Origin: Yinghuangia seranimata
GTDB taxonomy: Bacteria > Actinomycetota > Actinomycetes > Streptomycetales > Streptomycetaceae
Direction: 5' to 3'
NCBI RefSeq assembly: GCF_029953285.1
Contig: NZ_JASAOI010000069.1
Span: 1-64,000, forward strand
DNA length: 64,000 nt
Part shown: piece by piece, positions 1-64,000 of the stretch
How positions within the stretch are numbered: the stretch's first letter is position 1
Layout: the number at the start of each line of letters is the position of its first letter
Position numbers and translations under genes: made by a program
The notes under the pieces: model-generated
Seen by the model: only the letters and a program-made list of their open reading frames with translations
Database searches by the model: none
Told to the model about the DNA's origin: nothing

Positions 1-514
1 GCCGTGGGCCGCGCCGCGCTCAAAACCGGTACTTCCGGTCGGGCCGTTGCTCCCTAGCGCTGCGGGTTTCGGACGTGGAGGCCGTGCGACGCTGACCGCG
101 AGGATCGACGCCAAGGGCCTCGGACAGGTGGGCGTGCTCTTTGAGGGCGTGTTGCGCGGCGCGGCCACAGGCCGCGCCGCGCTCAAAACCGGTACCCGGT
201 GGAGCTTTTGCGCTATCGCACTGCGGGTCTGGGACGTGGAGGCGCTGCGACGCCAACCGCGGGGATCGGCTTCGGCTGCCTGGTGGAATGTCGTACAGGT
301 TCCGCGGCGCGACCAAGGTCGCGCCGCGGAAAAGGCAAAGCGTCCCCCGACGAGCGCTCCACACCGTCGAGGCTGGGGTGCCGGGTTGATCGAGTGGCGC
401 TGCCGCGCCAGAGGCGCGCTCGCTCGTCACGCAACTCTGGGCCGAATACGTCCGGCCGGGCCGGGTCTTGAACGAGTTTTGCGCGGCGCGGCGTTGGCCG
501 CGCCGCGCTAAAAC
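1..514. repeat. Array of four GC-rich palindromic hairpins in imperfect ~160-bp repeats
   Basis: Four palindromes occur at regular spacing. The one at 7-19 is a right arm whose left arm is cut by the window edge. The second has 13-bp arms at 154-166 and 170-182 with an ACA loop. The third has 14-bp arms at 301-314 and 317-330 with an AA loop. The fourth has 12-bp arms at 481-492 and 497-508, extended by flanking TTTT/AAAA. Centres are about 147-180 bp apart. Around the first two the flanks also match: the segment after the hairpin (7-32 against 170-195) and a block at 59-113 against 219-273 are near-identical, so at least two units are diverged tandem copies of about 160 bp. Long overlapping reading frames here exist on both strands, as expected for GC-rich DNA without stops, and none looks like a protein. 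Confidence 0.75.
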
Positions 515-866
515 CCGGAGCTTGACGGGCCCTGGGTGTTTCATGACTGCCGGGCTGAGTGTTCAAGCGTCATCAGGCGCGGGTCCTCGCTCGTCCGACG
601 CTCTCCCGCTGCATCTGCGGCATTGGCATGGTGGGCAGGCTACGGACGACGGAACGACGGTCAGCGGGTCTCGCATCCGCACTACGTTCGTGACCGGGCC
701 TGGTTCGGTACCGGCCACATACGTGCGGATCGTCATACGGCTAGTGCGCGGCCCCTCGACCATATTCGCCTCCCTGGGTAACCGATCTGTCACCCAGCGA
801 ACACCCGCAGGCGTACCGTGGGAACGGTCCAGGATCCAGCAGTTGGACTTGTGGGATAGGTCAACG
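515..866. other. Intergenic stretch upstream of the Scr1-type regulator
   Basis: No convincing gene is seen. The frame of the following regulator is open back to 468, but the first 133 codons show no domain, and the HTH protein begins naturally at the ATG at 867. The stretch has lower GC than its surroundings in places. A promoter for the regulator is expected here but no clear -35/-10 pair stands out. Confidence 0.5.
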
Positions 867-1691
867 ATGCCTGCTCCGAAAGAACTTGATCCGGAAGCGT
901 CGCTCTGGCACCTGTTCGGTGCTTACCTGCGGTTTCTTAGAACTGCGAACGGGGAGACGCAATCTCGACTCGGCAATCGTCTGCATTCAACAGGGTCGTT
1001 CGTTGGACAGATCGAGACAGGCGAACGGACACCCAGTCCCGAGTTCGCTGCGCAACTCGACGCGGCGACCGGGGCTACGAAACTCCTCATCGCAACGGCG
1101 TCTCATGCACGCAAGCTCACGCCGGATCCCAAGGAATGGTTCGAGAGCTTCGCCGAGACGGAGAGGGCTGCGACGCGGATTCGGACGTTTCAACCTCAGG
1201 TGATCCCTGGGCTCCTCCAATGTGAGGAGTACATAAGGGAGTTGCTGAAGCGCGCCCGCGTACCAGCGGCACGGGCCGAAATGTGGGTTGAACGCCGACT
1301 TGCGCGGCGGCGCCTGCTGCTGGCCTCCGAACCACCCGAATACTGGGCCATCGTTGACGAGGCCGCGCTGCTCCGGCTGATGCGGAACCCCGAGGTGGCG
1401 AAGCCTCAGCTCCTCCTCATGCTCGACATGATCGAGCGGGAGAACGTCGTCCTCGAAATGGTCCCGATCGACGTCGGCTTGCACCCATGCATGGATGGCG
1501 CTTTCGTGCTGTTCACCGTCCCCGGCAAGGGAGAATGTACGTACGCCGAGGACATGTCGGAGGGGCGTATGACCACCAACGCTCAGACCGTGGCGGAGGT
1601 TCAGCGTCGATACGATCTGCTCCGGTCCGACACCCTTGCCCCCGCCCGGACGGAACGGCACCTGAGAGACCTCTTGGAGGGCACAGAATGA
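867..1691 (+). CDS. Scr1-type helix-turn-helix regulator (DUF5753)
   Basis: A 274-residue cytoplasmic DNA-binding protein. Roughly residues 15-70 form an XRE-type helix-turn-helix (LRTANGETQSRLGNRL...QIETGERTPSPEFAAQLD) and residues 90-265 the DUF5753 domain typical of Streptomyces Scr1/WhiJ-like regulators, with its usual RTFQPQVIPGLLQ start and ARRRLLL segment. The start is placed at ATG 867 because the HTH region begins right after it and a GATAGG sits upstream; the same frame is open further upstream but without recognisable sequence. The stop overlaps the start of the next gene by ATGA, so the two are translationally coupled. Such proteins normally act with a small DUF397 partner in developmental or antibiotic-linked control; the target here is unknown. 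Confidence 0.9.
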   Translation: MPAPKELDPEASLWHLFGAYLRFLRTANGETQSRLGNRLHSTGSFVGQIETGERTPSPEFAAQLDAATGATKLLIATASHARKLTPDPKEWFESFAETERAATRIRTFQPQVIPGLLQCEEYIRELLKRARVPAARAEMWVERRLARRRLLLASEPPEYWAIVDEAALLRLMRNPEVAKPQLLLMLDMIERENVVLEMVPIDVGLHPCMDGAFVLFTVPGKGECTYAEDMSEGRMTTNAQTVAEVQRRYDLLRSDTLAPARTERHLRDLLEGTE

Positions 1692-1882
1692 CGCCTGCAC
1701 GTTCCAGGTTCACGTGGCGGAAATCGTCTTACAGCGGGCAACAGGGGGGCGACTGCGTAGAGGTTTGCGACGGCATCCCAGGAGTCGTCCCTGTGCGTGA
1801 CAGCAAGGAACCGGCGCGCGGGCACCTGATGGTCTCGGCGTCGTCGTGGACTTCACTGGCTCGGGCGCTCAAGGCGAGCTGA
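1688..1882 (+). CDS. DUF397 small partner protein
   Basis: A 64-residue protein of the DUF397 family, recognised by the FTWRKSSYSGQQGGDCVEV opening and the later VRDSKEP and SSWTSLARALK segments. Its ATG overlaps the stop of the preceding Scr1-type regulator (ATGA), giving tight coupling. DUF397 proteins commonly occur in abundance beside Scr1/WhiJ-type HTH genes and are thought to modulate them; no enzymatic activity is expected. The length is normal for the family. A strong hairpin terminator follows 56 bases after the stop, closing a two-gene operon. Confidence 0.92.
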   Translation: MTPARSRFTWRKSSYSGQQGGDCVEVCDGIPGVVPVRDSKEPARGHLMVSASSWTSLARALKAS

Positions 1883-1937
1883 CGCACGCTGCGAAGGTCG
1901 CGGCGTCTGTATGGAGCGTCCGCCCTTGTTGGAAATG

Positions 1938-1979
1938 CCGAAGGGGTCCGGACGCTTTGTGGCGTCCGGACCCCTTCGG
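1938..1979 (+). terminator. Strong hairpin terminator after the Scr1/DUF397 pair
   Basis: Perfect 18-bp stem (1938-1955 with 1962-1979), six-base loop TTTGTG, no T-tract. It sits between the + strand DUF397 gene and the 3' end of a - strand gene, so it may serve both. Confidence 0.8.
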
Positions 1980-2032
1980 TGGGTCTGCGTCGGTACAGGG
2001 TGGCCGGGCTGGGCGTCGGCCGTTCGTCGGGG

Positions 2033-2179
2033 TCATGCGGCGGGGTGGGTGGTGCGGGCCTCGCGGCGGGCGCGGCGGGCGGCGCGGCGGGTGCGGAGGG
2101 CGGTGGAGACGACGCGCTCGTGGGCGGCGACCTCGCGCATCTCGTGGGACCGGGTCTGGAAGAGCTGGTACTCGATCAC
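2033..2179 (-). CDS. Small basic actinobacterial protein (48 aa)
   Basis: A 48-residue protein starting at GTG (VIEYQLFQTRSHEMREVAAHERVV) with an excellent AAGGAG ribosome site five bases upstream, which fixes the start; an in-frame ATG further upstream would add 47 residues without sense. The C-terminal half is an arginine/alanine-rich helix ending THPAA. Similar short proteins beginning with an acidic YEL-type motif and continuing with a basic helix are common in Streptomyces, but I know of no function. No membrane segment or signal is seen. It is single, with a shared hairpin terminator downstream at 1938-1979. Confidence 0.75.
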   Translation of the reverse strand: MIEYQLFQTRSHEMREVAAHERVVSTALRTRRAARRARREARTTHPAA

Positions 2180-2403
2180 GGTGACTCCTTGAAGTCCGTT
2201 CCCTCGGCGGGCTTTCCGCTCCGGGTTCCCGGTGTCTCTCCGGGCATGACTCAAGATTCGTCTCCCAGTGGGGTACCGGGCATCGGACGGATGCCCGATC
2301 TTGGAGGGCGGATTCGCCATGGCTCGGGCTGAGGTGGCTCAGGGGGCGTCTAAGGTGCTGATGATGCGGTCTAAGGCACCCCCGAAGCCGGCTAAGCCGC
2401 AGG

Positions 2404-2838
2404 TCAGGGTGTGTCGAGCTGCTTCACGAAGTGGAACGCGGTGATGTCCAGGCGTTCGCGGAGGTAGAAGCGGTGGGCCGCGGTGCGGGCGGTGCCGGAG
2501 TCCAGGGTGAGTTCGCGGCAGCCTCGTTCGCGGGCGTGGTTTTCGAGGTGGGCCAAGAGGGCGCCGCCTACTCCCGTCGAGCGGGCGGATTCGGCGGTGA
2601 CCAGGTCGTCCACGTGGAGGGCGCGCAGCGAGACGGTGTTCACCTGGACGCGCCAGCCGGCCGCGCCGACGCAGCGGCCGTTGTCGTCGAACACGGCGGT
2701 GAAGCGCAGGCCTTGGCGGTAGCCCTCGTCGTAGACCTGCGCGAAGAGGTCCGCGGTCAGGTGGGGGCGCAGTTCGCGGAGTACGGGCAGGACGTCGGCG
2801 ATGCGCGGGTCGGCAGGCTCGAGGTCGACGATCTTCAT
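2404..2838 (-). CDS. GNAT-family N-acetyltransferase
   Basis: A 144-residue protein of the GNAT fold. The acetyl-CoA binding region is visible as SARSTGVGGALLAHLENHARERGC (about residues 84-107, R-x-x-G-x-G/A type), preceded by the beta-strand LRALHVDDLVT and followed by a C-terminal FYLRERLDITAFHFVK. The start is set at MKIVDLEP because upstream residues are low-complexity. The substrate cannot be told. It lies 94 bp downstream of the DoxX-like gene on the same strand and could be co-transcribed with it. Confidence 0.85.
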   Translation of the reverse strand: MKIVDLEPADPRIADVLPVLRELRPHLTADLFAQVYDEGYRQGLRFTAVFDDNGRCVGAAGWRVQVNTVSLRALHVDDLVTAESARSTGVGGALLAHLENHARERGCRELTLDSGTARTAAHRFYLRERLDITAFHFVKQLDTP

Positions 2839-2932
2839 GGTGGGAACGATAGGGACGGTGCGGCGGGCGTTTACCGTCGGGGCGACGGCGGCAGTGCCGC
2901 CGCCCGTGGGCGGCGGCACTGGGGTTTCCGGG

Positions 2933-3280
2933 TCAGGCGGTGAAGCCGAGGGCCAGGGTGGCGACGACCGGGGCCAGGTACAGGACCGGGAAGGCGACCG
3001 TGTTGTAGGAGCGGGCGCGCAGGACGGTGACGACGGCGCCCAGGAAGTACAGGATCAGGCAGACCGCCGCGGCGATGCCGATGGCGGGGACCGCAAGGCC
3101 GACCAGGAGGCCGACGGCTCCTGCGGACTTGGCCAGGCCGAGCAGGGTCCACGCGGAGCGCGGCACGCCGTACTGGATGAGCGGCGCGGTCACGAAGTCG
3201 GCCCGGCGCAGCAGCGAGAATCCGGAGAATCCGACCCAAAGCGCACTGACGACGGCAACGACGGTGTAGGCGACGGACAT
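2933..3280 (-). CDS. DoxX-like integral membrane protein
   Basis: A 115-residue protein with four predicted membrane helices (about residues 5-25, 45-63, 68-90, 97-114), the pattern of small DoxX/DoxD-like proteins. The start ATG has an AAGGAG site six bases upstream, while the open frame extends further without coding character. DoxX-type proteins are found with redox and thiol-stress genes, but their biochemical role in actinomycetes is unclear. There is no lipobox or signal cleavage site. The acetyltransferase gene follows downstream on the same strand. Confidence 0.8.
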   Translation of the reverse strand: MSVAYTVVAVVSALWVGFSGFSLLRRADFVTAPLIQYGVPRSAWTLLGLAKSAGAVGLLVGLAVPAIGIAAAVCLILYFLGAVVTVLRARSYNTVAFPVLYLAPVVATLALGFTA

Positions 3281-3427
3281 GGCGGACTCCTTGGATCGAC
3301 GCGGCGGATGCGCTTGCGGCGCGGTGACCCGGCTCGCTTGCGGACCCGGACATCGCACTGACGGAGCACGTCCGCGATGTGTGACAGCCGATCGCCGTCG
3401 ACGTCGAAACCGGCGGAGACCGGCCGG

Positions 3428-4183
3428 CTACGGAGTCACGGTGATCGCGGGTGCCGTCGGGACGGACGGGGGTGTCGGAACGGTGGTCGGACCGGCCGGG
3501 GCGGTGGTCGGCACGGGGGTCGGGGCGCCTGGCATCACGGTCGGGATGCTCGTCGGGGGAACGGGATGGCCCGGGACCGTCGGCGGGGTTGTCGGAGCCG
3601 CCGTGGTAAGGGGAAGGCACGGGGGCGGGTTGCCCGGGAGGCTCGGCGTCACGGTCGGGACGGCCGGTGGTGCGGTCGGCGCGGTCGGCGCCGCCGGCAC
3701 TGCGGTCGGCACTCCGGGGGGCGGGGTAGGCCCGCCCGGCGCCATGGTCGGCACGCCGGGGGCCGCGGTCGGGGCGCCCAGGTGGCTCGGGATCGCGGTC
3801 GGCACCCCCGGAGGCGGCGGCCCGGCCGGACGACCGGGCGTGGGCGACACCGACGGCACAGTCGGAGCGCCCGACGGGACCGCGACGACGCACGGCGGAA
3901 CCGTCGGTACCCCCGCAGCCGAGACGGTCGGGACCGGGTTGGTGGCCGTGGCGGTGGAGGCGGATTTGTCCGGGGACTGCTGGAAGGCCACGGCGGCGCC
4001 CGCGGCGATGAGGACGGCGGCGGCGGCCGAGGCCGTCGTGATGACCGTGCGGCGGCGCCGGGTTCGGCGGGCGATGGCCGCTGCGTCGATGACCGGGGGG
4101 TGTGCGCTGTCCGCGAACTCGTCCATGGCGTGCACCAGTGCCTTTCCGAGGAAGTCGTCGTCGGGAGGGAGTGCAGTCATCAC
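3428..4183 (-). CDS. Membrane-anchored Pro/Thr-rich protein, putative anti-sigma partner
   Basis: About 251 residues. Residues 1-45 are cytoplasmic and basic (ARRTRRRRTVITT), followed by one transmembrane helix (about 47-68, ASAAAAVLIAAGAAVAF) and then roughly 180 residues made almost only of P, T, V, A and G with repeated PTxxP/APTxxP units, predicted extracellular and disordered. The start (GTG 4183 or ATG 4180) overlaps the stop of the upstream sigma-factor gene, so it is translationally coupled. That position suggests it acts on the sigma factor, but no ZAS zinc motif (HxxxCxxC) of classical anti-sigma factors is present. Function is inference from context. Confidence 0.7.
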   Translation of the reverse strand: MMTALPPDDDFLGKALVHAMDEFADSAHPPVIDAAAIARRTRRRRTVITTASAAAAVLIAAGAAVAFQQSPDKSASTATATNPVPTVSAAGVPTVPPCVVAVPSGAPTVPSVSPTPGRPAGPPPPGVPTAIPSHLGAPTAAPGVPTMAPGGPTPPPGVPTAVPAAPTAPTAPPAVPTVTPSLPGNPPPCLPLTTAAPTTPPTVPGHPVPPTSIPTVMPGAPTPVPTTAPAGPTTVPTPPSVPTAPAITVTP

Positions 4184-4716
4184 GCACCTTCGAGGTGGGG
4201 CAGCGGGGTGAGGGCGGCGGCGTTGGCGCGCAACTTCGCGAGGGCACGCGAGAGTTGCGAGCGCACGGACCCGGGCGTGATGCCGAGGGTCGCGGCGATG
4301 CCCTGGTCGTCCATGTCGTGCAGGTAGTGGAGGACGACGACCGTGCGCATGCCCACGGGCAGCGCCTGGAGCGCGCGGATGAGCTCGTCGCGCTGTTCCA
4401 GTTGCCGGTAGGCGTCGTGCGGGTCGGTGCGGTCGGGAACGACGGGCAGTTCCTCTCCGCGTCGCCTGAGCCGACGCCGCCGGTCGTTGGCCAGGTTGAC
4501 CACGATCGTGCGTACGTAGGCCTCGGGCGAGTCCGCCGCGGTGACCCGTTTCCAGTTGCGGCAGGCGCGTTCGAGGGCCTCCTGGAGCAGGTCCTCGGCG
4601 GTCTCGCGGTTGCCGGTCAGGACGTACGCGGTGCGGAACAGCGCGGCCGAGCGCGCCGTCACGAACTCGACGAAGTCGATCTCGTCCGGGCCCGGACTGC
4701 CCCTGCGCAGCCTCAC
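4180..4716 (-). CDS. SigE-family ECF RNA polymerase sigma factor
   Basis: A 178-residue ECF sigma factor. Region 2 is seen as FVEFVTARSAALFRTAYVL...AEDLLQEALERA followed by PEAYVRTIVVNLANDRRRR, and region 4 as LPVGMRTVVVLHYLHDMDDQGIAATLGITPGSVRSQLSRALAKLR. The FVxxR...LTGN opening and GSVRSQLSRAL are typical of the actinobacterial SigE-like (sigma-70 SigE family) group. It is shorter than housekeeping sigma factors, lacking regions 1 and 3. GTG is the likely start. The following gene overlaps its stop and encodes a membrane protein with a Pro/Thr-rich outer part, probably its regulator. The target promoters are unknown. Confidence 0.93.
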   Translation of the reverse strand: MRLRRGSPGPDEIDFVEFVTARSAALFRTAYVLTGNRETAEDLLQEALERACRNWKRVTAADSPEAYVRTIVVNLANDRRRRLRRRGEELPVVPDRTDPHDAYRQLEQRDELIRALQALPVGMRTVVVLHYLHDMDDQGIAATLGITPGSVRSQLSRALAKLRANAAALTPLPHLEGA

Positions 4717-4903
4717 CGGCCGCCTGTCGACGTGTCCACGCGTTCCTCCTCGGGTGCGATCACTGCACCCCTCCTCGACGACCGCCCCGCGACGGTTGCT
4801 GCACAGCGCGCGCCCGTGTGACCCGGATCACCGTCGGGGAATGCGAGCGAGGGCGCTCCCGACGGATCGGGGGCGCCCTCGTTGCAGGGGTGGAGCGACG
4901 TCG

Positions 4904-5959
4904 TCAGATGGTCGCGGCGTCGATCACGAAGCGGTACCGCACGTCGCCGGCCAGGACGCGGTCGTAGGCCTCGTTGATCCGGTCGGCGTCGATCAGTTCG
5001 ATGTCCGCGCCCAGGCCGTGCTCGGCGCAGAAGTCGAGCATCTCCTGGGTCTCGGCGATGCCGCCGATCATCGAGCCGGCGAGCGTCTTGTTGCCGTCGA
5101 TCAGCGAGAACAGGTGCACCGGCAGCGGGTCGGCCGGGGCGCCGACGTTCACGAACACGCCGCCGGTCTTGACCAGGCCGAGAATCGCGTTCAGGTCGAA
5201 GTTCGCCGAGACGGTGCTGACGATCAGGTCGAACGAGCCGGCCAGCTCCTCGAAGGTCGCCGGGTCGGACGTGGCGTAGAAGGCCTCCGCGCCGAGGCGG
5301 AGCCCGTCCTCCTGCTTGCGAAGGCTCTGGCTGAGCACGGTGACCTCGGCACCGAGGGCGGCGGCGATCTTGACACCCATGTGGCCGAGCCCGCCGAGGC
5401 CGACGACGGCGACCTTCTTGCCCGGGCCCGCGCCCCAGCGCTTGAGCGGCGAGTAGAGGGTGATGCCGGCGCACAGCAGCGGCGCGGCGACGTCGAGCGC
5501 GACGCCCTCGGGGATCTTCAGCGCGAAGTTCTCGGTGACGACGATGTGCGTGCTGTAACCGCCGTACATGTGGTCGCCGTTGGGGTCGACGGGGTAGGTG
5601 GCGGTGGCACCGGTGAGGCAGAACTGCTCCATACCGGCCTTGCAGTTGTCGCACTCGCCGCAGGAGTCGACGAAACAGCCGACGCCTACGCGGTCGCCCA
5701 CCTTGTGCTTGGTGACCTGGTCTCCGACGGCGGTGACGACGCCCGCGATCTCGTGTCCGGGCACCATCGGGAAGAGCGACTCGCCCCACTCCTCCTTCAC
5801 CTGGTGGATGTCGGAGTGGCAGATGCCCGAGTACTTGATCTCTATGAGGACGTCGTGCGGACCGACCGGCCGACGCGCGATCGTGGTGCGTTCCAGCGGC
5901 GCCTTGGCGGCGGGGGCGGCGTACGCGGCGACGGCGGTCAGATCGGTGGTGTTGCTCAT
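4904..5959 (-). CDS. Zinc-dependent NADP alcohol dehydrogenase (YahK/CAD type)
   Basis: A 351-residue medium-chain dehydrogenase. The catalytic zinc motif [12 protein letters not shown] and CHSDIH, the structural zinc cysteine cluster [15 protein letters not shown], and the Rossmann [20 protein letters not shown] are all present; the latter with LSQS following points to NADPH-dependent aldehyde reductase/cinnamyl alcohol dehydrogenase-like enzymes (YahK, AdhC, Cad). It interconverts alcohols and aldehydes in the cytoplasm; the physiological substrate is not evident. Length is normal. It stands alone, 187 bp from the sigma factor gene and 93 bp from the DUF4395 gene, with no sign of a shared transcript. 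Confidence 0.93.
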
Positions 5960-6052
5960 GGTGTCGATCGCTCCGGAGGCATGCGAGACATAGGGGGCCG
6001 TATAAGGCCAACTCCCTGTGCGCTCAGAAATTCCGCCCCTCGGACGACGCGG

Positions 6053-6469
6053 TCAGTCCCTGGCGGGGGCCAGGCGCCGGTAGCGCAGGTACATCTCGCA
6101 GCCCAGGCACAGCCCGAAGGCGGCGTTCAGGAACGCCGCGAACAGGGCGAACGCGGTGGCGGTGACGCCGAGCGCGGTGGCGCCGGCGAGGTAGCCGGCG
6201 GTGCCGACGACAGCGAAGCCGAGGCCGACGCCCTGGGCGAACCGCACCGGGCGCGGGTCCTCGCGCTCGGTGGGCGGGGCGAGGCGCGGCGCGACGAGGT
6301 GCCGGTAGAGCAGCCCGTACGGTGCCCGCCCGGGCCCGGCGAAGACGCCGATCGCGAACACGAGCGCCTGTGCCGCGAGCAGCCATCCGCTCCCGGTGAC
6401 GAGCACGATCGCGAGGACGAGCGAGGTGAGGGCGGCCGCGAAGCGCGGCCCGCGCGGGTCGAGACCCAT
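6053..6469 (-). CDS. DUF4395 integral membrane protein
   Basis: A 138-residue membrane protein with four predicted helices (about residues 9-25, 28-45, 78-97, 100-122). The opening MGLDPRGPRFAAALTSLVLA, the GPYGLLYRHLVAPRL-type segment and the CLGCEMYL motif near the end identify DUF4395. The CLGC pair could be redox-active. DUF4395 genes regularly sit beside membrane thioredoxins, and here the thioredoxin-like gene is 17 bp upstream on the same strand, so a joint role in thiol chemistry at the membrane is likely. The start was chosen at MGLDPRG because the longer frame has no family similarity. Confidence 0.88.
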   Translation of the reverse strand: MGLDPRGPRFAAALTSLVLAIVLVTGSGWLLAAQALVFAIGVFAGPGRAPYGLLYRHLVAPRLAPPTEREDPRPVRFAQGVGLGFAVVGTAGYLAGATALGVTATAFALFAAFLNAAFGLCLGCEMYLRYRRLAPARD

Positions 6470-6486
6470 GTGACGGCTCCTGCGGG

Positions 6487-6921
6487 TCAGGCGGGCGATA
6501 CGGCCAGCGCCACGGCGGCGAGGGCGTCCTGGCGGCGCGGTACGCCGGTGGCGCGCCGCACGATGTGTCCGCGCGCGTCCAGCACGAGCACGGTCGGGGT
6601 GCGGCTGATGTCGAGCCGCCGGACCAGGTCGAGGTGCTTCTCGGCGTCGACCTCGGCGTGCACGACGCCGTCGAGTTCGCCGGCGATCTGTCCCAGCAGG
6701 AGGCGGGTCGTGCGGCACGGGCTGCAGAAGGCGGTGGAGAACTGCACGAAGGTGGCCCTGGTGCCGAGCGTCACACCGATCTCGGCCGGGTCCAGCGCGG
6801 GTGCCGCGGCTTCGGTGCGCTCCGCCACGTCCCGCATCCTTCCGTCGTTCCGGCGCCGCCACAGGCCCACCGCGGTCGCGGCGGCGAGCACCACGGCGAC
6901 GACGATGATTCCTGCGGACAT
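6487..6921 (-). CDS. Membrane-anchored thioredoxin-family protein
   Basis: A 144-residue protein with an N-terminal membrane helix (residues 3-20) followed by a thioredoxin fold. The active site is FCSPCR (C-S-P-C), with the cis-proline region SRTPTVLVLD downstream. The fold spans about residues 48-140. Orientation of the helix (short N-terminus, WRRRN after it) suggests the thioredoxin domain is on the cytoplasmic side, though this is uncertain. It is transcribed ahead of the DUF4395 gene, a usual pairing. It probably reduces or transfers disulfides for a membrane partner, possibly through the CLGC motif of DUF4395. Confidence 0.88.
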   Translation of the reverse strand: MSAGIIVVAVVLAAATAVGLWRRRNDGRMRDVAERTEAAAPALDPAEIGVTLGTRATFVQFSTAFCSPCRTTRLLLGQIAGELDGVVHAEVDAEKHLDLVRRLDISRTPTVLVLDARGHIVRRATGVPRRQDALAAVALAVSPA

Positions 6922-6935
6922 GCGGCGCTCAACAC

Positions 6936-6985
6936 GTGAAGGCGCCGGAGTTATTCCCGATCGCCGGATTCCCCGGCGCCTTCAC
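6936..6985 (-). terminator. Hairpin between SMR and thioredoxin genes
   Basis: A 13-bp perfect stem (6936-6948 with 6973-6985) and a 24-base loop lie just after the stop of the SMR gene. It probably ends the azoreductase/SMR transcript; the long loop and lack of a T-run make it a weaker terminator. Confidence 0.5.
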
Positions 6986-6999
6986 GGCCGGCAGGCCCC

Positions 7000-7320
7000 T
7001 CACCCGGTGGTCGTGAGCCGGGCCACGGTCAGGCCCGCGACGAGCAGCACGAGGGCGGTGACGCGCCCGAGGTTGAGGGCGTCGTGCTGGACGACGACGC
7101 CGAGCACGATCGCGCCGATGGTCCCTATGCCGGTGAAGACCGCGTAGGACGTCCCGGTCGGCAGGTCCTTCATGGCGCGCGACAGCAGGTAGACGGCGCT
7201 GACCATGAGCACGAAGCACAGCGCGGTCTGGGGAAGCTTGGTGAAGCCCTCGGTCGGTTTGATGCTCTGCGACCAGGCGACCTCGACGACGCCGGCGAGC
7301 AGCAGCCAGACCCACGGCAT
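7000..7320 (-). CDS. Small multidrug resistance (SMR) transporter, Gdx/SugE-like
   Basis: A 106-residue protein with four membrane helices, the standard SMR size. The conserved membrane-embedded glutamate lies in GVVEVAWSQSIK (helix 1) and the signature PTGTSYAVFTGIGTIGAIVLGV covers helix 3. The EVAW-x-x-x-K form with the following T/F-rich loop fits the guanidinium exporter/SugE branch better than EmrE. It starts one base after the stop of the azoreductase gene, so the two form an operon under the divergent TetR regulator. Together they suggest a response to a quinone- or cation-type toxic compound. Confidence 0.9.
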   Translation of the reverse strand: MPWVWLLLAGVVEVAWSQSIKPTEGFTKLPQTALCFVLMVSAVYLLSRAMKDLPTGTSYAVFTGIGTIGAIVLGVVVQHDALNLGRVTALVLLVAGLTVARLTTTG

Positions 7321-7321
7321 G

Positions 7322-7990
7322 TCAGCTCTCCCTCGGGATCGCGAACCCGGCCAGCTTCGCGGCGAGCTCCTCGGTGTCGCGGACGGCCTGCGCGGCGGAC
7401 GCGCGGTGCTGCTCGACGCGCTCGGCGAGGCCCGGGTCGACCAGGGCGTTGACCAGCTCGGCGCTGATGACCGTCCCGTCCTCGACCGCGTAGTGCCCGG
7501 CGAAGAAGTCGAGCAGGTAGCGGCCCTGGTGGTCGTACGGCTCGCGCGGCATGCCGGGCCCGTAGGCGCCGCCGCGCGCCGAGACGACGACGAACTTCCG
7601 TGGCGCGAGCACCATCTTGGGGAAGGTGACCTGGTCGATCCACGCCTTGAGCGCGGCCGGGACGCCGAAGTTGTACATCGGCGCGCCGATCAGCACGACG
7701 TCGGCGGCGACCAGTTCGGCGAGCAGCGGTTCGACGACCGCCCAGGCCTCGCGCTCCTCGTCGGTGCGGACCGCGTCGGCGTACCGGGCGATGTCGGTGA
7801 TGCCTTCGCGGAGCAGCGTGTCGCAGATCCGCGTCCAGCCCTCGCGGATGGCGGGCGGTGTGTCGGCGGCCAGGTCGCGGTACGTGACGCCGCCGCCGGA
7901 CGCCCGCCAGCGGTCGGCGAAGGCCGCGCCGAGCCGCCGGGAGAACGAGTCGGTGCGGGCGCTGCTGTCGAGGTGCAGGAGCTGGGACAC
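7322..7990 (-). CDS. azoR: FMN-dependent NADH azoreductase
   Basis: A 222-residue flavodoxin-fold protein of the AzoR/acyl-carrier phosphodiesterase-like family. The FMN-binding opening LLHLDSSARTDSFSRRL, the middle motif LIGAPMYNFGVPAALKAWIDQ and the later SARGGAYG are characteristic. It reduces azo compounds and quinones with NADH in the cytoplasm and is generally a detoxification enzyme. It is the first gene of an operon with the SMR transporter and is divergent from a tetR gene with two palindromic operators between them, the usual arrangement for quinone-sensing control. Confidence 0.93.
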   Translation of the reverse strand: MSQLLHLDSSARTDSFSRRLGAAFADRWRASGGGVTYRDLAADTPPAIREGWTRICDTLLREGITDIARYADAVRTDEEREAWAVVEPLLAELVAADVVLIGAPMYNFGVPAALKAWIDQVTFPKMVLAPRKFVVVSARGGAYGPGMPREPYDHQGRYLLDFFAGHYAVEDGTVISAELVNALVDPGLAERVEQHRASAAQAVRDTEELAAKLAGFAIPRES

Positions 7991-8032
7991 GGCGGGACTC
8001 CCTGGTCAGAGGCGTGCGAAGGACGAGCAGCT

Positions 8033-8053
8033 AAGTGGACAGACTGTCCGCTT
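8033..8053. promoter_or_regulatory. Probable TetR operator 1 (azoR-proximal)
   Basis: Inverted repeat with arms AAGTGGAC (8033-8040) and GTCCGCTT (8046-8053), five-base spacer, one mismatch. It has the same arms and spacing as the second site 44 bp away, between divergent azoR and tetR. Confidence 0.8.
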
Positions 8054-8076
8054 GCCGACGTCCCGAACCCTACGCA

Positions 8077-8099
8077 CAAGTGGACTCCGTGTCCACTTG
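8077..8099. promoter_or_regulatory. Probable TetR operator 2 (tetR-proximal)
   Basis: Perfect inverted repeat: CAAGTGGAC (8077-8085), five-base spacer, GTCCACTTG (8091-8099). It lies 17 bp before the tetR start and may lie between a TGGACT -35-like and a TAGAGT -10-like element (8105-8110), which would give autorepression. Confidence 0.85.
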
Positions 8100-8116
8100 C
8101 TGCCTAGAGTGAGGCC

Positions 8117-8776
8117 ATGAGCCGACCGCCGAACCCGCCCGCGACCCCCGGGGCCCCGCCGCTGCCGATGGCCGACCCGCCGCCCCCGCGCGAGCGCGCC
8201 GACGCCGCACGCAACCGCGCGCGCGTCCTGGCGGCGGCGGCCAAGCTGTTCGCGGACCGCGACCCGGCCGGCGTGACGATGGACGACATCGCGAAGGCGG
8301 CCGGCATCGGCCGCGGCACGCTCTACCGCCGCTACCCGGACCGAGCGTCGATCGCCCGCGCACTGCTGGACGAGCACGAGCGCGCGCTCCAGGAGAAGCT
8401 CATGCGCGGCCCCGCCCCGCTCGGCCCCGGCGGTCAGGGCGGACCAGGCGACGACGTGACGCCCGCCCAACGGCTCGCCGCCTTCTATGCCGCGATGGTC
8501 GAACTCCTCGAGACCCACGTGCACTTGGTGCTCGGCGCGGAGACGGGATCGGCACGGTACGAGACGGGCGCGTACGCGTTCTGGCGCCTGCACGTGCGCC
8601 ACCTCACCGCCGAAGCGGGCGCGCCCGACCCGGACGCGCTGGCCGACCAGTTGCTGGCGCCGCTCGCGCCCGAGCTCTTCCGCAGCCAGCGCGAGCGCGG
8701 GATCGGCATCGACCGGATCAGCGCGAGCCTGGAGGTGCTGGCGTACGGCGTGCTGGGCGGCCCGACCGGGCCCTGA
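8117..8776 (+). CDS. TetR-family transcriptional regulator
   Basis: A 219-residue repressor. The N-terminal HTH is clear: AARNRARVLAAAAKLFADRDPAGVTMDDIAKAAGIGRGTLYRRYPDRASIARAL (about residues 30-85), preceded by a proline-rich disordered leader. The ligand domain (about 100-210) shows no recognisable subfamily. It is divergent from the azoreductase/SMR operon, and two matching inverted repeats in the 126-bp gap suggest it represses both directions until a toxic ligand binds. The ATG at 8117 gives a sensible start; another start closer to the HTH is possible. Confidence 0.93.
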   Translation: MSRPPNPPATPGAPPLPMADPPPPRERADAARNRARVLAAAAKLFADRDPAGVTMDDIAKAAGIGRGTLYRRYPDRASIARALLDEHERALQEKLMRGPAPLGPGGQGGPGDDVTPAQRLAAFYAAMVELLETHVHLVLGAETGSARYETGAYAFWRLHVRHLTAEAGAPDPDALADQLLAPLAPELFRSQRERGIGIDRISASLEVLAYGVLGGPTGP

Positions 8777-8820
8777 CGCGGCGGCGGGAACCCCTCAGGC
8801 GGCAGGCCCGCGCGCCGGGA

Positions 8821-9174
8821 TCAGGCCGACCCCTCGGCGCGCACCACCGCACCCGGATCGCCCGTGAACCACGCCAGCGCGACCGCCCCGCACGGCGCCG
8901 ACGAGTCGTACCGTGTGCCGCCGCCCGGCACGGTCACCCACCGGCCGGGCCGGTAGGTGCTCCCGTTCATGCGCAACTCGCCCGACAGCAGCAGGAAATG
9001 CTCGTCGAAGGCATAGGCGACCGCGGTCGGCCGCGCCCACCCCGGCGGGAACCGCACCAGCGCGGAGACCGCACCCGAGCCGGCGTCCCACCGCAGCGTC
9101 GCGAGCCGCACCGGCGTCGCGGTGAACGGCATGACGAAGTCCCGCCACCGCAACGCGGGCCCCCGCGGGCTCAC
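8821..9174 (-). CDS. Cupin-domain protein, last gene of the catabolic operon
   Basis: A 117-residue single cupin. The two cupin motifs are seen loosely as FDEHFLLLSGELRMNGSTYRPGRWVTVP and the second strand set ALAWFTGDPG. The metal-binding histidine pattern is incomplete (only one H, in DEHF), so catalytic competence is doubtful. The start is taken as the GTG overlapping the TGA of the acyl-CoA dehydrogenase gene, which gives RWRDFVMPFTATPVRLATLRWD as N-terminus; an internal ATG at 9132 is the alternative. It is the last gene of the coupled acyl-CoA operon. Function unknown; ChrR-like or DUF4437-like cupins are comparable. Confidence 0.75.
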   Translation of the reverse strand: MSPRGPALRWRDFVMPFTATPVRLATLRWDAGSGAVSALVRFPPGWARPTAVAYAFDEHFLLLSGELRMNGSTYRPGRWVTVPGGGTRYDSSAPCGAVALAWFTGDPGAVVRAEGSA

Positions 9175-10337
9175 CCCCCGATCGCCTCGACGCCCGCCAC
9201 CAGGGACTTCGCGATCACCGTCCGCAGGATGTCGTTCGTGCCCTCGCCGATCGCCATCAACGGCGCGTCCCGGTACAGCCGTTCGACGACGAACTCCTGC
9301 GAGTAGCCGTACCCGCCGTGGATCCGCATCGCGTCGAGCGAGCAGGTGAGCGCCGCCTCCGACGCGACGAGTTTGGCCATGCCCGACTCCATGTCCACGC
9401 GCTTGCCCGCGTCCGCGCGCGACGCCGCCCAGTAGACCAGCAGCCGCGCGGCCTGCACGCCGGCGGCCATGTCGGCGAGCTTGAGCTGGACCGCCTGGAA
9501 GCCGCTGATCGGCTGCCCGAAGGCGTGCCGCTGCCGGGAGTACTCCAGGGCCTCGTCGTACGCCCGCTGCGCGACCCCGACCGCGCGCGCCGCCACGTTG
9601 ATGCGCCCCGTCTCCAGGCCGGACAGCGCCTGCTTCATCCCGACGCCCTCGACGCCGCCGAGCAGCCGCGAGGCAGGCACCCGCACGTCCGTCAACAGGA
9701 GTTCGCACGACTCGGGGCCCTTGTAGCCGAGCTTGGGCAGGTCGCGCAGCACCTCGAACCCGGGCGTGTCCGTATCGATCAGCAACACGCTCATGCCGCG
9801 GTGCGCGGGAACCGCCTCGGGGTCGGTCTTCACGAGCACGGGCAACACGGCGGCGTGCCGCGCGTTGGTGATCCAGGTCTTGGCGCCGTTGACGACGTAG
9901 GTGTCACCATCGAGCCGCGCGGTGGTACGGATGCCCTGCAGGTCGGTTCCGGCGTCCGGCTCGGTCAGCGCGATGCCCGAACGCCATTCCCCGCTCGCGA
10001 GTTTCGGCAGGTAGTGCGAGCGCTGCTCGGGCGTGCCGTGCCGCGCGATCATCCAGCAGGCGAGCGAGTGCGAGCCGAGGATGCCCGCGACGCCCATCCA
10101 ACCGCGCGAGATCTCCTCGAAGACCAGGGCGAACGACACCATGTCGACGGCGAGTCCGCCGTACTCGTTCGGCACGGTCAGACCGAAGAGGCCCAACGAC
10201 CGCATGGTGTCGACGATTTCCGTGGGGTAGCGCCCGGTACGCTCCCACTCGGCGGCGACCGGTTCCACCTCCTTGCGCACGAAGTCCCGCAGCGTGCGCT
10301 GGAACATCTTCTGTTCGTCGTTGAGTTCGAAGTCCAC
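9171..10337 (-). CDS. Acyl-CoA dehydrogenase
   Basis: A 388-residue flavoprotein of normal length. The N-terminal helical domain (MDFELNDEQKMFQRTLRDFVRKEVEP), the middle-domain signature IALTEPDAGTDL with KTWITNA, and the C-terminal RQRHAFGQPISGFQAVQLKLADM and IHGGYGYSQEFVVERLYRDAPLMAIGEGTNDI are all present. The catalytic glutamate is expected in the YRDAPLMAIGEGTNDI segment. It introduces an alpha-beta double bond in an acyl-CoA. It belongs to an operon with DUF35, thiolase and MaoC genes, resembling beta-oxidation or sterol side-chain modules; unlike its neighbours it looks intact. Confidence 0.95.
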   Translation of the reverse strand: MDFELNDEQKMFQRTLRDFVRKEVEPVAAEWERTGRYPTEIVDTMRSLGLFGLTVPNEYGGLAVDMVSFALVFEEISRGWMGVAGILGSHSLACWMIARHGTPEQRSHYLPKLASGEWRSGIALTEPDAGTDLQGIRTTARLDGDTYVVNGAKTWITNARHAAVLPVLVKTDPEAVPAHRGMSVLLIDTDTPGFEVLRDLPKLGYKGPESCELLLTDVRVPASRLLGGVEGVGMKQALSGLETGRINVAARAVGVAQRAYDEALEYSRQRHAFGQPISGFQAVQLKLADMAAGVQAARLLVYWAASRADAGKRVDMESGMAKLVASEAALTCSLDAMRIHGGYGYSQEFVVERLYRDAPLMAIGEGTNDILRTVIAKSLVAGVEAIGG

Positions 10338-10352
10338 GGGGTGTTCGCCGCC

Positions 10353-10808
10353 TCACGCGTCGGGGTCCGGTCGGAAGACTGGCAGCGCGCGGCCGTCCGG
10401 CAGCGGGCGCCACGCCAGGACGACCGGCAGATCGCAGGCGAGCCGGTCGAGGGGGCAGTCGACGATGTTGGTGAGCAGGACGGGGCCCTCCGCGAGGCGC
10501 ACGCGCGCCACGACGTAGGGCGGGGTCAGGTCGGGGCGCGGCGCGCGGTGGGTGACCGAGTAGGTGTCGATCCGGCCGCGGCCGGACACGTCGGTGAACT
10601 CCAGCGAAGTTTTTCCACAGGCTGTGCACAACGCGCGCGGATAGTGCTGGAGATGTGCACAATCCAGGCACCGCTGGACGACCAGGCGGCGCTCTCGGGT
10701 CGCGTCCCACCAGCCCGCAGTGACCTCGTCCGGCGGCGGAACGCGGTATTCCGGCGGGCTTTCGGCGTTGCCGCCGGTGTGCTCGGCAGTGCTCGCTTCA
10801 GTACCCAT
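10353..10808 (-). CDS. Zn-ribbon OB-fold protein (DUF35)
   Basis: A 151-residue protein with a rubredoxin-like zinc ribbon (CLDCAHLQHYPRALCTACG, about residues 47-65) followed by an OB-fold (about 70-140: GRGRIDTYSVTHRAPRPDLTPPYVVARVRLAEGPVLLTNIVDC). These proteins act with thiolase-like or MaoC-like partners, for example ChsH2 in sterol side-chain degradation, and are thought to shape the active site or substrate entry. Here it lies between the acyl-CoA dehydrogenase and the damaged thiolase. It looks intact; the 28-bp gap to the thiolase stop fits one transcript. Confidence 0.9.
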   Translation of the reverse strand: MGTEASTAEHTGGNAESPPEYRVPPPDEVTAGWWDATRERRLVVQRCLDCAHLQHYPRALCTACGKTSLEFTDVSGRGRIDTYSVTHRAPRPDLTPPYVVARVRLAEGPVLLTNIVDCPLDRLACDLPVVLAWRPLPDGRALPVFRPDPDA

Positions 10809-10835
10809 TCGTCCCCGCCTGTCGCATTACGCGCC

Positions 10836-11417
10836 TCATCGGTCCCGGCCCAGCAGCACTGTGGCATGTGTCGAGAAGATGCCGCCGGTGCCATGCGCCA
10901 ACGCCACCGAAGGATCCGCCACTTGGCGGGCACCGCACTCGCCGCGCAGCTGCCGCACGGCCTCGACCAGCAGCAAGAGGCCGTACATGCCGGGGTGGTT
11001 GTACGACAGACCGCCGCCGCTGGTGTTGAACGGCAGCGCGCCGCCGGGCCGCAGCCGCCCGTCCGCGACGAAATCCGGCCCCTCGCCGGGCGCGCAGAAG
11101 CCGACCGCCTCCAGGCCGAGCAGCGCGGTGATCGTGAACGAGTCGTACACCTCGACGACGTCCACGTCGGCGGGCCCGAGCCCGGCCATCCCGTACGCGC
11201 GCGCTGCGGCGTCGAACGAGCCGGGGCGCAGAAGGTTATCCACAGCCGCCATGCCGGAGTTGGTGGTCGACTCGCCGTATCCGAGCACCACGACGGGGTC
11301 CGGACGCAGGTCGCGGGCCCGTTCGAGGGACGTGACGACGACCGCGCCGCCGCCGTCGGGGACGGTGACGGTGACGCCCAGGTCGGACTCGGCGACGCCG
11401 ACGATCGCCGCGGTCAC
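10836..11417 (-). pseudogene. Thiolase-family gene with a large in-frame internal deletion
   Basis: The product is only 193 residues, against about 380-400 for SCP-x/Ltp-type thiolases. The first 14 residues (VTAAIVGVAESDLG) match the extreme N-terminus of such enzymes, but then the sequence jumps to DGGGAVVVTSLERARDLRP, which normally lies near residue 200. From there the C-terminal half is complete, including NTSGGGLSYNHPG and AHGTGG. About 190-200 residues of the N-terminal catalytic domain are thus missing in frame. The GTG start overlaps the stop of the MaoC gene (GTGA). With half the thiolase fold gone, activity is very unlikely. An assembly collapse cannot be excluded. Confidence 0.8.
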
Positions 11418-11848
11418 ACCGGCCTCCCCACGACGACGGTGGCACCCGCCGGGCCGACGGCGACGCGCTCCGGCGCGCCGTCCGCGCCCAGCACGACGAC
11501 CTCCTGCTCGACCGTCACCGTGTCGCCCTGGACGGCGGTGACCCGGCCCGTGCAGCGCACCCGCTCGCCCGCGAACACCAGGCCCCGGAAGCGGAACCGC
11601 AACGCTGTCAGGCGCGCGTTCGGGCCGAGCCAGTCGAGCAGTTGCTCGGCCAGCAGGGCGCCGAACACCTGGCCGTCCACCACGGGGGCGGGCAGCCCGC
11701 GTTCGGCCGCCCACGTGTCGTCGTGGTGCATGCGGTGCCAGTCCCAGGTCGCACCCGCATAGGCGACCATCGACACGCGGTCCATCGTGCGTTCCAGCGG
11801 CGGGACGTCGGTGCCCGCCGCCGGGAGACCGCCTCGCACAGCGGTCAC
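11414..11848 (-). CDS. MaoC-like acyl dehydratase
   Basis: A 144-residue hot-dog fold protein. The hydratase-2-like motif appears as AGATWDWHRMHHDDTWA followed by GLPAPVVDGQVFGALLAEQLLDWLG, with Asp and His in the catalytic positions, then the strand set LRFRFRGLVFAGERVRCTGRVT. The form resembles ChsH1-type subunits that work beside a DUF35 protein. It would hydrate an enoyl-CoA made by the acyl-CoA dehydrogenase. The GTG start (11848) overlaps the stop of the upstream RidA-like gene, and its own stop overlaps the thiolase start. Confidence 0.88.
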   Translation of the reverse strand: MTAVRGGLPAAGTDVPPLERTMDRVSMVAYAGATWDWHRMHHDDTWAAERGLPAPVVDGQVFGALLAEQLLDWLGPNARLTALRFRFRGLVFAGERVRCTGRVTAVQGDTVTVEQEVVVLGADGAPERVAVGPAGATVVVGRPV

Positions 11849-12199
11849 GGCTGCGCCGTCCAAATGATCGTCTCCTCGTCGGTCGCGAGCGGTGCGCCGT
11901 GCTGGTCGGTGTAGCGGGCGGTGACGTTCTCCACCACGCGCGTCACGTCGTCCAGGCCGAGGCCGGCCGCGGCGAGGATCGCGCGGATCTTGGCGTACGC
12001 GGTGCGGGTCTGCCGGGCCATGCCGCCGTTGACGACGATCCGCCCGGCGTCCGGGTCGTACTCCGACGCCGAGTGCTTGCCCGGACAGGACCGCCTCGGT
12101 GCCGCCGTCGGGCAGCGTGCGAGCCAGCCCGAGCGAGAAGGTGTAGCCCTCGTAGCGGAACCACGGGAAGTCGGCGGGTCGGATCGGTGCGTACGGCAT
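11845..12199 (-). pseudogene. RidA-like gene with a single-base frameshift
   Basis: From ATG 12199 the product begins MPYAPIRPADFPWFRYEGYTF and runs to GGTEAVLSG; the next codons go out of frame at a GGG run (12080-12082 on the + strand as CCC). In the next frame the protein continues perfectly as KHSASEYDPDAGRIVVNGG and NVTARYTDQHGAPLATDEE to TIIWTAQP and a TGA at 11845. Removing one G gives a normal RidA/YjgF-type protein of about 117 residues. The restored stop overlaps the MaoC start (GTGA), so the shifted frame is the true one. Either a real mutation or a homopolymer sequencing error. RidA proteins deaminate reactive enamines/imines. Confidence 0.85.
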
Positions 12200-12231
12200 C
12201 GCTGTTCCCCCTGATCGTGCGGATCCCTGCC

Positions 12232-13611
12232 TTACGCGACGCTGCCCTTCCCGGCCGCCACCTGCGCCGTCAGATCCAGCAGCGGGCCGAGCCCGCGCAC
12301 GGTTCCCAGCGCGCGCAGCTGCGCCGCCAGGTGCTCCGAATCGGGCGTCATGCCACCGGCGTTGGCGTGGAACTTGGCCATGAGCGCGGTGTCCGACATC
12401 GCCGTCGTCGCCGGCTCCTCCGCGCGCTCCTGGCGGCCGCCGCGGAACCGCACGGTCAGTCGCCCCGGCGCGGTCGCCGCCTCGCCGTCCCCGCGCGCCT
12501 GCACGAAACGGACGCGCTGGGCGAGTTCGTTCAGCTGGACGCGTCTCGTGCAGCCCTCGGAGTAGGTGTCGACGCCGACCGAGCCGTCCGTGAGCATCGC
12601 GGCGAGCGTCCAGGCCAGCGAGAACTTCGCGTCGTAGACGGTCTTCGGGTACGCCTTGTCCGGCCCGCACACGATCGGCACGGCCTCCTTCGGCACGGTC
12701 ACCTTGACCGACTCGACGTCGGCGGCGGTCAGCCCGGCCTCGGCCATCCTCGCGACGACCGTCTGGGCGGCGTTGAGCGAGGCGTGGATCAACTGGCAGC
12801 ACGGGTAAGGCTTCGGCGTCACACGCAGCAGCTCCCACCGGTCGCCGAGCCCGCCCAGTACCTGGTGCGGGGCGACGGTCCGCCCGGCGAGCGCGCGGAA
12901 CACCCCGAACTCGCCCTCGAACACGGTGTCGGGCCCGGTCGCGCCGGCCGCGGCGAGCCGCGCGGCGAGGATGCCGTTCGAGGCCGCCTGCCCCGGGTGC
13001 AGCTGCTTGGTGGCCGATCCCGTGCTCAGGAACTCCAGCAGCCCGCCCGCCGAACTCCCGGCTATGCCCAGCGCGTTGACGGTGCGGTCGACGTCCAGCC
13101 GCATCAGCCGGGCGCTGACCAGCGCCGCGGCGAGCACCCCGGCGACGCCGGTCGCGTGTATGCCGCGCGCGTGGAACGCGTGCGGCGCGGCGGCGCCGAT
13201 CCGGCACGCCGTCTCCATCCCGGCGACGGCCGCCAGCAGCACCTCGGCGCCGGTCGCGCGCTGCTCCTGGCCGACCGCGAACGCCGCGGCCAGCACCGGC
13301 GCGGTGGAGTGCACCAGCCCGCCGGGATGCGTGTCGTCGAAGTCGAGGGCGTGGACGAGGGTGCCGTTGGCAAATGCGGCCGCGGGCGCGCCGATACGCG
13401 GACCGCCCGAGCCGATCACCGTGGCCTTGCGCGGCCCGCCGAGCGCCGCCGCGACGCCGACCGCGGGCTCGGCGGCGCCGAGCCGCGCGGCGGCGAGGGC
13501 GGTGCCGACGCCGTCCAGCAGGCCGCGGCACGCCGCGTCCCTGACCTCGTCGGGTGCGGTGTCGTTCGTCAGTCCCAGGGCCCACAAGGTCAGGTGTGCG
13601 GCGACGGTCAT
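12232..13611 (-). CDS. MmgE/PrpD family protein
   Basis: A 459-residue protein of the MmgE/PrpD (2-methylcitrate dehydratase-like) family. Typical features are GTLVHALDFDDTHPGGLVHSTAPVLAAAFA (about residues 80-110), the later HPGQAASNGILAARLAAAG, KPYPCCQLIHA and the DAKFSLAW segment. It probably acts as a dehydratase or isomerase on a small carboxylic acid. The ATG overlaps the stop of the upstream remnant (ATGA). The length is normal and no lesion is seen, so it is one of the intact genes of the operon. Confidence 0.92.
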   Translation of the reverse strand: MTVAAHLTLWALGLTNDTAPDEVRDAACRGLLDGVGTALAAARLGAAEPAVGVAAALGGPRKATVIGSGGPRIGAPAAAFANGTLVHALDFDDTHPGGLVHSTAPVLAAAFAVGQEQRATGAEVLLAAVAGMETACRIGAAAPHAFHARGIHATGVAGVLAAALVSARLMRLDVDRTVNALGIAGSSAGGLLEFLSTGSATKQLHPGQAASNGILAARLAAAGATGPDTVFEGEFGVFRALAGRTVAPHQVLGGLGDRWELLRVTPKPYPCCQLIHASLNAAQTVVARMAEAGLTAADVESVKVTVPKEAVPIVCGPDKAYPKTVYDAKFSLAWTLAAMLTDGSVGVDTYSEGCTRRVQLNELAQRVRFVQARGDGEAATAPGRLTVRFRGGRQERAEEPATTAMSDTALMAKFHANAGGMTPDSEHLAAQLRALGTVRGLGPLLDLTAQVAAGKGSVA

Positions 13612-13962
13612 GTCTGCTCCCCGAACGCACCGGCGCGGCCCAGTGCCGCGATCCTGTCCTCGTCGTACCCGAGGGGATCGCGGAGTACGTATGCGCGCGC
13701 CGTAGCGCGGGTGCTCGGTCTCGACGACCAGGCCGCGCGCCTCGCTCTGCGGGTCGGCGAGCGTACGGCGGTCCTCGAACGTCGCGTACGGCGAACCCGG
13801 TTCGGTCCCGGCTTGCGCCATCCTCCGCACGGGGTGGAACTGCGGTGCGGCTCGGGCACCCACACGACGTCGGCGCCGACCCGCTCGGCGGCGGCCGCGG
13901 CCGCGCGCAGCTCGGCGAGCGTCTCGCCCCAGGGGCCGTACGTAATGCGCAGCCGGGTCACC
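13608..13962 (-). pseudogene. Chimeric remnant: luciferase-like monooxygenase start joined to a CoA-transferase end
   Basis: GTG 13962, with GGAGG upstream, starts VTRLRITYGPWGETLAELR and continues to VGADVVWVPEPHRSS, the first ~42 residues of an F420/flavin luciferase-like oxidoreductase. The frame then changes: the +1 frame reads GSPYATFEDRRTLADPQSEARG then VVETEHPRYG, the C-terminal part of a family III (CaiB/BaiF) CoA-transferase. Another shift near 13695 restores the original frame for YVLRDPLGYDEDR, IAALGRAGAFGEQT and a stop that overlaps the MmgE start. So two former genes have been fused by a deletion of well over 1.5 kb, with at least one further frameshift. No function is expected. 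Confidence 0.75.
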
Positions 13963-14055
13963 GGAGCACCTCCGTCGTGCGAAGCAGTTTCGCAGAGCGG
14001 TTCCCTGTTCCAGTTTTGCCGAGTTCTTTGTACCCGCTCCCAGGGGCGAACAAAA

Positions 14056-14088
14056 GACGGGCCCGGCGCGGAACGCGCCGGGCCCGTC
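14056..14088 (-). terminator. Intrinsic terminator of the TerD-vWA gene
   Basis: A 15-bp perfect stem (14056-14070 with 14074-14088), GAA loop, followed in the - direction by a CTTTTGTT run. It lies 13 bases after the stop of the TerD-vWA gene and insulates the catabolic operon downstream. Confidence 0.9.
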
Positions 14089-14101
14089 CACGTGTCGGCG
14101 G

Positions 14102-15592
14102 CTACCGGATGATGCCGCGCTGCCGGGCGGCCGCGAGCCACTGCGGGAACTCGCTCAGCAGACGGTCGTACAGCTCGGTGTCCGTGACCTTGTCCAGGTC
14201 GTCGACGCAGAAGAAGCCCGCGTTGTCGACCGCGCGGCCCGGCATCGTGTCGAACTTCTCGAGGATGCCGTAGTCGGCGCGGCCGAGGCCGACGAACTGC
14301 CAGAAGATCGGCAGGGTGCTGGCCTGGGTGAGGAGTTCGCCGATCTGGCGGCTGCGGTTGATGCCGCCGTCCGAGAAGAACAGCACGAGGACGGGGTCGC
14401 CCGGCTGGCTGGTGTAGAGGCGCACGATGTCGTTGATGACCGGCGGCTCGTTGTTGCCGCCGCGGATGCGCTCCAGCTGGTCCGGGACGCGCGGCGAGCC
14501 GTTCGGCAGCGGCGGCAGCTGCTGGCCCTTCGACACGATGTACACGTGCTGCTCGATCCAGCGCGCCAGCTCGGGGACACGGAAGGACGGCAGGCGGCTG
14601 TAGTCGTCGGCGAAGATCCACGCGTCCAGCGAGCCGTCCGAGTCGAGCTTGGCCGCGACCGGCGCCATCCGCTCGACGAGCCGGCCGACCGCGCCCTCGC
14701 CGTACAGCTTGCGCATCGACCCGGAGCGGTCCAGGACGATCGCCACGCGGGCCCGCACACCGGTAAGGCCCTTCTTCTCCAGCGTGACCCGCACGGTCTC
14801 CTTGCGCAGCGAGACCATCGCGCCCATCTGCGGCGGCAGCGCGGCGACCTCGTGGTCGTCGGCGGGGTTGGGCAGGCGCACGGTGGCGTCGCCCGCGCCG
14901 GCGGGCGCGGGCGGCGGCGCGAACGACGGCGCGGGGGCGGCCGGAGGGGCGAACGACGGGGCAGGAGCCGTGGGCGGCGCGAACGACGGCGCGGGGGCGG
15001 CCGGGGGCGCGAACGAGGGCGCCGCGGCGGGCGCCGCCACCGCCTCGGACTGCTCCGTGTCGTCCTCGGCGATCGAGACGCCGTAGTCGGTCGCCAGCCC
15101 CGCGAGTCCCGAGTCGTACCCCTGCCCGATGGCGCGCAACTTCCACGCGCCCTGGCGCCGGTACAGCTCGCCCAGCACCATCACGGTCTCGCTGCCGCGC
15201 GCCTGCACGGGGTAGGTCGCGAGCTGCGCGCCGGACGCGTCCACCAGGTCGAGCGAGAGCCCGGTGACCGCCGCGAACGTCCCCGCGTGCACCGACGCCG
15301 CCACCACGACCCGGTCGACGTCGGCCGGCAGCAGCCCCGGACGCACCGTCAGGAACTCGACGCCCTGCTGCGCGCCCACTTGGTGGGCGACCGCGCCGCC
15401 CGCCGCCTGGGGCTGGTTGTAGAAGACGAAGTCGTCGTCGGAGCGGACCTTCCCGGCCGCGGTGACCAGGAGCGCCGACGCGTCCACGGCCGAGGCGCCG
15501 TATCCGTGCGCGCCCGGGGACCAGCGGACCACCAGAGAGAGATCCCCGGCCGGGACGGGGACGTTGGCACCGGCGGTGAGGGTCGTCGTCAT
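14102..15592 (-). CDS. TerD-domain protein fused to a von Willebrand A domain
   Basis: A 496-residue cytoplasmic protein. Residues 1-185 are a TerD (tellurium-resistance, calcium-binding) domain, with DSDDD-like acidic patch VRSDDDFVFYNQPQA and the GSETVMVLGELYRRQGAWKLRAIGQGY segment. Residues 190-250 are a proline/alanine linker with four copies of a ten-residue unit (APAPSFAPPA type). Residues 255-490 are a vWA domain with an intact metal site DRSGSM (D288, S290, S292). TerD-vWA proteins belong to ter-type stress systems that may organise membrane-linked complexes. It lacks other ter genes nearby. The start was placed at MTTTLTAGANVPVP, the usual TerD opening. Confidence 0.9.
   Translation of the reverse strand: MTTTLTAGANVPVPAGDLSLVVRWSPGAHGYGASAVDASALLVTAAGKVRSDDDFVFYNQPQAAGGAVAHQVGAQQGVEFLTVRPGLLPADVDRVVVAASVHAGTFAAVTGLSLDLVDASGAQLATYPVQARGSETVMVLGELYRRQGAWKLRAIGQGYDSGLAGLATDYGVSIAEDDTEQSEAVAAPAAAPSFAPPAAPAPSFAPPTAPAPSFAPPAAPAPSFAPPPAPAGAGDATVRLPNPADDHEVAALPPQMGAMVSLRKETVRVTLEKKGLTGVRARVAIVLDRSGSMRKLYGEGAVGRLVERMAPVAAKLDSDGSLDAWIFADDYSRLPSFRVPELARWIEQHVYIVSKGQQLPPLPNGSPRVPDQLERIRGGNNEPPVINDIVRLYTSQPGDPVLVLFFSDGGINRSRQIGELLTQASTLPIFWQFVGLGRADYGILEKFDTMPGRAVDNAGFFCVDDLDKVTDTELYDRLLSEFPQWLAAARQRGIIR
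14911..15030. repeat. Four 30-bp tandem repeats in the TerD-vWA linker
   Basis: The Ser-Phe codon pair recurs at 14921, 14951, 14981 and 15011, exactly 30 bp apart, with near-identical flanks encoding APAPSFAPPA-type units. Such in-frame repeats can vary in number between strains. Confidence 0.85.
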
Positions 15593-15692
15593 GCCCCACA
15601 GTGTCCTGCGCCCGCCGGTTCCCCGCTGCACCTGCCCGGAATTCGGGCACCGCCGGGCCCGGTCGGGCGCGGTCGGGCAGGTCGTCAGCGGC

Positions 15693-16136
15693 TCACGCCA
15701 CCCGGTGCTCGTTGATCAACGTGCGCTTCGTGCACACGCCGTCCTCGAACCACTGCCACACGCGCGACCGCTTCGTCCCGGTCTCGTCGAGCTGGATCAT
15801 CTCGTAGAAGAAGCCGCCCGGGTCGTCCTTGCGCGTCCACGTGAGGCAGATCGTCCGCTCGTCGACCTCCCACGCATGGCCGTTGATGCGGTCGGTGTCG
15901 AACCAGATGTTCCGGTCCTTGTACGTCGCCGGGAAGTGGATGACCTCGGTGCGGCCGTCGGGCCATGTGTAGGTGTTGACCTGGTAGTACGGCCACTCAC
16001 CGGTGTCGGGGAACGTGCAGGCCAGGTGGGTCGCGTGCCGGTCGGTCACGTTGCCGTCGGCGTCGACCCAGATGTACTCGCCCTCCCACTCGCCTTCGTG
16101 GCGGGCCAGCAGCGGCATCTCTTCCCTGATGGACAT
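15693..16136 (-). CDS. Lipocalin-like protein of unknown function (DUF3598-like)
   Basis: A 147-residue soluble protein rich in aromatic residues. It starts MSIREEMPLLARHEGEWEGEYIWVDADG, and the alternating strand pattern (HATHLACTF, YYQVNTYTWPDGRTEVIHF, ICLTWTRKDD, SRVWQWFEDG) suggests an antiparallel beta-barrel such as the lipocalin/DUF3598 fold, known for binding hydrophobic ligands. I am not certain of the family. The gene follows the aldehyde dehydrogenase by 37 bp on the same strand and is probably its operon partner, so it might bind the aldehyde substrate or product; this is inference. Confidence 0.7.
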   Translation of the reverse strand: MSIREEMPLLARHEGEWEGEYIWVDADGNVTDRHATHLACTFPDTGEWPYYQVNTYTWPDGRTEVIHFPATYKDRNIWFDTDRINGHAWEVDERTICLTWTRKDDPGGFFYEMIQLDETGTKRSRVWQWFEDGVCTKRTLINEHRVA

Positions 16137-16173
16137 GCGTGCCCTCTCTCTGCGGACTTTCCTCCGGTACGGG

Positions 16174-17631
16174 CTACCGCGGCGCCGCGTCCCACCACCA
16201 CGGGTCGTCCTTGGGCCCGTTGTTGACCAGGAACGCCTGGCGGCGCACGAAGCGGCGGATCGACGCGGCGCCCATGCGCGAGCCGCCGAGCCCCGACATG
16301 CCGAACGAGTTCTTCTCCGCGTCGTGGACGAACGCGGTCAGACCCGCGTCGTTGACGCTGACCGCGCCCGCGTCCAGGCGCCGCGCGACCGCGAGCGCGG
16401 CGTCCTCGTCGGCGGCGAACACCGCGGCGGACAGGCCGTAGCTCGTGTCGTTGGCCAGCCGCACCGCTTCGTCCGTGTCGTACACCGACATCAGCGGCAC
16501 GATCGGGCCGAACGTCTCCTCGGCCATCACCCGCATGCCGTGGTGCACGGCGGTCAGCACGGTCGGGCGGCACCACAGCCCGCCGCCGAGCTCCTCGACG
16601 GTGCCGCCGACCAGCGCGTGCGCGCCCTGCTCGTACGCGTCGTCTAGGTGCTCACGGATGACGGCGGCCTGCGCGGGGTCGATCAACGGCCCGATGCCGC
16701 CGGCGTCGAGGTCCGGCCAGGCCAGGCCGAGCGCGTCGGCGCGGTCGCACAGCAGGCCGGTGAACTCGTCGAAGACCTTGCGGTGCACATAGACGCGCTC
16801 GATCGACAGGCACGACTGGCCGGCGTTCGCGGTCGCGCCCCACAGGATCGCGGACGCCGCGCGCTGCAGGTCGGCGCCGGGCAGCACGATCGCCGCGTCC
16901 TTGCCGCCGAGTTCGAGGTGGGCGGGAACGAACGCACGGGCCGCGCGCTCGGCGACCGCGCGGCCGGTCGCGACCGAACCGGTGAAGCACACGACGTCGG
17001 CCGCGTCGACCAGCGCCGCGCCGACCTCGGCGCCGCCCTCCACCAGAGCGACCACGGGCGCCAGCGCGGGGACGGCGTCCAAGGCGCGCCGAAGCGGGGC
17101 CAGGAAGCGCGGCGTGACCTCGCTCGGCTTGACGACGGCGGCACAGCCGGCCGCCAGCGCCGGGATCAGGTCGATGGTGCCGAGCAGGAGCGGGAAGTTC
17201 CACGGGCTGATGACGGCGGCGAGCTGGTACGGGCGTTCGGCCGAGCGCGCGGTGATCCACGGCAGCGCGGTCGGCGCACCCGCCGCGGCGCCGCCGGTCT
17301 CGGTCGGCGCCGCACCCCAGCGGGCGAGTCCGCCGAGGACGGCCTGCACCTCCATGACGGACTCGGTACGGCGGCCGGTGTCGTGACCGAGGGCCTCGAC
17401 AAGCTCGTCCTGGACGAGCGCGATCTGCACGGCCAGTTCGCGCAGCGCCGCGGCCCGCCCCGCGGCGCCCAGGGCCTCCCACGCGGGCTGGGCGTGCCGC
17501 AACGCGGCGAGCGTGTCCGCGAGTCCGGCCCGGGTGGGCGGCGCGAGCGCGCGTTCGTCCCGCCCGGTACGCGGGTCGCGGACGCGCAGCAGCGCGTCGG
17601 CGGCGAACCCGCCGCCGTCGGACCCGGTCAC
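16174..17631 (-). CDS. NAD(P)-dependent aldehyde dehydrogenase
   Basis: A 485-residue enzyme of the ALDH superfamily. The oxyanion asparagine lies in VISPWNFPLLL, the general-base glutamate in HLELGGKDAAIVL, the catalytic cysteine in ATANAGQSCLSIERVYV and the coenzyme EETFGPIVPL is also present. QSCLSIERV with the ELGGKDA form resembles the coniferyl/succinate-semialdehyde-like branch. It oxidises an aldehyde to a carboxylate in the cytoplasm; the substrate is unknown. It lies between a nitrilase-like gene upstream and the lipocalin-like gene downstream, all on the same strand. Confidence 0.94.
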   Translation of the reverse strand: MTGSDGGGFAADALLRVRDPRTGRDERALAPPTRAGLADTLAALRHAQPAWEALGAAGRAAALRELAVQIALVQDELVEALGHDTGRRTESVMEVQAVLGGLARWGAAPTETGGAAAGAPTALPWITARSAERPYQLAAVISPWNFPLLLGTIDLIPALAAGCAAVVKPSEVTPRFLAPLRRALDAVPALAPVVALVEGGAEVGAALVDAADVVCFTGSVATGRAVAERAARAFVPAHLELGGKDAAIVLPGADLQRAASAILWGATANAGQSCLSIERVYVHRKVFDEFTGLLCDRADALGLAWPDLDAGGIGPLIDPAQAAVIREHLDDAYEQGAHALVGGTVEELGGGLWCRPTVLTAVHHGMRVMAEETFGPIVPLMSVYDTDEAVRLANDTSYGLSAAVFAADEDAALAVARRLDAGAVSVNDAGLTAFVHDAEKNSFGMSGLGGSRMGAASIRRFVRRQAFLVNNGPKDDPWWWDAAPR

Positions 17632-17767
17632 GGCCGCACCGTCCCGCGCCGCACACGCGCCGCCGGTCCCCGACGCGGACCTGACTCCCGCCGGCCGGGA
17701 TCGCCGTTCGACCGCTCATGACGCGCGTCGCCCACCCCGCGTGCACGCCGCGGCCCCACACCGGCAC

Positions 17768-18652
17768 TCACGTGATCACCCCCGCCTTGATCAGGCGCTC
17801 GAGCGTCTCGGGCTGGCGGCGCGCGAACCACGCGCGGTCCGGGACGGTGTAATCCGGCGGCTTCGCGGCGGCCTCGCCGTCGGCCGCGCCCTCCGCGGCC
17901 CCGTTGGACGCCGTCCCCTCCGACATGAGGCCATTGGGCGTCTCGCCCGTCGCGCGCGCGTACTCGCCCGCCCACAGGGCGGGTTTGCCGCGCGCGAGCA
18001 GGTTGCCCATGCCCGGTCGGCGCCGCGTGCGCCGCAGCGCGGCGAGGTCGAGCTCGGCGTTCGCCACCATGCTCTCCCCAACGCCCGCCTCCACCAGAAC
18101 GGTTCCGGTGAAGTCGACGACCTGCGACATGCCGTCGGTCGAACCGCCCGGAATCGCCGTGCCGGTGATGCCCGCCGTGTTGGCCGACACCACGTACGCG
18201 TGGTTCTCCACAGCGCGCGCGATCCGCGCCACCGACTTCGGGGTCGGCCGCGGGCTGCCCGCCTCCGACGTGGAGTGGCACAGCACCTCGGCGCCGCGCA
18301 GCGTCAACGCCCGGGCCGGCTCGGGGTACAGGATCTCCTCAGAGGCCAGCGCCGCCAGGTTGCCCAGCGGCGTGCGGGCGACCGGGAGCACGCCGTCGAT
18401 GCCGTACACGTCCAGGTACTTGTCCAGGACGTACTCGGGCAGCACCACGGGGCGCACGTCCGGTCCGATGAGGGCGATGCTCGCGGCGGTCTCGGCCCGG
18501 ATCCGGGTTATGGCCCGCCCGATGGCCTCCCGCGCGTCCTCCGGCGCCAACGCGTCGACCGCGTCGCACCGTGACCGCAGGGCGAGCGCCCGGTAGTGCG
18601 GGTCCCAGCCCGCCGCGCCGGAGCCGCCGCTGTGTCCGTCGTACCCGTCCAT
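17768..18652 (-). CDS. Nitrilase-superfamily protein lacking the canonical catalytic cysteine
   Basis: A 294-residue protein with the carbon-nitrogen hydrolase fold: RCDAVDALAPEDAREAIGRAITRI, VVLPEYVLDKYLD (catalytic Glu region), TPLGNLAALASEEILYPEPARALTLRGAEV and STSEAGSP. In active nitrilases the segment after GNL reads like LICYD; here it is ALASEE, so the nucleophile cysteine is replaced by serine. A cysteine does occur 25 residues later (EVLCHSTS) but not in the usual place. Upstream of the ALDH gene by 136 bp, probably one unit. It may be a non-catalytic or divergent family member; the lesion-free frame argues against a pseudogene. Confidence 0.8.
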   Translation of the reverse strand: MDGYDGHSGGSGAAGWDPHYRALALRSRCDAVDALAPEDAREAIGRAITRIRAETAASIALIGPDVRPVVLPEYVLDKYLDVYGIDGVLPVARTPLGNLAALASEEILYPEPARALTLRGAEVLCHSTSEAGSPRPTPKSVARIARAVENHAYVVSANTAGITGTAIPGGSTDGMSQVVDFTGTVLVEAGVGESMVANAELDLAALRRTRRRPGMGNLLARGKPALWAGEYARATGETPNGLMSEGTASNGAAEGAADGEAAAKPPDYTVPDRAWFARRQPETLERLIKAGVIT

Positions 18653-18815
18653 CGCGCCCCCACGCGGCCGGAGTGTTCGGAACGCCGTTTCGCAAGCCGG
18701 AATCTAGCAGCCGGAGTTGGCGGTGTACACGAACCGCCGCCCGACGCCGGACCGCGCCTCTTCCGCCCGGATGGGCGGCGAGTCCTTTCCCGTGACGGAT
18801 CTTGACGGTGTGTTA

Positions 18816-18831
18816 TGTGATTCGAATCACG
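18816..18831. promoter_or_regulatory. Crp/Fnr-like palindromic site
   Basis: The sequence TGTGATTCGAATCACG contains a perfect 14-bp palindrome (18817-18830) and matches the TGTGA-N6-TCACA pattern of Crp sites except for the last base. A TTGACG lies just before it (18802-18807). The site is 58 bp before a small + strand ORF and 164 bp before the nitrilase-like start on the other strand. Confidence 0.55.
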
Positions 18832-18888
18832 AAGTCCGATCCATCAGAAGACGTATGACTCTCCCAAGGATGTGGAAACCGACCAAAC

Positions 18889-19071
18889 ATGAACGAGAAC
18901 GGTCCCGCGTTTCCGGCGGGCGGGGTGGACGCCCCGGCCGGCCACGACGCGCACGTCTGGGCGGAGGGGGAGCAGGAGCGTGCCCGGCTCCTGCTCGCCC
19001 GCGCCGGCGACATAGCCCGGCGCATCGAGCGCATCTGCGGGACGCTCACTCAGGAACCCGCCGGCGGCTGA
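18889..19071 (+). CDS. Small hypothetical protein (60 aa)
   Basis: A 60-residue reading frame with ATG start and high GC at third codon positions, as in real genes of this genome. It begins MNENGPAFPAGGVDAPAGHD and ends with a helical QERARLLLARAGDIARRIERICGTLTQE. No membrane segment or motif is recognised. A TTGACG and a Crp-like palindrome lie upstream, and a very strong hairpin terminator follows 62 bases after the stop, so the region looks like a complete small transcription unit. The ribosome site (AAGGATGTGG) is rather far. It may be a real gene; confidence is moderate. Confidence 0.55.
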   Translation: MNENGPAFPAGGVDAPAGHDAHVWAEGEQERARLLLARAGDIARRIERICGTLTQEPAGG

Positions 19072-19132
19072 GCCGGCCCCCGGGCCGCCCGGCGGCGGCC
19101 ACGTGCGGGACGGGACCGCACACAGCACACAG

Positions 19133-19174
19133 CCGAAGGGCCGCCCGCACCGGATGGTGCGGGCGGCCCTTCGG
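19133..19174. terminator. Strong bidirectional-type hairpin terminator
   Basis: A perfect 19-bp stem (19133-19151 with 19156-19174) with a GGAT tetraloop. It lies between a small + strand ORF and the convergent end of the LysM/rpf-like gene and can serve both. Confidence 0.85.
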
Positions 19175-19250
19175 CGTTCGCCGGCGTCCGTCATCGCGCG
19201 GCAGCGGGCAGGCGGCCGCGGAGTGGCGACGGAGGCGTCGGAGGAGGTGG

Positions 19251-20230
<980 letters not shown>

Positions 20231-20782
20231 AGGGCGTAATCAACCTCCTCCGATGTTTATGCAGGTCAGCCCGCGTTTTTCCGAAGCAGCCGAGAGCGTG
20301 TCGGGAGCGTTTCGCGGTTTGCCAGTGGGACTGCCGGGGCACGATTCGCCCGGTTTGCTCACGGGCGATACACAGAACGCGTTCGGCGTGTCACGTTGCG
20401 CGACGGCATGACGATATGTGATCGTTCCGTCACGTCGAAGACGGCGGCAACCAAAAGGTTTACAGGTCCGTAAAGCAGCTATATGCCCGTGTTGTGATAG
20501 ACGCGTGACCGAGCTCACACAGGGGTCATGCTTGTTGTTCGCGCGGCGCGGTATTAATGCGCCGCGCGCCCGGCGCACCACCGCGTTCAACTGCGAGGAT
20601 TCACTGCGCGAAAGACAACGGCCAGGTCCGCAAAACGGCGGGTGATTCCGTGCGCCCCCGGAAAATCCCTGTGACCCAGGACACTTTTCTCCGAGGATAA
20701 AGATCGGCGCCGCCGAGGCGCCGCAATTTAAACGATCGGCTGGATTCTCCGGCGTCTCGCGGGCCCGTCCGGCCGGATCCGG
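20231..20782. other. Long intergenic region between rpf-like and Ku genes, with a Crp-like site and hairpin
   Basis: About 550 bp without a supported gene, and less GC-rich than its surroundings. Two features stand out. First, a Crp-like site CGTGACCGAGCTCACA at 20504-20519 (one mismatch to TGTGA-N6-TCACA). Second, a hairpin with 9-bp arms GCGCGGCGC (20541-20549) and GCGCCGCGC (20559-20567) that resembles the hairpins at the left window edge. The rest is probably upstream control sequence of the rpf-like gene. Confidence 0.5.
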
Positions 20783-21829
20783 TCAGCCCGTCTTGCGGGG
20801 GCGGCGGGCCGGCGTCTTCGCCGCCGACTTGGCGGTCGACTTGGCCGTCGACTTCGCGGTGCTCCTGGTCGACTTGGCCGACGACCCCGCCGAGGATTTG
20901 GCCGTCGACTTGGCGGGCCGCTTCGCCGTGGACTTCGCGGCGGCCTTCGAGGTCGACTTCTTCGCCTCCGTGCCCTTCGGCGTCGCCGCGCCGCGCACCG
21001 CCTTTGCGGGCGCCTTCGCCGCGGCCTTCCGCGGCGCCCCGCCCGCCGCCTCGCGCGCACCGCGGGCGTCCTCGACGCTCTGCCGCAGCGCCGCCATGAG
21101 GTCGATGACCTGTGCGCCGCCGGTCGGGGCGGGCGCCTCGGCAGGCACTTCGGCGCCCTCGAGCCGCGCGGCCACCAGTTCCTCGACGGCGGCCTGGTAG
21201 TCGTCGTGCTCCTGGCCGAGGTCGGCGGTGCCGAGCGCGTCGATCAGGGTGTCGGCCATGTCGAGCTCGGCGTCCGACACCTTCACCCGTTCGGTGGGGG
21301 CCACGCCTTCCGTGGAGTTGATCTCGTCCGGCCAGTAGAGCTGGTGCAGCACCAGCACCTCGTCGTGCGCCCGCACCAGGGCGAGGATCTCGTGCCCGCG
21401 CATCGCGAGCTTGGCGACCGCGGCCTTGCCGGAGCGCTGCAGCGCCTGGCGCATCAGTACATAAGGCTTGGCGCCCGCGGTGTCAGGCGACAGGTAGTAC
21501 GGCTTGCCGAGCTGCAGCGGATCGACGTCCTCGCCGGCCAGGAAGCCGTGCACCTCGATGGTCCGCGAGGTCGGCAGCGGCAGGTCGGCCAGGTCCTCGT
21601 CGGTGACCGTCGCGACCCGGCCGTCGGCGGCCTCGTAGCCGCGGACGATGTCGCCCGGGCCGAGCTCCTCCCCGTCCAGCTCGCAGACCTTGCGGTAGCG
21701 CACCCGGCCTTGGTCCGTCCGGTGCATCTGGTGGAACTTGACGCTGTGCTCACTGCCGATGGCGGACACGACCTTCACGGGGATGCTCACCAGCCCGAAG
21801 CTGATCGCCCCTTTCCAGATGGCGCGCAC
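20783..21829 (-). CDS. ku: Ku DNA end-binding protein (NHEJ) with a Lys/Ala tail
   Basis: A 348-residue bacterial Ku. The Ku core (residues 1-255) shows MRAIWKGAISFGLVSIPVKV, DIVRGYE, GKPYYLSPDT, AKLAMRGHEILALVRAHDEVLVLHQLYWPDEI. The last ~90 residues are a repetitive Lys/Ala/Ser/Thr tail (AKSTAKS-type, histone-H1-like) that is extra to the core and would bind DNA non-specifically. Ku homodimers bind double-strand ends and recruit LigD. It is divergent from a polymerase-ligase gene with an 82-bp gap that must hold both promoters. DNA repeats encode the tail, so its length may vary between strains. Confidence 0.96.
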   Translation of the reverse strand: MRAIWKGAISFGLVSIPVKVVSAIGSEHSVKFHQMHRTDQGRVRYRKVCELDGEELGPGDIVRGYEAADGRVATVTDEDLADLPLPTSRTIEVHGFLAGEDVDPLQLGKPYYLSPDTAGAKPYVLMRQALQRSGKAAVAKLAMRGHEILALVRAHDEVLVLHQLYWPDEINSTEGVAPTERVKVSDAELDMADTLIDALGTADLGQEHDDYQAAVEELVAARLEGAEVPAEAPAPTGGAQVIDLMAALRQSVEDARGAREAAGGAPRKAAAKAPAKAVRGAATPKGTEAKKSTSKAAAKSTAKRPAKSTAKSSAGSSAKSTRSTAKSTAKSTAKSAAKTPARRPRKTG

Positions 21830-21911
21830 GGATGCTCCGATCGTCGACCCCCGGAGTAGCCTTGATTATCCCATTTGTCGCTTTTGTCGACATGTCGCGC
21901 GGGGAGGAACC

Positions 21912-23756
21912 GTGCCGGTCACCCTGGTCGAGGGCCGCAGGCTGACCCTCACCCACCTCGACAAGGTGCTGTTCCCCGACACGGGCACCACCAAGGGCGA
22001 ACTGGTGCACTACTACACGGCGGTCGCCTCGGCGCTGCTGCCGCACCTGCACGACCGCCCGCTGTCGTTCGTCCGCTTCCCCGACGGCGCGTCCGGACAA
22101 GTGTTCGTCACGAAGCACATCCCGCCCGGCACCCCGCCCTGGGTGCACATCGCCGAGACGCCCACCCGCGACAAAACCCTCCGCCAGGTCGCGATCCAGG
22201 ACCTCGCCAGCCTCGTGTGGGCCGCCAACCTGGTCGCCGAGCTGCACACCCCGCAGTGGCGCGAGGACGAGCCGGGGCAGGCCGACCGGCTCGTCCTCGA
22301 CCTCGACCCGGGGCCGCCCGCCGACCTGCTGGACTGCCGCGACGCGGCGCTGCTGCTGCGCGACCGGCTCGCGGCCGACGGGCTGACCGCATACCCCAAG
22401 ACGTCCGGCTCGAAAGGGCTGCACCTGCTCGTACCGATCACCCCGACACCGTCCGAACGGGTGACGGCGTACGCCAAAGCCGTCGGGCGGGAGCTCGCCG
22501 ACGCGCACCCCGACCGGCTCGTCCTGTCGATGGCCAAGGCCGAGCGGCCCGGCAAGGTATTCATCGACTTCTCGCAGAACGCCGCCGCGAAGACCACGGC
22601 GGCGCCGTACACCGTGCGCGCCCGCAGCGTCCCGACCGTCTCCGCACCGGTCGGATGGGACGAACTGGCCGCCGCGGACGACCCGCGCGACCTCGTCTTC
22701 ACCATCGACGACATGCCCGAGCGCATGGAACGGTACGGCGACCTGCTCGCGCCCCTGCTCAACCCGAACCGCGCGGGACGCGTGCCCGAGCCCGTGGCCG
22801 CGCCCAAGACCCCGCGGCGCGCGGCCCCGGCGCCGAAGCCCGCGGGCAGGCGCCCGCGAACGCCCGTCGACTCCGCGGCGCGGACCGTCGAACCGCCCGT
22901 CGCGGTCGTGCGCCCCCAGGCCGTCGGCGACGTGCCGCGGGCCGACGCGCTGCCCGGCGGCGTCCAGTACTCCATCAAGCTCGACGGCTTCCGCGCCGTC
23001 GCCTTCGCCCGCGGCGCCGATCCGGCCGTCCTGCAGTCCCGTTCCGGGCGCGACCTCGCCCCCGACTTCCCGACGGTCGCCGCCGCCGTCGCCGAACTCC
23101 CCGACGGCACCGTGCTCGACGGCGAACTGTGCGCGTGGCACGAAGGGCGCCTCGACTTCGGCCGGCTCGTCCAGTCCGCGCGGGGCCGGGAGCGCGACGG
23201 AGTGCCGGTCGGCTACGTCGCGTTCGACCTGCTCGCCGTGCCCGGCCGCGACCTGCGCGCACTACCGCTGCGCACCCGCTGGGAGCTGCTCATCGAACTC
23301 CTCGACGGGACCGGGCCGCCGCTCCAGCTCGTCATGGCCACCGACGACCGCGCCGAAGCCCTCGACTGGCGGGCCGCACTCGCCCCGACCGGCGTCGAAG
23401 GGCTCGTCGCGCGCGGGCTCGACACCCCCTACCAGCCCCGGCTGCGCCGCGCGTGGCTCAAGATCCGCGACTCCGACACGGCGGACGTCACCGTCCTCGG
23501 ATACACCGGCACCGCCCGGCGACCCCGCGCCCTGCTGACCGAATCCGCCGACGGGACGCGGGCGTTCACCTCGCCGAAGCTCAACGCCGTCCAGGCGCGG
23601 GACGTCGGCGAGGCACTCGCCGGACGCGAGCTGGGCGGCACGGAAGAGGACCCGGACCAAGGCGTCGTGCACCTGGTCGAGCCGCTCACGGCCGAGGTGA
23701 CGGCGGAGGTCGGACGGTCGCCGTACGTGAAGTTCGTTCGCCTGCGCGGGGATTGA
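21912..23756 (+). CDS. ligD: LigD-type DNA polymerase-ligase lacking the phosphoesterase domain
   Basis: A 614-residue NHEJ enzyme. The N-terminal primase-polymerase domain (about residues 5-290) has the catalytic LVLDLDPGPPADLLDC (D130, D132) and KTSGSKGLHLLVPI, plus VFIDFSQN. A proline-rich linker (300-345) joins it to the ATP-dependent ligase domain (about 346-610) with the nucleophile in YSIKLDGFRAVAF (K356), the LDGELC motif and KIRDSDTADV. The third usual module, the nuclease/phosphoesterase domain, is absent. GTG 21912 follows a GGGGAGGAACC site, fixing the start. It is divergent from ku, forming a compact end-joining pair. Confidence 0.95.
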   Translation: MPVTLVEGRRLTLTHLDKVLFPDTGTTKGELVHYYTAVASALLPHLHDRPLSFVRFPDGASGQVFVTKHIPPGTPPWVHIAETPTRDKTLRQVAIQDLASLVWAANLVAELHTPQWREDEPGQADRLVLDLDPGPPADLLDCRDAALLLRDRLAADGLTAYPKTSGSKGLHLLVPITPTPSERVTAYAKAVGRELADAHPDRLVLSMAKAERPGKVFIDFSQNAAAKTTAAPYTVRARSVPTVSAPVGWDELAAADDPRDLVFTIDDMPERMERYGDLLAPLLNPNRAGRVPEPVAAPKTPRRAAPAPKPAGRRPRTPVDSAARTVEPPVAVVRPQAVGDVPRADALPGGVQYSIKLDGFRAVAFARGADPAVLQSRSGRDLAPDFPTVAAAVAELPDGTVLDGELCAWHEGRLDFGRLVQSARGRERDGVPVGYVAFDLLAVPGRDLRALPLRTRWELLIELLDGTGPPLQLVMATDDRAEALDWRAALAPTGVEGLVARGLDTPYQPRLRRAWLKIRDSDTADVTVLGYTGTARRPRALLTESADGTRAFTSPKLNAVQARDVGEALAGRELGGTEEDPDQGVVHLVEPLTAEVTAEVGRSPYVKFVRLRGD

Positions 23757-23808
23757 TCGGCCCGGCCGCCGGGCCCCGCCCCGGCGGCCCGCCCCGCCGA
23801 CCGCCCCG

Positions 23809-23844
23809 CCGACCGGTCAGCCGACCGGTCAGCCGACCGGTCAG
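23809..23844. repeat. Three 12-bp tandem repeats
   Basis: CCGACCGGTCAG occurs three times in a row, just after the ligase gene and covering the stop codon of the GerW gene. It is too small to suggest a function; replication slippage is the simplest origin. Confidence 0.8.
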
Positions 23845-24263
23845 CCGCGCCGGAACAGCCGTCCCAGCACCCGCAGTCCGACGACCGCGGCAAGCGCACC
23901 CGCCGCCCCGAACGCCCACGGCTCCCAGTCAGCGCGCAGCGGGCGGTACTCCGCGTCGCCGTCCCGGATGACGACGTAGCCGACCGGCGTCACCATCGCG
24001 CCGCCTCCGCCTCCACCGCCCTCGTTGGGGCCTTCCGTCCCATCCCCTCCGACGCCCGCCCCGCCGCCGAAGCCGAACTTGGCCTTCGCGACCGGGATCA
24101 CCGTCACCCCGTCCCGCTCGACGGGGTCGCCGAAGGCCGCGGAGACCGACGTCTTGCTGCCAAGCGTCCCGGCCAACCGCTCCAACAGCCTTTCGGCCGG
24201 CCCCGACGCGGCCGCCGCGGCCTCGCGATGCGCCGGCGTCGACTCGTTGTGCGCGATGGACAT
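23841..24263 (-). CDS. GerW/YtfJ-family sporulation protein
   Basis: A 140-residue protein. The GerW/YtfJ signature is visible as LAGTLGSKTSVSAAFGDPVERDGVTVIPVAKAKFGFGGG, followed by a Gly-rich segment with GGGGGGGAMVTPVGYVVIRDGDAEYRPL, then a C-terminal hydrophobic helix (about 115-135, AFGAAGALAAVVGLRVLG) and basic end. The start at MSIAHN has GGGAGG upstream. Family members occur in spore-forming firmicutes and actinomycetes and are required for proper germination or spore resistance in some. Monocistronic, convergent with the ligase gene. Confidence 0.9.
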   Translation of the reverse strand: MSIAHNESTPAHREAAAAASGPAERLLERLAGTLGSKTSVSAAFGDPVERDGVTVIPVAKAKFGFGGGAGVGGDGTEGPNEGGGGGGGAMVTPVGYVVIRDGDAEYRPLRADWEPWAFGAAGALAAVVGLRVLGRLFRRG

Positions 24264-24420
24264 GGCCCGCCTCCCGAAGTCAGGTGTCTGACGGCCAGCA
24301 TGTCCCGCCGGGGGCGGTCGCGCCATTCACGGACCGAGGGGGATCCCTCGGACGCCCCCACCCCGTGCTGGGATCCTGCGCGCCGCTCGGAACGACGGAT
24401 CCAGGCTGTCGGCGGACCCC

Positions 24421-25050
24421 GTGGCGGCGGCCGCCTACAAGGCCCTGCTCACCCGCGCGGGCCAGGGAATGCACACCCACGAGCTGGATCGTGTCGGTGA
24501 GTTCGTCCGCGCCGAGAAGAGCGTGCCGTCGCTCGCCAAGACGTTCCCCAGGCCGCCGTGGCGCGCCTACGACGACCTGGAGCGCAAGGGCCGCTGGGCC
24601 GGCCGGGCGCTGCCGGTCACCGGTCTGGCTGCCGGGCTGGCCGCCACCGGCCGCTGGGGCGGCGTCGTGGGCGGACTGCTCATCGCGGTGACCCCCACCG
24701 TGTTCGTCGCGCTCGGAGTCGGCGCGCTGTGCGGCCGGCTCCTCAATGACAGCGCCTACTGGCGGGCCGCCCGGCTGCCGGCCGGCCGCTGCGACGACGT
24801 GCTCATCGACTGGCAGGTCGGACTCGGCCTGGACAGCGAAGCCAAGGCCCTCGTGAGCGCCCGCGCGGCGAACGCCGCGGCCGAGCGTGAGCGCGCGTAC
24901 GCGAGCTCACGCTCCGGCGGTTCGGATGATTCGGGGAGCTCCGGCTGCGGCAGCTCGGGCAGCAGCTGCGGGAGTAGCTGCGGCAGCTCGTGCGGCAGCT
25001 CGTGCGGCAGTTCCTGCGGCAGCAGCTGCGGGGGCGGCAGCTGCAGCTGA
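24421..25050 (+). CDS. Membrane protein with Cys/Ser/Gly-repeat C-terminal tail
   Basis: About 209 residues. After a charged N-terminus there are two hydrophobic segments (about residues 65-82 and 84-104), then a soluble helical part (ARAANAAAERERAYASSR), and a striking tail of about 35 residues built from SSCGSSCG-type units with seven or more evenly spaced cysteines, four residues apart. Resemblance to TIGR04222-type proteins with Cys/Gly-rich tails is possible, but I do not recognise the family surely. The GTG at 24421 is the first start; a later ATG (24469) is an alternative. No neighbour suggests a function. The tail could bind metal or form disulfides. Confidence 0.7.
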   Translation: MAAAAYKALLTRAGQGMHTHELDRVGEFVRAEKSVPSLAKTFPRPPWRAYDDLERKGRWAGRALPVTGLAAGLAATGRWGGVVGGLLIAVTPTVFVALGVGALCGRLLNDSAYWRAARLPAGRCDDVLIDWQVGLGLDSEAKALVSARAANAAAERERAYASSRSGGSDDSGSSGCGSSGSSCGSSCGSSCGSSCGSSCGSSCGGGSCS

Positions 25051-25226
25051 CGGCGAGGCCGTCCTGTCGACCGAGGACCCGTGGCACGGCCTCGGCTGTG
25101 CCACGTTCGGTCATTCGGGGGACCTCGGCCGTCCGGACGGCGTGTGCGTCGACGGGGCGGGTACGCGCAGGCGTCAGCCATGCCCGTGCCGCCTGCGGGC
25201 GCCGTCGGCCTACGAGGAGGCGCCTG

Positions 25227-26717
25227 ATGAGCACCTTGGACGTACCGAGCGACGACGCCGGTGGCGCCCGCCGCTCCCGGACCGAGGCGGTAGCGCGCGC
25301 CGGCGCGGCGCCGCAGTGGATCACATGGGTGACGCTCGCGATGATGACGACCAGCTCGGTCGCCAGCCTGCGTGCGGCGCCGACCATGGCCGTCTACGGC
25401 CTCGCCTGCGTCTTCCTCTATCTCGGGCCGGCCGTCGTGTTCCTGCTGCCGACCGCGCTCGTGTCGGCGGAACTGGCGTCGGGGTGGAACGGCGGCGTCT
25501 ACAACTGGGTGGCCCAGGGCCTGTCGAAGCCGCTGGGCTTCCTCGCCGTGTGGTGCCAGTTCGCGATGACGATCTTCTACTACCCGAGCCTGCTCGCCTA
25601 CGTGGCCAGCACCATCGCCTACGTGATCAACCCGAGCCTGGCCAACAACGGCGTCTATACGGCGATCGTGATCGTCGTCGTCTACTGGACCGGGGTCTGG
25701 ATCTCGTCGCGCGGCACGACAGCGGTCGCGGGCTTGGCGAAGCTCGGCCTCATCATCGGCACCCTGATCCCCGGCGCCCTGCTCGTCGTGCTCGGCATGG
25801 TCTTCCTCGGACAGGGGAACCCGTCGGCCGCGCCGATGGACGCGGCGAACTTCTTCCCCCAGTGGACGGGCGTGGCCAGCCTGGTGCTGATCGTCAACAA
25901 CTTCCTCAGCTACTCCGGCATGGAGATGAACGCCGTCCACGTGAACAAACTCCAGGACCCGGCGAAGCAGTTCCCCAAGTCGATGTTCCTGGCCATGGGC
26001 ATGGTGCTGCTGATCTTCATCCTGCCCGCGCTGGCGATCAGCTGGGTCATCCCGTCGAGCCAGCTGAGCCTGACGGCGGGCGTCATGCAGGCGTTCGACG
26101 CGTTCTTCCAGTACTTCCACGTGGGGTGGCTGGTCCCCATCGTCGCGGTGGGCCTGTGCGCCGCGTCGGTCGGCGGCATGCTGACGTGGCTGGCCGGTCC
26201 GTCCAAGGGCCTGCTGCTGATCTCGCGCCAGGAGGGCTACCTGCCGCCGTTCCTGCAGAAGCTCAATCGCAACGGCGTCCAGCAGAACATCCTCGTGACG
26301 CAGGGACTGGTCACCACGGTGATCGCCCTGTTCTACGCGCTGATCCCGAACGTCTCCAGCGTGTACTGGATCTTCTCGGTCATCACCACGCAGGTCTACC
26401 TGATCATGTACCTGCTCATGTTCGCCGCCGCCGTCCAGCTGCGGCGCAAGCAGCCCGATCATCCGCGCGGCTATCGGGCGCCGTTGCTCACCGTCATCTG
26501 CGTCGTCGGCTTCGTGTCCTCGGCACTGGCGATGGTGATCGGGTTCGTGCCGTCGTCGCAGTTCGGCGGCGGCAGCGTCTGGGCGTACATCGGCATCGTC
26601 GCCGGCGGCCTGCTGCTGCTCGGCGTCGTGATCCCCGGCGCGTTCCTCCTTGCCCGCAAACCCAGTTGGCGGCTTCCCGACGCCGACAACGCCGCGGTCG
26701 ACGGAGGTGTGGCATGA
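25227..26717 (+). CDS. APC-family amino-acid permease
   Basis: A 496-residue transporter with about twelve membrane helices. The consensus for helix 1 is weakly seen as PQWITWVTLAMMTTSSVASLRAAPTMAVYG, followed by GPAVVFLLPTALVSAELASGWNGGVYNWVAQGLSKPLGFLAVWCQF, which is close to the glutamate:GABA antiporter (GadC)-like branch. The start ATG has a GAGGAGG site. It exchanges or imports an amino acid at the cytoplasmic membrane; the substrate cannot be given. A small membrane-anchored protein is encoded next with a four-base overlap (ATGA), and probably assists it. Confidence 0.92.
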   Translation: MSTLDVPSDDAGGARRSRTEAVARAGAAPQWITWVTLAMMTTSSVASLRAAPTMAVYGLACVFLYLGPAVVFLLPTALVSAELASGWNGGVYNWVAQGLSKPLGFLAVWCQFAMTIFYYPSLLAYVASTIAYVINPSLANNGVYTAIVIVVVYWTGVWISSRGTTAVAGLAKLGLIIGTLIPGALLVVLGMVFLGQGNPSAAPMDAANFFPQWTGVASLVLIVNNFLSYSGMEMNAVHVNKLQDPAKQFPKSMFLAMGMVLLIFILPALAISWVIPSSQLSLTAGVMQAFDAFFQYFHVGWLVPIVAVGLCAASVGGMLTWLAGPSKGLLLISRQEGYLPPFLQKLNRNGVQQNILVTQGLVTTVIALFYALIPNVSSVYWIFSVITTQVYLIMYLLMFAAAVQLRRKQPDHPRGYRAPLLTVICVVGFVSSALAMVIGFVPSSQFGGGSVWAYIGIVAGGLLLLGVVIPGAFLLARKPSWRLPDADNAAVDGGVA

Positions 26718-27151
26718 GCCCGACGCGGATGGCCTCCGAGCACAAATGGATCTACATCACGTCGATCGTGGTGCTGGTCGGCCTGGCGATCGCCGGCCTG
26801 CTCACCTACACGCAGCAGCGCGCGACCAACAAGGCGTACGCCAAGGCGAACCAGCTCAACGACGCGCTCGTCGCCAAGGGGTTCCGCCCGTTCAACGTCA
26901 ACAACATCGCGCAGCTCCTCGGCACCAACGGCGGTTCGGTCTGCGCGGACCCGAACTCCTCGCTCCGGCGCGGCCTGTGGCTGACCCAGCTCGCCAACGG
27001 CGCGGGCGGCCCCGGCATGCGCCCGATCATCGCCGACCAGCGGATCCTCCAAGCGGGCGCCGAAGTCGTCCGGGTGTACTGCCCGGACAAGCTCGACGCC
27101 TACCAGCGCAAGATCGACGACCTCAAGACGGGGAACACCGTCCGGGGCTGA
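26714..27151 (+). CDS. Small membrane-anchored protein coupled to the permease
   Basis: A 145-residue protein with one N-terminal transmembrane helix (about residues 13-34, IYITSIVVLVGLAIAGLLTY) and a soluble outer part of about 105 residues that contains two cysteines (SVCADPN and RVYCPDK), possibly a disulfide outside the cell. No known domain recognised. Its ATG overlaps the stop of the permease gene. The pair is therefore co-translated, and this protein may be an accessory subunit; similar small genes next to APC permeases occur in actinomycetes, but a function is not known to me. Confidence 0.8.
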   Translation: MSPTRMASEHKWIYITSIVVLVGLAIAGLLTYTQQRATNKAYAKANQLNDALVAKGFRPFNVNNIAQLLGTNGGSVCADPNSSLRRGLWLTQLANGAGGPGMRPIIADQRILQAGAEVVRVYCPDKLDAYQRKIDDLKTGNTVRG

Positions 27152-27220
27152 CCGGCAGCCGACGCGGTGCGCGACGCGCACCGCGGCCGCTTCCACCCGC
27201 ACAACGGATCGGCACACGCC

Positions 27221-27323
<103 letters not shown>

Positions 27324-27353
27324 GTACGCATCTGCGCGAAACACCGTGCCCTG

Positions 27354-27442
27354 CGGAGGGCGTGGGATTCGAACCCACGATGACTGTCACCAGCCATAGC
27401 GGTTTTCAAGACCGCCGCCATCGGCCACTAGGCGAGCCCTCC
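27354..27442 (-). tRNA. tRNA-Ser (UGA anticodon)
   Basis: The - strand reads GGAGGGC at the 5' end and GCCCTCC plus discriminator G at the 3' end, a perfect 7-bp acceptor stem. The anticodon loop CTTGAAA gives anticodon TGA (serine). A long variable arm (TGGCTGGTGACAGTCA) typical of serine tRNAs and a standard GGTTCGAATCC T-loop are present. The length is about 89 nt and no CCA is encoded. Confidence 0.95.
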
Positions 27443-27532
27443 AGGCCCGCGTTCCAGTGGTTCGCGGGCCTGGACAGTGTCTCACGCGCGGGGCGCGCGA
27501 TCACCGGGGATTCGCTCCGGCGGCGCCGTGTG

Positions 27533-29161
27533 TCAGCGGGTCTGGTCGCCCTCGCGCTGGCCGAGCGTGAGGTCCGTGGTGGCCTCCTTGCCGTCGCGCT
27601 GGTACGTGACCTTGATGGTCTCGCCCGGGCGGTGGCTCCAGATCTCGCTGAACAGTTCCTCGTAGCCGGTGACCGGGCGGTCGCCGAGCCTGGTGATGAC
27701 GTCGCCCGCCTTGAGGCCGGCCTTGTCGGCGGGGCCGCCGGGGGTGACCGGCGCCTGCCCCTGGGCCGCGCTCGGGCGGATGCGGGCGCCGACGCCCTTG
27801 TACGACGGGTCGGGGATGACGCCGACCTGCGCGTACACCGGCTTGCCGGTCTGGATCAGCGTGTCGGCCACCCACTTGGCCTGGTTGATCGGGATCGCGA
27901 AGCCGAGGCCGATGCTGCCGGCCTGCTGCTGGCCGCCGAACTGGTCGGAGCCGCTGCCCGCCGAGCGGATCGCGGAGTTGACGCCGATGACGCGGCCCTG
28001 CGCGTCCAGCAGCGGGCCGCCGGAGTTGCCGGGGTTGATGGACGCGTCGGTCTGCAGCGCGTTCATGTACGACACCTGCTGCTGGTCGCCGGACGCCACC
28101 GGGCGGTTCTTGGCGCTGACGATGCCGGTGGTGACGGTGCCGTCGAGGCCGTACGGCGAGCCGATGGCCAGCACCGGGTCGCCCACCGCGGCGGCCGAAC
28201 TGTCGCCCAGCGGCAGCGGCTTGAGGCCGGTGACGCCGTCGACCTTGACCACCGCGAGGTCGTAGCCCTCGGCGCGGCCGACGATCTTGCCGGGCACCGT
28301 GCGGCCGTCGGAGAACGTGACGGTCAGGTCGCCGCCGCCGGCCGCGAGCGACACCACGTGGTTGTTGGTCAGGATGTGGCCCTGGTCGTCGAGCACGAAG
28401 CCCGCGCCGGTGCCCTCCTGGGCGCCCATGCCGGAGCCGCCCTTGGTCTTGATGGTGACCGTGCCGGGCAGCGACTTGGCCGCTATCCCCGCGACGGACT
28501 CGGGCGCGCGCTGCAGCGCCGCCGGGTCGACCGGGCCGTTGTTGGTGTTGACGGTGGACGACGACGAGCCGTTGTCGCGGTCGGCGATCCACGCGCCGAT
28601 GCCGCCGCCGACGCCGCCGGCGAGCAGCGCGGTGACGAGCGCGGTGACCACGATCGGGCTGGGGCGGCGCTTCTTCGCGGGCGCCGGGGCGCCGAAGCCG
28701 GGGTAGCCCGGGTAGGGCGCGGTCGGCGGCATGCCGAACGGCGGCACGGCGCCGCCGCCCGCCTGGGTGGCGGTGCCGGGCAGGCCGGCCGCTGCCGACG
28801 CGGCGGCCGCCTCGGTACCGGACTCGGCCCCGACGGCCGCCGGTTCGGGCGCGACCGCGTCGAGGACCGCCGTGCTCGGCTCCGCGGCGGGAGCGGTAGG
28901 AGCGGCGGGCGGGGTCGCGGGCGGAGCGGCGGGCGCGGCCGGCGCCGGCTTCTCGGCCTCGGCCGCGGGCGGTGCGGCAGGTACGGGTGGTGCGGCGGCC
29001 GGGGCCTCCGGAGCCGCCTCCGGGCGTGGCACGGCCGCGGCCTCGACGGTCTCGCCCTCGGGCGCCGCGGCCTTCGGGAATGCCTCGGGCTCGGACGGCG
29101 CGAGGCTGCTGTCCTCCCCCGGCACCGGCGTGCGGCCGGTGACCTCGCGTTCGTCGCTCAC
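27533..29161 (-). CDS. HtrA/DegP-family membrane-anchored serine protease with PDZ domain
   Basis: A 542-residue protein. Residues 1-185 are a long Pro/Ala-rich cytoplasmic region, followed by a transmembrane helix (about 187-212, PIVVTALVTALLAGGVGGGIGAW). The outer protease domain has the full triad: His in LTNNHVV, Asp in GYDLAVVKVDG, Ser in INPGNSGGPLL. A C-terminal PDZ domain covers about 435-530 (GGPADKAGLKAGDVITRLGDRPVTG). The enzyme degrades or refolds damaged exported proteins. The GTG start with GGAGGATTC upstream was chosen. Streptomyces carry several such HtrA proteins, often under envelope-stress control. Confidence 0.94.
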   Translation of the reverse strand: MSDEREVTGRTPVPGEDSSLAPSEPEAFPKAAAPEGETVEAAAVPRPEAAPEAPAAAPPVPAAPPAAEAEKPAPAAPAAPPATPPAAPTAPAAEPSTAVLDAVAPEPAAVGAESGTEAAAASAAAGLPGTATQAGGGAVPPFGMPPTAPYPGYPGFGAPAPAKKRRPSPIVVTALVTALLAGGVGGGIGAWIADRDNGSSSSTVNTNNGPVDPAALQRAPESVAGIAAKSLPGTVTIKTKGGSGMGAQEGTGAGFVLDDQGHILTNNHVVSLAAGGGDLTVTFSDGRTVPGKIVGRAEGYDLAVVKVDGVTGLKPLPLGDSSAAAVGDPVLAIGSPYGLDGTVTTGIVSAKNRPVASGDQQQVSYMNALQTDASINPGNSGGPLLDAQGRVIGVNSAIRSAGSGSDQFGGQQQAGSIGLGFAIPINQAKWVADTLIQTGKPVYAQVGVIPDPSYKGVGARIRPSAAQGQAPVTPGGPADKAGLKAGDVITRLGDRPVTGYEELFSEIWSHRPGETIKVTYQRDGKEATTDLTLGQREGDQTR

Positions 29162-29360
29162 TCGAATCCTCCACTCATCGGCAACTCTGCCCCTCCAGGG
29201 TTCCCGATGGCCTGTCGGAACACGGTTAGGACCCAAGGCTCGTGGGGCCCGGGTTCTTTATCCCGTGATTATCCGGCAGGGGTGCCCGCGCCGCCCGGCG
29301 ACGCGACGGCGCGGCGGCGGCGCGGCGACCAGTCCGGGGCGAAGCCGCCGATCAGTCGAA

Positions 29361-29804
29361 TCAGTCGAACAGCTCCTGGATGAAGCTGCGGCGGTGCCCG
29401 TAGTGGCCACCGTGCTTCTTGTGTCCGTAGTAGCCGCCGTGCGAGCCGTGCTTCTTGTGCCCGTAGTAGCCGCCGTGGCCGCCGTGCTTGCCGTGGCCGT
29501 AGTAGGCGTGGCCCTGCTGGTGCACGGGGGCGCCGTGCTGCGGGGCGGGCACGCCGTAGGCGGGGGCCGGGGCGCCGTACCCGGGCGGCGGGGGCGCCTG
29601 CTGCGGGTAGCCGCCGGGCTGCGGGTACGCCTGCCCCTGCGGGTACTGCTGCGCGCCCCAGCTGCGCTCGGCGTTCATGATGTGCTCGAGCTCGCCGTGG
29701 TCCAGGAAGATCCCCCGGCACTGGGTGCACTGGTCGACGCTGACACCGGCGCGCTGGAACGTCTGCATCATGCCGCGGCACCGCGGGCAGGTGAGGTTAT
29801 TCAT
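29361..29804 (-). CDS. TFIIB-type zinc-ribbon protein with Gly/His/Tyr-rich tail
   Basis: A 147-residue protein. The first ~45 residues form a zinc ribbon (NNLTCPRCRGMMQTFQRAGVSVDQCTQCRGIFLDHGELEHIM), the zf-TFIIB group. Residues 50-95 are Pro/Gln/Gly-rich and residues 96-140 repeat HGKHGGHGGYYGHKKHG units, full of His, Lys, Gly and Tyr. Similar short zinc-ribbon proteins are widespread in actinomycetes with unknown role; the His-rich tail could bind metals or nucleic acid. The start at MNNLTC was chosen since the upstream frame shows no homology. It is divergent from the cytX TPP riboswitch. Confidence 0.85.
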   Translation of the reverse strand: MNNLTCPRCRGMMQTFQRAGVSVDQCTQCRGIFLDHGELEHIMNAERSWGAQQYPQGQAYPQPGGYPQQAPPPPGYGAPAPAYGVPAPQHGAPVHQQGHAYYGHGKHGGHGGYYGHKKHGSHGGYYGHKKHGGHYGHRRSFIQELFD

Positions 29805-29888
29805 CCCGCCAACGTACTCGCGAAGAACCGTTTCTGGACCCCGCCCCTGGGCGCGGATCCGTTCTGGGCGTACTGTGCTCATCCTCAC

Positions 29889-29997
29889 CACACGCGGGAG
29901 CTCGGACCACCGGGCTGAGAGGGCGGCTGGGAGCTGTGGCTCCCGGGGCCGCCGACCGCTCGAACCTGTCCGGGTAATGCCGGCGTAGGGAGAAGGA
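29889..29997 (+). ncRNA. TPP riboswitch (THI element) upstream of cytX
   Basis: Contains all hallmarks: CGCGGGAGCTCGG, CTGAGAGGG, GACCGCTCGAACCTGTCCGGGTAATGCCGGCG and AGGGAG near the start codon. It binds thiamine pyrophosphate and would turn off expression of the downstream transporter. The CTGAGAGGG and GAACCTG...GGTAATGCCGG blocks are unmistakable. Confidence 0.97.
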
Positions 29998-30004
29998 GAG
30001 AGCC

Positions 30005-31393
30005 ATGTCGGCTCCTGCCATAGACGACGCGCGCCCGAATTCGGCGGCCACGCCCGGATCGGTCGAGGCCCCGCTCGTCCTCGACACCGCCGCCGAGACG
30101 CCGAAGACGCTCGGCTTCCGCGACCAGTTCGCGTTCTGGGCGAACCTGGGCGTCAGCCTCATCGGCTTCAGCGGCGCCGCCGCGTTCCTCGCCCCCGAGG
30201 GCTACCCGCAGCTGTCGCTGATCGCCGCGACGGTCGCCATCACCGTCGGCACCGTGGTCGGCACCGCGATGGTCGCCGTCTCCGGCCTGCCGGGCGCCGC
30301 GACCGGCGCGCCCGCGATGGCGCTGCTGCGCGGCCTCTTCGGCACCAAGCTGTCCTACCTGCCGACCGCGATGAACATCATCCAGTGCGTCGGCTGGGGC
30401 GTCTTCGAGCTGACCGTCATCGCGATGGGCTCCGAGACCCTGGTGAAGCACTTCGCGGACGACGCAGGGCCGCACTGGATCTACATCGTCGCGGCGGGCG
30501 CGCTCACCACGCTGATGACGATCCGCCCCCTGGGCATGCTGCGCATCCTGCGCCGGTACGTCACGGTCGCCGTCGGCGTCGCGATGCTCTACTTCTCCGT
30601 CCAGCTGGTCCGCGCGGGCGTGCCCGACCTGAACGACGGCTCCTGGTCCGGCTTCCTCCCGGTCGTCGACGCGTCCGTCGCGCTCGCCGTCTCCTGGGTG
30701 CCGCTCGCGTCCGACTACACGCGCCACTCGCGCGGCGCCAAGCAGGCGTTCTGGGGCACCCTCGGCGGCTACACGACGACCGGCGTGTGGTGCAGCCTGC
30801 TCGGCATCCTCGCGCTCGCGCAGACCCCCGAGAACGGCGACATCTTCCAGACGCTGCTGGGCATCTCGGCCGGTTGGGTGTTCTTCGCCGTCCTCGTCGT
30901 GCGCGAGGTCGACCAGAGCTTCGCCAACGTCTACTCGACGGCGATGTCCCTGCAGAACCTGGTCCCGCGCGTCGACCGCCGCGTCATATCCCTGGCCGTC
31001 GGCGCCCTGGTGACCGGCCTGGCCACCCAGGTCGACGACTTCTCCAAGTACGAGAGCTTCCTCTACCTGATCGGCTCGGTCTTCGTCCCGCTCCTCGGCG
31101 TCACCGCCGTCGACTGGTTCCTCGGCCGCGGCCGGGCCTCCTGGAACCTGCGCCAGGACGCCCCCGCGCGCTGGGCGATGCTGCTGCCGTGGATCCTCGG
31201 CTTCGCCGTCTACCAGCTCATCAACCCCGGCACGATCGGCTGGTGGGCGGACTTCTGGACGAAGGCCCAGGACGCGCTGCACGTCCACCCGCAGAGCTGG
31301 ACCTCCGCCACGCTCTTCTCGTTCGCCGCCTCCGCGCTCGGCACACTCGCCCTGGTCCGGATCGACCGGGCGCGCACGGCGCCCGCCGGCTGA
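30005..31393 (+). CDS. cytX: NCS1-family hydroxymethylpyrimidine transporter CytX
   Basis: A 462-residue membrane protein with about twelve helices of the NCS1 (cytosine/purine permease) family. Seen: FRDQFAFWANLGVSLIGFSGAA at helix 1 and WVPLASDYTRHSRG (the helix-6 region with the D-Y-x-R motif). The TPP riboswitch immediately upstream strongly indicates uptake of the thiamine precursor hydroxymethylpyrimidine, as for other CytX proteins. The ATG follows the riboswitch with GGAGAAGGAG as the ribosome site. It has no downstream partner on the same strand within 87 bp; the GDPD gene follows. Confidence 0.93.
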   Translation: MSAPAIDDARPNSAATPGSVEAPLVLDTAAETPKTLGFRDQFAFWANLGVSLIGFSGAAAFLAPEGYPQLSLIAATVAITVGTVVGTAMVAVSGLPGAATGAPAMALLRGLFGTKLSYLPTAMNIIQCVGWGVFELTVIAMGSETLVKHFADDAGPHWIYIVAAGALTTLMTIRPLGMLRILRRYVTVAVGVAMLYFSVQLVRAGVPDLNDGSWSGFLPVVDASVALAVSWVPLASDYTRHSRGAKQAFWGTLGGYTTTGVWCSLLGILALAQTPENGDIFQTLLGISAGWVFFAVLVVREVDQSFANVYSTAMSLQNLVPRVDRRVISLAVGALVTGLATQVDDFSKYESFLYLIGSVFVPLLGVTAVDWFLGRGRASWNLRQDAPARWAMLLPWILGFAVYQLINPGTIGWWADFWTKAQDALHVHPQSWTSATLFSFAASALGTLALVRIDRARTAPAG

Positions 31394-31480
31394 CGCCCCG
31401 CACGCCGATCTCCCCGCACCGACCACCCGACGTCGACGACTGGTCACCTGCAGTTGGGGACGAGGTGGCACGATGAGGTC

Positions 31481-32320
31481 GTGACCTCTCCCGCCGCGTC
31501 GTCCCCCCAGACGCCGGGCGCCGCCGTCCAGGTGGTCGCCCACCGGGGCTCGTCCGAGGACGTGCCCGAACACACCCTGGCCGCGTACGTGAAAGCGATC
31601 GACGACGGCGCCGACGCGCTGGAGTGCGACGTGCGCCTGACCGCGGACGGGCACCTGGTCTGCGTCCACGACCGCCGCATCAACCGCACCTCAAACGGCC
31701 GCGGCCTCGTGTCCACCCTCGAGCTGTCCCACCTCGCCGCGCTCGACTTCGGGTCGTGGAAGGAGGGCGGCGAGCACGCTTCCGACGTCGAGGCGCCGGA
31801 CTGGGACCGCACGTCCGTCCTCACCCTCGACCGCCTGCTGCAGCTGGTCGTCGACGCGGGGCGCCGCGTCGAGCTGGCGATCGAGACCAAGCACCCGACC
31901 CGCTACGCGGGCCTGGTCGAGCGGCGCCTGGTGGAGCTGCTCGACCGGTTCGGCCTGGCCCATCCCGTCGAGGGCGTCCGCTCGCCGGTGCGGGTCATGA
32001 GCTTCTCCCAGATGTCGCTGCGCCGGATGCGCACGCTGGCGCCGCGCCTGCCCACCGTGTTCCTGATGGAGCGGGTCCCGCTGCGCTTCCGCGACGGCAC
32101 GCTCCCCAAGGGGGTCCGCATCGCGGGCCCCAGCATCGAGATCGTCCGCGCCCACCCGCGCTTCGTCGCGCGGCTGCACCGGGCCGGACACCGGGTCCAC
32201 GTGTGGACCGTCGACCGGCCCGACGACGTCGACCTGTGCCTGCAACTCGGCGTCGACGCGATCATCACCAACCGTCCAGGAACGGTGCTCAGCCAGGTCT
32301 CCCGTCAACCCACTCGATAA
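31481..32320 (+). CDS. Glycerophosphodiester phosphodiesterase
   Basis: A 279-residue TIM-barrel phosphodiesterase. The catalytic motif HRG is in VVAHRGSSEDVPEHTLAAY and the metal ligands in ECDVRLTADGHLVCVHD; later GLAHPVEGVRSPVRVMSF and the ending VWTVDRPDDVDLCLQLGVDAIITNRP are typical GDPD. It hydrolyses glycerophosphodiesters to glycerol-3-phosphate and an alcohol in the cytoplasm. The start was chosen at GTG 31481; an in-frame TTG further upstream is unlikely. Monocistronic. Confidence 0.94.
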   Translation: MTSPAASSPQTPGAAVQVVAHRGSSEDVPEHTLAAYVKAIDDGADALECDVRLTADGHLVCVHDRRINRTSNGRGLVSTLELSHLAALDFGSWKEGGEHASDVEAPDWDRTSVLTLDRLLQLVVDAGRRVELAIETKHPTRYAGLVERRLVELLDRFGLAHPVEGVRSPVRVMSFSQMSLRRMRTLAPRLPTVFLMERVPLRFRDGTLPKGVRIAGPSIEIVRAHPRFVARLHRAGHRVHVWTVDRPDDVDLCLQLGVDAIITNRPGTVLSQVSRQPTR

Positions 32321-32542
32321 CAACTCCTCATCACCCGTCGCCGCCTTCTCGGGTATGCACGTGCACACCAGGTAGAAATGTGTGCGTACGCCGGTGTACG
32401 CCGTCGCCGGCCCGCGCCACAGCCGCGCGGACCGGCCGGAGACCCGACCGTCGCACCGCCCGCGCGGGCCGACGGAACTGTTTCCGAGCGACGCGCACCG
32501 GGCATCCCATGCCCGACGTGTGGGTGAGAAGGAGGTCCGGGG

Positions 32543-33037
32543 GTGGCAATGGTCGTGGCCCGTGGGGTGCCCGATTCTGAGGCTGTACTCGTCCCGCACG
32601 CCTCCGTCGGCGTCGGAGCCGCCCGGCACCGGCTGATCGCCGACCTCACCGACCGTGGTGTCGACCCCCTCGTCGTGGACGACGCCGCGCTCGTCCTGTC
32701 CGAGCTGCTGAGCAACGCCCTCAAGCACGCGCACGCGCTGCCGTCCGGCAGCGTCCGGGCCGCGTGGGCGGTGCGCGACGACAACCTGCTCGCCATCGAG
32801 GTGACGGACGGCGGCGGCCCGACCCGGCCGCGGCAGTCCAGCCCGTCGCTGACCGCGCGTGGCGGCCGCGGGCTGTCCATCATCGACGCGCTGGCCTCCG
32901 ACTGGGGGGTACGCGGCGGCGGCGAAGAGGTGACCGTGTGGGCGCTGCTGTCCACCGGTGAGCGCGCCGGCACGGGCAGCGCCGCGGACGAGACGTGGGA
33001 CTTCGACTTCGACGCGGTGGAGCCGCTGGACGGCTGA
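32543..33037 (+). CDS. ATP-binding anti-sigma-like protein (HATPase_c, RsbW type)
   Basis: A 164-residue protein with the GHKL ATPase fold: N-box VLSELLSNALKHAH, then AIEVTDGGGPTRP (G1 box) and TARGGRGLSIIDALASDWGV (G2 box). It starts at GTG with AAGGAGG upstream. Streptomyces have dozens of such short ATPases, some acting as anti-sigma factor/kinases on anti-anti-sigma partners. No partner gene is adjacent, so the target is unknown. The C-terminal 25 residues are acidic and apparently disordered. Confidence 0.9.
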   Translation: MAMVVARGVPDSEAVLVPHASVGVGAARHRLIADLTDRGVDPLVVDDAALVLSELLSNALKHAHALPSGSVRAAWAVRDDNLLAIEVTDGGGPTRPRQSSPSLTARGGRGLSIIDALASDWGVRGGGEEVTVWALLSTGERAGTGSAADETWDFDFDAVEPLDG

Positions 33038-33187
33038 CCGCCGCCCGGCCGGCCCGCGGATTTCGCCCGCGGACCACGCCACGGCGTCGCGGAATGGGCC
33101 AATTGCCTGGAGCGCACTACGCTCGCGGTCGTCAGGCAGTCGAGTCAGTCCGTCTATTCGCGATCCGCGACCGGGAGAGATCTCAGC

Positions 33188-34153
33188 ATGGGCAAGAAGG
33201 CCGCGCGGAAGGGCCAGCAGAGCACGAACCAAGGCACCGCGGCGCAGGACGTCCCGGTGGTCGGCGGGCGCGAACCCTGCCCCTGCGGCTCGGGCCGCCG
33301 CTACAAGGCGTGCCACGGCCGTGAGGCGGCGGTGGCCGCCGAGACGCTGGTGCACCGCCCCTTCGAGGGCCTCGCCAACGAGTGCGACTGGGTCGCGCTG
33401 CGCGAGCTGGTGCCGGCCGCGACGGCGCAGCTCACGCTCGTCGGCGAGAACGCCGACACCCCCGTCACGCTGGCCACCGTGCTGCCGATGGCGTGGCCCG
33501 CGCTGCGCCGCGAGAACGGCGCGATCCTGATCGGCCTGCAGACCCACACGAGCTCCGGCGACGTCAGCCGCGACCTCGCGGACGCCATCGAGCGCGCGCT
33601 CGCGGTCGAGGACGGCACGCCGATCACGCCCGGCCCGCTGCCGGCCGCCGGTCCGCGCCTGCAGGACCTGCTGGACACCGCCGCGCCGCTCGACGTGACG
33701 GTGCACACCGGCTTCGACTTCTGGGTCGAGGACGCCGAGTCGGCCACCGGCGAGGTCGCCGCGTCCCTCGAGCGGGCGAACGCGGCCGCGACCCCGACGG
33801 CGCGCCTCACCTCGGTCGACGCCGCCTACTGGTGCAGCATGCGTGAGAAGAATCACCTGCGCTGGGTCATGCCGCACCCGGAGGAGGAGCTGCTGGACGC
33901 GATCGCGCGGCTGCACGCCGCCGAGGCGTCGTCGCTCGGCGAGGGCACGCGCTTCGTGGGCTCCTTCCGCGCGCACGGCCTGCTGGTGCCGGTCTGGGAC
34001 CTGCCGAGCGGCATGAGCGCCGACGACGTCGAGAAGCCGGCCGCCGAGTTCCGCGAGCGGCTGGCCGAGGCCCTCGCCGACACGACGCCGCTGACGGCGC
34101 GTCAGCGCAGCGCGCGCAACGGACTGCTGAACCGGCAGATCACCCTCAACTGA
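33188..34153 (+). CDS. DUF5926 protein with SEC-C zinc motif
   Basis: A 321-residue conserved actinobacterial protein. The SEC-C motif PCPCGSGRRYKACHG (about residues 30-44) binds zinc; the rest matches the DUF5926 pattern with YWCSMREKNHLRWVMPHPEEELLDAIARLHA. The ATG has a GGGAGA upstream. The function is unknown; SEC-C motifs are found in SecA and other proteins that contact ribosomes or SecB-like partners. It is followed by a strong terminator. Confidence 0.9.
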   Translation: MGKKAARKGQQSTNQGTAAQDVPVVGGREPCPCGSGRRYKACHGREAAVAAETLVHRPFEGLANECDWVALRELVPAATAQLTLVGENADTPVTLATVLPMAWPALRRENGAILIGLQTHTSSGDVSRDLADAIERALAVEDGTPITPGPLPAAGPRLQDLLDTAAPLDVTVHTGFDFWVEDAESATGEVAASLERANAAATPTARLTSVDAAYWCSMREKNHLRWVMPHPEEELLDAIARLHAAEASSLGEGTRFVGSFRAHGLLVPVWDLPSGMSADDVEKPAAEFRERLAEALADTTPLTARQRSARNGLLNRQITLN

Positions 34154-34214
34154 CCGCCCCCGGACGGCAGTAGCGGGACGCGGTCGGCGCGCCCGGACAG
34201 CGGGCGGAGACGGA

Positions 34215-34250
34215 CGCCGCGCGGGCCTCGGAGACGAGGCCCGCGCGGCG
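34215..34250 (+). terminator. Strong intrinsic terminator after the DUF5926 gene
   Basis: A 16-bp stem (34215-34230 with 34235-34250), GAGA tetraloop, followed by TTTT. The flanks extend the pairing (AGACGGA with TCCGTCT). It cleanly ends transcription from the DUF5926 gene. Confidence 0.93.
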
Positions 34251-34329
34251 TTTTCCGTCTCCGCGTCCGGCCGGTTCCGGCCGCGCCCGGGGTCGACCGG
34301 AACGCCCCTTGTGAGGGGTTTCGGCGAAC

Positions 34330-34372
34330 CTTGGGGAAGGCTGGGAGAAGCCTGGGAGAACGCTGGGAACAC
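34330..34372. repeat. Short direct repeats of CTGGGAGAA
   Basis: CTGGGAGAAG, CTGGGAGAAC and CTGGGAACAC follow each other with eleven-base spacing, in the region between the DUF5926 terminator and the sRNA candidate. Role unknown. Confidence 0.55.
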
Positions 34373-34512
34373 GGCCTCGGGGGCCCTCGGGAGCCCCCGA
34401 TTCGCAGCGCGTCAAGTCGGGACTCCCGGCCCGGGACCCCGTGAAACACATTGGACCTAGTCCAATTCCGCCGCGGACTTGGGTACTGGGAAGTTGCCTG
34501 TTACCTTTGATC

Positions 34513-34560
34513 CAGCCCGGCCGCTGATGCATCCCCCGTCTTCAGCGGCCGGGCCCTTTT
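34513..34560 (+). ncRNA. Candidate small RNA with own promoter and C-rich terminator loop
   Basis: A promoter-like pair TTGGGT (34479-34484) and TACCTT (34502-34507) is separated by 17 bp, followed at once by a 12-bp terminator stem (34516-34527 with 34542-34553), a loop containing CCCCC and then CCCTTTTG. The upstream gene has its own terminator, and the next gene is on the other strand, so the two elements have no coding gene. A palindrome TTGGACCTAGTCCAA (34451-34465) precedes the promoter. The transcript would be about 47 nt. C-rich loops recall actinobacterial 6C RNAs, but only one hairpin is present. Prediction only. Confidence 0.45.
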
Positions 34561-34641
34561 GTCTTCGTGCCCGGGGTCGTTTTCGCGCCGCGCCGCGCCC
34601 GTTGCGGGCCCCGCGCGGCGCCCCCGGCGGGGCTCCAGGCC

Positions 34642-35313
34642 TCAGCCGGTCCCCATGCCCGTCGCGGCCGCCGTGCCGGACCTCAGGACCTTCCGCGAGC
34701 CGTCCGCCGTCGCGATCTCCGCGACCGCCGACCACGCGCTCAGCGGCTCGTCGGAACGCAGCCGCGGCGTCTCGCACTGGCCGTCGCCCGCCGCCGCGTC
34801 GATCGTGCAGCGGATCTGCACCGTGCCGGCGTCGGGGCGCAGCAGGCTCAGTACCAGAAGCAGCGGGTCCCGGGTCGGGTTGCGGTAGTAGACACGCGCC
34901 CAGATCTCGCCGCCCTCGCGCTCCACACACGTCTGCGCGCGCACCCCGCCGGGCACCTCCACGGCCTTGCCGCACAGCGCGTTCGACACCGGGGCCGAAG
35001 CGGCCGGAGCCGGAGGCGTCGAGGCGGACGCGGCCGGCGTGGCCCCCGTCGCGGCGGCCGACGTCGGCGCGAGCAGCTGCTTGACCGAGTCGATGCCCTC
35101 CGCACCGCCCGGTGCCACGCCGTTGCCGAAGTCATGGCCGGACGGCGTGCCCTTGGGCGTCGCCGTCGCCGTCGGGCTCGGCTTGCCGTCCGCGGACGGG
35201 CTCTTGGTGTGCGCCGAATCCGCCGAGGCGGCCGCGAGGGGGATGATCAGGCACAGCCCGACCGTGGTGCCGAGCGCCGCCGTGCGAACGCGTGCCGTAC
35301 GTGCCCGCTGCAT
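34642..35313 (-). CDS. Secreted protein of unknown function
   Basis: A 223-residue exported protein. Residues 1-31 are a signal peptide (ARTARVRTAALGTTVGLCLIIPLAAASA), followed by a long Ser/Thr/Pro/Ala-rich linker (about 35-110) and a C-terminal domain of about 110 residues with three cysteines (NALCGKAV, AQTCVERE, QIRCTI, plus GQCETP), which reads like an immunoglobulin-like or carbohydrate-binding beta-sandwich. I do not recognise the family. The start has a GGAG site. The sRNA candidate lies beyond its 3' end on the opposite strand. Confidence 0.8.
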   Translation of the reverse strand: MQRARTARVRTAALGTTVGLCLIIPLAAASADSAHTKSPSADGKPSPTATATPKGTPSGHDFGNGVAPGGAEGIDSVKQLLAPTSAAATGATPAASASTPPAPAASAPVSNALCGKAVEVPGGVRAQTCVEREGGEIWARVYYRNPTRDPLLLVLSLLRPDAGTVQIRCTIDAAAGDGQCETPRLRSDEPLSAWSAVAEIATADGSRKVLRSGTAAATGMGTG

Positions 35314-35470
35314 GGTGTCTCCTCGCGCGAAGGCCGGCCCCGTCAGCGCGGGATTCCGAGCCTGATCACCTGGCGGAGGTGAGCCTATCGCCTGCGCCGT
35401 GCACGGACGATCACCCGATGTCGCGGTCCTGCCACAGGATTACGCCGAACGCCACACAGCGGACACCCGC

Positions 35471-36247
35471 TCAGCCCGGTACCGGACTCACCGTCAGCCA
35501 GCCGCCCGGGGCCAGCCCCAGCACCACGCCGTGGCAGCCCTGCGCGTACGCACGCAACGACAGGTTGATGCCCGGCTCGCCCGTGGCCACCGGCGGATCG
35601 AGCTCGGACAGGTCGGCCACCAGCTCGGCCAGATGCAAGTGGGCCTGGAGCCACGGCAGTTCCTGACTGCCCGCGGCGCCGAGGGCGCGCAGGACCGCCT
35701 CGTGCGCGGCGGTCAACACGTCGTCGACCTCGCGGTTGCCGGTGACCGGGCGCGGCAGCAGGGCACGCAACGCGGAGGCGTCGTCGAGGACTTGGCGGAT
35801 CTGCTCGGGCTCGCCCGCCGGCACGAGGTCGTCGTCGGACGGGGTGCGCCCGTCCACCACCGCCTGCAGCACGGCCGCGGCCGCCAACGCGTAAGCCGCG
35901 TTGCGCTCGAAGGCCAGCCGCCGTATGCCGTTGAAGTGCGCGTAGACCAGCGACTCGAGCTGCCACGCGACCGAGGTACGGGGCCGGAACACGGCCTCCG
36001 ACTCGTCCTGGCGGGCCCGCTCGTACGCGACCCGCACTTTGCCGACGGCCAAGTCGGCGCTCTCCAGCGCGAAGTCCATGTCGACGCACAGCCGTGCGAG
36101 GCTCTCCAGCCCGGTGGACACCGTCGGCGGCAACTGCCGCCCGTCCCACTCCTCGGCGTCCCCCGCGCCCGGCTCGTGCCCGAGCCGCGCACCGCTCCCG
36201 GCGAATCCCCCCGTGGCACCGGATTCGTACCCGTCCGGCTGACGCAT
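35471..36247 (-). CDS. Hypothetical cytoplasmic helical protein
   Basis: A 258-residue protein without recognised domain. It is mainly helical (LESLARLCVDMDFALESADLAVGKVRVAYERARQDE, AVFRPRTSVAWQLESLVYAHFNGIRRLAFERNAAYALAAAAVLQAVV) and ends with a strand-rich QAYAQGCHGVVLGLAPGGWLTVSPVPG. No signal or membrane helix. The frame is long and has the codon usage of a real gene. It precedes the secreted protein gene on the same strand (158-bp gap) and follows the primase-polymerase-like gene. Function unknown. Confidence 0.7.
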   Translation of the reverse strand: MRQPDGYESGATGGFAGSGARLGHEPGAGDAEEWDGRQLPPTVSTGLESLARLCVDMDFALESADLAVGKVRVAYERARQDESEAVFRPRTSVAWQLESLVYAHFNGIRRLAFERNAAYALAAAAVLQAVVDGRTPSDDDLVPAGEPEQIRQVLDDASALRALLPRPVTGNREVDDVLTAAHEAVLRALGAAGSQELPWLQAHLHLAELVADLSELDPPVATGEPGINLSLRAYAQGCHGVVLGLAPGGWLTVSPVPG

Positions 36248-36459
36248 ACCGCCCTCCCCGAGCCGCCCGATCGGGACTCACGCTACCGCCGCCGCGGCGG
36301 ATGCGGGAGACATGCCGCGACTCCGCGGAAACGGAAGGCGACTCACCGTGTCGAAACCGCGGGACGCCCGCAGCGGCACAAGGCACCCGCACACGGCGGA
36401 ACGATCACCGGCCCGTCAACGGCAACACCCGGCAACAGTGCGCCGAATCGCCTAGGAGG

Positions 36460-37179
36460 TCACGCCGAACGACGGACCTGCGTCACCGAATGGCACGTGT
36501 CGACCAGTGTCCGCACCAGGTCGGCGACCTGCGGCAGCCACGGCGCGGGCGCACCCACCACGGACGCCTCCGGCGCCACCGCCCAACGCAGCGCACCGCC
36601 CGGCGCGCGCGACGGCGGCAGCGCGAGGTAGCCGTCGTCGCCGTGGCAGCGCAACGTGAACGGCACGGCGCCGTAGCGGTCGAGGCCGTACCGGTCGAGC
36701 AGATCGGCGAGTTCGTCCAACGCGTACGGCGCCACCAGGAAGCCGTACCGTCCGGGCGCGGCCACAACAGGTCCGGTGCGCACACCCATCAGCCGCAACT
36801 GGGTCAACGCGCGGACGCCGGCCTCCTCCGGGACGCTCAACGCCGCGACCCGTCGTCCGGTCGCCAAGATGATCGGCGCGTCCGGGAAGCGTGACCACCA
36901 CCAGCGCACCATGCGCTCGTCAGTACTGGCCGCAAGCAGCGGGGGCGGAGTGGCGGCACCAGCGGCACCAGGGCCGCGCGCCGTCCCGTCGAGCGGCACG
37001 GGAGGAGCGGGATGCGCACCGGGCACGGGGCAGTCGTCGCGGCCGCAGTCACACGTGCAGGCCCAGCGGTCGAACCCGGTCCCGGGAACCACGGCCCAGC
37101 GCCACTGGGCGCAGGCCACTGCGGCCGAGAGCAGTGCGGAGCGTTCCCTACGTCGCCTTCCGAGGATCTCGCGCAGCAT
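36460..37179 (-). CDS. Bifunctional DNA primase/polymerase-like protein
   Basis: A 239-residue protein resembling the prim-pol (bifunctional DNA primase/polymerase) family common in Streptomyces chromosomes. It opens with LLSAAVACAQWRWAVVPGTGFDRWACTCDCGRDDCPVPGAHPAP (zinc-like CxCxxxxC), followed by DERMVRWWWSRFPDAPIILATGRRVAALSVPEEAG. The catalytic acidic residues are not clear in this copy, so it may be a degenerate, non-catalytic member. AAAGGA lies before the ATG. It stands between hypothetical genes and shows no phage neighbours. Sequence between the start and 37654 is noncoding. Confidence 0.75.
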   Translation of the reverse strand: MLREILGRRRRERSALLSAAVACAQWRWAVVPGTGFDRWACTCDCGRDDCPVPGAHPAPPVPLDGTARGPGAAGAATPPPLLAASTDERMVRWWWSRFPDAPIILATGRRVAALSVPEEAGVRALTQLRLMGVRTGPVVAAPGRYGFLVAPYALDELADLLDRYGLDRYGAVPFTLRCHGDDGYLALPPSRAPGGALRWAVAPEASVVGAPAPWLPQVADLVRTLVDTCHSVTQVRRSA

Positions 37180-37654
37180 GGCGCTCGTTCCTTTCCGTGA
37201 GCCGTGAGCCTGCCGGAAACTGCCGGAACTGCCGGGAAATGCTGGGCATTGCGTGCGCACGCCGCTGGCCTGCGGGCGCCGAAGGTACTTCGCAGCGCAC
37301 CACGCGCGTCCCGGGTGGCGGGATATGGCGCGCCGTGGCGCGGATGGGCGGAGCGATGGCCTGTCGACTGCTGCGCCATCCGGGCGGAGTACCCGATCAG
37401 CTCTTTTCTTCTGGAATGACGAATCGTCACGCCGCAAGGTTCCCCGCGTCGATGCGACGGCCCTCGGGGTCGGGGTCGACCACGGACCCGACACGGGCGC
37501 GGTCCACCACTGGTGGTCGGCAGGGCGGCCCCACGGGTCTCCCTCCCTCATCTTTTGTACCCGTTCCGCGAGGTCCGGGCACGCCGCCGCGCCGCGCCGC
37601 CCGCCTGCCGGCTGCCCGGCGAGACAGGCATCACACGTTCTACGATCCCTTGCC
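37180..37654. other. Intergenic region between the prim-pol-like and glycosyltransferase genes
   Basis: About 475 bp without a supported gene, on divergent genes, so both promoters should be here. A TACGAT hexamer at 37641-37646 ends eight bases before the ATG at 37655, which would give a nearly leaderless start for the + strand gene. No repeat or RNA is recognised. Confidence 0.45.
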
Positions 37655-38506
37655 ATGGCACTTCAGGCATCCGGAGGCGGCGCGTTCGAGGACGGCGCAC
37701 GGAGCGCGGCACCGGTCGCCGTGGTGATCCCGGCGCACGACGAGGAGCGCAGGATCGGCGCGACGGTCCGGGCCGCGCGGGTCGTCGACGGGGTGGACCT
37801 GGTCGTCGTGGTCGACGACGGGTCCCGGGACGGCACCGTCCGCGCGGCGGCGGCGGCGGGCGCGGTGGTCGTCCGCCACGGCCGCAACCGCGGCAAGGCC
37901 GCGGCGATGGAGACCGGCGCCGCCGCGGTGGCCGCCGTCGACGCACGCGAGGGCCGGAGGACGCCGGAGACCGCGCACCTGCTCCTCTTCCTGGACGGCG
38001 ACCTGGAGGAGAGCGCCGCCAACACCGCCCCGCTCGTCGACCCGGTACGGGCGGGGACGGCCGCGATGTCGATCGCGGTCCTCCCCCCGCAGAAGCGCGC
38101 AGGCGGCGGCCACGGCTTCGTCGTCCGCGCCGCACGCGACGGCATCCGCCGGGCCAGCGGCTTCATCGCGACCCAACCGCTGTCGGGCCAACGCTGCCTG
38201 ACCCGCGAAGCATTCGACGCGGCCCTCCCGCTCGCCGCCGGCTTCGGCGTGGAGACGGGCCTGACGATCGACCTGGTCCGCCAGGGTTACCCGGTGTGCG
38301 AGGTTGAGGTCGACCTCCACCACCGCGTGACCGGCAAGGACTGGGCCGCCCAGCGCCACCGCGCCAAGCAGTACGCCCACGTCGCCCGAGCCCTCGCCGA
38401 ACGCGGCGCGGTGGGCGCCCTCCCCGGAGCGCTCCGCGCGGGAACGAGCGGCGGCACCGTCGAGGGCGATGGGGTGTCCCGCGAGCCCGGTGGTGGGGGG
38501 TCTTGA
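37655..38506 (+). CDS. Family 2 glycosyltransferase
   Basis: A 283-residue cytoplasmic GT-A enzyme. The N-terminal VVIPAHDEERRIGATVRAARVVDGVDLVVVVDDGSRDGTV, HGRNRGKAAAMETG and the divalent-ion DxD in LLFLDGDLEES are typical of GT2 proteins that transfer sugars to lipid or protein acceptors. The start was set at ATG 37655. It runs into the membrane mannosyltransferase-like gene after 29 bp, so the two probably form one pathway for a lipid-linked glycan, for example polyprenol-phosphate-sugar synthesis followed by transfer. Confidence 0.9.
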   Translation: MALQASGGGAFEDGARSAAPVAVVIPAHDEERRIGATVRAARVVDGVDLVVVVDDGSRDGTVRAAAAAGAVVVRHGRNRGKAAAMETGAAAVAAVDAREGRRTPETAHLLLFLDGDLEESAANTAPLVDPVRAGTAAMSIAVLPPQKRAGGGHGFVVRAARDGIRRASGFIATQPLSGQRCLTREAFDAALPLAAGFGVETGLTIDLVRQGYPVCEVEVDLHHRVTGKDWAAQRHRAKQYAHVARALAERGAVGALPGALRAGTSGGTVEGDGVSREPGGGGS

Positions 38507-38535
38507 CGGCTCGTCAGGGTGGTGGGTCGTCTGAG

Positions 38536-40008
38536 ATGTTTCACGTGAAACACAACGCCGCAGGTCAGGGGCGCGCGTCACTCGTGTGCCTTGGGGTCGG
38601 GATCGGGCTGCTGCTCGTCACCGGGCTGCTCGGGACGTCGGCGGCGCAGCCGCCGGTGCCTGGGGGGCCTGGGTGGTTGCCGCCGTACGACCTCGGGGGT
38701 GGGCCGTCCGCAGGGCTGGTCACCGGGTTGTTGCTTGCGTCGGCGCTGGTCGGGGCCGTCGGGTTGGGGCTCGCGATGGTCGCGTTGCGGGCCGGGTGGG
38801 CGCCTGATCCGCGGCGGCTCACGGTCGCCGGGGCGGTCGCGGCGGGGGCTGTCGTTCTCGTTCCGCCCATGGGGTCGGCCGACCATCTCGTGTACGCGGC
38901 GTACGGGCGGCTGGCCGCGACCGGCGGGAACCCGTACACCGAGACGGCGTCGGACCTCGCCCGCGCCGGGGATCCGGTGGGCCGGGCGGTCGAGGCGCCG
39001 TGGCAGGACACTCCTTCGGTGTACGGCCCGTTCGCGACCGCCGAGCAGTGGCTCGCGTCCAGGATCGGCGGGACGTCGGCGCACACCACAGTGTTCGTGC
39101 TGACCCTGCTCGGCGCGGTCGCCTTCGTGCTGACCGGACTGCTGCTCCAGCGGCTCGCCGGGCCCGACCACGGTGCCCGCTCGCGTGTCGCGCTCCTGTG
39201 GTCGCTGAACCCGCTCCTGCTGTTCGTGGCGGTGAACGCCGGGCATGTGGACGCGTTCGCCGTGGCGTTCGCCGTCGCGGCGCTGGTCGCCGTGCGCAGT
39301 TCCCCCGTGCTCGCCGGCGTGCTGGTCGGTCTCGCGTGTGCGACGAAGGTGACGCTCGGCCTGTTCGTGCTCGCCCTGGTCTGGGGTCTGCGCCGCCGTC
39401 CGAAGGCGATCGCGCAGCTGCTCGGCTCCGCGGCCGTGGTCGGCGTGCTGGCCTATCTCCCGGTCGGCACCGACGCGTTCGCCCAGATCCGGGAGAACAG
39501 CAAGCTCGTCTCGCTGGCGACCGCGCTGCGGCTGACGGTGCACCCGTTGGAGTCGGTGCTCGCGCCGGACACCGCGCGCACGCTGATCGGGGCCGTCGGG
39601 TGGCTGCTGCTCGTCGTCGTCGCCTGGCTGCTGGCCCCGGTCGTCGCGCGGGCCGCGCGCCGCGGGCCGCTCGGAGGAGAGGCAGTGCTGCCGGACGCGG
39701 TGGGCGCCGCCGCCCTGTTGACGCTGGCGTGGCTGCTGACCGCGCCGTACAGCCTGCCCTGGTACGACGTGGCGGCCTGGGCGCCGTTCACAGTGCTGGC
39801 GGCGAGCGCGGCGGACGGCCTGCTGCTGGCCCGCACGGCGTTCATGGTGTGCGCGTACGTGCCGGGCCGCGCCGTGCCGCTGCCGGACGCGGTCGACGCG
39901 TTCGCCCGGACCGTGCGCGGCACGGTCGGCCCGTACGTCGGGGTCGCGCTGCTGCTAGGTGCGCTGTGGCTGGGCCTGCGGGCGCGGCGGGGCCGCGTCG
40001 CCGGTTGA
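38536..40008 (+). CDS. GT-C membrane glycosyltransferase, MptB/GT87-like
   Basis: A 490-residue integral membrane protein with about eleven helices. Near the N-terminus the GT-C signature appears as MGSADHLVYAAYGRLAATGGNPYTETASDL, with the catalytic Asp in SADH, and later WQDTPSVYGPFAT. This fits polyprenol-phosphomannose-dependent mannosyltransferases (MptB-like). It would use the product of a GT2 enzyme, and the GT2 gene lies 29 bp upstream. The ATG at 38536 immediately precedes a parS sequence encoding FHVKHN, so this start is debatable; an internal start is possible. It overlaps the convergent phosphatase-like gene by 54 bp. Confidence 0.85.
   Translation: MFHVKHNAAGQGRASLVCLGVGIGLLLVTGLLGTSAAQPPVPGGPGWLPPYDLGGGPSAGLVTGLLLASALVGAVGLGLAMVALRAGWAPDPRRLTVAGAVAAGAVVLVPPMGSADHLVYAAYGRLAATGGNPYTETASDLARAGDPVGRAVEAPWQDTPSVYGPFATAEQWLASRIGGTSAHTTVFVLTLLGAVAFVLTGLLLQRLAGPDHGARSRVALLWSLNPLLLFVAVNAGHVDAFAVAFAVAALVAVRSSPVLAGVLVGLACATKVTLGLFVLALVWGLRRRPKAIAQLLGSAAVVGVLAYLPVGTDAFAQIRENSKLVSLATALRLTVHPLESVLAPDTARTLIGAVGWLLLVVVAWLLAPVVARAARRGPLGGEAVLPDAVGAAALLTLAWLLTAPYSLPWYDVAAWAPFTVLAASAADGLLLARTAFMVCAYVPGRAVPLPDAVDAFARTVRGTVGPYVGVALLLGALWLGLRARRGRVAG
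38537..38552. promoter_or_regulatory. parS: parS (ParB binding) site
   Basis: Perfect match to TGTTTCACGTGAAACA, the ParB site of bacteria including Streptomyces (core GTTTCACGTGAAAC). It coincides with codons 1-6 of the GT-C gene. Streptomyces parS sites cluster around oriC, so this suggests an origin-proximal location. Confidence 0.96.
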
Positions 40009-42216
40009 GGAGGCGGTGTCGTCGTCCGCGGCGACCGCGGCGAGGACGGCGGCGCCCAGGGGGACGGCCAGCAGCAGGGCCACCGACGGGATCTGTATCC
40101 CCGAGTCGTTGACCGCGTAGCCGACGACGGCGGTGATCCAGCACGCGATGAGCGCCGGGCGCAGCCAGCTCACGCGGGCGTACGCGGGCGGCAGCGCCGT
40201 GGCGCGCAGCCGGGGCGGGTTGAGCACGGCGACGAGGAGCAGCACCATCGCGACCGGGATCAGGTAGCTGACGGGCGAGTTGAAGGTGCCGAGGTTGGCC
40301 GCGACCTTGCGGTGCAGCACGCTGCCCGCGTCGCCGTCGAGCACCTGCTGCACGAACTTGCCCAGGTGCGAGCGGCTGGCGGCGGGCCGCATCCAGTCGA
40401 GGACCGCGATGACGGTGATGGTCGCGACGGCGCCGAGCGCGATGAGCCCGACCTTGATCCACGAGATCCGCGTGCCGGTGAGCAGCAGGCCGAGGACCGC
40501 GAAGCCGGGCACGAGCGCGAGGACGCCGCCGAAGTCGCTGCCGAACGCCGGCCATCCGTTGACCACGATCGCGGCCAGTCCGCACCCGGCGAGCAGGGCC
40601 ACGGCCGCGCGCCTGCGGCCCTGGTCGAGGAGACGGCCGACGGGCCAGGCGACGGCGAGGACGACGACCATGCCGTACACCGACCAGGCGACGTTGCCGA
40701 AGCCGTAGAACCGTCCGGCGACGAGCGGGGAGAGCCCGAAGATCGTGTTCATCTGCAGGTGCGACCCGGTGGCCACGTCGCCGGCCAGCACCGCGACCGT
40801 GGCCGCGGCGGCGAACCCGGCGGGGCCGTAGGGCGAACGCCGCCACGGTCCCGCGAACGCGAGCGCGGCGAGCACCGCCGTCCAGGCGAGGGTGAGCCCG
40901 ATGATCGCGAGCTCCGGGCTGCCGGCCTTCTCCCAGGGGAACAGGGCGACCAGGAACGTCGCGGCCGGCACCGACGCGACCGTGACACCGAGGACCTGCA
41001 TGCCTCGGTGCAGCCGCTTGCGGGCCGTCGGCGCGGCGCCGTTGCGGCGCATGCGGCCGGACCACGCGACGCCGATGCCGAACAGCAGCAGCGGCAGCAG
41101 GGTGAGCCACGTGAAGAACTGGTACTTCTCGCGCACGGTCCGCGCGGCCGCCGCGCCGACGTCGAGCAGGCCGAGCTCGCGCACGGCGGCGGCGCCGGTC
41201 GGGCCTCCGGTGCGGGTGACGACCGCGCCGATCATCGCCTCCGGCTGCTCGATCCCGAGCTGGGACAGCAGGCTGGGCGCGATGTCGGTGATCTGCACCA
41301 TGCCGTCGTAACGGGTGGACGTGGCGGTGAGCACACCGCCGCCGAACGGGGCCGGGCCGCCCACGGTGAACATCCGCAGGTGCGGGACACCGCCGTCGTC
41401 GGAGATGCCGGCCACGTCCAGCCGGGAGTTCGGCGGCAGCGCCGCGGCGATGCGGCCCAGCGCGGTGTCGAACGCCCGCAGCCGCTCGGCGCGGTCGGGC
41501 TGGAACCGCGGCGCCAGGCCGTCGCCGCCGACCGGCTCCGCGGTGCCGGCCTCAGGGCCGAGGTCGACGAGCGTCAGCGCGCTGCGGGCGATGGCGCCGG
41601 TGTCGAGGGCCGTGCTGTCCGGGAGGTAGGCGGCGGGGCTGCGGCCGTGCTCGTCGGCGGTCGCCAGCGCGGCGCCGGGGCCGACCGCGGTGACGGTCCG
41701 GCCCGCCTTGGCCACCGTGGCGGCCAGCAGGCCGAACGTCGGGTCGTACGAGAACTTGTCGTTGCGCTTGGAGATCGCCGGCATCTCCGGCACGGTCAGG
41801 CCGCCGTCGGGTCCGACCACCGGGTCGACGGGGAGCGCGCAGCCGTGCGCGTGGCTGTCCGTCGAGCGCACGCCCGCGCCGACGGTGAGCCAGCCGTCGT
41901 TGGGGCAGCCGCGCAGGTTGGGGGTGCGCACGGACAGCGCGGCGGAGGTGCTGCGGCCGACGAGCGCGTACAGGTTGGGCGTGCCGGAGGCGGTGACGTC
42001 CGACCACATGAGGCCGGGGACGCCGACGAAGACGACGTGCTCGGTCGCGGCGACGGGCGCGACGCCGGGCGACGCGGCAGGCGCGGTCGGCGCGGGGCCG
42101 ACGGCCGGGGCGGCGGCCGCGGAGGGCGCCGGCAGCAGCGCGAGGACGGTCGCGAGGAGCGTGGCGACCGAGGCGGCGAGCACGGCGAGGTGCGGCCTGG
42201 TCGGGCGGGGCGTCAC
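39955..42216 (-). CDS. Membrane protein with alkaline-phosphatase-like N-terminal domain
   Basis: About 753 residues. A signal peptide (residues 8-35) leads to an outer domain (about 45-400) with strands like HVVFVGVPGLMWSDVTASGTPNLYALV, DNDKFSYD, LTLVDLGPE and QITDIAPSLL, a broken alkaline-phosphatase/sulfatase fold. The C-terminal half has about ten membrane helices. Such proteins may transfer a phospho-group to a lipid-linked glycan, but the usual metal-binding residues are unclear here. The start is at GTG 42216 with GAGGAG upstream. Convergent with the GT-C gene, whose end it overlaps by 54 bp. Confidence 0.8.
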   Translation of the reverse strand: MTPRPTRPHLAVLAASVATLLATVLALLPAPSAAAAPAVGPAPTAPAASPGVAPVAATEHVVFVGVPGLMWSDVTASGTPNLYALVGRSTSAALSVRTPNLRGCPNDGWLTVGAGVRSTDSHAHGCALPVDPVVGPDGGLTVPEMPAISKRNDKFSYDPTFGLLAATVAKAGRTVTAVGPGAALATADEHGRSPAAYLPDSTALDTGAIARSALTLVDLGPEAGTAEPVGGDGLAPRFQPDRAERLRAFDTALGRIAAALPPNSRLDVAGISDDGGVPHLRMFTVGGPAPFGGGVLTATSTRYDGMVQITDIAPSLLSQLGIEQPEAMIGAVVTRTGGPTGAAAVRELGLLDVGAAAARTVREKYQFFTWLTLLPLLLFGIGVAWSGRMRRNGAAPTARKRLHRGMQVLGVTVASVPAATFLVALFPWEKAGSPELAIIGLTLAWTAVLAALAFAGPWRRSPYGPAGFAAAATVAVLAGDVATGSHLQMNTIFGLSPLVAGRFYGFGNVAWSVYGMVVVLAVAWPVGRLLDQGRRRAAVALLAGCGLAAIVVNGWPAFGSDFGGVLALVPGFAVLGLLLTGTRISWIKVGLIALGAVATITVIAVLDWMRPAASRSHLGKFVQQVLDGDAGSVLHRKVAANLGTFNSPVSYLIPVAMVLLLVAVLNPPRLRATALPPAYARVSWLRPALIACWITAVVGYAVNDSGIQIPSVALLLAVPLGAAVLAAVAADDDTASSTGDAAPPRPQAQPQRT

Positions 42217-42275
42217 GGTGCGGGGCTCCTCGTCGGTCCGGTGCGGGCGGCACCAGGCTATGCGGAGCCCAGGTC

Positions 42276-42719
42276 TCACACGGGCAGCAGTGCGTCCTTG
42301 CGCCAGCGCAACGACTTCTCGAAACGGATGACCGCGCCCTTGCGCGGGTGGTTGCGCAGTTGGACGCGGTCGCTCATGGCCTCGATCAGCAGCAGCCCCC
42401 GGCCGTTCTCGGCGCCCGTCGAGGCGATGTGGTGCAGCGGGGTGCGCAATCGTTCGGCGCTGAACCCGGGGCCTGTGTCGCTGACCTCGACGCGGCAGCG
42501 GTTGCCGGTGATTCCGGCACGGACCTCGAACTCGGCCTCGGGATTGGCGCCGCGTGCGTGCTCGACGACGTTCGCGCAGGCCTCCGACAGCGCCAGACCG
42601 ATCTCGGCGGCCACTCCGGGGTCCACGCCGGCGGTCTCCATGGCGCCCATCAGCAGTCTCCGCACCATGGGAACGCTCGCCGTCTCCCGGGGAAGGTGGA
42701 CGGTCCACCGCATGTCCAT
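42276..42719 (-). CDS. ATP-binding anti-sigma-like protein (HATPase_c)
   Basis: A 147-residue protein of the RsbW/SpoIIAB-like group. N-box EIGLALSEACANVVEHA, G1 box VEVSDTGPGFSAERL and G2 box ENGRGLLLIEAMSDRV are all clear. The start has GGAGG upstream. It lies 59 bp upstream of the phosphatase-like gene and divergent from the copper locus by 266 bp. Without a nearby sigma factor its partner cannot be named. In Streptomyces similar ATPases occur between the copper cluster and glycan genes. Confidence 0.92.
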   Translation of the reverse strand: MDMRWTVHLPRETASVPMVRRLLMGAMETAGVDPGVAAEIGLALSEACANVVEHARGANPEAEFEVRAGITGNRCRVEVSDTGPGFSAERLRTPLHHIASTGAENGRGLLLIEAMSDRVQLRNHPRKGAVIRFEKSLRWRKDALLPV

Positions 42720-42985
42720 GAACGGCCTCCGCTCAGAGGGTCGCATTCAAGATCGCATTCAGGATCCGCGCCGGGATCCGGGTGTCTCGCGGGAGAGACT
42801 CAGCGCATATACCCAAATCCCATAGAAAGTCAACAATTGAATTTTTCCCCAGCAGAGGCGTCCTGTATCGCGCGGTACGGGATTCGAGGGATCTCCACCA
42901 ACTCCTTCATCAGGTGTCCCTCGGACGGCGGTACGGCGGAGGGTGCGGCGGAATCGGGGACCCGCGCTCGTGGCGCGCGGGCGCG

Positions 42986-43765
42986 ATGAGAGCATGGGGC
43001 GTCATGCTCGCCGTGTCCCTGCCCCTTCGCGCCGCGCGCGCCGCCGTGTTCGCCGCGGTGTGCGTCGCGCTGTCGGCGGCCGGGCACGCGTTCATGACCA
43101 GCGAGCCGCTGCCGCTGTGGACGGTCGGCGCCGGCTTCGGGGCGGTGTTCGCGGTCGCGTTCGCGGCCGCCGGACGCGAGCGGTCGCTCGGCGGGATCGC
43201 CGCGCTGCTCGCGCTCGCCCAGATCGGCCTGCACACGCTCTTCAGCGTCGGGATGGCGGCCGCGGCCGCCCCCGCGATGACCGGCCACCACGGCGGCGCC
43301 ACGCTCCTCGACCGGCTGCTGTGCGGCAGCCGCGACTCGGCCGGGCACATCGTGCTCCCCCAGGGCTGGTCGGCCCGCGAGATCGTGGCGGCGGCCGGGC
43401 TGAACCCGGACGCGCCCAACGCGCTGCCCGCGCCCGGCTCCGGCCACGCGGCAGGGCACACGATCGGCCCGATGCTCTTCGACGGCGGGTACGGCATGCT
43501 CGCCGCGCACGCCCTCGCCGCGCTGGTCACCGCCTGGTGGCTGCGCCGGGGCGAGGCGGCGCTGTTCGGCCTGCTGCACCGGCTGCACACGACGGTGGCC
43601 GCGCCGCTGCGCGTGGTCCTGGCCGTCCTGTTCGGGGTTCCCCGCACGGGGTACCGCCCGCCGGCCGTGCGCGCGTTCGACCGTGCGACACCCGGTCCGC
43701 GGCCGGTCGTGCTGCGGCACGCCGTCGTGCGCCGCGGGCCGCCCGCGTTCGCCACCGCCTGCTGA
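42986..43765 (+). CDS. Membrane protein at the head of the copper locus
   Basis: About 259 residues with five or six hydrophobic segments (for example VSLPLRAARAAVFAAVCVALSAAGHAFM, WTVGAGFGAVFAVAFAAAG, IAALLALAQIGLHTLFSVGM). It carries histidines and methionines in a loop (MTGHHGG, GSGHAAGHTIGPM) that could bind copper. The start is ATG 42986 or the ATG at 43004. It stands first in a row of copper genes on the same strand and is probably a copper-related membrane protein, but I do not recognise a family. Confidence 0.75.
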   Translation: MRAWGVMLAVSLPLRAARAAVFAAVCVALSAAGHAFMTSEPLPLWTVGAGFGAVFAVAFAAAGRERSLGGIAALLALAQIGLHTLFSVGMAAAAAPAMTGHHGGATLLDRLLCGSRDSAGHIVLPQGWSAREIVAAAGLNPDAPNALPAPGSGHAAGHTIGPMLFDGGYGMLAAHALAALVTAWWLRRGEAALFGLLHRLHTTVAAPLRVVLAVLFGVPRTGYRPPAVRAFDRATPGPRPVVLRHAVVRRGPPAFATAC

Positions 43766-44016
43766 CGAACCGGACGCGACTCCGCGACCGGGGAATCACC
43801 CGTTCGGTGGAACGGGGACGGCAGGCGGCTCATGACCGCGCATCCTGCCCCGCCCGCCTTCCGGCCGCGCGCCGAGTCGGCCGACGCACTCGTCGACCGG
43901 CGCCTGAGCGCCGTCCGGAGCCCCGGGCAACCCGGTCCCCGCACGCCCCGCCCGAACGCGGCACTCCGCCGCGCGGCCGCGACCCTGCGTGCGCCCACTC
44001 CTGGAGTCCAGAAACG

Positions 44017-44775
44017 ATGCAGCTCAACACCCTGCGCCGCCGTGCCGCGATCCTCACCGCCGGCTCCGTCGCCGCAGTGCTCGCCCTCGCCGCGCCCGCG
44101 TCCGCGCACGTCACCGTGCAGCCGGTCCAGGCCGAGCAGGGCGGCTACGCCGCCGTCGCGTTCCGCGTCCCGAACGAGAACGACGCGGCCGGCACCACCA
44201 AGCTCGAGGTCCAGCTGCCCGAGGACAAGCCGCTGACGTCCGTCCGCACCCGCCCGCTCGCGGGGTGGACGGCGACCATCGAGAAGCGGCCGCTGGCCAC
44301 GCCGATCACGTCGCACGGCAAGCAGATCACCGAGGCGGTCGCCAAGGTGACGTGGACGGCGAACGCCGGCGTGCGCATCGCCCCCGGCCAGTACGAGGAC
44401 TTCGAGGTGTCCATGGGCGCCCTGCCCACCGACACCGACAAGCTGGTCTTCAAGGCGCTGCAGACGTACGACAACGGCGACGTCGTCCGCTGGATCGACG
44501 TGCCCGGCCCCGACGGCAAGGAGCCGGAGAAGCCGGCCCCCACCCTGAAGCTCGTCCCCAAGGCCGGTGCGGCCGGCACGCCCGCCGCGTCCCCGGCCGC
44601 GCAGCCCGCGCCGGCGGACAAGAACCTCACCGTGGCCGCCGCGAAGTCCTCGGACGGCAGCGACAGCACGGCGCGCGGTCTCGGCGTCGCCGGCCTCGTC
44701 GTCGGCGTCCTCGGCCTCGCCGTCGGCGCGTTCGGCATCCTCCGCGCGTCGCGCGCCGCGGGTCCGCGCGCGTAA
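44017..44775 (+). CDS. YcnI-like (DUF1775) secreted copper-associated protein
   Basis: A 252-residue protein with signal peptide (residues 1-30, ending APASA-H), so the mature N-terminus starts with His, the usual copper-binding start (HVTVQPVQAEQGGYAAVAFRVPNE). The DUF1775 domain follows, then a Pro/Ala linker and a C-terminal membrane helix (about 222-245). YcnI binds copper outside the cell in Bacillus. The gene leads a block with Sco, PCuAC and CopCD genes on the same strand, with 33 bp to the next. Confidence 0.92.
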   Translation: MQLNTLRRRAAILTAGSVAAVLALAAPASAHVTVQPVQAEQGGYAAVAFRVPNENDAAGTTKLEVQLPEDKPLTSVRTRPLAGWTATIEKRPLATPITSHGKQITEAVAKVTWTANAGVRIAPGQYEDFEVSMGALPTDTDKLVFKALQTYDNGDVVRWIDVPGPDGKEPEKPAPTLKLVPKAGAAGTPAASPAAQPAPADKNLTVAAAKSSDGSDSTARGLGVAGLVVGVLGLAVGAFGILRASRAAGPRA

Positions 44776-44808
44776 CCACCGCCCTACCGTCACGTGATCG
44801 GGAGAACC

Positions 44809-45519
44809 ATGCGCAAGGCACTTGTGAGGACCGCGGCACTCGCGGCGGCGGGCATCCTGTTCGCCGCCGGGTGCAGTGACTCGGGAGACGGCGGCAAGCC
44901 CACAGCGACCGGCGGGGCGCCCGTGCGGATCGACTCGTCGGGCCCGCCGTCCAAGTACCGCGGCACCGAACTCGGCGGCCCGATGGCGAAGCCCGAACTC
45001 ACGCTGACGGACACGTCGGGGCAGGCGTACGACTTCAAGGCCAAGACGGCCGGCAAGGTCACGCTGCTCTACTTCGGCTACACGCACTGCCCCGACGTGT
45101 GCCCCACCACAATGGCCGACCTCGCGCGGGGCCTCACCAAGCTCAAGCCCGAGGACCGCGCAAACGTCGACGTGGTCTTCGTGACCTCCGACCCGCAGCG
45201 CGACACCGGCCCCGAACTGCGTTCGTGGCTCGACGCGTTCGACCCGACGTTCGTCGGTCTGACGGGGTCCTTCGACACGATCCAGGCGGCCGCCAAGAGC
45301 GTCGGCGTGGCCCTGGAGCCGCCGAAGGTCGGCGCGGACGGCAAGGTCACCAGCACCCACGGCACGCAGATCATCGCTTTCGAGCGCGACAATCTCGCGA
45401 GGATCATCTACCTGGCGGGCGTCGGCCTGAACCCGGACGGCACCCCCGCCGGGATCACCGCCGACGACTTCGCCCACGACCTGCCGCTCCTGATCCACCC
45501 CGAGGGAAGCACTCCATGA
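44809..45519 (+). CDS. SCO1/SenC copper chaperone lipoprotein
   Basis: A 236-residue lipoprotein with lipobox FAAGC after an N-terminal signal helix. The thioredoxin-like Sco fold has the copper motif GYTHCPDVCPTTM (CxxxC) and the distal His in TSTHGTQIIAF. Sco proteins metallate the CuA site of cytochrome oxidase or, in Streptomyces, take part in extracellular copper routing to enzymes. RBS GGGAGAACC. Its TGA overlaps the ATG of the PCuAC gene. Confidence 0.95.
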   Translation: MRKALVRTAALAAAGILFAAGCSDSGDGGKPTATGGAPVRIDSSGPPSKYRGTELGGPMAKPELTLTDTSGQAYDFKAKTAGKVTLLYFGYTHCPDVCPTTMADLARGLTKLKPEDRANVDVVFVTSDPQRDTGPELRSWLDAFDPTFVGLTGSFDTIQAAAKSVGVALEPPKVGADGKVTSTHGTQIIAFERDNLARIIYLAGVGLNPDGTPAGITADDFAHDLPLLIHPEGSTP

Positions 45520-46202
45520 TCACGGCCCCCCTTCGCTCCCGCATCGCGCTCCGCCGCCGGACGACCGCCCTGGTCGCCGGCGGGGTCCTCGCCCTCGCGG
45601 GCGGTATCCCGCTGGTCGCCTGCGGGTCGTCGTCCTCGCCCAAGTGGGAGACGCCGTCGGTGCCGGCCGGGCCGGTCAGCGCCAACCCGAACGCGGCCCG
45701 GTCGTCCGACGCGTCGACCGGGGCGCCCAAGCTGCGCGTCGTCGACCCGTACATCCCGCAGCCAGCCAAGCAGGGCACGGCCGCCGGCTACCTCGTCGTG
45801 CAGAACGACGGGGACGCCGCGGACCGCCTGCTGTCGGTCAGCACGCCGCTGACCGCCAGCGCGGGTCTCCACCAGACGAGCGGCAACTCGATGAGCAAGG
45901 TCGACGCGGTCGACGTCCCGGCGCACGGCAAGGGCGTGCTGGCCCGCGGCGGCACGCACATCATGTTCGAGGACGTCACGAAGACGCTGAAGAAGGGCGA
46001 CACGGTCACCCTGACGCTGACCTTCGAGAAGTCCGGGCCGATCACCGTGCAGGTGCCGGTGCTGGGTGCGGCCGAGCGGCCCGGGGACGCCTCGGCGTCG
46101 CCCACCACGTCCGCGTCGGGCTCACCCTCGGGGTCGCCGTCCACCGGATCGTCGGCCAACGGCGATATGACCGGCATGGACCACACCAGTCATGGCGGCT
46201 GA
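45516..46202 (+). CDS. PCuAC-type periplasmic copper chaperone lipoprotein (ECuC-like)
   Basis: A 228-residue lipoprotein (LVACG lipobox at about residue 33). The DUF461/PCuAC motif H-x(n)-M...H-x-M is visible in GLHQTSGNSMSKVD and GTHIMF. A Ser/Gly/Pro tail ending MTGMDHTSHGG is added, with possible extra copper ligands. In Streptomyces the ECuC protein works with Sco to pass Cu(I) to extracellular targets. The start overlaps the Sco stop (ATGA); the end overlaps the CopCD start by 11 bp. Confidence 0.94.
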   Translation: MITAPLRSRIALRRRTTALVAGGVLALAGGIPLVACGSSSSPKWETPSVPAGPVSANPNAARSSDASTGAPKLRVVDPYIPQPAKQGTAAGYLVVQNDGDAADRLLSVSTPLTASAGLHQTSGNSMSKVDAVDVPAHGKGVLARGGTHIMFEDVTKTLKKGDTVTLTLTFEKSGPITVQVPVLGAAERPGDASASPTTSASGSPSGSPSTGSSANGDMTGMDHTSHGG

Positions 46203-47952
46203 CGCCGCACCGGGCCGGCGCCGCCTGCCGGCCCGGCTGTTCGCGCTGACCGTGCTGCTGTTCACGCTGCTGGTCGGCGGCGCGGGCGTCGCGTCCGCGC
46301 ACGCGTCGCTCGACTCGACCGACCCCGCGAACGGCAGCACCGTGCCCTCCGCGCCGTCGGTCGTCACGATGCGGTTCAGCGAGGGCGTCGACGCGGCGCT
46401 CGGCGGTGTGAAGGTACTCGACCCGACCGGCAAGCGGGTCGACACCGGCAGCCCCGAGCACGGCGTCGGCGGCCCGTCGACGCTGCGCGTGAAGCTGCAG
46501 CCGGGGCTCGGGCCGGGCACGTACACGGTCGCGTGGCGCGTCGTGTCGGAGGACTCGCACCCGATCTCGGGCGCGTTCACCTTCAACATCGTGCGCGCCT
46601 CGGCGGGCGGCGGCGTCGGGATCGACCAGGGCGGCGACGACACCGTCGGGTTCTTCGACGGACTCGCGCGCGGCGTCGCGTTCGGGACGTTCGCGCTGCT
46701 CACCGGATCGGTGCTGTTCCTCGTCGCGCTGCGGCCCGCCGCGGTCGGCCGGTTCCGGGTGTGGCTGCTGCTGTTCGCGTCCTGGGCGGGGCTGTTGGTC
46801 TCCACCGTCGCGGCGCTCATGCTGTACGGGCCCAAGGCGGCGGGGCTGCCGTTCTCGTCGGCGTTCGACCTGGACGTCCTGCGGACCACCCTGGAGAGCA
46901 AGCTCGGCCGCGCGCTGTCCGTGCGCATCCTCATCCTGGGCGCGGCGGGCGCGCTGCTCGGCTACCTCGTCGCGGTCCTCGGCGAGGCGGGGCGCCGGCG
47001 CCGTGCGGTGCTCGGCGGCGCGTGGGCGCTGCTGTGCGTCGGCATGGCGGCGACGTGGGCCGCGTCCGACCACGCGTCGGTCGGCATGCAGGCGCCGCTC
47101 GCGATGAGCGCCGACATCGTGCACCTCGTCGCGATGGGGTGCTGGCTCGGCGGGCTCGCGGTGCTGCTGGTCCTGCTGTTCGGACCGGACAAGGACGAGG
47201 ACGGCGAGGAACTGCCCGGCGCGCTCGACGTCCCGACCGTCGGCTGGTTCTCCAAGGCCGCGATGGTGTGCGTGACCGTGCTCGCGGTGACCGGCGTGTA
47301 CGCCGGGTGGCGGCAGATCGGGTCGTTCGACGCGCTGTTCTCCACGACGTTCGGCCTGCTGCTCATCCTCAAGGTCAACTTCGTCCTGCTGATGATCGCG
47401 GCGGCGTGGGTGGCCCGGCGCTGGCTCCAGGCGCGGCTGCGCGCCAAGGCCGGCGAACGCGCGGGCGAGCCCCTCGCGCGCAAGCGCACGCTGCAACGCG
47501 CCGTCGGCACTGAAGCGGTGCTCGCCATCGTGGTGCTCGCGGTCACGACGGTGCTCGTCAACACCGAGCCCGGGCGCACCGCGCACGAGCGCGAGGAGGC
47601 GACCACGTCCCGTACTGTCAGCGTCAGTTCGCCGTACGACGCGGGCGGTCCGGCCGGCAAGGGCGTCTTCGAGCTCGTCGTCACCCCGGCGCGCGCCGGC
47701 GTGAACTCGGTCGACGTGTCCGTGCGCGACCCGCTGAACAACACGATCGACCCGCCCGAGGTGACGCTGAGCGTCTCCCTGCCCGAGAAGCAGATCGACG
47801 GCATCACCGTCGCGCTCCAGCGCACCGGGCCCGGGCAGTGGAGCGCCCGGGACCTGTCGCTGCCGATGGCCGGGACCTGGAAGTTCTCGGTCTCGGTACG
47901 CACCGGGGACTTCGACCGCGCGACCGTCGTCGTGCCGGTCAAGGTGCGCTGA
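46192..47952 (+). CDS. CopC-CopD fusion copper import protein
   Basis: A 586-residue protein. A signal peptide is followed by the CopC domain starting HASLDSTDPANGSTV (mature His at the N-terminus), with DSHPISG carrying the second His. Residues 150-460 are the CopD membrane part with about eight helices. A C-terminal soluble domain (about 470-586) resembles YtkA/FixH-like strands. CopC binds copper and CopD takes it in. It overlaps the PCuAC gene and is followed 43 bp later by the DyP peroxidase. Confidence 0.94.
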   Translation: MAADAAPGRRRLPARLFALTVLLFTLLVGGAGVASAHASLDSTDPANGSTVPSAPSVVTMRFSEGVDAALGGVKVLDPTGKRVDTGSPEHGVGGPSTLRVKLQPGLGPGTYTVAWRVVSEDSHPISGAFTFNIVRASAGGGVGIDQGGDDTVGFFDGLARGVAFGTFALLTGSVLFLVALRPAAVGRFRVWLLLFASWAGLLVSTVAALMLYGPKAAGLPFSSAFDLDVLRTTLESKLGRALSVRILILGAAGALLGYLVAVLGEAGRRRRAVLGGAWALLCVGMAATWAASDHASVGMQAPLAMSADIVHLVAMGCWLGGLAVLLVLLFGPDKDEDGEELPGALDVPTVGWFSKAAMVCVTVLAVTGVYAGWRQIGSFDALFSTTFGLLLILKVNFVLLMIAAAWVARRWLQARLRAKAGERAGEPLARKRTLQRAVGTEAVLAIVVLAVTTVLVNTEPGRTAHEREEATTSRTVSVSSPYDAGGPAGKGVFELVVTPARAGVNSVDVSVRDPLNNTIDPPEVTLSVSLPEKQIDGITVALQRTGPGQWSARDLSLPMAGTWKFSVSVRTGDFDRATVVVPVKVR

Positions 47953-47995
47953 GCCGGCACCGCGTAGACGAGTCAAGGACACCGAGGGAACCGAG

Positions 47996-49246
47996 ATGGG
48001 TACTACCGCACACCAGCCCGAGGGCATCAGCCGGCGCCGGCTCCTCGGCGTCGCGGGCGCGGCGGGCGCGGGCGGCCTCGTCGTCGGAGCGGCGGGCGGC
48101 GCGTTCGGCGCGTCGCTCGCCTCGGACGACACCGCGTCCGGGCCCGCGCTCACCGCGCTCGGCGCCACCGCGGTGCCGTTCCACGGCGCGCGGCAGGCCG
48201 GGATCACCACGCCCGCGCAGGCCCGCACCGTGCTGATGGCGTACGACCTCGAACCCGGCGCCGACAAGGCCAAGACCGCCGCGCTCATGCGGCGGTGGTC
48301 CGACACGGCCGCCCGCCTCGCGCGCGGCGAACGGCCCGACGCCGACGGACAGGTCGGACTCGACGCCGGGCCGTCCTCGCTCACCGTCACCTTCGCGTTC
48401 GGGGCGACGCTGTTCGACAAGACCGGCCTCGCCGACCGTCGGCCGGCCGGGCTCAAGCCGCTCCCCGCGTTCCCCGGCGAGGAGTTGGACCCGGCGCGCG
48501 GCGACGGCGACCTGCTCGTCCAGGTGTGCGCCGACGACGCGCTGGTCTGCTTCCACGCGGTCCGCACCCTGCAGCGGCTGGCCCGCGGCGTGGCACGGGT
48601 GCGCTGGCAGATGAACGGCTTCGCCCGCTCCCCCGGCGCGACGGCCCGGCCCATGACGCACCGCAACCTGATGGGGCAGGTCGACGGCACCAACAACCCC
48701 GAGCCCGACGCCCCCGACTTCGACGCCAAGATCTTCGTCGCGCCCGACGCCGAACCGGCGTGGCTGCGCGGCGGTTCGTACGTGGTGGTGCGGCGCATCC
48801 GGATGCTGCTCGACGACTGGGACGGGCTCGACGTCCCCGCCCAGGAGCAGGTCATCGGCCGGAAGAAGGACACGGGCGCGCCGGTCACCGGCGGCGGCGA
48901 GCACACGGCCGCCGACTTCGGCCGCCGCGCGCCGGACGGCACGCTCGCCATCGCGGCGAACGCACACATCCGGGTCTCCGCACCGGAGTTCAACCGCGGG
49001 GCGACCATGCTGCGGCGCGGCTACTCGTACCACGACGGCTTCCGCCCGGACGGGGCGCCGGACGCGGGCCTGCTGTTCATCGCCTGGCAGAAGGACCCGC
49101 TCGACGGGTTCGTGCCGATCCAGCAGAAGCTGGCCCGGGGAGACGCGCTGTCGCCGTTCGTCCGCCACGAGTCGAGCGGCCTGTTCGCGGCGCCTCCGGG
49201 GTGTGCGGAGGGCGGGTACGTGGGCCAGGCGCTCTTCGAGGGCTGA
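47996..49246 (+). CDS. Tat-exported dye-decolorizing peroxidase (DtpA-like)
   Basis: A 416-residue haem peroxidase. The Tat signal is ISRRRLLGVAGAAGAGGLVVGAA. The DyP motif GQVDGTNNP (GxxDG, catalytic Asp) and the distal Arg region are present, and the proximal haem ligand is in NAHIRVSAPEF. In Streptomyces lividans the homologous DtpA sits in the same copper locus and needs Sco and ECuC for copper-dependent development. Last gene of the block; the spacing of 43 bp fits the operon. Confidence 0.95.
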   Translation: MGTTAHQPEGISRRRLLGVAGAAGAGGLVVGAAGGAFGASLASDDTASGPALTALGATAVPFHGARQAGITTPAQARTVLMAYDLEPGADKAKTAALMRRWSDTAARLARGERPDADGQVGLDAGPSSLTVTFAFGATLFDKTGLADRRPAGLKPLPAFPGEELDPARGDGDLLVQVCADDALVCFHAVRTLQRLARGVARVRWQMNGFARSPGATARPMTHRNLMGQVDGTNNPEPDAPDFDAKIFVAPDAEPAWLRGGSYVVVRRIRMLLDDWDGLDVPAQEQVIGRKKDTGAPVTGGGEHTAADFGRRAPDGTLAIAANAHIRVSAPEFNRGATMLRRGYSYHDGFRPDGAPDAGLLFIAWQKDPLDGFVPIQQKLARGDALSPFVRHESSGLFAAPPGCAEGGYVGQALFEG

Positions 49247-49252
49247 CGCGCG

Positions 49253-49810
49253 TCAGTCCGTGGGCCACACGGGCGACGGGCCGGCGGCGACGAACGGGCG
49301 CCGGTCCTCCGGCACGAACAGCAGCAGCTCACGGCCGAGATGCCCGGCCCTGGCCAGGCACAGGCGCGCCTCGCGCACCCGAAGCAGGGCCTCGGCCTGC
49401 GGCCGCACTTCAGCGATCCAGCTCGGCGGGGCGTAGCGGTGGATCAGCTCGGACGCCGGGCCTTCGAGCCACACGCTGACCTCGGCGTCCTCGAGCAGCG
49501 CGTCCAGCAGTGCCTCACGCAGCGGACCCCAGTCGGCCGACTCGGCGTACGCGTAGATGCGCTCGCGCGCGGCCGCGTCGACGGGTGCGCCGGTGGCCAG
49601 CGAACGACACCTCGGACAGGCGTCCGGACGCAGCGGGAAGAAGAAATGCCGGTACACGGTGACCTGCTCCCGCGGAATGCCGCACAGCGTACGGCCGTTG
49701 GCCGTCCCGTGCTCGGCACCCGGATCGGCGTCCGCCCGCGCCGCGGCCCCGGAAGCGCCCATGACGCGCGGCGCACCGGGCGGACGGACCGTGTGGTCGG
49801 ACCGGGTCAT
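49253..49810 (-). CDS. Hypothetical actinobacterial protein with CxxC motif
   Basis: A 185-residue soluble protein convergent with the peroxidase gene. It has one recognizable segment, RTLCGIPREQVTVYRHFFFPLRPDACPRCRSLA, with three cysteines that may form a zinc site, followed by a helical region. A DUF-type family probably, but I cannot name it. No signal or membrane helix is seen. The start was put at MTRSDHT; a few upstream residues are open. Confidence 0.7.
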   Translation of the reverse strand: MTRSDHTVRPPGAPRVMGASGAAARADADPGAEHGTANGRTLCGIPREQVTVYRHFFFPLRPDACPRCRSLATGAPVDAAARERIYAYAESADWGPLREALLDALLEDAEVSVWLEGPASELIHRYAPPSWIAEVRPQAEALLRVREARLCLARAGHLGRELLLFVPEDRRPFVAAGPSPVWPTD

Positions 49811-49915
49811 GCCCGCGAGGGTCGCACCTCCGCCCCCGCGGTGTCGCGTCGAATTCACGCCCAGCCGACCCGTGTCAGCCGACCACCCGGCCGCGCGAGC
49901 CTGTCGGGGCCGCCG

Positions 49916-51568
49916 TCACTCCCGTCCTGGTGGCGGTGTCCCCCACATGAGGTGGACCCGGTCGTACTCGCCCTTCACGATCGCGGCCTGGTTGTCGAGG
50001 CTGTCCGGGTGGTCGGTGCGCCAGTACTCGCTGTGGCCGTGCGAACCGTCGGTCGTGATGCGGTTGGCGCCGAAGGCGCGGTCGTCCGGGCCGACTCCGG
50101 CGATCGGCAACGTGTAGGTGGCCTTGCCGAGTTCGGGGATCGGGTCGCCGGGCGCGCGGGCCACCCATACGTGGCCCGGGGCGGTGCCGAGCTGGGACGC
50201 GTTGTGGACGTGCATGCCGGGGCTGCCCACCGCGACGATGTCGTCGGCCGCCAAGCCGCCGCGCTTCGCCGCCTCGCCCGCGACGAGGGAGCCGTAGCTG
50301 TGGCCGATGACGGTCACGTGGTCCGGTTCGGTCGCGTCGTGGGCCGCGCGCAGGCCGTCGACGAAGCGGCCGAGCTTGGGGGCGCCCGTTCTCGCGTAGT
50401 CGGGGTCGAGGGCGCGTTGCAGGGTGTTGGGGGCGTCGTAGCCGGTCCAGGCGATGGCGGCGACGTCGCCGTCGGTGCTTCCGGTGCGCGACCACAGGGC
50501 CCGCATGCGTTCGACGTCGCGCGGCACGTTGGCCAGGTCGGCGCCCTTGCCCGGCACGAACACGGCGGTGTGCCGGGCCCGGTCGGGGTCGCCGAGGGCC
50601 ACGACGGCGGTGCCGTCGCCATCGGGTGAAAGGGCCAGCAGGTAGGCCGGTGGGGCCGCCTTGCCGTCGGGGATCAGGTCAAGCGACGCGCGCAGCCCCC
50701 GCACGGCGGCGAGGCGGGTCTCCAGGTCGCCGACGGCCTGGATGAACGCGACGCCGGCGCCCCGGGTGCCGCCGGTGACCGCGTCGAGCTTGGCTCGCTC
50801 AGCGGCGAGCCGCTCGCCGAGCCCGGCCTCGGCGGCGGCCAGCACAAGGCGGTTCGCCCGGTCGCGCACGTGCGCCGGGAGGCCGTCGAGCGCGCCGAGC
50901 GCCTCGGGGCAGCCGGCCAGGTAGCGCCGGCGGTCGCGCTCGGACAGCCCCGCCCACCACGCGGCGACCTCCTGCGGCCCGCCCTTGGGGATCGCGGACG
51001 CGTCGACACTCGCCAGCGCGGCGACCATCGCGCTGTCCGCGGCCGCGTCGGCCATCGCGTCGAGCCCGGGCCGCACACTGTCGGCCGCGAGCCGGCGGAC
51101 GCCGTCGCCGAGCAGTTCGTCGGCCTCGCTCGCGCGGACGAGCACGGCGGCGATGTCGGCGGAGATCCGCGCCGCGTGCTCCGCGTCGGCGGAGTGGGCG
51201 GGTTCGCATGCCCGGGCCCGCACCGCGCCGTCGTCGCCGACCGCGAGGCCGCCCTGTGCGGCTTCGGCGAGCAGCGCCGTCAGAACGGCCTGCGCCGACC
51301 GCAGTTCGCTGACGGCCGCCTCCACGAGCGGTGCCACGCCGCAGGCTTCCTGCGCGGCGGCCCGTAACGCCGTGTCCTGTGCTTCGAGTTGCCGGAACGC
51401 TGCGTCGGCGTCGGCGCCCGCCCAGCCGGTGGCAAGCAGCGGGCCCGCGACCGTCGACGCGGCGGTGCTGCCTCCCTGGTCCAGCGCCGTGGACAGCCGG
51501 GCCCATTCGTCGGCCGCGCTCTCCCAGCGGTTGAACTGGGCGTCGCGCAGCGCGGGCAGGGTCACCAC
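49916..51568 (-). CDS. Alpha/beta hydrolase with DUF1023-like catalytic domain
   Basis: A 550-residue protein. The N-terminal ~230 residues are helical (WESAADEWARLSTALDQGG...), like a WXG100-type or long coiled region. The C-terminal part (about 320-550) is the DUF1023 alpha/beta hydrolase with nucleophile GHSYGSLVAGE (Ser in GHSYG) and later VGSPGMHV and an ending GSHGHSEYW that carries the catalytic His. The preceding small WXG/EspC-like gene overlaps its control region, suggesting the pair is exported by a type VII route. The substrate is unknown; a lipase/esterase or peptidoglycan role is possible. Confidence 0.85.
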   Translation of the reverse strand: MVTLPALRDAQFNRWESAADEWARLSTALDQGGSTAASTVAGPLLATGWAGADADAAFRQLEAQDTALRAAAQEACGVAPLVEAAVSELRSAQAVLTALLAEAAQGGLAVGDDGAVRARACEPAHSADAEHAARISADIAAVLVRASEADELLGDGVRRLAADSVRPGLDAMADAAADSAMVAALASVDASAIPKGGPQEVAAWWAGLSERDRRRYLAGCPEALGALDGLPAHVRDRANRLVLAAAEAGLGERLAAERAKLDAVTGGTRGAGVAFIQAVGDLETRLAAVRGLRASLDLIPDGKAAPPAYLLALSPDGDGTAVVALGDPDRARHTAVFVPGKGADLANVPRDVERMRALWSRTGSTDGDVAAIAWTGYDAPNTLQRALDPDYARTGAPKLGRFVDGLRAAHDATEPDHVTVIGHSYGSLVAGEAAKRGGLAADDIVAVGSPGMHVHNASQLGTAPGHVWVARAPGDPIPELGKATYTLPIAGVGPDDRAFGANRITTDGSHGHSEYWRTDHPDSLDNQAAIVKGEYDRVHLMWGTPPPGRE

Positions 51569-51575
51569 CGCCGCC

Positions 51576-51869
51576 TCACCCCGCCCCGGCGCGGAACGGC
51601 TCGGCGACCGCGTGGTCGGTCTCGACATCGCGCCGCGCGGTGGCGCCGAGACCGTCGGCGGTGCGCCCGTACGCCACGCCGACCTCGGCGAGCCGGCCGC
51701 GCCAGGACGCGGCGACCTCGACCAGCGCGTCGGAGAAGGCGAAGCCGGGGCACCCGGTCGCGGCGGCGTCGGCGCTGGCCGCGACCTCGTCGGCGAGCCG
51801 CGGCAGCTCGGCGGCGAGCTTCCGCGCGCCGGCTGACGCGCTGTGCAGGGCGGCGGGATCGACGCGCAT
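51576..51869 (-). CDS. Small WXG100/EspC-like protein
   Basis: A 97-residue helical protein (MRVDPAALHSASAGARKLAAELPRLADEVAASADAAATG...AFSDALVEVAASWRGRLAEVGVAYGRTADGLGATA) of the type VII secretion target class, with the ASWRGRL segment where a WxG-like turn is expected. The ATG has GGAGG upstream. Its stop lies 7 bp before the start of the DUF1023 hydrolase gene, so they are co-transcribed. Such small partners often escort a larger effector to the ESX-like secretion machine; no esx core genes are in this window. Confidence 0.8.
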   Translation of the reverse strand: MRVDPAALHSASAGARKLAAELPRLADEVAASADAAATGCPGFAFSDALVEVAASWRGRLAEVGVAYGRTADGLGATARRDVETDHAVAEPFRAGAG

Positions 51870-51987
51870 GATGGGTCCTCCGGGGTTCGCGGGCGGTTGA
51901 GTGATCCGCTTCGACGCTAAGCCCGGCCGGCCGAACACACCGGTCGGTTGGCATGAGATTCACCGGATCGGATGGTCAACAGCCGGT

Positions 51988-52041
51988 TTATCCACAGGAT
52001 TTCCCCAGCACAGGGCCGGTTTTCCACAGACCTGTGGATGA
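51988..52041. promoter_or_regulatory. Cluster of three DnaA-box-like sequences
   Basis: TTATCCACA (51988-51996, perfect DnaA box), TTTTCCACA (52020-52028) and TCATCCACA on the other strand (52033-52041), each within one mismatch of the consensus TTATCCACA. It lies in a 195-bp intergenic gap between divergent genes. Could be a DnaA-titrating or regulatory cluster. DnaA-box-like words alone are not proof. Confidence 0.5.
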
Positions 52042-52064
52042 AGAGTCCGGCAACTCACAGGCAC

Positions 52065-52844
52065 TTAGCGGCTGTTGGCGGCACTACGGGTGATTTGGCC
52101 TCTTCCGACCAGTTCGAGGAGAACCGCGATGGCGATCGACTCGGTCGCCAACAAGCCGATCAGGACGAAGAGTTGCACGGCCCCGGCGGCGGCGGGCGAA
52201 GCCCCGCCGAGCAGCATGCCGACGAAAGCGCCCGGCAGCGTCACGAGTCCGACGGTACGGGTCTGGTCGAGCGCCGGGATGAGCGCGCCCGCCGCGACCG
52301 GCCGGCAGATCTCCAGGCGGGCCTCCCGGTCCATGAGCCCCAGCGACAGCGCGGCCTCGACCTCGCCGCGCCGCACCGTGAGCTCTTCCAGCGCCCGCCG
52401 CCCCGCGAGCACCGTCGCGGTCATCGCCCCGCCGATCAGGATGCCCGCGACAGGGATGAGGACGAGGCCGTCGAACGGCACCAGCCGGGTGACCATCAGC
52501 AGCGTCAGCACCGGCAGCGTCCCGGCGAGCAGCGGCACCGCGGCCCACGGCCGCCACGGCACGCCGGTGATACGGCCCGACGCGGTCGCGGCGGCCACGC
52601 CGTACATGACGAGGACGAACAGCAGCGTCGCCCACCAGTGGTGCACCACCTGCCCGATGACCAGCGCGACCACCAGCAGCTGCACGGCGGCCCGCACCCC
52701 GGCGACCAGCACCTCGCGTCCGTGCCCCAGGTGCGCGAGCGCCGCGACGAGGAACGCCGCGAGCAGCAGGACGGCGATGACGACCCCGAGCGTCGGCGTG
52801 ACGGGAAGCAGCGACGCGGCGACCGTGATCGTCGGGTGGGTCAT
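52065..52844 (-). CDS. FetB/UPF0014-type membrane permease
   Basis: A 259-residue protein with about seven hydrophobic helices. The UPF0014/FetB signatures GVRAAVQLLVVALVIG, RGEVEAALSLGLMDREARLEICRPVAAGALIPALDQTRTVGLVTLPGAFVGMLLGGASP and QLFVLIGLLATESIAIAV are recognisable. Homologues pair with an ATPase (FetA) as a possible iron exporter; no ATPase gene is adjacent here, so it might work with a partner elsewhere. Divergent from pheA (130-bp gap). Confidence 0.9.
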   Translation of the reverse strand: MTHPTITVAASLLPVTPTLGVVIAVLLLAAFLVAALAHLGHGREVLVAGVRAAVQLLVVALVIGQVVHHWWATLLFVLVMYGVAAATASGRITGVPWRPWAAVPLLAGTLPVLTLLMVTRLVPFDGLVLIPVAGILIGGAMTATVLAGRRALEELTVRRGEVEAALSLGLMDREARLEICRPVAAGALIPALDQTRTVGLVTLPGAFVGMLLGGASPAAAGAVQLFVLIGLLATESIAIAVLLELVGRGQITRSAANSR

Positions 52845-52961
52845 GGAGACGACGCTAGGCGCTGGGAACGCGAGCACGCTGAGGGCCACGCCGCGGCACG
52901 CGGCAGGGCCGGGTTCCCGATACGACGATCACACATGCCGTTCCCTCCCGTCGCACGCGGC

Positions 52962-52967
52962 TACAGT
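52962..52967 (+). promoter_or_regulatory. Candidate -10 element of leaderless pheA
   Basis: TACAGT ends seven bases before the pheA ATG (52975), so transcription would start at or next to the ATG (leaderless). No Shine-Dalgarno is present. The -35 is unclear. Confidence 0.5.
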
Positions 52968-52974
52968 GGCCGAC

Positions 52975-53922
52975 ATGTCAGCCTCGCGTACACCGGTCGG
53001 TGCCCCCCGTTGGAGCTACCTCGGGCCGGAGGGCACCTTTACCGAGGCGGCGTTGCGCACGCTGCCGGGAGCCGAGGCGGTCGACACGATTCCCATGGCC
53101 TCGGTGCCGGCCGCGCTCGACATGGTGCGGCGGGGCGACGCCGACGCGGCCGTGGTGCCGTTGGAGAACTCGGTCGAGGGCTCGGTCTCCGTCACGCTCG
53201 ACGAGCTGGCGACCGGCGAACCGCTGATCATCGAGCGGGAGATCCTGCTGCCCATCTCGTTCGCGCTGCTGGTCCGCCCCGGCACGGCGATGGAGGACGT
53301 CAAGACGGTCTCCAGCCACTCGCACGCGCAGCCGCAGGTGCGCCGCTGGCTGGCCGCGAACCTGCCCGACTCGCACTGGTTCTCCTCCGCGTCCAACGCC
53401 GACGCCGCACGCCTGGTCCAGGAGGGCCGCTACGACGCCGCGCTCGCGGGCGAGTTCGCCGCCGCGCGCTACGGCCTCACGCCGCTGGTCACCGACATCC
53501 ACGACGTCGAGGGCGCGGTGACCCGGTTCGTGATGGTGCGCCGCCCGGGCGTCGTCGACGCTCCGACCGGGGCCGACCGCACGTCGGTGGCGGCCTTCAT
53601 CGTCGACGACCACGCGGGCGCCCTGCTGGAGATCCTGCAGGAGTTCGCGGTGCGGGGTGTCAACCTGGACCACATCCAGTCGCGCCCCACCGGCGACGGC
53701 CTCGGCCACTACTTCTTCGCGATCGACGCCGAGGGGCACATCGCGGACGCGCGGGTCGGCGAGGCGCTGATGGGTCTGCGCCGGGTGTGCGCCGCGGTGC
53801 GGTTCCTCGGCTCGTACCCGCGCGCCGACGGGGCCCGCCCGCAGGTGCGGCGCGGCACGTCGGACGCCGAGTTCGAGGACGCCGCCGCGTGGCTGGACCG
53901 CTGCCGGCGCGGCGAGGACTGA
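52975..53922 (+). CDS. pheA: Prephenate dehydratase
   Basis: A 315-residue enzyme converting prephenate to phenylpyruvate in phenylalanine biosynthesis. The catalytic domain (about 15-200) contains YLGPEGTFTEAAL, PLENSVEGSV and the essential Thr in EGAVTRFVMV; the ACT domain (about 210-290) contains ALLEILQEFAVRGVNLDHIQSRPTGDGLGHYFFAID, which binds phenylalanine for feedback. The length fits monofunctional actinobacterial PheA. Leaderless start at ATG 52975. In many Streptomyces the seryl-tRNA synthetase gene is adjacent; here a convergent polysaccharide deacetylase gene follows. Confidence 0.96.
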   Translation: MSASRTPVGAPRWSYLGPEGTFTEAALRTLPGAEAVDTIPMASVPAALDMVRRGDADAAVVPLENSVEGSVSVTLDELATGEPLIIEREILLPISFALLVRPGTAMEDVKTVSSHSHAQPQVRRWLAANLPDSHWFSSASNADAARLVQEGRYDAALAGEFAAARYGLTPLVTDIHDVEGAVTRFVMVRRPGVVDAPTGADRTSVAAFIVDDHAGALLEILQEFAVRGVNLDHIQSRPTGDGLGHYFFAIDAEGHIADARVGEALMGLRRVCAAVRFLGSYPRADGARPQVRRGTSDAEFEDAAAWLDRCRRGED

Positions 53923-53941
53923 CCCGGTCGGCCCGGTCCCC

Positions 53942-54817
53942 TCAGCCCGGGTAGTCGAAGCTGTAGCCCTGCTGGACGAGCCAGGGCAGGAGCCGGGCGA
54001 GTGCGGCGACGCTCTGCGAGCGTTCGCCGCCCCCGTCGTGCATCAGGACGACGCCGCCCGGCCGCAGCTGGCGCTGCACGGTGGCGACGATGGTGTCGAC
54101 GCCCTTGCGCTCCCAGTCGCGGCTGTCGACCGACCAGTCGAGGGGCTTCATGCCGTAGCCGACGGCGACCTTCTTGATGGCGCTCGACCACCCTCCGCCG
54201 GGGGCGCGGAACCACTCGAGCTCCGCGTCCGGGGCGGCGGCGAGGATGGCGTCGCGGGCGCCGCCGATCTGCTTGCGGACCTGGTCCTCGGGCATGCGGG
54301 CGAGGCGTTCGTCGTGGGTCTCGGTGTGGTCGCACAGGCGGTGTCCCTTGGCGACGATCTTCCGTACCAGCGCGGGGTACGCGCGGGCCTGCTCGCCGAC
54401 GACGCAGAACGTGGCCTTGACGCCGTACCTGTCGAGCAGGTCGAGGATCTTCGGGGTCCACTCCGCACTCGGCCCGTCGTCGAACGTGAGCGCGACGCGT
54501 CGGCCGGAGCCCGCGGTGCTGCGAACGAGCGTGTCCGAGACCGGGGGACGGGCCTGGGGTCCGACGGTCGAAGGGGACGGCGCGGCGGACGAGGCGGGAG
54601 CCGACGTGGACTCGGCCGCGCCGCCGCCCTGCGGCGGCACTTCGCGCCCCAGATGGGGGTTCGGGGCGGCGCGCGGTCCGCCGTCGGACGGCGGTGACGC
54701 CGACGAGGTGCGGGGGTCGGCACTCCCGCCCTGCATCGAGCAGCCGATCGCGGTCAGTGCGAGGACCGCGAGCAGGGCGACGAGCGGGTGTGCGGGGTGG
54801 CGGCGCGTCTCCGACAC
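53942..54817 (-). CDS. Polysaccharide deacetylase lipoprotein
   Basis: A 291-residue lipoprotein (lipobox LTAIGC about residue 23) of the NodB/CE4 family. The catalytic TFDDGPSAEWTP (metal Asp), metal-binding HTETH, and RAPGG are seen, followed by DWSVDSRDW and LMHDGGG. It removes acetyl groups from peptidoglycan or another glycan outside the membrane. A long Ser/Pro linker after the lipid anchor. GTG with GGAGGAGG. Convergent with pheA and same strand as the DAGK-like gene. Confidence 0.94.
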   Translation of the reverse strand: MSETRRHPAHPLVALLAVLALTAIGCSMQGGSADPRTSSASPPSDGGPRAAPNPHLGREVPPQGGGAAESTSAPASSAAPSPSTVGPQARPPVSDTLVRSTAGSGRRVALTFDDGPSAEWTPKILDLLDRYGVKATFCVVGEQARAYPALVRKIVAKGHRLCDHTETHDERLARMPEDQVRKQIGGARDAILAAAPDAELEWFRAPGGGWSSAIKKVAVGYGMKPLDWSVDSRDWERKGVDTIVATVQRQLRPGGVVLMHDGGGERSQSVAALARLLPWLVQQGYSFDYPG

Positions 54818-54986
54818 ACGGGCCTCCTCCTGGCTGGGGGGAGTTGCGGCCGATGACGAGACGACCGTCGTCCACCCTGACACACAGAACGGGCAAATCG
54901 TCTGATTTTCCGACGTTTTGCTGTTCGTGGCGCCCCGACGGCCGCCGGACGGGAGCACGTGCGCGGAGGCGGCCGCACCGCCCGCG

Positions 54987-56699
54987 TCAGACCCCCTCGA
55001 CCGCCGCCAGTCCCCCGTCGGCGTCCGCGGGCGGGAACGGTTCCGCACGCGCCTCCGGACGCAGCGCGACCCGCCCGTCCGGCACCCGGACGATCAGCGC
55101 GCCGGGGCGCACTCGCACCACCATCCGCGTACCGGGCCCGATCGGGTCGCCGTCGAGCTCGCGCGGTTCGGGGCGGGCCGTCTCGACCTCGACCGTCCGG
55201 CCGGTGAAGTGCTCGATCGGCCGCCAGCGCCGCTGCCGGGCGGCGGCCTGCTGCTCGTCGCGGCGCCGCCGGCCTATGACCCGCAGCGTCGCGTGCGCCC
55301 AGCCGGTCATGCCGTACGGGGCGAACACCACCACGTCCAGCAGCCCGTCGTCCGGTTCGGCGCCCGGCAGCAGCTGCATGCCGGCCTGCAGCGCGCCGAC
55401 GTTGCCGACCAGCACCATGCGGGCCCGCCGGGTGATCGGCGGCCCGTCGTCGATGCGCAGCGTCACCCGCATGCGGGCATCGCGCAGGTGGCGGGCGCCC
55501 GAGACGGCGTACGCGGGCCAGCCGACCTTCTTCTTCAGCGCGTCCGGCGCGTCCGCGACCATCGCCGCGTCCAGCCCGATGCCGGCCATCGCGGTGAAGT
55601 AGCGGTGCCCGGCGTCGGGTTCGTCGGACTCGATGCCGCCGAGGTCGATGGGCCGGTCGCGGCCGTGCACGGCGACGTGCACGGCGTCGGCGAGGTCGAT
55701 CGGCAGCCCGAGGTTGCGGGCCAGCAGGTTGCCGGTCCCGGACGGCACGACGGCCAGCGGCACACCGGTGCCGGCCAGCGCCTCCGCGCACTCCCGCACG
55801 GTGCCGTCGCCGCCCGCGACCAGGACGAGGTCGACGCCTTCGTCGAGGGCCCGACGGGTCGCGCCCGCGCCCGGGTCGTCGACGGTGGTCTCCAGCCACA
55901 GCGGCGGCGCCCAGCCGGCCTCCGCCATGATGCGGGCGATCCGCGCGCGCCCGTCCTCCGAGTCGAGCTTGATCGGGTTGACCACGACGGCGGCACGCGG
56001 CACATGCCCGTCGGCCGTGCGCGGCGGCGGGCCACCGGGGCCGCCCCACACCGAGCGCGGCGACAGCACGGCGGCGTTCATGATCGTCAGGACCGCGGCC
56101 GCGGACAGGTACGCCGCGACGACGTCGCTGGGGTGGCTGTCGCCCCGGTACACCCGGGCCGCGCCCACCGCGAGCGGCACCAGCAGGAACAGCACCCGCC
56201 ACACCCACTTGCGGACCGGTCCCGTCAGGTGCACCGAGAGCAGCACCGCGATGCCGCCGTACAGCGCGAGTGCCGCGCCGGTGTGGCCGGACGGGAAGGC
56301 GGCGCTGCCCGCGACGTCGTCGAGCCGCGGCACGTCGGGCCGGTCCCGGTCCACGAACTGACGGGCCACCAGGTACACGGCCGTCTGCGCCGCCACGGCG
56401 CCCATGAGGAACAGCGGCGCACGCCACGAGCGGTACGCGAGCCTGGCCAGCACGGCGGCGACCAGCGTCCCCGCGACGACCGCGATACCGCCGGACAGCG
56501 TGGACAGCACGCGCGAGGCGTTGTCCCATGTGTCGGTGCGGTGCTCGGCCAGCGTGCGGACGAGATCGTCCTCGACCGAGATCGGCCAGACGTCCTCCAT
56601 GACCCGCGACACGAGCAGGCCGAGACCGACCATCGCCAAGGTCGTCGCCACCAGGGGCAGGACGATCCGCCGCAGGACCCGTCCTGCTTCCGTGAGCAT
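54987..56699 (-). CDS. PAP2 phosphatase fused to a diacylglycerol-kinase catalytic domain
   Basis: A 570-residue bifunctional protein. The N-terminal ~230 residues hold six membrane helices with the PAP2 motifs RDRPDVPRL (KxxxxxxRP-like), PSGHTGA and RVYRGDSHPSDVV. The C-terminal half (about 250-570) is a DAGK catalytic domain with AVVVNPIKLDSEDGR, VLVAGGDGTVRECAEAL and VPSGTGNLLARN. It could turn phosphatidate to diacylglycerol and back, or use undecaprenyl-pyrophosphate/lipids. The next gene on the same strand is another PAP2 phosphatase. The ATG 56699 is a reasonable start; a longer start is possible. Confidence 0.9.
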   Translation of the reverse strand: MLTEAGRVLRRIVLPLVATTLAMVGLGLLVSRVMEDVWPISVEDDLVRTLAEHRTDTWDNASRVLSTLSGGIAVVAGTLVAAVLARLAYRSWRAPLFLMGAVAAQTAVYLVARQFVDRDRPDVPRLDDVAGSAAFPSGHTGAALALYGGIAVLLSVHLTGPVRKWVWRVLFLLVPLAVGAARVYRGDSHPSDVVAAYLSAAAVLTIMNAAVLSPRSVWGGPGGPPPRTADGHVPRAAVVVNPIKLDSEDGRARIARIMAEAGWAPPLWLETTVDDPGAGATRRALDEGVDLVLVAGGDGTVRECAEALAGTGVPLAVVPSGTGNLLARNLGLPIDLADAVHVAVHGRDRPIDLGGIESDEPDAGHRYFTAMAGIGLDAAMVADAPDALKKKVGWPAYAVSGARHLRDARMRVTLRIDDGPPITRRARMVLVGNVGALQAGMQLLPGAEPDDGLLDVVVFAPYGMTGWAHATLRVIGRRRRDEQQAAARQRRWRPIEHFTGRTVEVETARPEPRELDGDPIGPGTRMVVRVRPGALIVRVPDGRVALRPEARAEPFPPADADGGLAAVEGV

Positions 56700-56710
56700 G
56701 GTCGCAATTC

Positions 56711-57427
56711 TTACGCAGCCGGGCGGCTCTCCGAACGGCCGATCTCGTTCCCGTTCGGTTTGTGGGACGTGATCTGCGCCTCTGCCGGATCCCACAGCAC
56801 CGCGAACAGCAACCAACCGGCGGCCAGCACCACCACACCCAGCGCCCAGCCGGCCACCACATCGCTCAGGTAGTGCACGCCCAACGCGATCCGCGTGAAC
56901 CCGACGCCGAGCACCGAGACCACCGCGGCGGCCCACAGCAGCGGCCGCAGCAACCGCGGCGTCCACGGCAGCAGCACCACCAGCAGGACACCGCACCCGA
57001 GCATCCCGTTGAGCGCGTGCCCCGACGGGAACGACCAGCCGTTCGCGGTCGCCACGGGGTCGGTGAACATCGGACGGTCGCGCGCCACCGCGACCTTGAC
57101 CAGCGTCCCCGCCGTGCCGCCCACGATCATCACTGCGGCCGCCCACGCGGCGGTGCGCCGGTCGCCGCGCACCAGCAGCACCACGACCGCGACCGCGACG
57201 AGCGCGCGGAACGTCCACGGGTCCCACACCCAGTTGGTGAGGAACCGCAGCACGTCCTTCCGCACGGGATGCTCGAGCACCCAGGTGTGGAGGTCCGTCG
57301 CGACCCGGACGTCGACCCGGTGCAACGGCCCCCAGCCGAGCACGACGAGGACCAGCAGCACCGTGAAGACGGCGGCGCCGGTCAACGCGCACACCGTGTG
57401 CCACGGGCGCGGAGTGAAGCTGTGCAC
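56711..57427 (-). CDS. PAP2-family membrane phosphatase
   Basis: A 238-residue membrane protein with about six helices. The phosphatase signature is VAVARDRPMF, NGWSFPSGHALNG and the catalytic VGFTRIALGVHYLSDVVAGW (motif 3). It probably dephosphorylates undecaprenyl pyrophosphate or a lipid phosphate at the outer membrane face. The start is GTG with AAGGGG; an earlier start exists in frame. It lies 11 bp upstream of the PAP2-DAGK gene, so they form one transcript. Confidence 0.9.
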   Translation of the reverse strand: MHSFTPRPWHTVCALTGAAVFTVLLVLVVLGWGPLHRVDVRVATDLHTWVLEHPVRKDVLRFLTNWVWDPWTFRALVAVAVVVLLVRGDRRTAAWAAAVMIVGGTAGTLVKVAVARDRPMFTDPVATANGWSFPSGHALNGMLGCGVLLVVLLPWTPRLLRPLLWAAAVVSVLGVGFTRIALGVHYLSDVVAGWALGVVVLAAGWLLFAVLWDPAEAQITSHKPNGNEIGRSESRPAA

Positions 57428-57561
57428 ATCCCCTTGATACCGCCTTGATCGCGCCGCGGCCGGGAAAAGGGGCACCGCGACGCCGGTAGTCTGATCTCCG
57501 TGATCTTCGTGTGCCTCTCCCGCCCCGCCCCCGGACCGATTTCCGCGCCGGTGCGCGGCGC

Positions 57562-58359
57562 GTGACCTTCCGGCTGGTCGCCACCGATCTCGACGGCACT
57601 CTGATCCGCGAGGACCACTCCATCTCCGCGCGCACGCGCGCCGCACTGTCCGCCGTACGCGCCGCGGGCGCGCACCACGTCATCGTCACCGGCCGCGCCG
57701 TCTCCTGGTCGCGCGGCGTCTTCGCCACGCTCGGGTACGAGGGCCTCGCGGTCTGCTCGCAGGGCGCGCAGGTCTACCACGCGGGCGAGGACCGGCTGCT
57801 CACCTCCGTGACCCTCGACCGGCAGGTCGCGCGGCTCGCCGCCGAGAAGCTGCGGGCCGAGATCGGGCCCGTGGCGCTCGCGGTCAGCCAGGCCGGGATA
57901 GACGGCGCCGTCGTGGTCGAGCCTGCGTACCGGTACAGCCTGCCGCTGCCGGTGCGTACCGCGGACACCCGCGAGGACCTGTGGGCCGAGCCGATCCTCA
58001 AGGCGTACGTGCAGCACCGCTCGCTCGGCGACGACGAGCTCGCCGCGACCGCGCGCCGGGTCTGCGACGGCCTGGTCGACGTGACGCACGCCGGCCCCGG
58101 CATAGTCGAGCTGCTGCCGACCGGACTGAGCAAGTCGGTCGGGCTGTCCCTGGTCGCGCGGCGGCTCGGGGTGAAAGCGGCGGAGACGATAGCGTTCGGG
58201 GATATGCCCAACGACGTCACCATGCTGCGTTGGGCCGGACACGGTGTCGCGATGGCGAACGCGCACGACGCCGTGAAGGCGGTCGCCGACGAGGTCACCG
58301 CGTCGAACGACGAGGACGGCGTCGCGGCGGTCTTGGAAAGGCTGTTCGCACCGGCCTGA
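57562..58359 (+). CDS. HAD superfamily (Cof-type) phosphatase 1
   Basis: A 265-residue phosphatase. The nucleophile motif is LVATDLDGTLIRED, motif 2 is IVTGRAVSW and motif 4 is AFGDMPNDVTMLRWAG, with a C2-type cap between. It dephosphorylates small phosphates in the cytoplasm; the substrate is unknown. A similar paralogue lies 2.3 kb further (60701). The start was chosen at GTG 57562; a longer frame lacks HAD residues. Confidence 0.93.
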   Translation: MTFRLVATDLDGTLIREDHSISARTRAALSAVRAAGAHHVIVTGRAVSWSRGVFATLGYEGLAVCSQGAQVYHAGEDRLLTSVTLDRQVARLAAEKLRAEIGPVALAVSQAGIDGAVVVEPAYRYSLPLPVRTADTREDLWAEPILKAYVQHRSLGDDELAATARRVCDGLVDVTHAGPGIVELLPTGLSKSVGLSLVARRLGVKAAETIAFGDMPNDVTMLRWAGHGVAMANAHDAVKAVADEVTASNDEDGVAAVLERLFAPA

Positions 58360-58408
58360 CCGGGCCCGAGCCCCTCGCGTACCGCACCACGACGACGAGA
58401 GCACCACC

Positions 58409-59698
58409 ATGAGCACCTCCCCCGACCGGATATCCGGCGCGCCGTGCGTGCCCCCGCCGCGCGGGTCCGCCGCCCCGGACACGCCCCCGCGCACGCCGGG
58501 CGCGAGCGTTCGGCGCGGTGCGGGCGGGGCCCTCCTCGTCGCCGGTGTGGTCCTCATCTCGCTCAACATGCGTGCCGCGTTGTCCGGCGTCTCGCCGCTC
58601 GTCGGCGAACTGCGCACCGCGTTCGGCCTGTCGACGACGGTCGGCGGCCTCATCACCGCGATACCCGTGCTGTTCCTCGGCCTGGTCTCCCCGGTCGCGC
58701 CCGCGCTCGCCCGCCGGATCGGCGCCGAACTGACGCTGCTGGCCGCGCTGGTCGTGCTGACCTGCGGCATCGTGGTGCGCACCGTGCCGTCGCTGGTCGC
58801 GCTGTTCGCGGGCGGCGTGCTGGTCGGCGGCGGCATCGCGGTGCTCAACGTGCTCATGCCGGCGGTCGTGAAACGGGACTTCCCCGACCGCACCGCCGTG
58901 ATGATGGGCGCGTACAGCTCGACGATGGTGTGCGGCGCGGCGGTCGCCGCGGGTGCGAGCGTGCCGATCGAGAACGCGATCGGCCACGGCTGGCGTCCCG
59001 CGCTGGGCGTGTGGGCGGCGCTGTCGGTGCTCGCGATCGCGGTGTGGCTCCCACAGGTGCTCCGTGCGCGCCGGGCGCGTGAGACACAGGCCGCACAGGC
59101 CGCGGTCGCGGGTGTGTGGCGGTCCCCGCTGGCCTGGCAGGTCACCGGGTTCATGGGCCTGCAGTCGCTGCTGTTCTACGTCGTGCTCGCGTGGCTGCCG
59201 ACGATGCTGACCGACGACGGGATGACCAAGGGCGACGCGGCCGCGGTCTTCGCGTTCAGCACGGTGTGCCAGATCCCGGCCTCGCTCGGGACGTCGCTGC
59301 TCGCCGGCCGCCTGCGCGACCAGCGGCTGCCGGTGGTGGCCGCGATGGCGCTGACCGCGGGCGGGTACGTCGGGCTGCTGTTCGCCCCGGCCGCGGGCGC
59401 GTGGGTGTGGGCGGCGCTGCTCGGTCTCGGGCAGGGCGCGGCCGTGGCGCTCGCGCTGACGCTGATCGTGCTGCGGTCGCCGGATCCGCAGGTGGCCGCG
59501 CAGCTGTCCGGTATGGCCCAGGCGGTCGGCTACGTGCTCGCCGCGTTCGGGCCGCTTGCGGCGGGCGCGTTCAAGGACGCGAGCGGCGGCTGGTCGGTGC
59601 CGATCCTGGTGATGTTGGCCCTGGCCGGCGTGGCGACGGCGTCCGGCCTGGGTGCGGCGCGGCCGCTGCACGTGCGGGTGTCGCGCCGGATCGCCTGA
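58409..59698 (+). CDS. MFS transporter, CynX/NimT-like
   Basis: A 429-residue transporter with twelve predicted helices. The motif LNMRAALSGVSPLVGELRTAFGLSTTVGG in helix 1 and FMGLQSLLFYVVLAWLPTMLTDDGMTKG in helix 7 are typical of the CynX/NimT (cyanate/nitroimidazole) group. A 30-residue Pro-rich N-terminus precedes. Substrate not determinable. Follows the HAD phosphatase gene after 49 bp on the same strand. Confidence 0.92.
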   Translation: MSTSPDRISGAPCVPPPRGSAAPDTPPRTPGASVRRGAGGALLVAGVVLISLNMRAALSGVSPLVGELRTAFGLSTTVGGLITAIPVLFLGLVSPVAPALARRIGAELTLLAALVVLTCGIVVRTVPSLVALFAGGVLVGGGIAVLNVLMPAVVKRDFPDRTAVMMGAYSSTMVCGAAVAAGASVPIENAIGHGWRPALGVWAALSVLAIAVWLPQVLRARRARETQAAQAAVAGVWRSPLAWQVTGFMGLQSLLFYVVLAWLPTMLTDDGMTKGDAAAVFAFSTVCQIPASLGTSLLAGRLRDQRLPVVAAMALTAGGYVGLLFAPAAGAWVWAALLGLGQGAAVALALTLIVLRSPDPQVAAQLSGMAQAVGYVLAAFGPLAAGAFKDASGGWSVPILVMLALAGVATASGLGAARPLHVRVSRRIA

Positions 59699-59726
59699 CC
59701 CGGCGCGGACGGCGCGGGCCGGGCGG

Positions 59727-60620
59727 CTACAGCTTGGCGACCTGCGGAAGCCCCTCGGTGACGATGCGCTCGAAGACGGCCTCGTCGGTGCCGAAGACGC
59801 TGTCGGGCACCGGCAGGTGCACCGCGATGTCGGTCATGCCGACCTCGGCGTAGCGGCCGGCGTAGTCGACGAACGCATCCACCGAGTCGAGCGCGCGCTC
59901 GCCGGTCGAGCCGTTGAGCAGGACGCGGTCCAGCTCGCCCGGGTCGCGGCCCTCGGCGGCGCACGCGTCCTCCAGGCGGCGCAGCTGGTCGGCGACCGCG
60001 GACTGGTACTCGGCGTTCGTGAGGCCTTCGAGGCGCTTGGGGTCGCCGTACGTCACCCACGCCTGCCCGAGGCGCGCGGTGAGCCGCAGTCCGCGCGGCC
60101 CGGTCGCGGCGACCGCGAACGGCAGCCGGGGGCGCTGCACGCAGCCGGGGATCATGCGGACCTCGTCGGCGCTGTAGAAGCGTCCGTCGTAGGTGGTCGC
60201 GGGCGAGGTGAGCAGTTCGTCGAGCAGGCCGAGGAACTCCTCGAAGCGGTCCTGGCGCTCGCGCGGGGCCCACGGCTCCTGGCCGAGCGCGGTCGCGTCG
60301 AAGCCGAGCCCGCCGGCGCCGATGCCGAGGGTGAACCGGCCTTCGCTGACGTCGTCGAGCGTCATGAGCTCTTTGCCGAAGGTCACCGGGTGGCGGAAGT
60401 TCGGCGACGACACGAGCGTTCCCAGGCGGATCCGGGAGGTGACCGCGGCCGCCGCGGTCAGCGTCGGGACGGAGCCGAACCAGGGCTCCTCGCGAAAGCT
60501 GCGCCACGAGAGGTGGTCGTACGTCCAGGCGGTGTGGAACCCGGCCGCCTCGGCGTCACGCCACCGCGCTGCGGCTTCGGACCAACGGTAGATCGGGAGG
60601 ATGACGACGCCGACTCGCAT
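59727..60620 (-). CDS. F420-type luciferase-like oxidoreductase
   Basis: A 297-residue enzyme of the bacterial-luciferase fold (MRVGVVILPIYRWSEAAARWRDAEAAGFHTAWTYDHLSWR, RIRLGTLVSSPNFRHPVTFGKELMTLDDVSEGRFTLGIGAGG). The LGTLVSSPNFRHP segment and GIGAGG fit LLM-class F420-dependent enzymes of actinomycetes. Probably reduces an unknown substrate in the cytoplasm. It is convergent with the MFS gene and divergent from the second HAD gene (80-bp gap). The ATG at MRVGVV was chosen. Confidence 0.93.
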   Translation of the reverse strand: MRVGVVILPIYRWSEAAARWRDAEAAGFHTAWTYDHLSWRSFREEPWFGSVPTLTAAAAVTSRIRLGTLVSSPNFRHPVTFGKELMTLDDVSEGRFTLGIGAGGLGFDATALGQEPWAPRERQDRFEEFLGLLDELLTSPATTYDGRFYSADEVRMIPGCVQRPRLPFAVAATGPRGLRLTARLGQAWVTYGDPKRLEGLTNAEYQSAVADQLRRLEDACAAEGRDPGELDRVLLNGSTGERALDSVDAFVDYAGRYAEVGMTDIAVHLPVPDSVFGTDEAVFERIVTEGLPQVAKL

Positions 60621-60700
60621 GGCGACGACCCTAATCCCGAACACTCCCGAACAGAAACCCGCGCGAACCGGTCTCACTTTCTCGTTTGCGCTAAGCCAGG

Positions 60701-61537
60701 ATGTACGTCGTGACTGCCACACCGTCTGCCCCGCCGCCGTCCACGCCGCGCCCGCGCCTCGTCGCCACCGACCTGGACGGCACCATTGTGCGCAGCGACG
60801 GCACGATCTCCGAGCGGACCCTCGCCGCGCTCGACGCCGTCGAGGCGGCCGGCGGCGCCGTCGTGTTCGTGACGGGGCGGCCGCCGCGCTGGATGGACAA
60901 GGTCGCCCAGGTGACCGGCCACCACGGGCTGGCCATCTGCGGCAACGGCGCGGTGGTCTACGACCTGCGCGCGGAGCAGATCGTCGACACCCACCCGATG
61001 GACGTCACCGCGGCCCGCAAGGTGATCGCGCTGATCCGCGAGCACGTGCCCGACGTGTGCTTCGCGGTGGAGACCGCGACCGGGTTCGCGCACGAGCCGG
61101 AGTACCCGCCGCTGGAGCGCGACCTGTCGATCGTGCACGCCGTCGCGCCGGCCGAGGAGCTGCTCGACGGGCCGGTGCTCAAGCTGCTCGCGCGGCACCC
61201 GTCGATGGCGCCCGACGACTTCCTGGCGGTCACCCGCGAGGCGGCCGGCGCGCACGCCGAGTTCACCCACTCGTCCAAGATCGCCCTGGTGGAGATCAGC
61301 GCGCTGGGCGTCAGCAAGGCCAGCACGCTGGCGTGGTTCTGCACGCGGCACGGCATCACCGCGGACGAGGTTGTCGCGTTCGGCGACATGCCCAACGACC
61401 TGCCGATGCTGGGCTGGGCGGGGCACTCCTACGCGGTCGCGAACGCGCATCCGGCGGTGCTGGCCGCGGTGCCGAACCACACCGCGAGCAATGACGACGA
61501 CGGCGTAGCGCAAATCATCGAAAAGCTCTTCCCGTAA
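60701..61537 (+). CDS. HAD superfamily (Cof-type) phosphatase 2
   Basis: A 278-residue phosphatase, paralogue of the product at 57562. The motifs are LVATDLDGTIVRSDG, VFVTGRPPRWM and AFGDMPNDLPMLGWAG. The family's usual cap is present. Substrate unknown. The start ATG at 60701 comes after an 18-residue flexible end. It is followed 24 bp later by the APH-like kinase gene, whose promoter palindrome starts 9 bp after the stop, suggesting separate expression. Confidence 0.93.
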   Translation: MYVVTATPSAPPPSTPRPRLVATDLDGTIVRSDGTISERTLAALDAVEAAGGAVVFVTGRPPRWMDKVAQVTGHHGLAICGNGAVVYDLRAEQIVDTHPMDVTAARKVIALIREHVPDVCFAVETATGFAHEPEYPPLERDLSIVHAVAPAEELLDGPVLKLLARHPSMAPDDFLAVTREAAGAHAEFTHSSKIALVEISALGVSKASTLAWFCTRHGITADEVVAFGDMPNDLPMLGWAGHSYAVANAHPAVLAAVPNHTASNDDDGVAQIIEKLFP

Positions 61538-61546
61538 CTCTAAGTA

Positions 61547-61570
61547 GCATACAGTTACTGTATGCATACA
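61547..61570. promoter_or_regulatory. Palindromic operator overlapping a leaderless start
   Basis: Inverted repeat GCATACAG (61547-61554) with CTGTATGC (61558-61565), and TGTATGCATACA (61559-61570) is itself a perfect 12-bp palindrome. A TACAGT -10 (61550-61555) lies in the repeat, and the ATG is at 61562, so promoter, operator and start coincide. Confidence 0.6.
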
Positions 61571-62572
61571 CCCCGTCCGGGCGATTCCCCGCTGGCCGCG
61601 TTGCTGGGCCACTACGCGGTCGGCACGCCCCTCGGGTTCCGCCCCGTCGCCGAGGGACTGCTCAACCGCGGCTACGAGGTGACCACCACGGAAGGCCGCT
61701 GGTTCCTCAAGCACTACCTGCACCAGAGCCCGGCCGCGATCGCCTTCCAGCACCGCGTCACCGCGCGCCTGCCCCGGCACGGCGTCCCCGCCCTGCCGCC
61801 GGTCGCCGGCCGCGACGGCCGCACCGCCCGGTGCGTCGGCGGGCGGTGGTTCGCGCTGTTCCCGTGGGTCGAGGGCACGCACCGCGCGGGCGGCGAGCTC
61901 GACCACGCCGAGTGCGCGCGGCTCGGCGCGCTGCTCGGCAGCGTCCACGCGACCCTCATGCGGCTGCTGCCGCCCGTCCAGCAGCCGCTGTTCACCCCCG
62001 CCGCCGACGCCGCCGCGTCGATGGCCGTCGCCCACCGGCTCCTCGAGGGCATACGGGCGCGCCCGGTCCGCGAGACCTTCGACGAACTCGCGGAGCACCG
62101 GCTGATCGAGCGGCTGCGCATGCTGCGCCGTCTCGCCCACCGCCGCCCGCCCGACGACGCGGCGCCGCGCACCGGCTACGTGCACGGCGACTTCCACCCG
62201 CTGAACCTGCTGTACGCCGACCGCGACCCGGTCGCGATCATCGACTGGGACCGGCTCGCGGCGCTGCCGGACACCGAAGAGACCGTGCGCGCCGCGCTGC
62301 TGTTCTTCACCACCCGCCCGCAGGGCACCCTCGACCTCTCCCGGGTACGCGCGTTCATGCACGCCTACCGAGGCATCGCCGACCCCGGCGGCAGGCAGCT
62401 GGCCGCCGCCGTGCGCCGGCTGTGGTGGGAGCGGCTCAACGACTTCTGGATGCTCCGCCGGCACTACGACGAGAGCGACCACCGCTCCGACCCGCTGTTC
62501 GCGTCCGCCGCCGCGCTGATCGTGTGGTGGACGCGCAACTACGACGAGGTCATGGACGCGTTCGTCGGCTGA
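61562..62572 (+). CDS. Aminoglycoside-phosphotransferase-like (APH/CHK) kinase
   Basis: A 336-residue kinase-like protein. The ATP-binding lysine is in GRWFLKHYLH, the catalytic Brenner motif in TGYVHGDFHPLNLLYADRD (H-G-D-x-x-x-x-N) and the metal Asp in VAIIDWDRLAA. The mid-part ALFPWVEGTH is also conserved. Families of this type phosphorylate small metabolites (homoserine, choline, hydroxyl groups) as well as antibiotics. The start is leaderless with a palindromic operator on it. The function and ligand are unknown. Confidence 0.9.
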   Translation: MHTPRPGDSPLAALLGHYAVGTPLGFRPVAEGLLNRGYEVTTTEGRWFLKHYLHQSPAAIAFQHRVTARLPRHGVPALPPVAGRDGRTARCVGGRWFALFPWVEGTHRAGGELDHAECARLGALLGSVHATLMRLLPPVQQPLFTPAADAAASMAVAHRLLEGIRARPVRETFDELAEHRLIERLRMLRRLAHRRPPDDAAPRTGYVHGDFHPLNLLYADRDPVAIIDWDRLAALPDTEETVRAALLFFTTRPQGTLDLSRVRAFMHAYRGIADPGGRQLAAAVRRLWWERLNDFWMLRRHYDESDHRSDPLFASAAALIVWWTRNYDEVMDAFVG

Positions 62573-62577
62573 CCCGG

Positions 62578-64000
62578 CTACCGGGTCGAGGGGTTCCCGG
62601 CGGGCGGCGGCGCCGACGACGGCGTCGTCTGGGTCGGCGCCGCGCTGGTCGTCGAGGCCGACGTCGTCGACTGCTTCGAGGTCGCCGTCGGGCTCGACGA
62701 CTTCGAGGTCGCCGTCGGGCTCTGCGACTGCCACGTCGTGGCCGTCGACGGCGACGGCTGCTGCGCCTGGGTCGTCACGCGCCCGCCGGTCAGCGACGGC
62801 TTGGACGACGGCAGCTGATTGCCACCGGGGAACGGGTTGTCGTTCGACGTCTCGGTGGGCAGCTGCGTGCTCGGGCTCGTGCCCGTGTTCGGCGTCTGCC
62901 CACCGCTGCCGCCCTCGTCGGCGTCGTTCTTGTTCGTCAGGGCGAGCACCAGGATCGTCACACCGGCGATCACCGCGACCACCGCGGCGGCCACCAGCAC
63001 GTAGAACCCGCCGCCGCGCCGGCGACGCGGCTCCGACACGACCGGCATGGCGCCGGTCCCGCCGTCGTTCGCCGGCAGCGTGCGATGCCCGGGCGGCACA
63101 AGGGTGGTGGCCTCGAGGTCACTGTTGCGTCCCTGGGCCGGCCCGCCCGCGATCCGCGCGGTGGGCGCGGTCGGCGAAACGCCCGGCGCCCACGCCTGCC
63201 GGGTGGTGCCGGTGGGCGGCTGCGCGGGGATCCGCCCGGTCGGCGCCTGCACGTGGACCGTCTGCCCGGCCAGCGCGCGCCGCAGGTCCATCCGCATTTC
63301 TTCGGCGGTCTGGTACCGGTCGTCCGGGTTCTTGGCGAGCGCCTTCAGCGCGATCGCGTCCAGGTGCGGAGGGATACGCGCGTCCGAGGCGGACGGCGGA
63401 CGCGGGTCGTCCTGCACGTGCTGGTACACGACGGACAGCGGGGTGTCGCCGTTGAACGGCGGCCGCAGCGCCAGCAGTTCGTACAGCAGGCAGCCGCTGG
63501 AGTACAGGTCGCTGCGGGCGTCGACGGTACGGCCGAGGGCCTGCTCCGGGGAGAGGTACTGGGGCGTACCCATGACCATGCCGGTCTGGGTCATCGTCGT
63601 CGCGGCGCTGTGCAGCGCGCGGGCGATGCCGAAGTCCATCACCTTCACGGCGCCGGAGTTGGTGATGATGACGTTCGCGGGCTTGATGTCGCGGTGGATG
63701 ATGCCGTTCCGGTGGCTGTACTCGAGGGCCTCCAGCACGCCCTCGGTGATCCGCAGCGCCTGCTCCTGCGGTATCGGCGCTCCCGCGGACAGCAGTTCGC
63801 GCACCGTGCGGCCCTCGACGCACTCCATGACGATGAACGGCACCAGCTCCTCGCCGACGCGGTCCTCGCCGGTGTCGTACACCGACACGATCGCGGGGTG
63901 GTTGAGCGACGCGGCATTCTGCGCCTCGCGGCCGAAGCGCGAGCGGGCCACCGGGTCCTGGGCCAGATCGGGGCGCAGCGTCTTGACGGCGACGGTGCGC
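62578..64000 (-). CDS. Ser/Thr protein kinase (PknB-like), 5' end beyond the window
   Basis: Only the 474-residue C-terminal part is in the window; the gene continues past 64000. The kinase domain shows VAVKTL (catalytic Lys), E in REAQNAASL, IIHRDIKPANVI (HRD), VMDFGIARA (DFG) and SPEQALGRTVDARSDLYSSG. A Pro-rich juxtamembrane region (about 190-290 in the visible part), one transmembrane helix (FYVLVAAAVVAVIAGVTILVLAL) and a Ser/Thr/Pro-rich outer tail follow. No PASTA repeats are seen, unlike the cell-wall PknB. The stop TAG lies 5 bp from the end of the convergent APH-like gene. Targets unknown. Confidence 0.95.
   Translation of the reverse strand, partial: RTVAVKTLRPDLAQDPVARSRFGREAQNAASLNHPAIVSVYDTGEDRVGEELVPFIVMECVEGRTVRELLSAGAPIPQEQALRITEGVLEALEYSHRNGIIHRDIKPANVIITNSGAVKVMDFGIARALHSAATTMTQTGMVMGTPQYLSPEQALGRTVDARSDLYSSGCLLYELLALRPPFNGDTPLSVVYQHVQDDPRPPSASDARIPPHLDAIALKALAKNPDDRYQTAEEMRMDLRRALAGQTVHVQAPTGRIPAQPPTGTTRQAWAPGVSPTAPTARIAGGPAQGRNSDLEATTLVPPGHRTLPANDGGTGAMPVVSEPRRRRGGGFYVLVAAAVVAVIAGVTILVLALTNKNDADEGGSGGQTPNTGTSPSTQLPTETSNDNPFPGGNQLPSSKPSLTGGRVTTQAQQPSPSTATTWQSQSPTATSKSSSPTATSKQSTTSASTTSAAPTQTTPSSAPPPAGNPSTR

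Follow-up and report, generated by a model that had tools for sequence, protein, structure and literature searches.

Results

A fused remnant between a TerD gene and mmgE

The window, the whole 64,000-nucleotide stretch of the Yinghuangia seranimata genome that was analysed, carries on its minus strand a short open frame between a TerD-vWA gene (14102-15592) and mmgE (12232-13611). Its parts are listed below; LLM is luciferase-like monooxygenase, and C72 is another contig of the same genome.

13961-13608, minus strand: stub frame, GTG at 13961 to TGA at 13608; 354 nt, 117 codons and stop
13833-13961, minus strand: LLM piece, the first 43 codons of the gene; protein identity 77% to Y. soli and 72% to C72
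13762-13832, minus strand: 71 nt between the LLM and CaiB pieces; faint, unproven likeness to CaiB at about residues 273-285
13699-13761, minus strand: CaiB piece 1, 21 residues in a frame other than that of the LLM start; 76% identical to residues 329-349 of Y. soli CaiB
13608-13694, minus strand: CaiB piece 2, the final 28 residues and the stop, again in the LLM frame; the stop overlaps the mmgE start as ATGA

The preliminary description had seen here a stub fused from two enzymes, an LLM and a CaiB/BaiF CoA-transferase, and indeed both parts were found, far above chance. The LLM gene start that it had proposed was confirmed, with a length of 43 codons rather than about 42 residues. It was also right about a CaiB end with a shifted frame and about the overlap with MmgE; the CaiB part, however, is smaller than the approximately 70 residues proposed and falls into two runs, of 21 and 28. 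The second of these is 76% identical over 25 codons to residues 378-402 of Y. soli CaiB, and about 28 CaiB residues are absent between the two. In all, of LLM (about 344 residues) the stub retains 43 and of CaiB (409 residues) about 49, the bulk of each catalytic domain being gone. The Pfam Bac_luciferase model scored 18.7 bits on the LLM piece (E 0.0012), under the cut-off of 27.9, and a Pfam search with the joined CaiB pieces gave no match.

The stretch between the pieces (13832-13762) matched neither LLM nor CaiB convincingly in 30 protein and 10 DNA comparisons. The lowest shuffle fractions of the 30 protein trials (0 to 0.02) belonged to 7 residues resembling Paractinoplanes LLM; the match to CaiB at about residues 273-285 had a shuffle fraction of 0.105 for Y. 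soli, and one of the 10 DNA comparisons (CaiB of Paractinoplanes locus L027) scored above all 200 shuffles, over 28 nt. As these 40 trials are not decisive, we assign the 71 nt to neither gene and do not claim an extra internal deletion of CaiB. The joints were also inspected by eye for microhomology, for which an identity of about 77% is too low.

When the strain's own genome was searched, the LLM piece matched C72:47054-47199 (76%, E 4.0e-19) and the CaiB part C72:54480-54552 (84%, E 1.1e-13), both within a paralogous operon. Although these two matches are 7.4 kb apart, a chimeric join of distant loci was rejected, because both parts are also matched in Y. soli, between the same flanks on each side.

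Damage is confined to the catabolic block

The genes of the block around the stub, including one upstream of TerD, are as follows.

12232-13611, minus strand: mmgE/prpD, intact, 459 aa; MmgE_PrpD_N 2.7e-60, MmgE_PrpD_C 2.1e-21
11848-12199, minus strand: RidA remnant, frameshifted and fused to the end of the first MaoC gene
11414-11785, minus strand: second MaoC gene, apparently intact, 123 aa
10836-11417, minus strand: thiolase, about 190 residues deleted internally with the frame kept; Y. soli residues 1-16 and 206-379 present
10353-10808, minus strand: gene of a ChsH2-like OB-fold protein, intact
9171-10337, minus strand: acyl-CoA dehydrogenase gene, intact, 388 aa; 91% identity to Y. soli
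17768-18652, minus strand: nitrilase-like gene, 78 residues missing internally relative to Y. soli, frame kept

The thiolase deletion and the frameshift in RidA, both noted previously, are real, and the nitrilase, the first MaoC gene (MaoC1) and CitE are also damaged or absent. The nitrilase-like gene (17768-18652) lies upstream of TerD and beyond the operon proper, yet it is a member of the damaged block.

For the damage count, gene calls from C12:28-109 kb of Y. soli were matched against the initial 80 kb of contig C56, after omission of two low-identity paralogue matches and four unmatched genes outside the block; RidA, MaoC2 and OB of Y. soli are not among the ten block genes counted, because the crude gene caller missed them. 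Six of the ten (nitrilase, LLM, CaiB, MaoC1, thiolase and CitE) were damaged or missing, versus none of the 54 matched genes outside the block across about 80 kb, TerD included, each of which was covered to at least 93% (Fisher p 2.8e-6; p 0.001 with all six dropped genes counted as damaged). A stricter search found 8 matched non-block genes with 30-97 uncovered residues, all terminal and none internal. The damage is local to the catabolic block, not genome-wide.

The locus in two other Yinghuangia genomes

We compared the orthologous place in Y. soli (G002) and in a second congener, G001. In Y. soli the flanking TerD and mmgE genes are the same, and CaiB is full-length (PF02515, E 1e-119) and adjoins LLM, which is short by about 140 residues; in addition, RidA is truncated and the second MaoC has no start. 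The lesions of the window and of Y. soli arose separately, since their break points differ and each genome keeps parts that the other has lost. G001, a single-contig genome, has TerD and mmgE at the locus, where no DNA match to block genes other than mmgE was found. The short fusion, which might have proved to be conserved as a protein, was seen in neither genome: one has separate genes, the other neither gene. A 29-codon frame unrelated to LLM or CaiB ends as ATGA at the mmgE start of G001 (L024 9345-9001, minus strand).

These comparisons bear on the proposal that the deletions are systematic faults of the assembly, arising in the assembly software or through template switching in G+C-rich DNA. 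The genome is a draft in 113 contigs and has several deletions close together, both of which would fit such a fault. The restriction of the damage to the catabolic block, however, disfavours it, and so do the different lesions at the same place in the independent Y. soli assembly, the single-contig G001 without the operon apart from mmgE, and the undamaged C72 copy within the same assembly. We reject systematic deletions and consider an artefact very unlikely, though an error local to this stretch is conceivable.

Apparently complete copies of the operon

A protein search led to 51 loci, four of which were examined for operon context. In Paractinoplanes atraurantiacus, P. durhamensis and P. 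tereljensis the gene order is LLM-CaiB-MmgE-RidA-MaoC-MaoC-thiolase-OB-ACAD-CitE (ACAD, acyl-CoA dehydrogenase). LLM and CaiB thus head the operon in all three, in agreement with the proposal that the stub is a remainder of the two leading genes of a catabolic operon; as full-length neighbours they occupy 2148-2178 nt. RidA is weakly similar in the three species (28-31%), and in P. atraurantiacus it was matched over residues 152-378 of 382. The fourth locus, L029, is short and has MmgE alone.

The paralogous operon on C72 comprises CaiB (418 aa), MmgE, a double RidA, two MaoC, thiolase, OB, ACAD, CitE and LLM (344 aa). Every gene gave one continuous match, and the copy looks complete, so the earlier suspicion that the pathway is probably lost in this strain does not follow from the lesions. 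The comparison with homologous operons that had been recommended therefore yields full-length genes in Y. soli (CaiB) and, for both enzymes, in C72 and the three Paractinoplanes. The CaiB-MmgE-RidA order is common to the window locus, C72 and Paractinoplanes. On C72 (C72:38000-57000, L009) LLM stands last, not first, and DNA identity to the window copy is about 69-76%. This contig also has relatives of the window genes upstream of TerD (nitrilase, 65%; aldehyde dehydrogenase, 60%; DUF3598-like, 52% identity). The best DNA matches to the C72 copy in G001 and G002 were only about 70%, with no close orthologue in either; perhaps it was acquired separately.

Reading frame, selection and control signals

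No stop codon interrupts the stub frame between the start of LLM and the native stop of CaiB. Out-of-frame windows of 47 codons in the other genes of the region are open in 44.5% (+1) and 92.7% (+2) of cases, so the open frame is unremarkable and needs no selection to account for it. Selection for an open stub frame is accordingly not supported, such openness being often expected by chance in this DNA. The fused frame, examined in one strain of the species, is absent from the two congeners compared and consists of short pieces (43, 21 and 28 codons).

Relative to Y. soli, third-position changes in the remnants are about 2-3 times those at first and second positions, with ratios of 0.36, 0.42 and 0.41 for the three pieces, compared with 0.10 to 0.50 across nine neighbouring genes and remnants. 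In the LLM piece, change by codon position is 0.116/0.116/0.326, a bias like that of intact genes. Against Paractinoplanes L027, which is at large distance, the ratios of the three pieces are 1.04, 0.86 and 0.62; the lack of bias in the LLM piece (1.04) is probably due to that distance. Because the remnants keep a codon-position bias like that of intact genes, the comparison suggests that decay of the operon is recent.

One candidate control signal lies between TerD and the stub.

14055-14089, minus strand: terminator-like hairpin after the TerD-vWA gene, 16 pairs; 1 found versus 0.1 expected in shuffles

As this hairpin follows TerD, transcription of the stub probably begins separately. No match to a sigma-70-type promoter was found in 13500-14250, nor any Rfam match to a structured RNA in 13000-15000 at gathering scores. 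Upstream of the stub, 13962-14045 (GGGTACAAAG ... GAACCGCT-TGCGAAAC) shows partial conservation in Y. soli, which would fit a promoter or operator.

By the look of its start, ribosome site and ATGA junction, the stub could carry ribosomes into mmgE. One might go further and suppose that its frame has been kept for this purpose, as a leader whose translation, ending in ATGA, delivers ribosomes to mmgE. A frame open from the start of one gene (LLM) to the native stop of the other (CaiB), the preserved mmgE overlap and the unrelated frame that also terminates at the mmgE start of G001 would be in line with this. However, windows of stub-like length are open by chance at the frequencies given above, mmgE has a GGAG-like site of its own in the sequence, and the G001 frame may itself be chance. 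A functional leader is thus unlikely.

The surviving mmgE gene

With the short MmgE of genome G005 as query, matches at E ≤ 1e-18 were found in 7 of 200 family genomes, namely three Yinghuangia and four of a related genus, g4; with the window MmgE, 29 of 200 matched at E ≤ 1e-30, but beyond Yinghuangia and the g4 genome G061 no match exceeded 41%. In 7/7 genomes mmgE follows the same TerD-vWA gene. All four g4 genomes (G005, G030, G020 and G061; loci L097, L098, L103 and L111) encode, directly downstream of TerD, a stop-free MmgE-like protein of 294-300 aa, which is without the LDFDDTH, VH-(S/T)A, TKQLHPG and KPYP stretches. These stretches are common to the MmgE proteins of Yinghuangia, C72 and Paractinoplanes with small variations (TTQLHPG and KAYP in G001). 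They would form the active site, to judge by residues named in PMC12290011.

Among three of the four g4 genomes the codon-position ratios of the short mmgE are 0.35-0.47, versus 0.38-0.40 for TerD, and the short protein is apparently still constrained. In a tree of MmgE proteins, those of Yinghuangia and C72 and the short proteins group together at 90/93 (a fork that is not strong), and this group with Paractinoplanes splits from ten other MmgE rows at 96/94. The position of the short proteins is uncertain because of their long branch (1.39).

The pairing of TerD and mmgE could be older than the operon, which would then have been assembled later, with the stub a failed addition rather than a loss. 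TerD-mmgE without the operon, in G001 and in 4/4 g4 genomes, would be expected on such a history. However, the tree places the TerD-linked proteins with the operon-borne MmgE of C72 and, at the stronger split, with that of Paractinoplanes, and the shared CaiB-MmgE-RidA order likewise argues against it. We regard an ancestral pair as quite unlikely.

Alternatively, and tentatively, the TerD-linked mmgE may have been recruited to a new job, which would be the reason that scraps of the operon remain; the stub would then be the old promoter-proximal remainder, kept for driving mmgE. It is conceivable, though doubtful, that such recruitment is why mmgE survives each time as the operon is deleted around it, and why in g4 it is shortened and motif-less under constraint similar to that on the neighbouring TerD.

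Discussion

Our conclusion, with a probability of roughly 0.85, is that two adjacent genes, LLM and CaiB, left the stub behind as a non-functional relic, in an operon that is being dismantled in Yinghuangia. At least two deletions, one that fused the two genes and another inside the CaiB end, would have cut some 2.2 kb of LLM and CaiB down to 354 bp, as part of a parallel, deletion-driven decay of the catabolic operon within the genus. Relaxed selection would be the simplest reading of the cause. In this genome the C72 operon may make the window copy redundant; what the congeners have lost is not accounted for by redundancy, because neither has a match to the C72 copy closer than about 70%. 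The products of mmgE and of the acyl-CoA dehydrogenase gene, both intact, may still be made.

The stub as such represents ordinary gene decay; what merits a second look is the surviving mmgE. The case calls for caution in annotation, where the fused frame might be entered as a new small protein and the pathway taken to be lost despite an apparently complete copy elsewhere in the genome. The locus also offers a short natural series, with an intact operon, partial loss, a lone survivor and finally a motif-less short protein, which lets one ask why a single gene of a dying operon persists.

None of the papers listed by our literature search dealt with this operon in Yinghuangia or Paractinoplanes. 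In Pseudomonas and Cupriavidus, the hydratase of the itaconate cluster is of the MaoC type. A CoA-transferase, a hydratase, a CitE-type lyase, an acyl-CoA dehydrogenase and MmgE, matched by family only, occur together in Paractinoplanes and C72. These five gene kinds are in common with the itaconate/methylsuccinate degradation cluster of Pseudomonas and Cupriavidus (PMC12290011). The actinobacterial operon has in addition LLM, a RidA-like protein, a second MaoC, thiolase and the ChsH2-like OB protein, and because of these extra genes its substrate is uncertain. The product of the window mmgE matches both Pfam domains of the MmgE/PrpD family (IDS epimerase, cis-aconitate decarboxylase and 2-methylcitrate dehydratase), its nearest solved relative being IDS epimerase (2hp3, E 2.5e-37); the TerD-linked g4 proteins, in contrast, are shortened relative to this family and miss its shared motifs. 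The stub resembles bacterial deletion pseudogenes and chance gene fusions, in which truncated ends of adjacent genes are joined with shifted frames while intact relatives exist elsewhere. It does not differ essentially from the usual deletion pseudogenes, but the case is richer than most, since the operon has suffered more than one deletion here and carries other lesions in a sister species.
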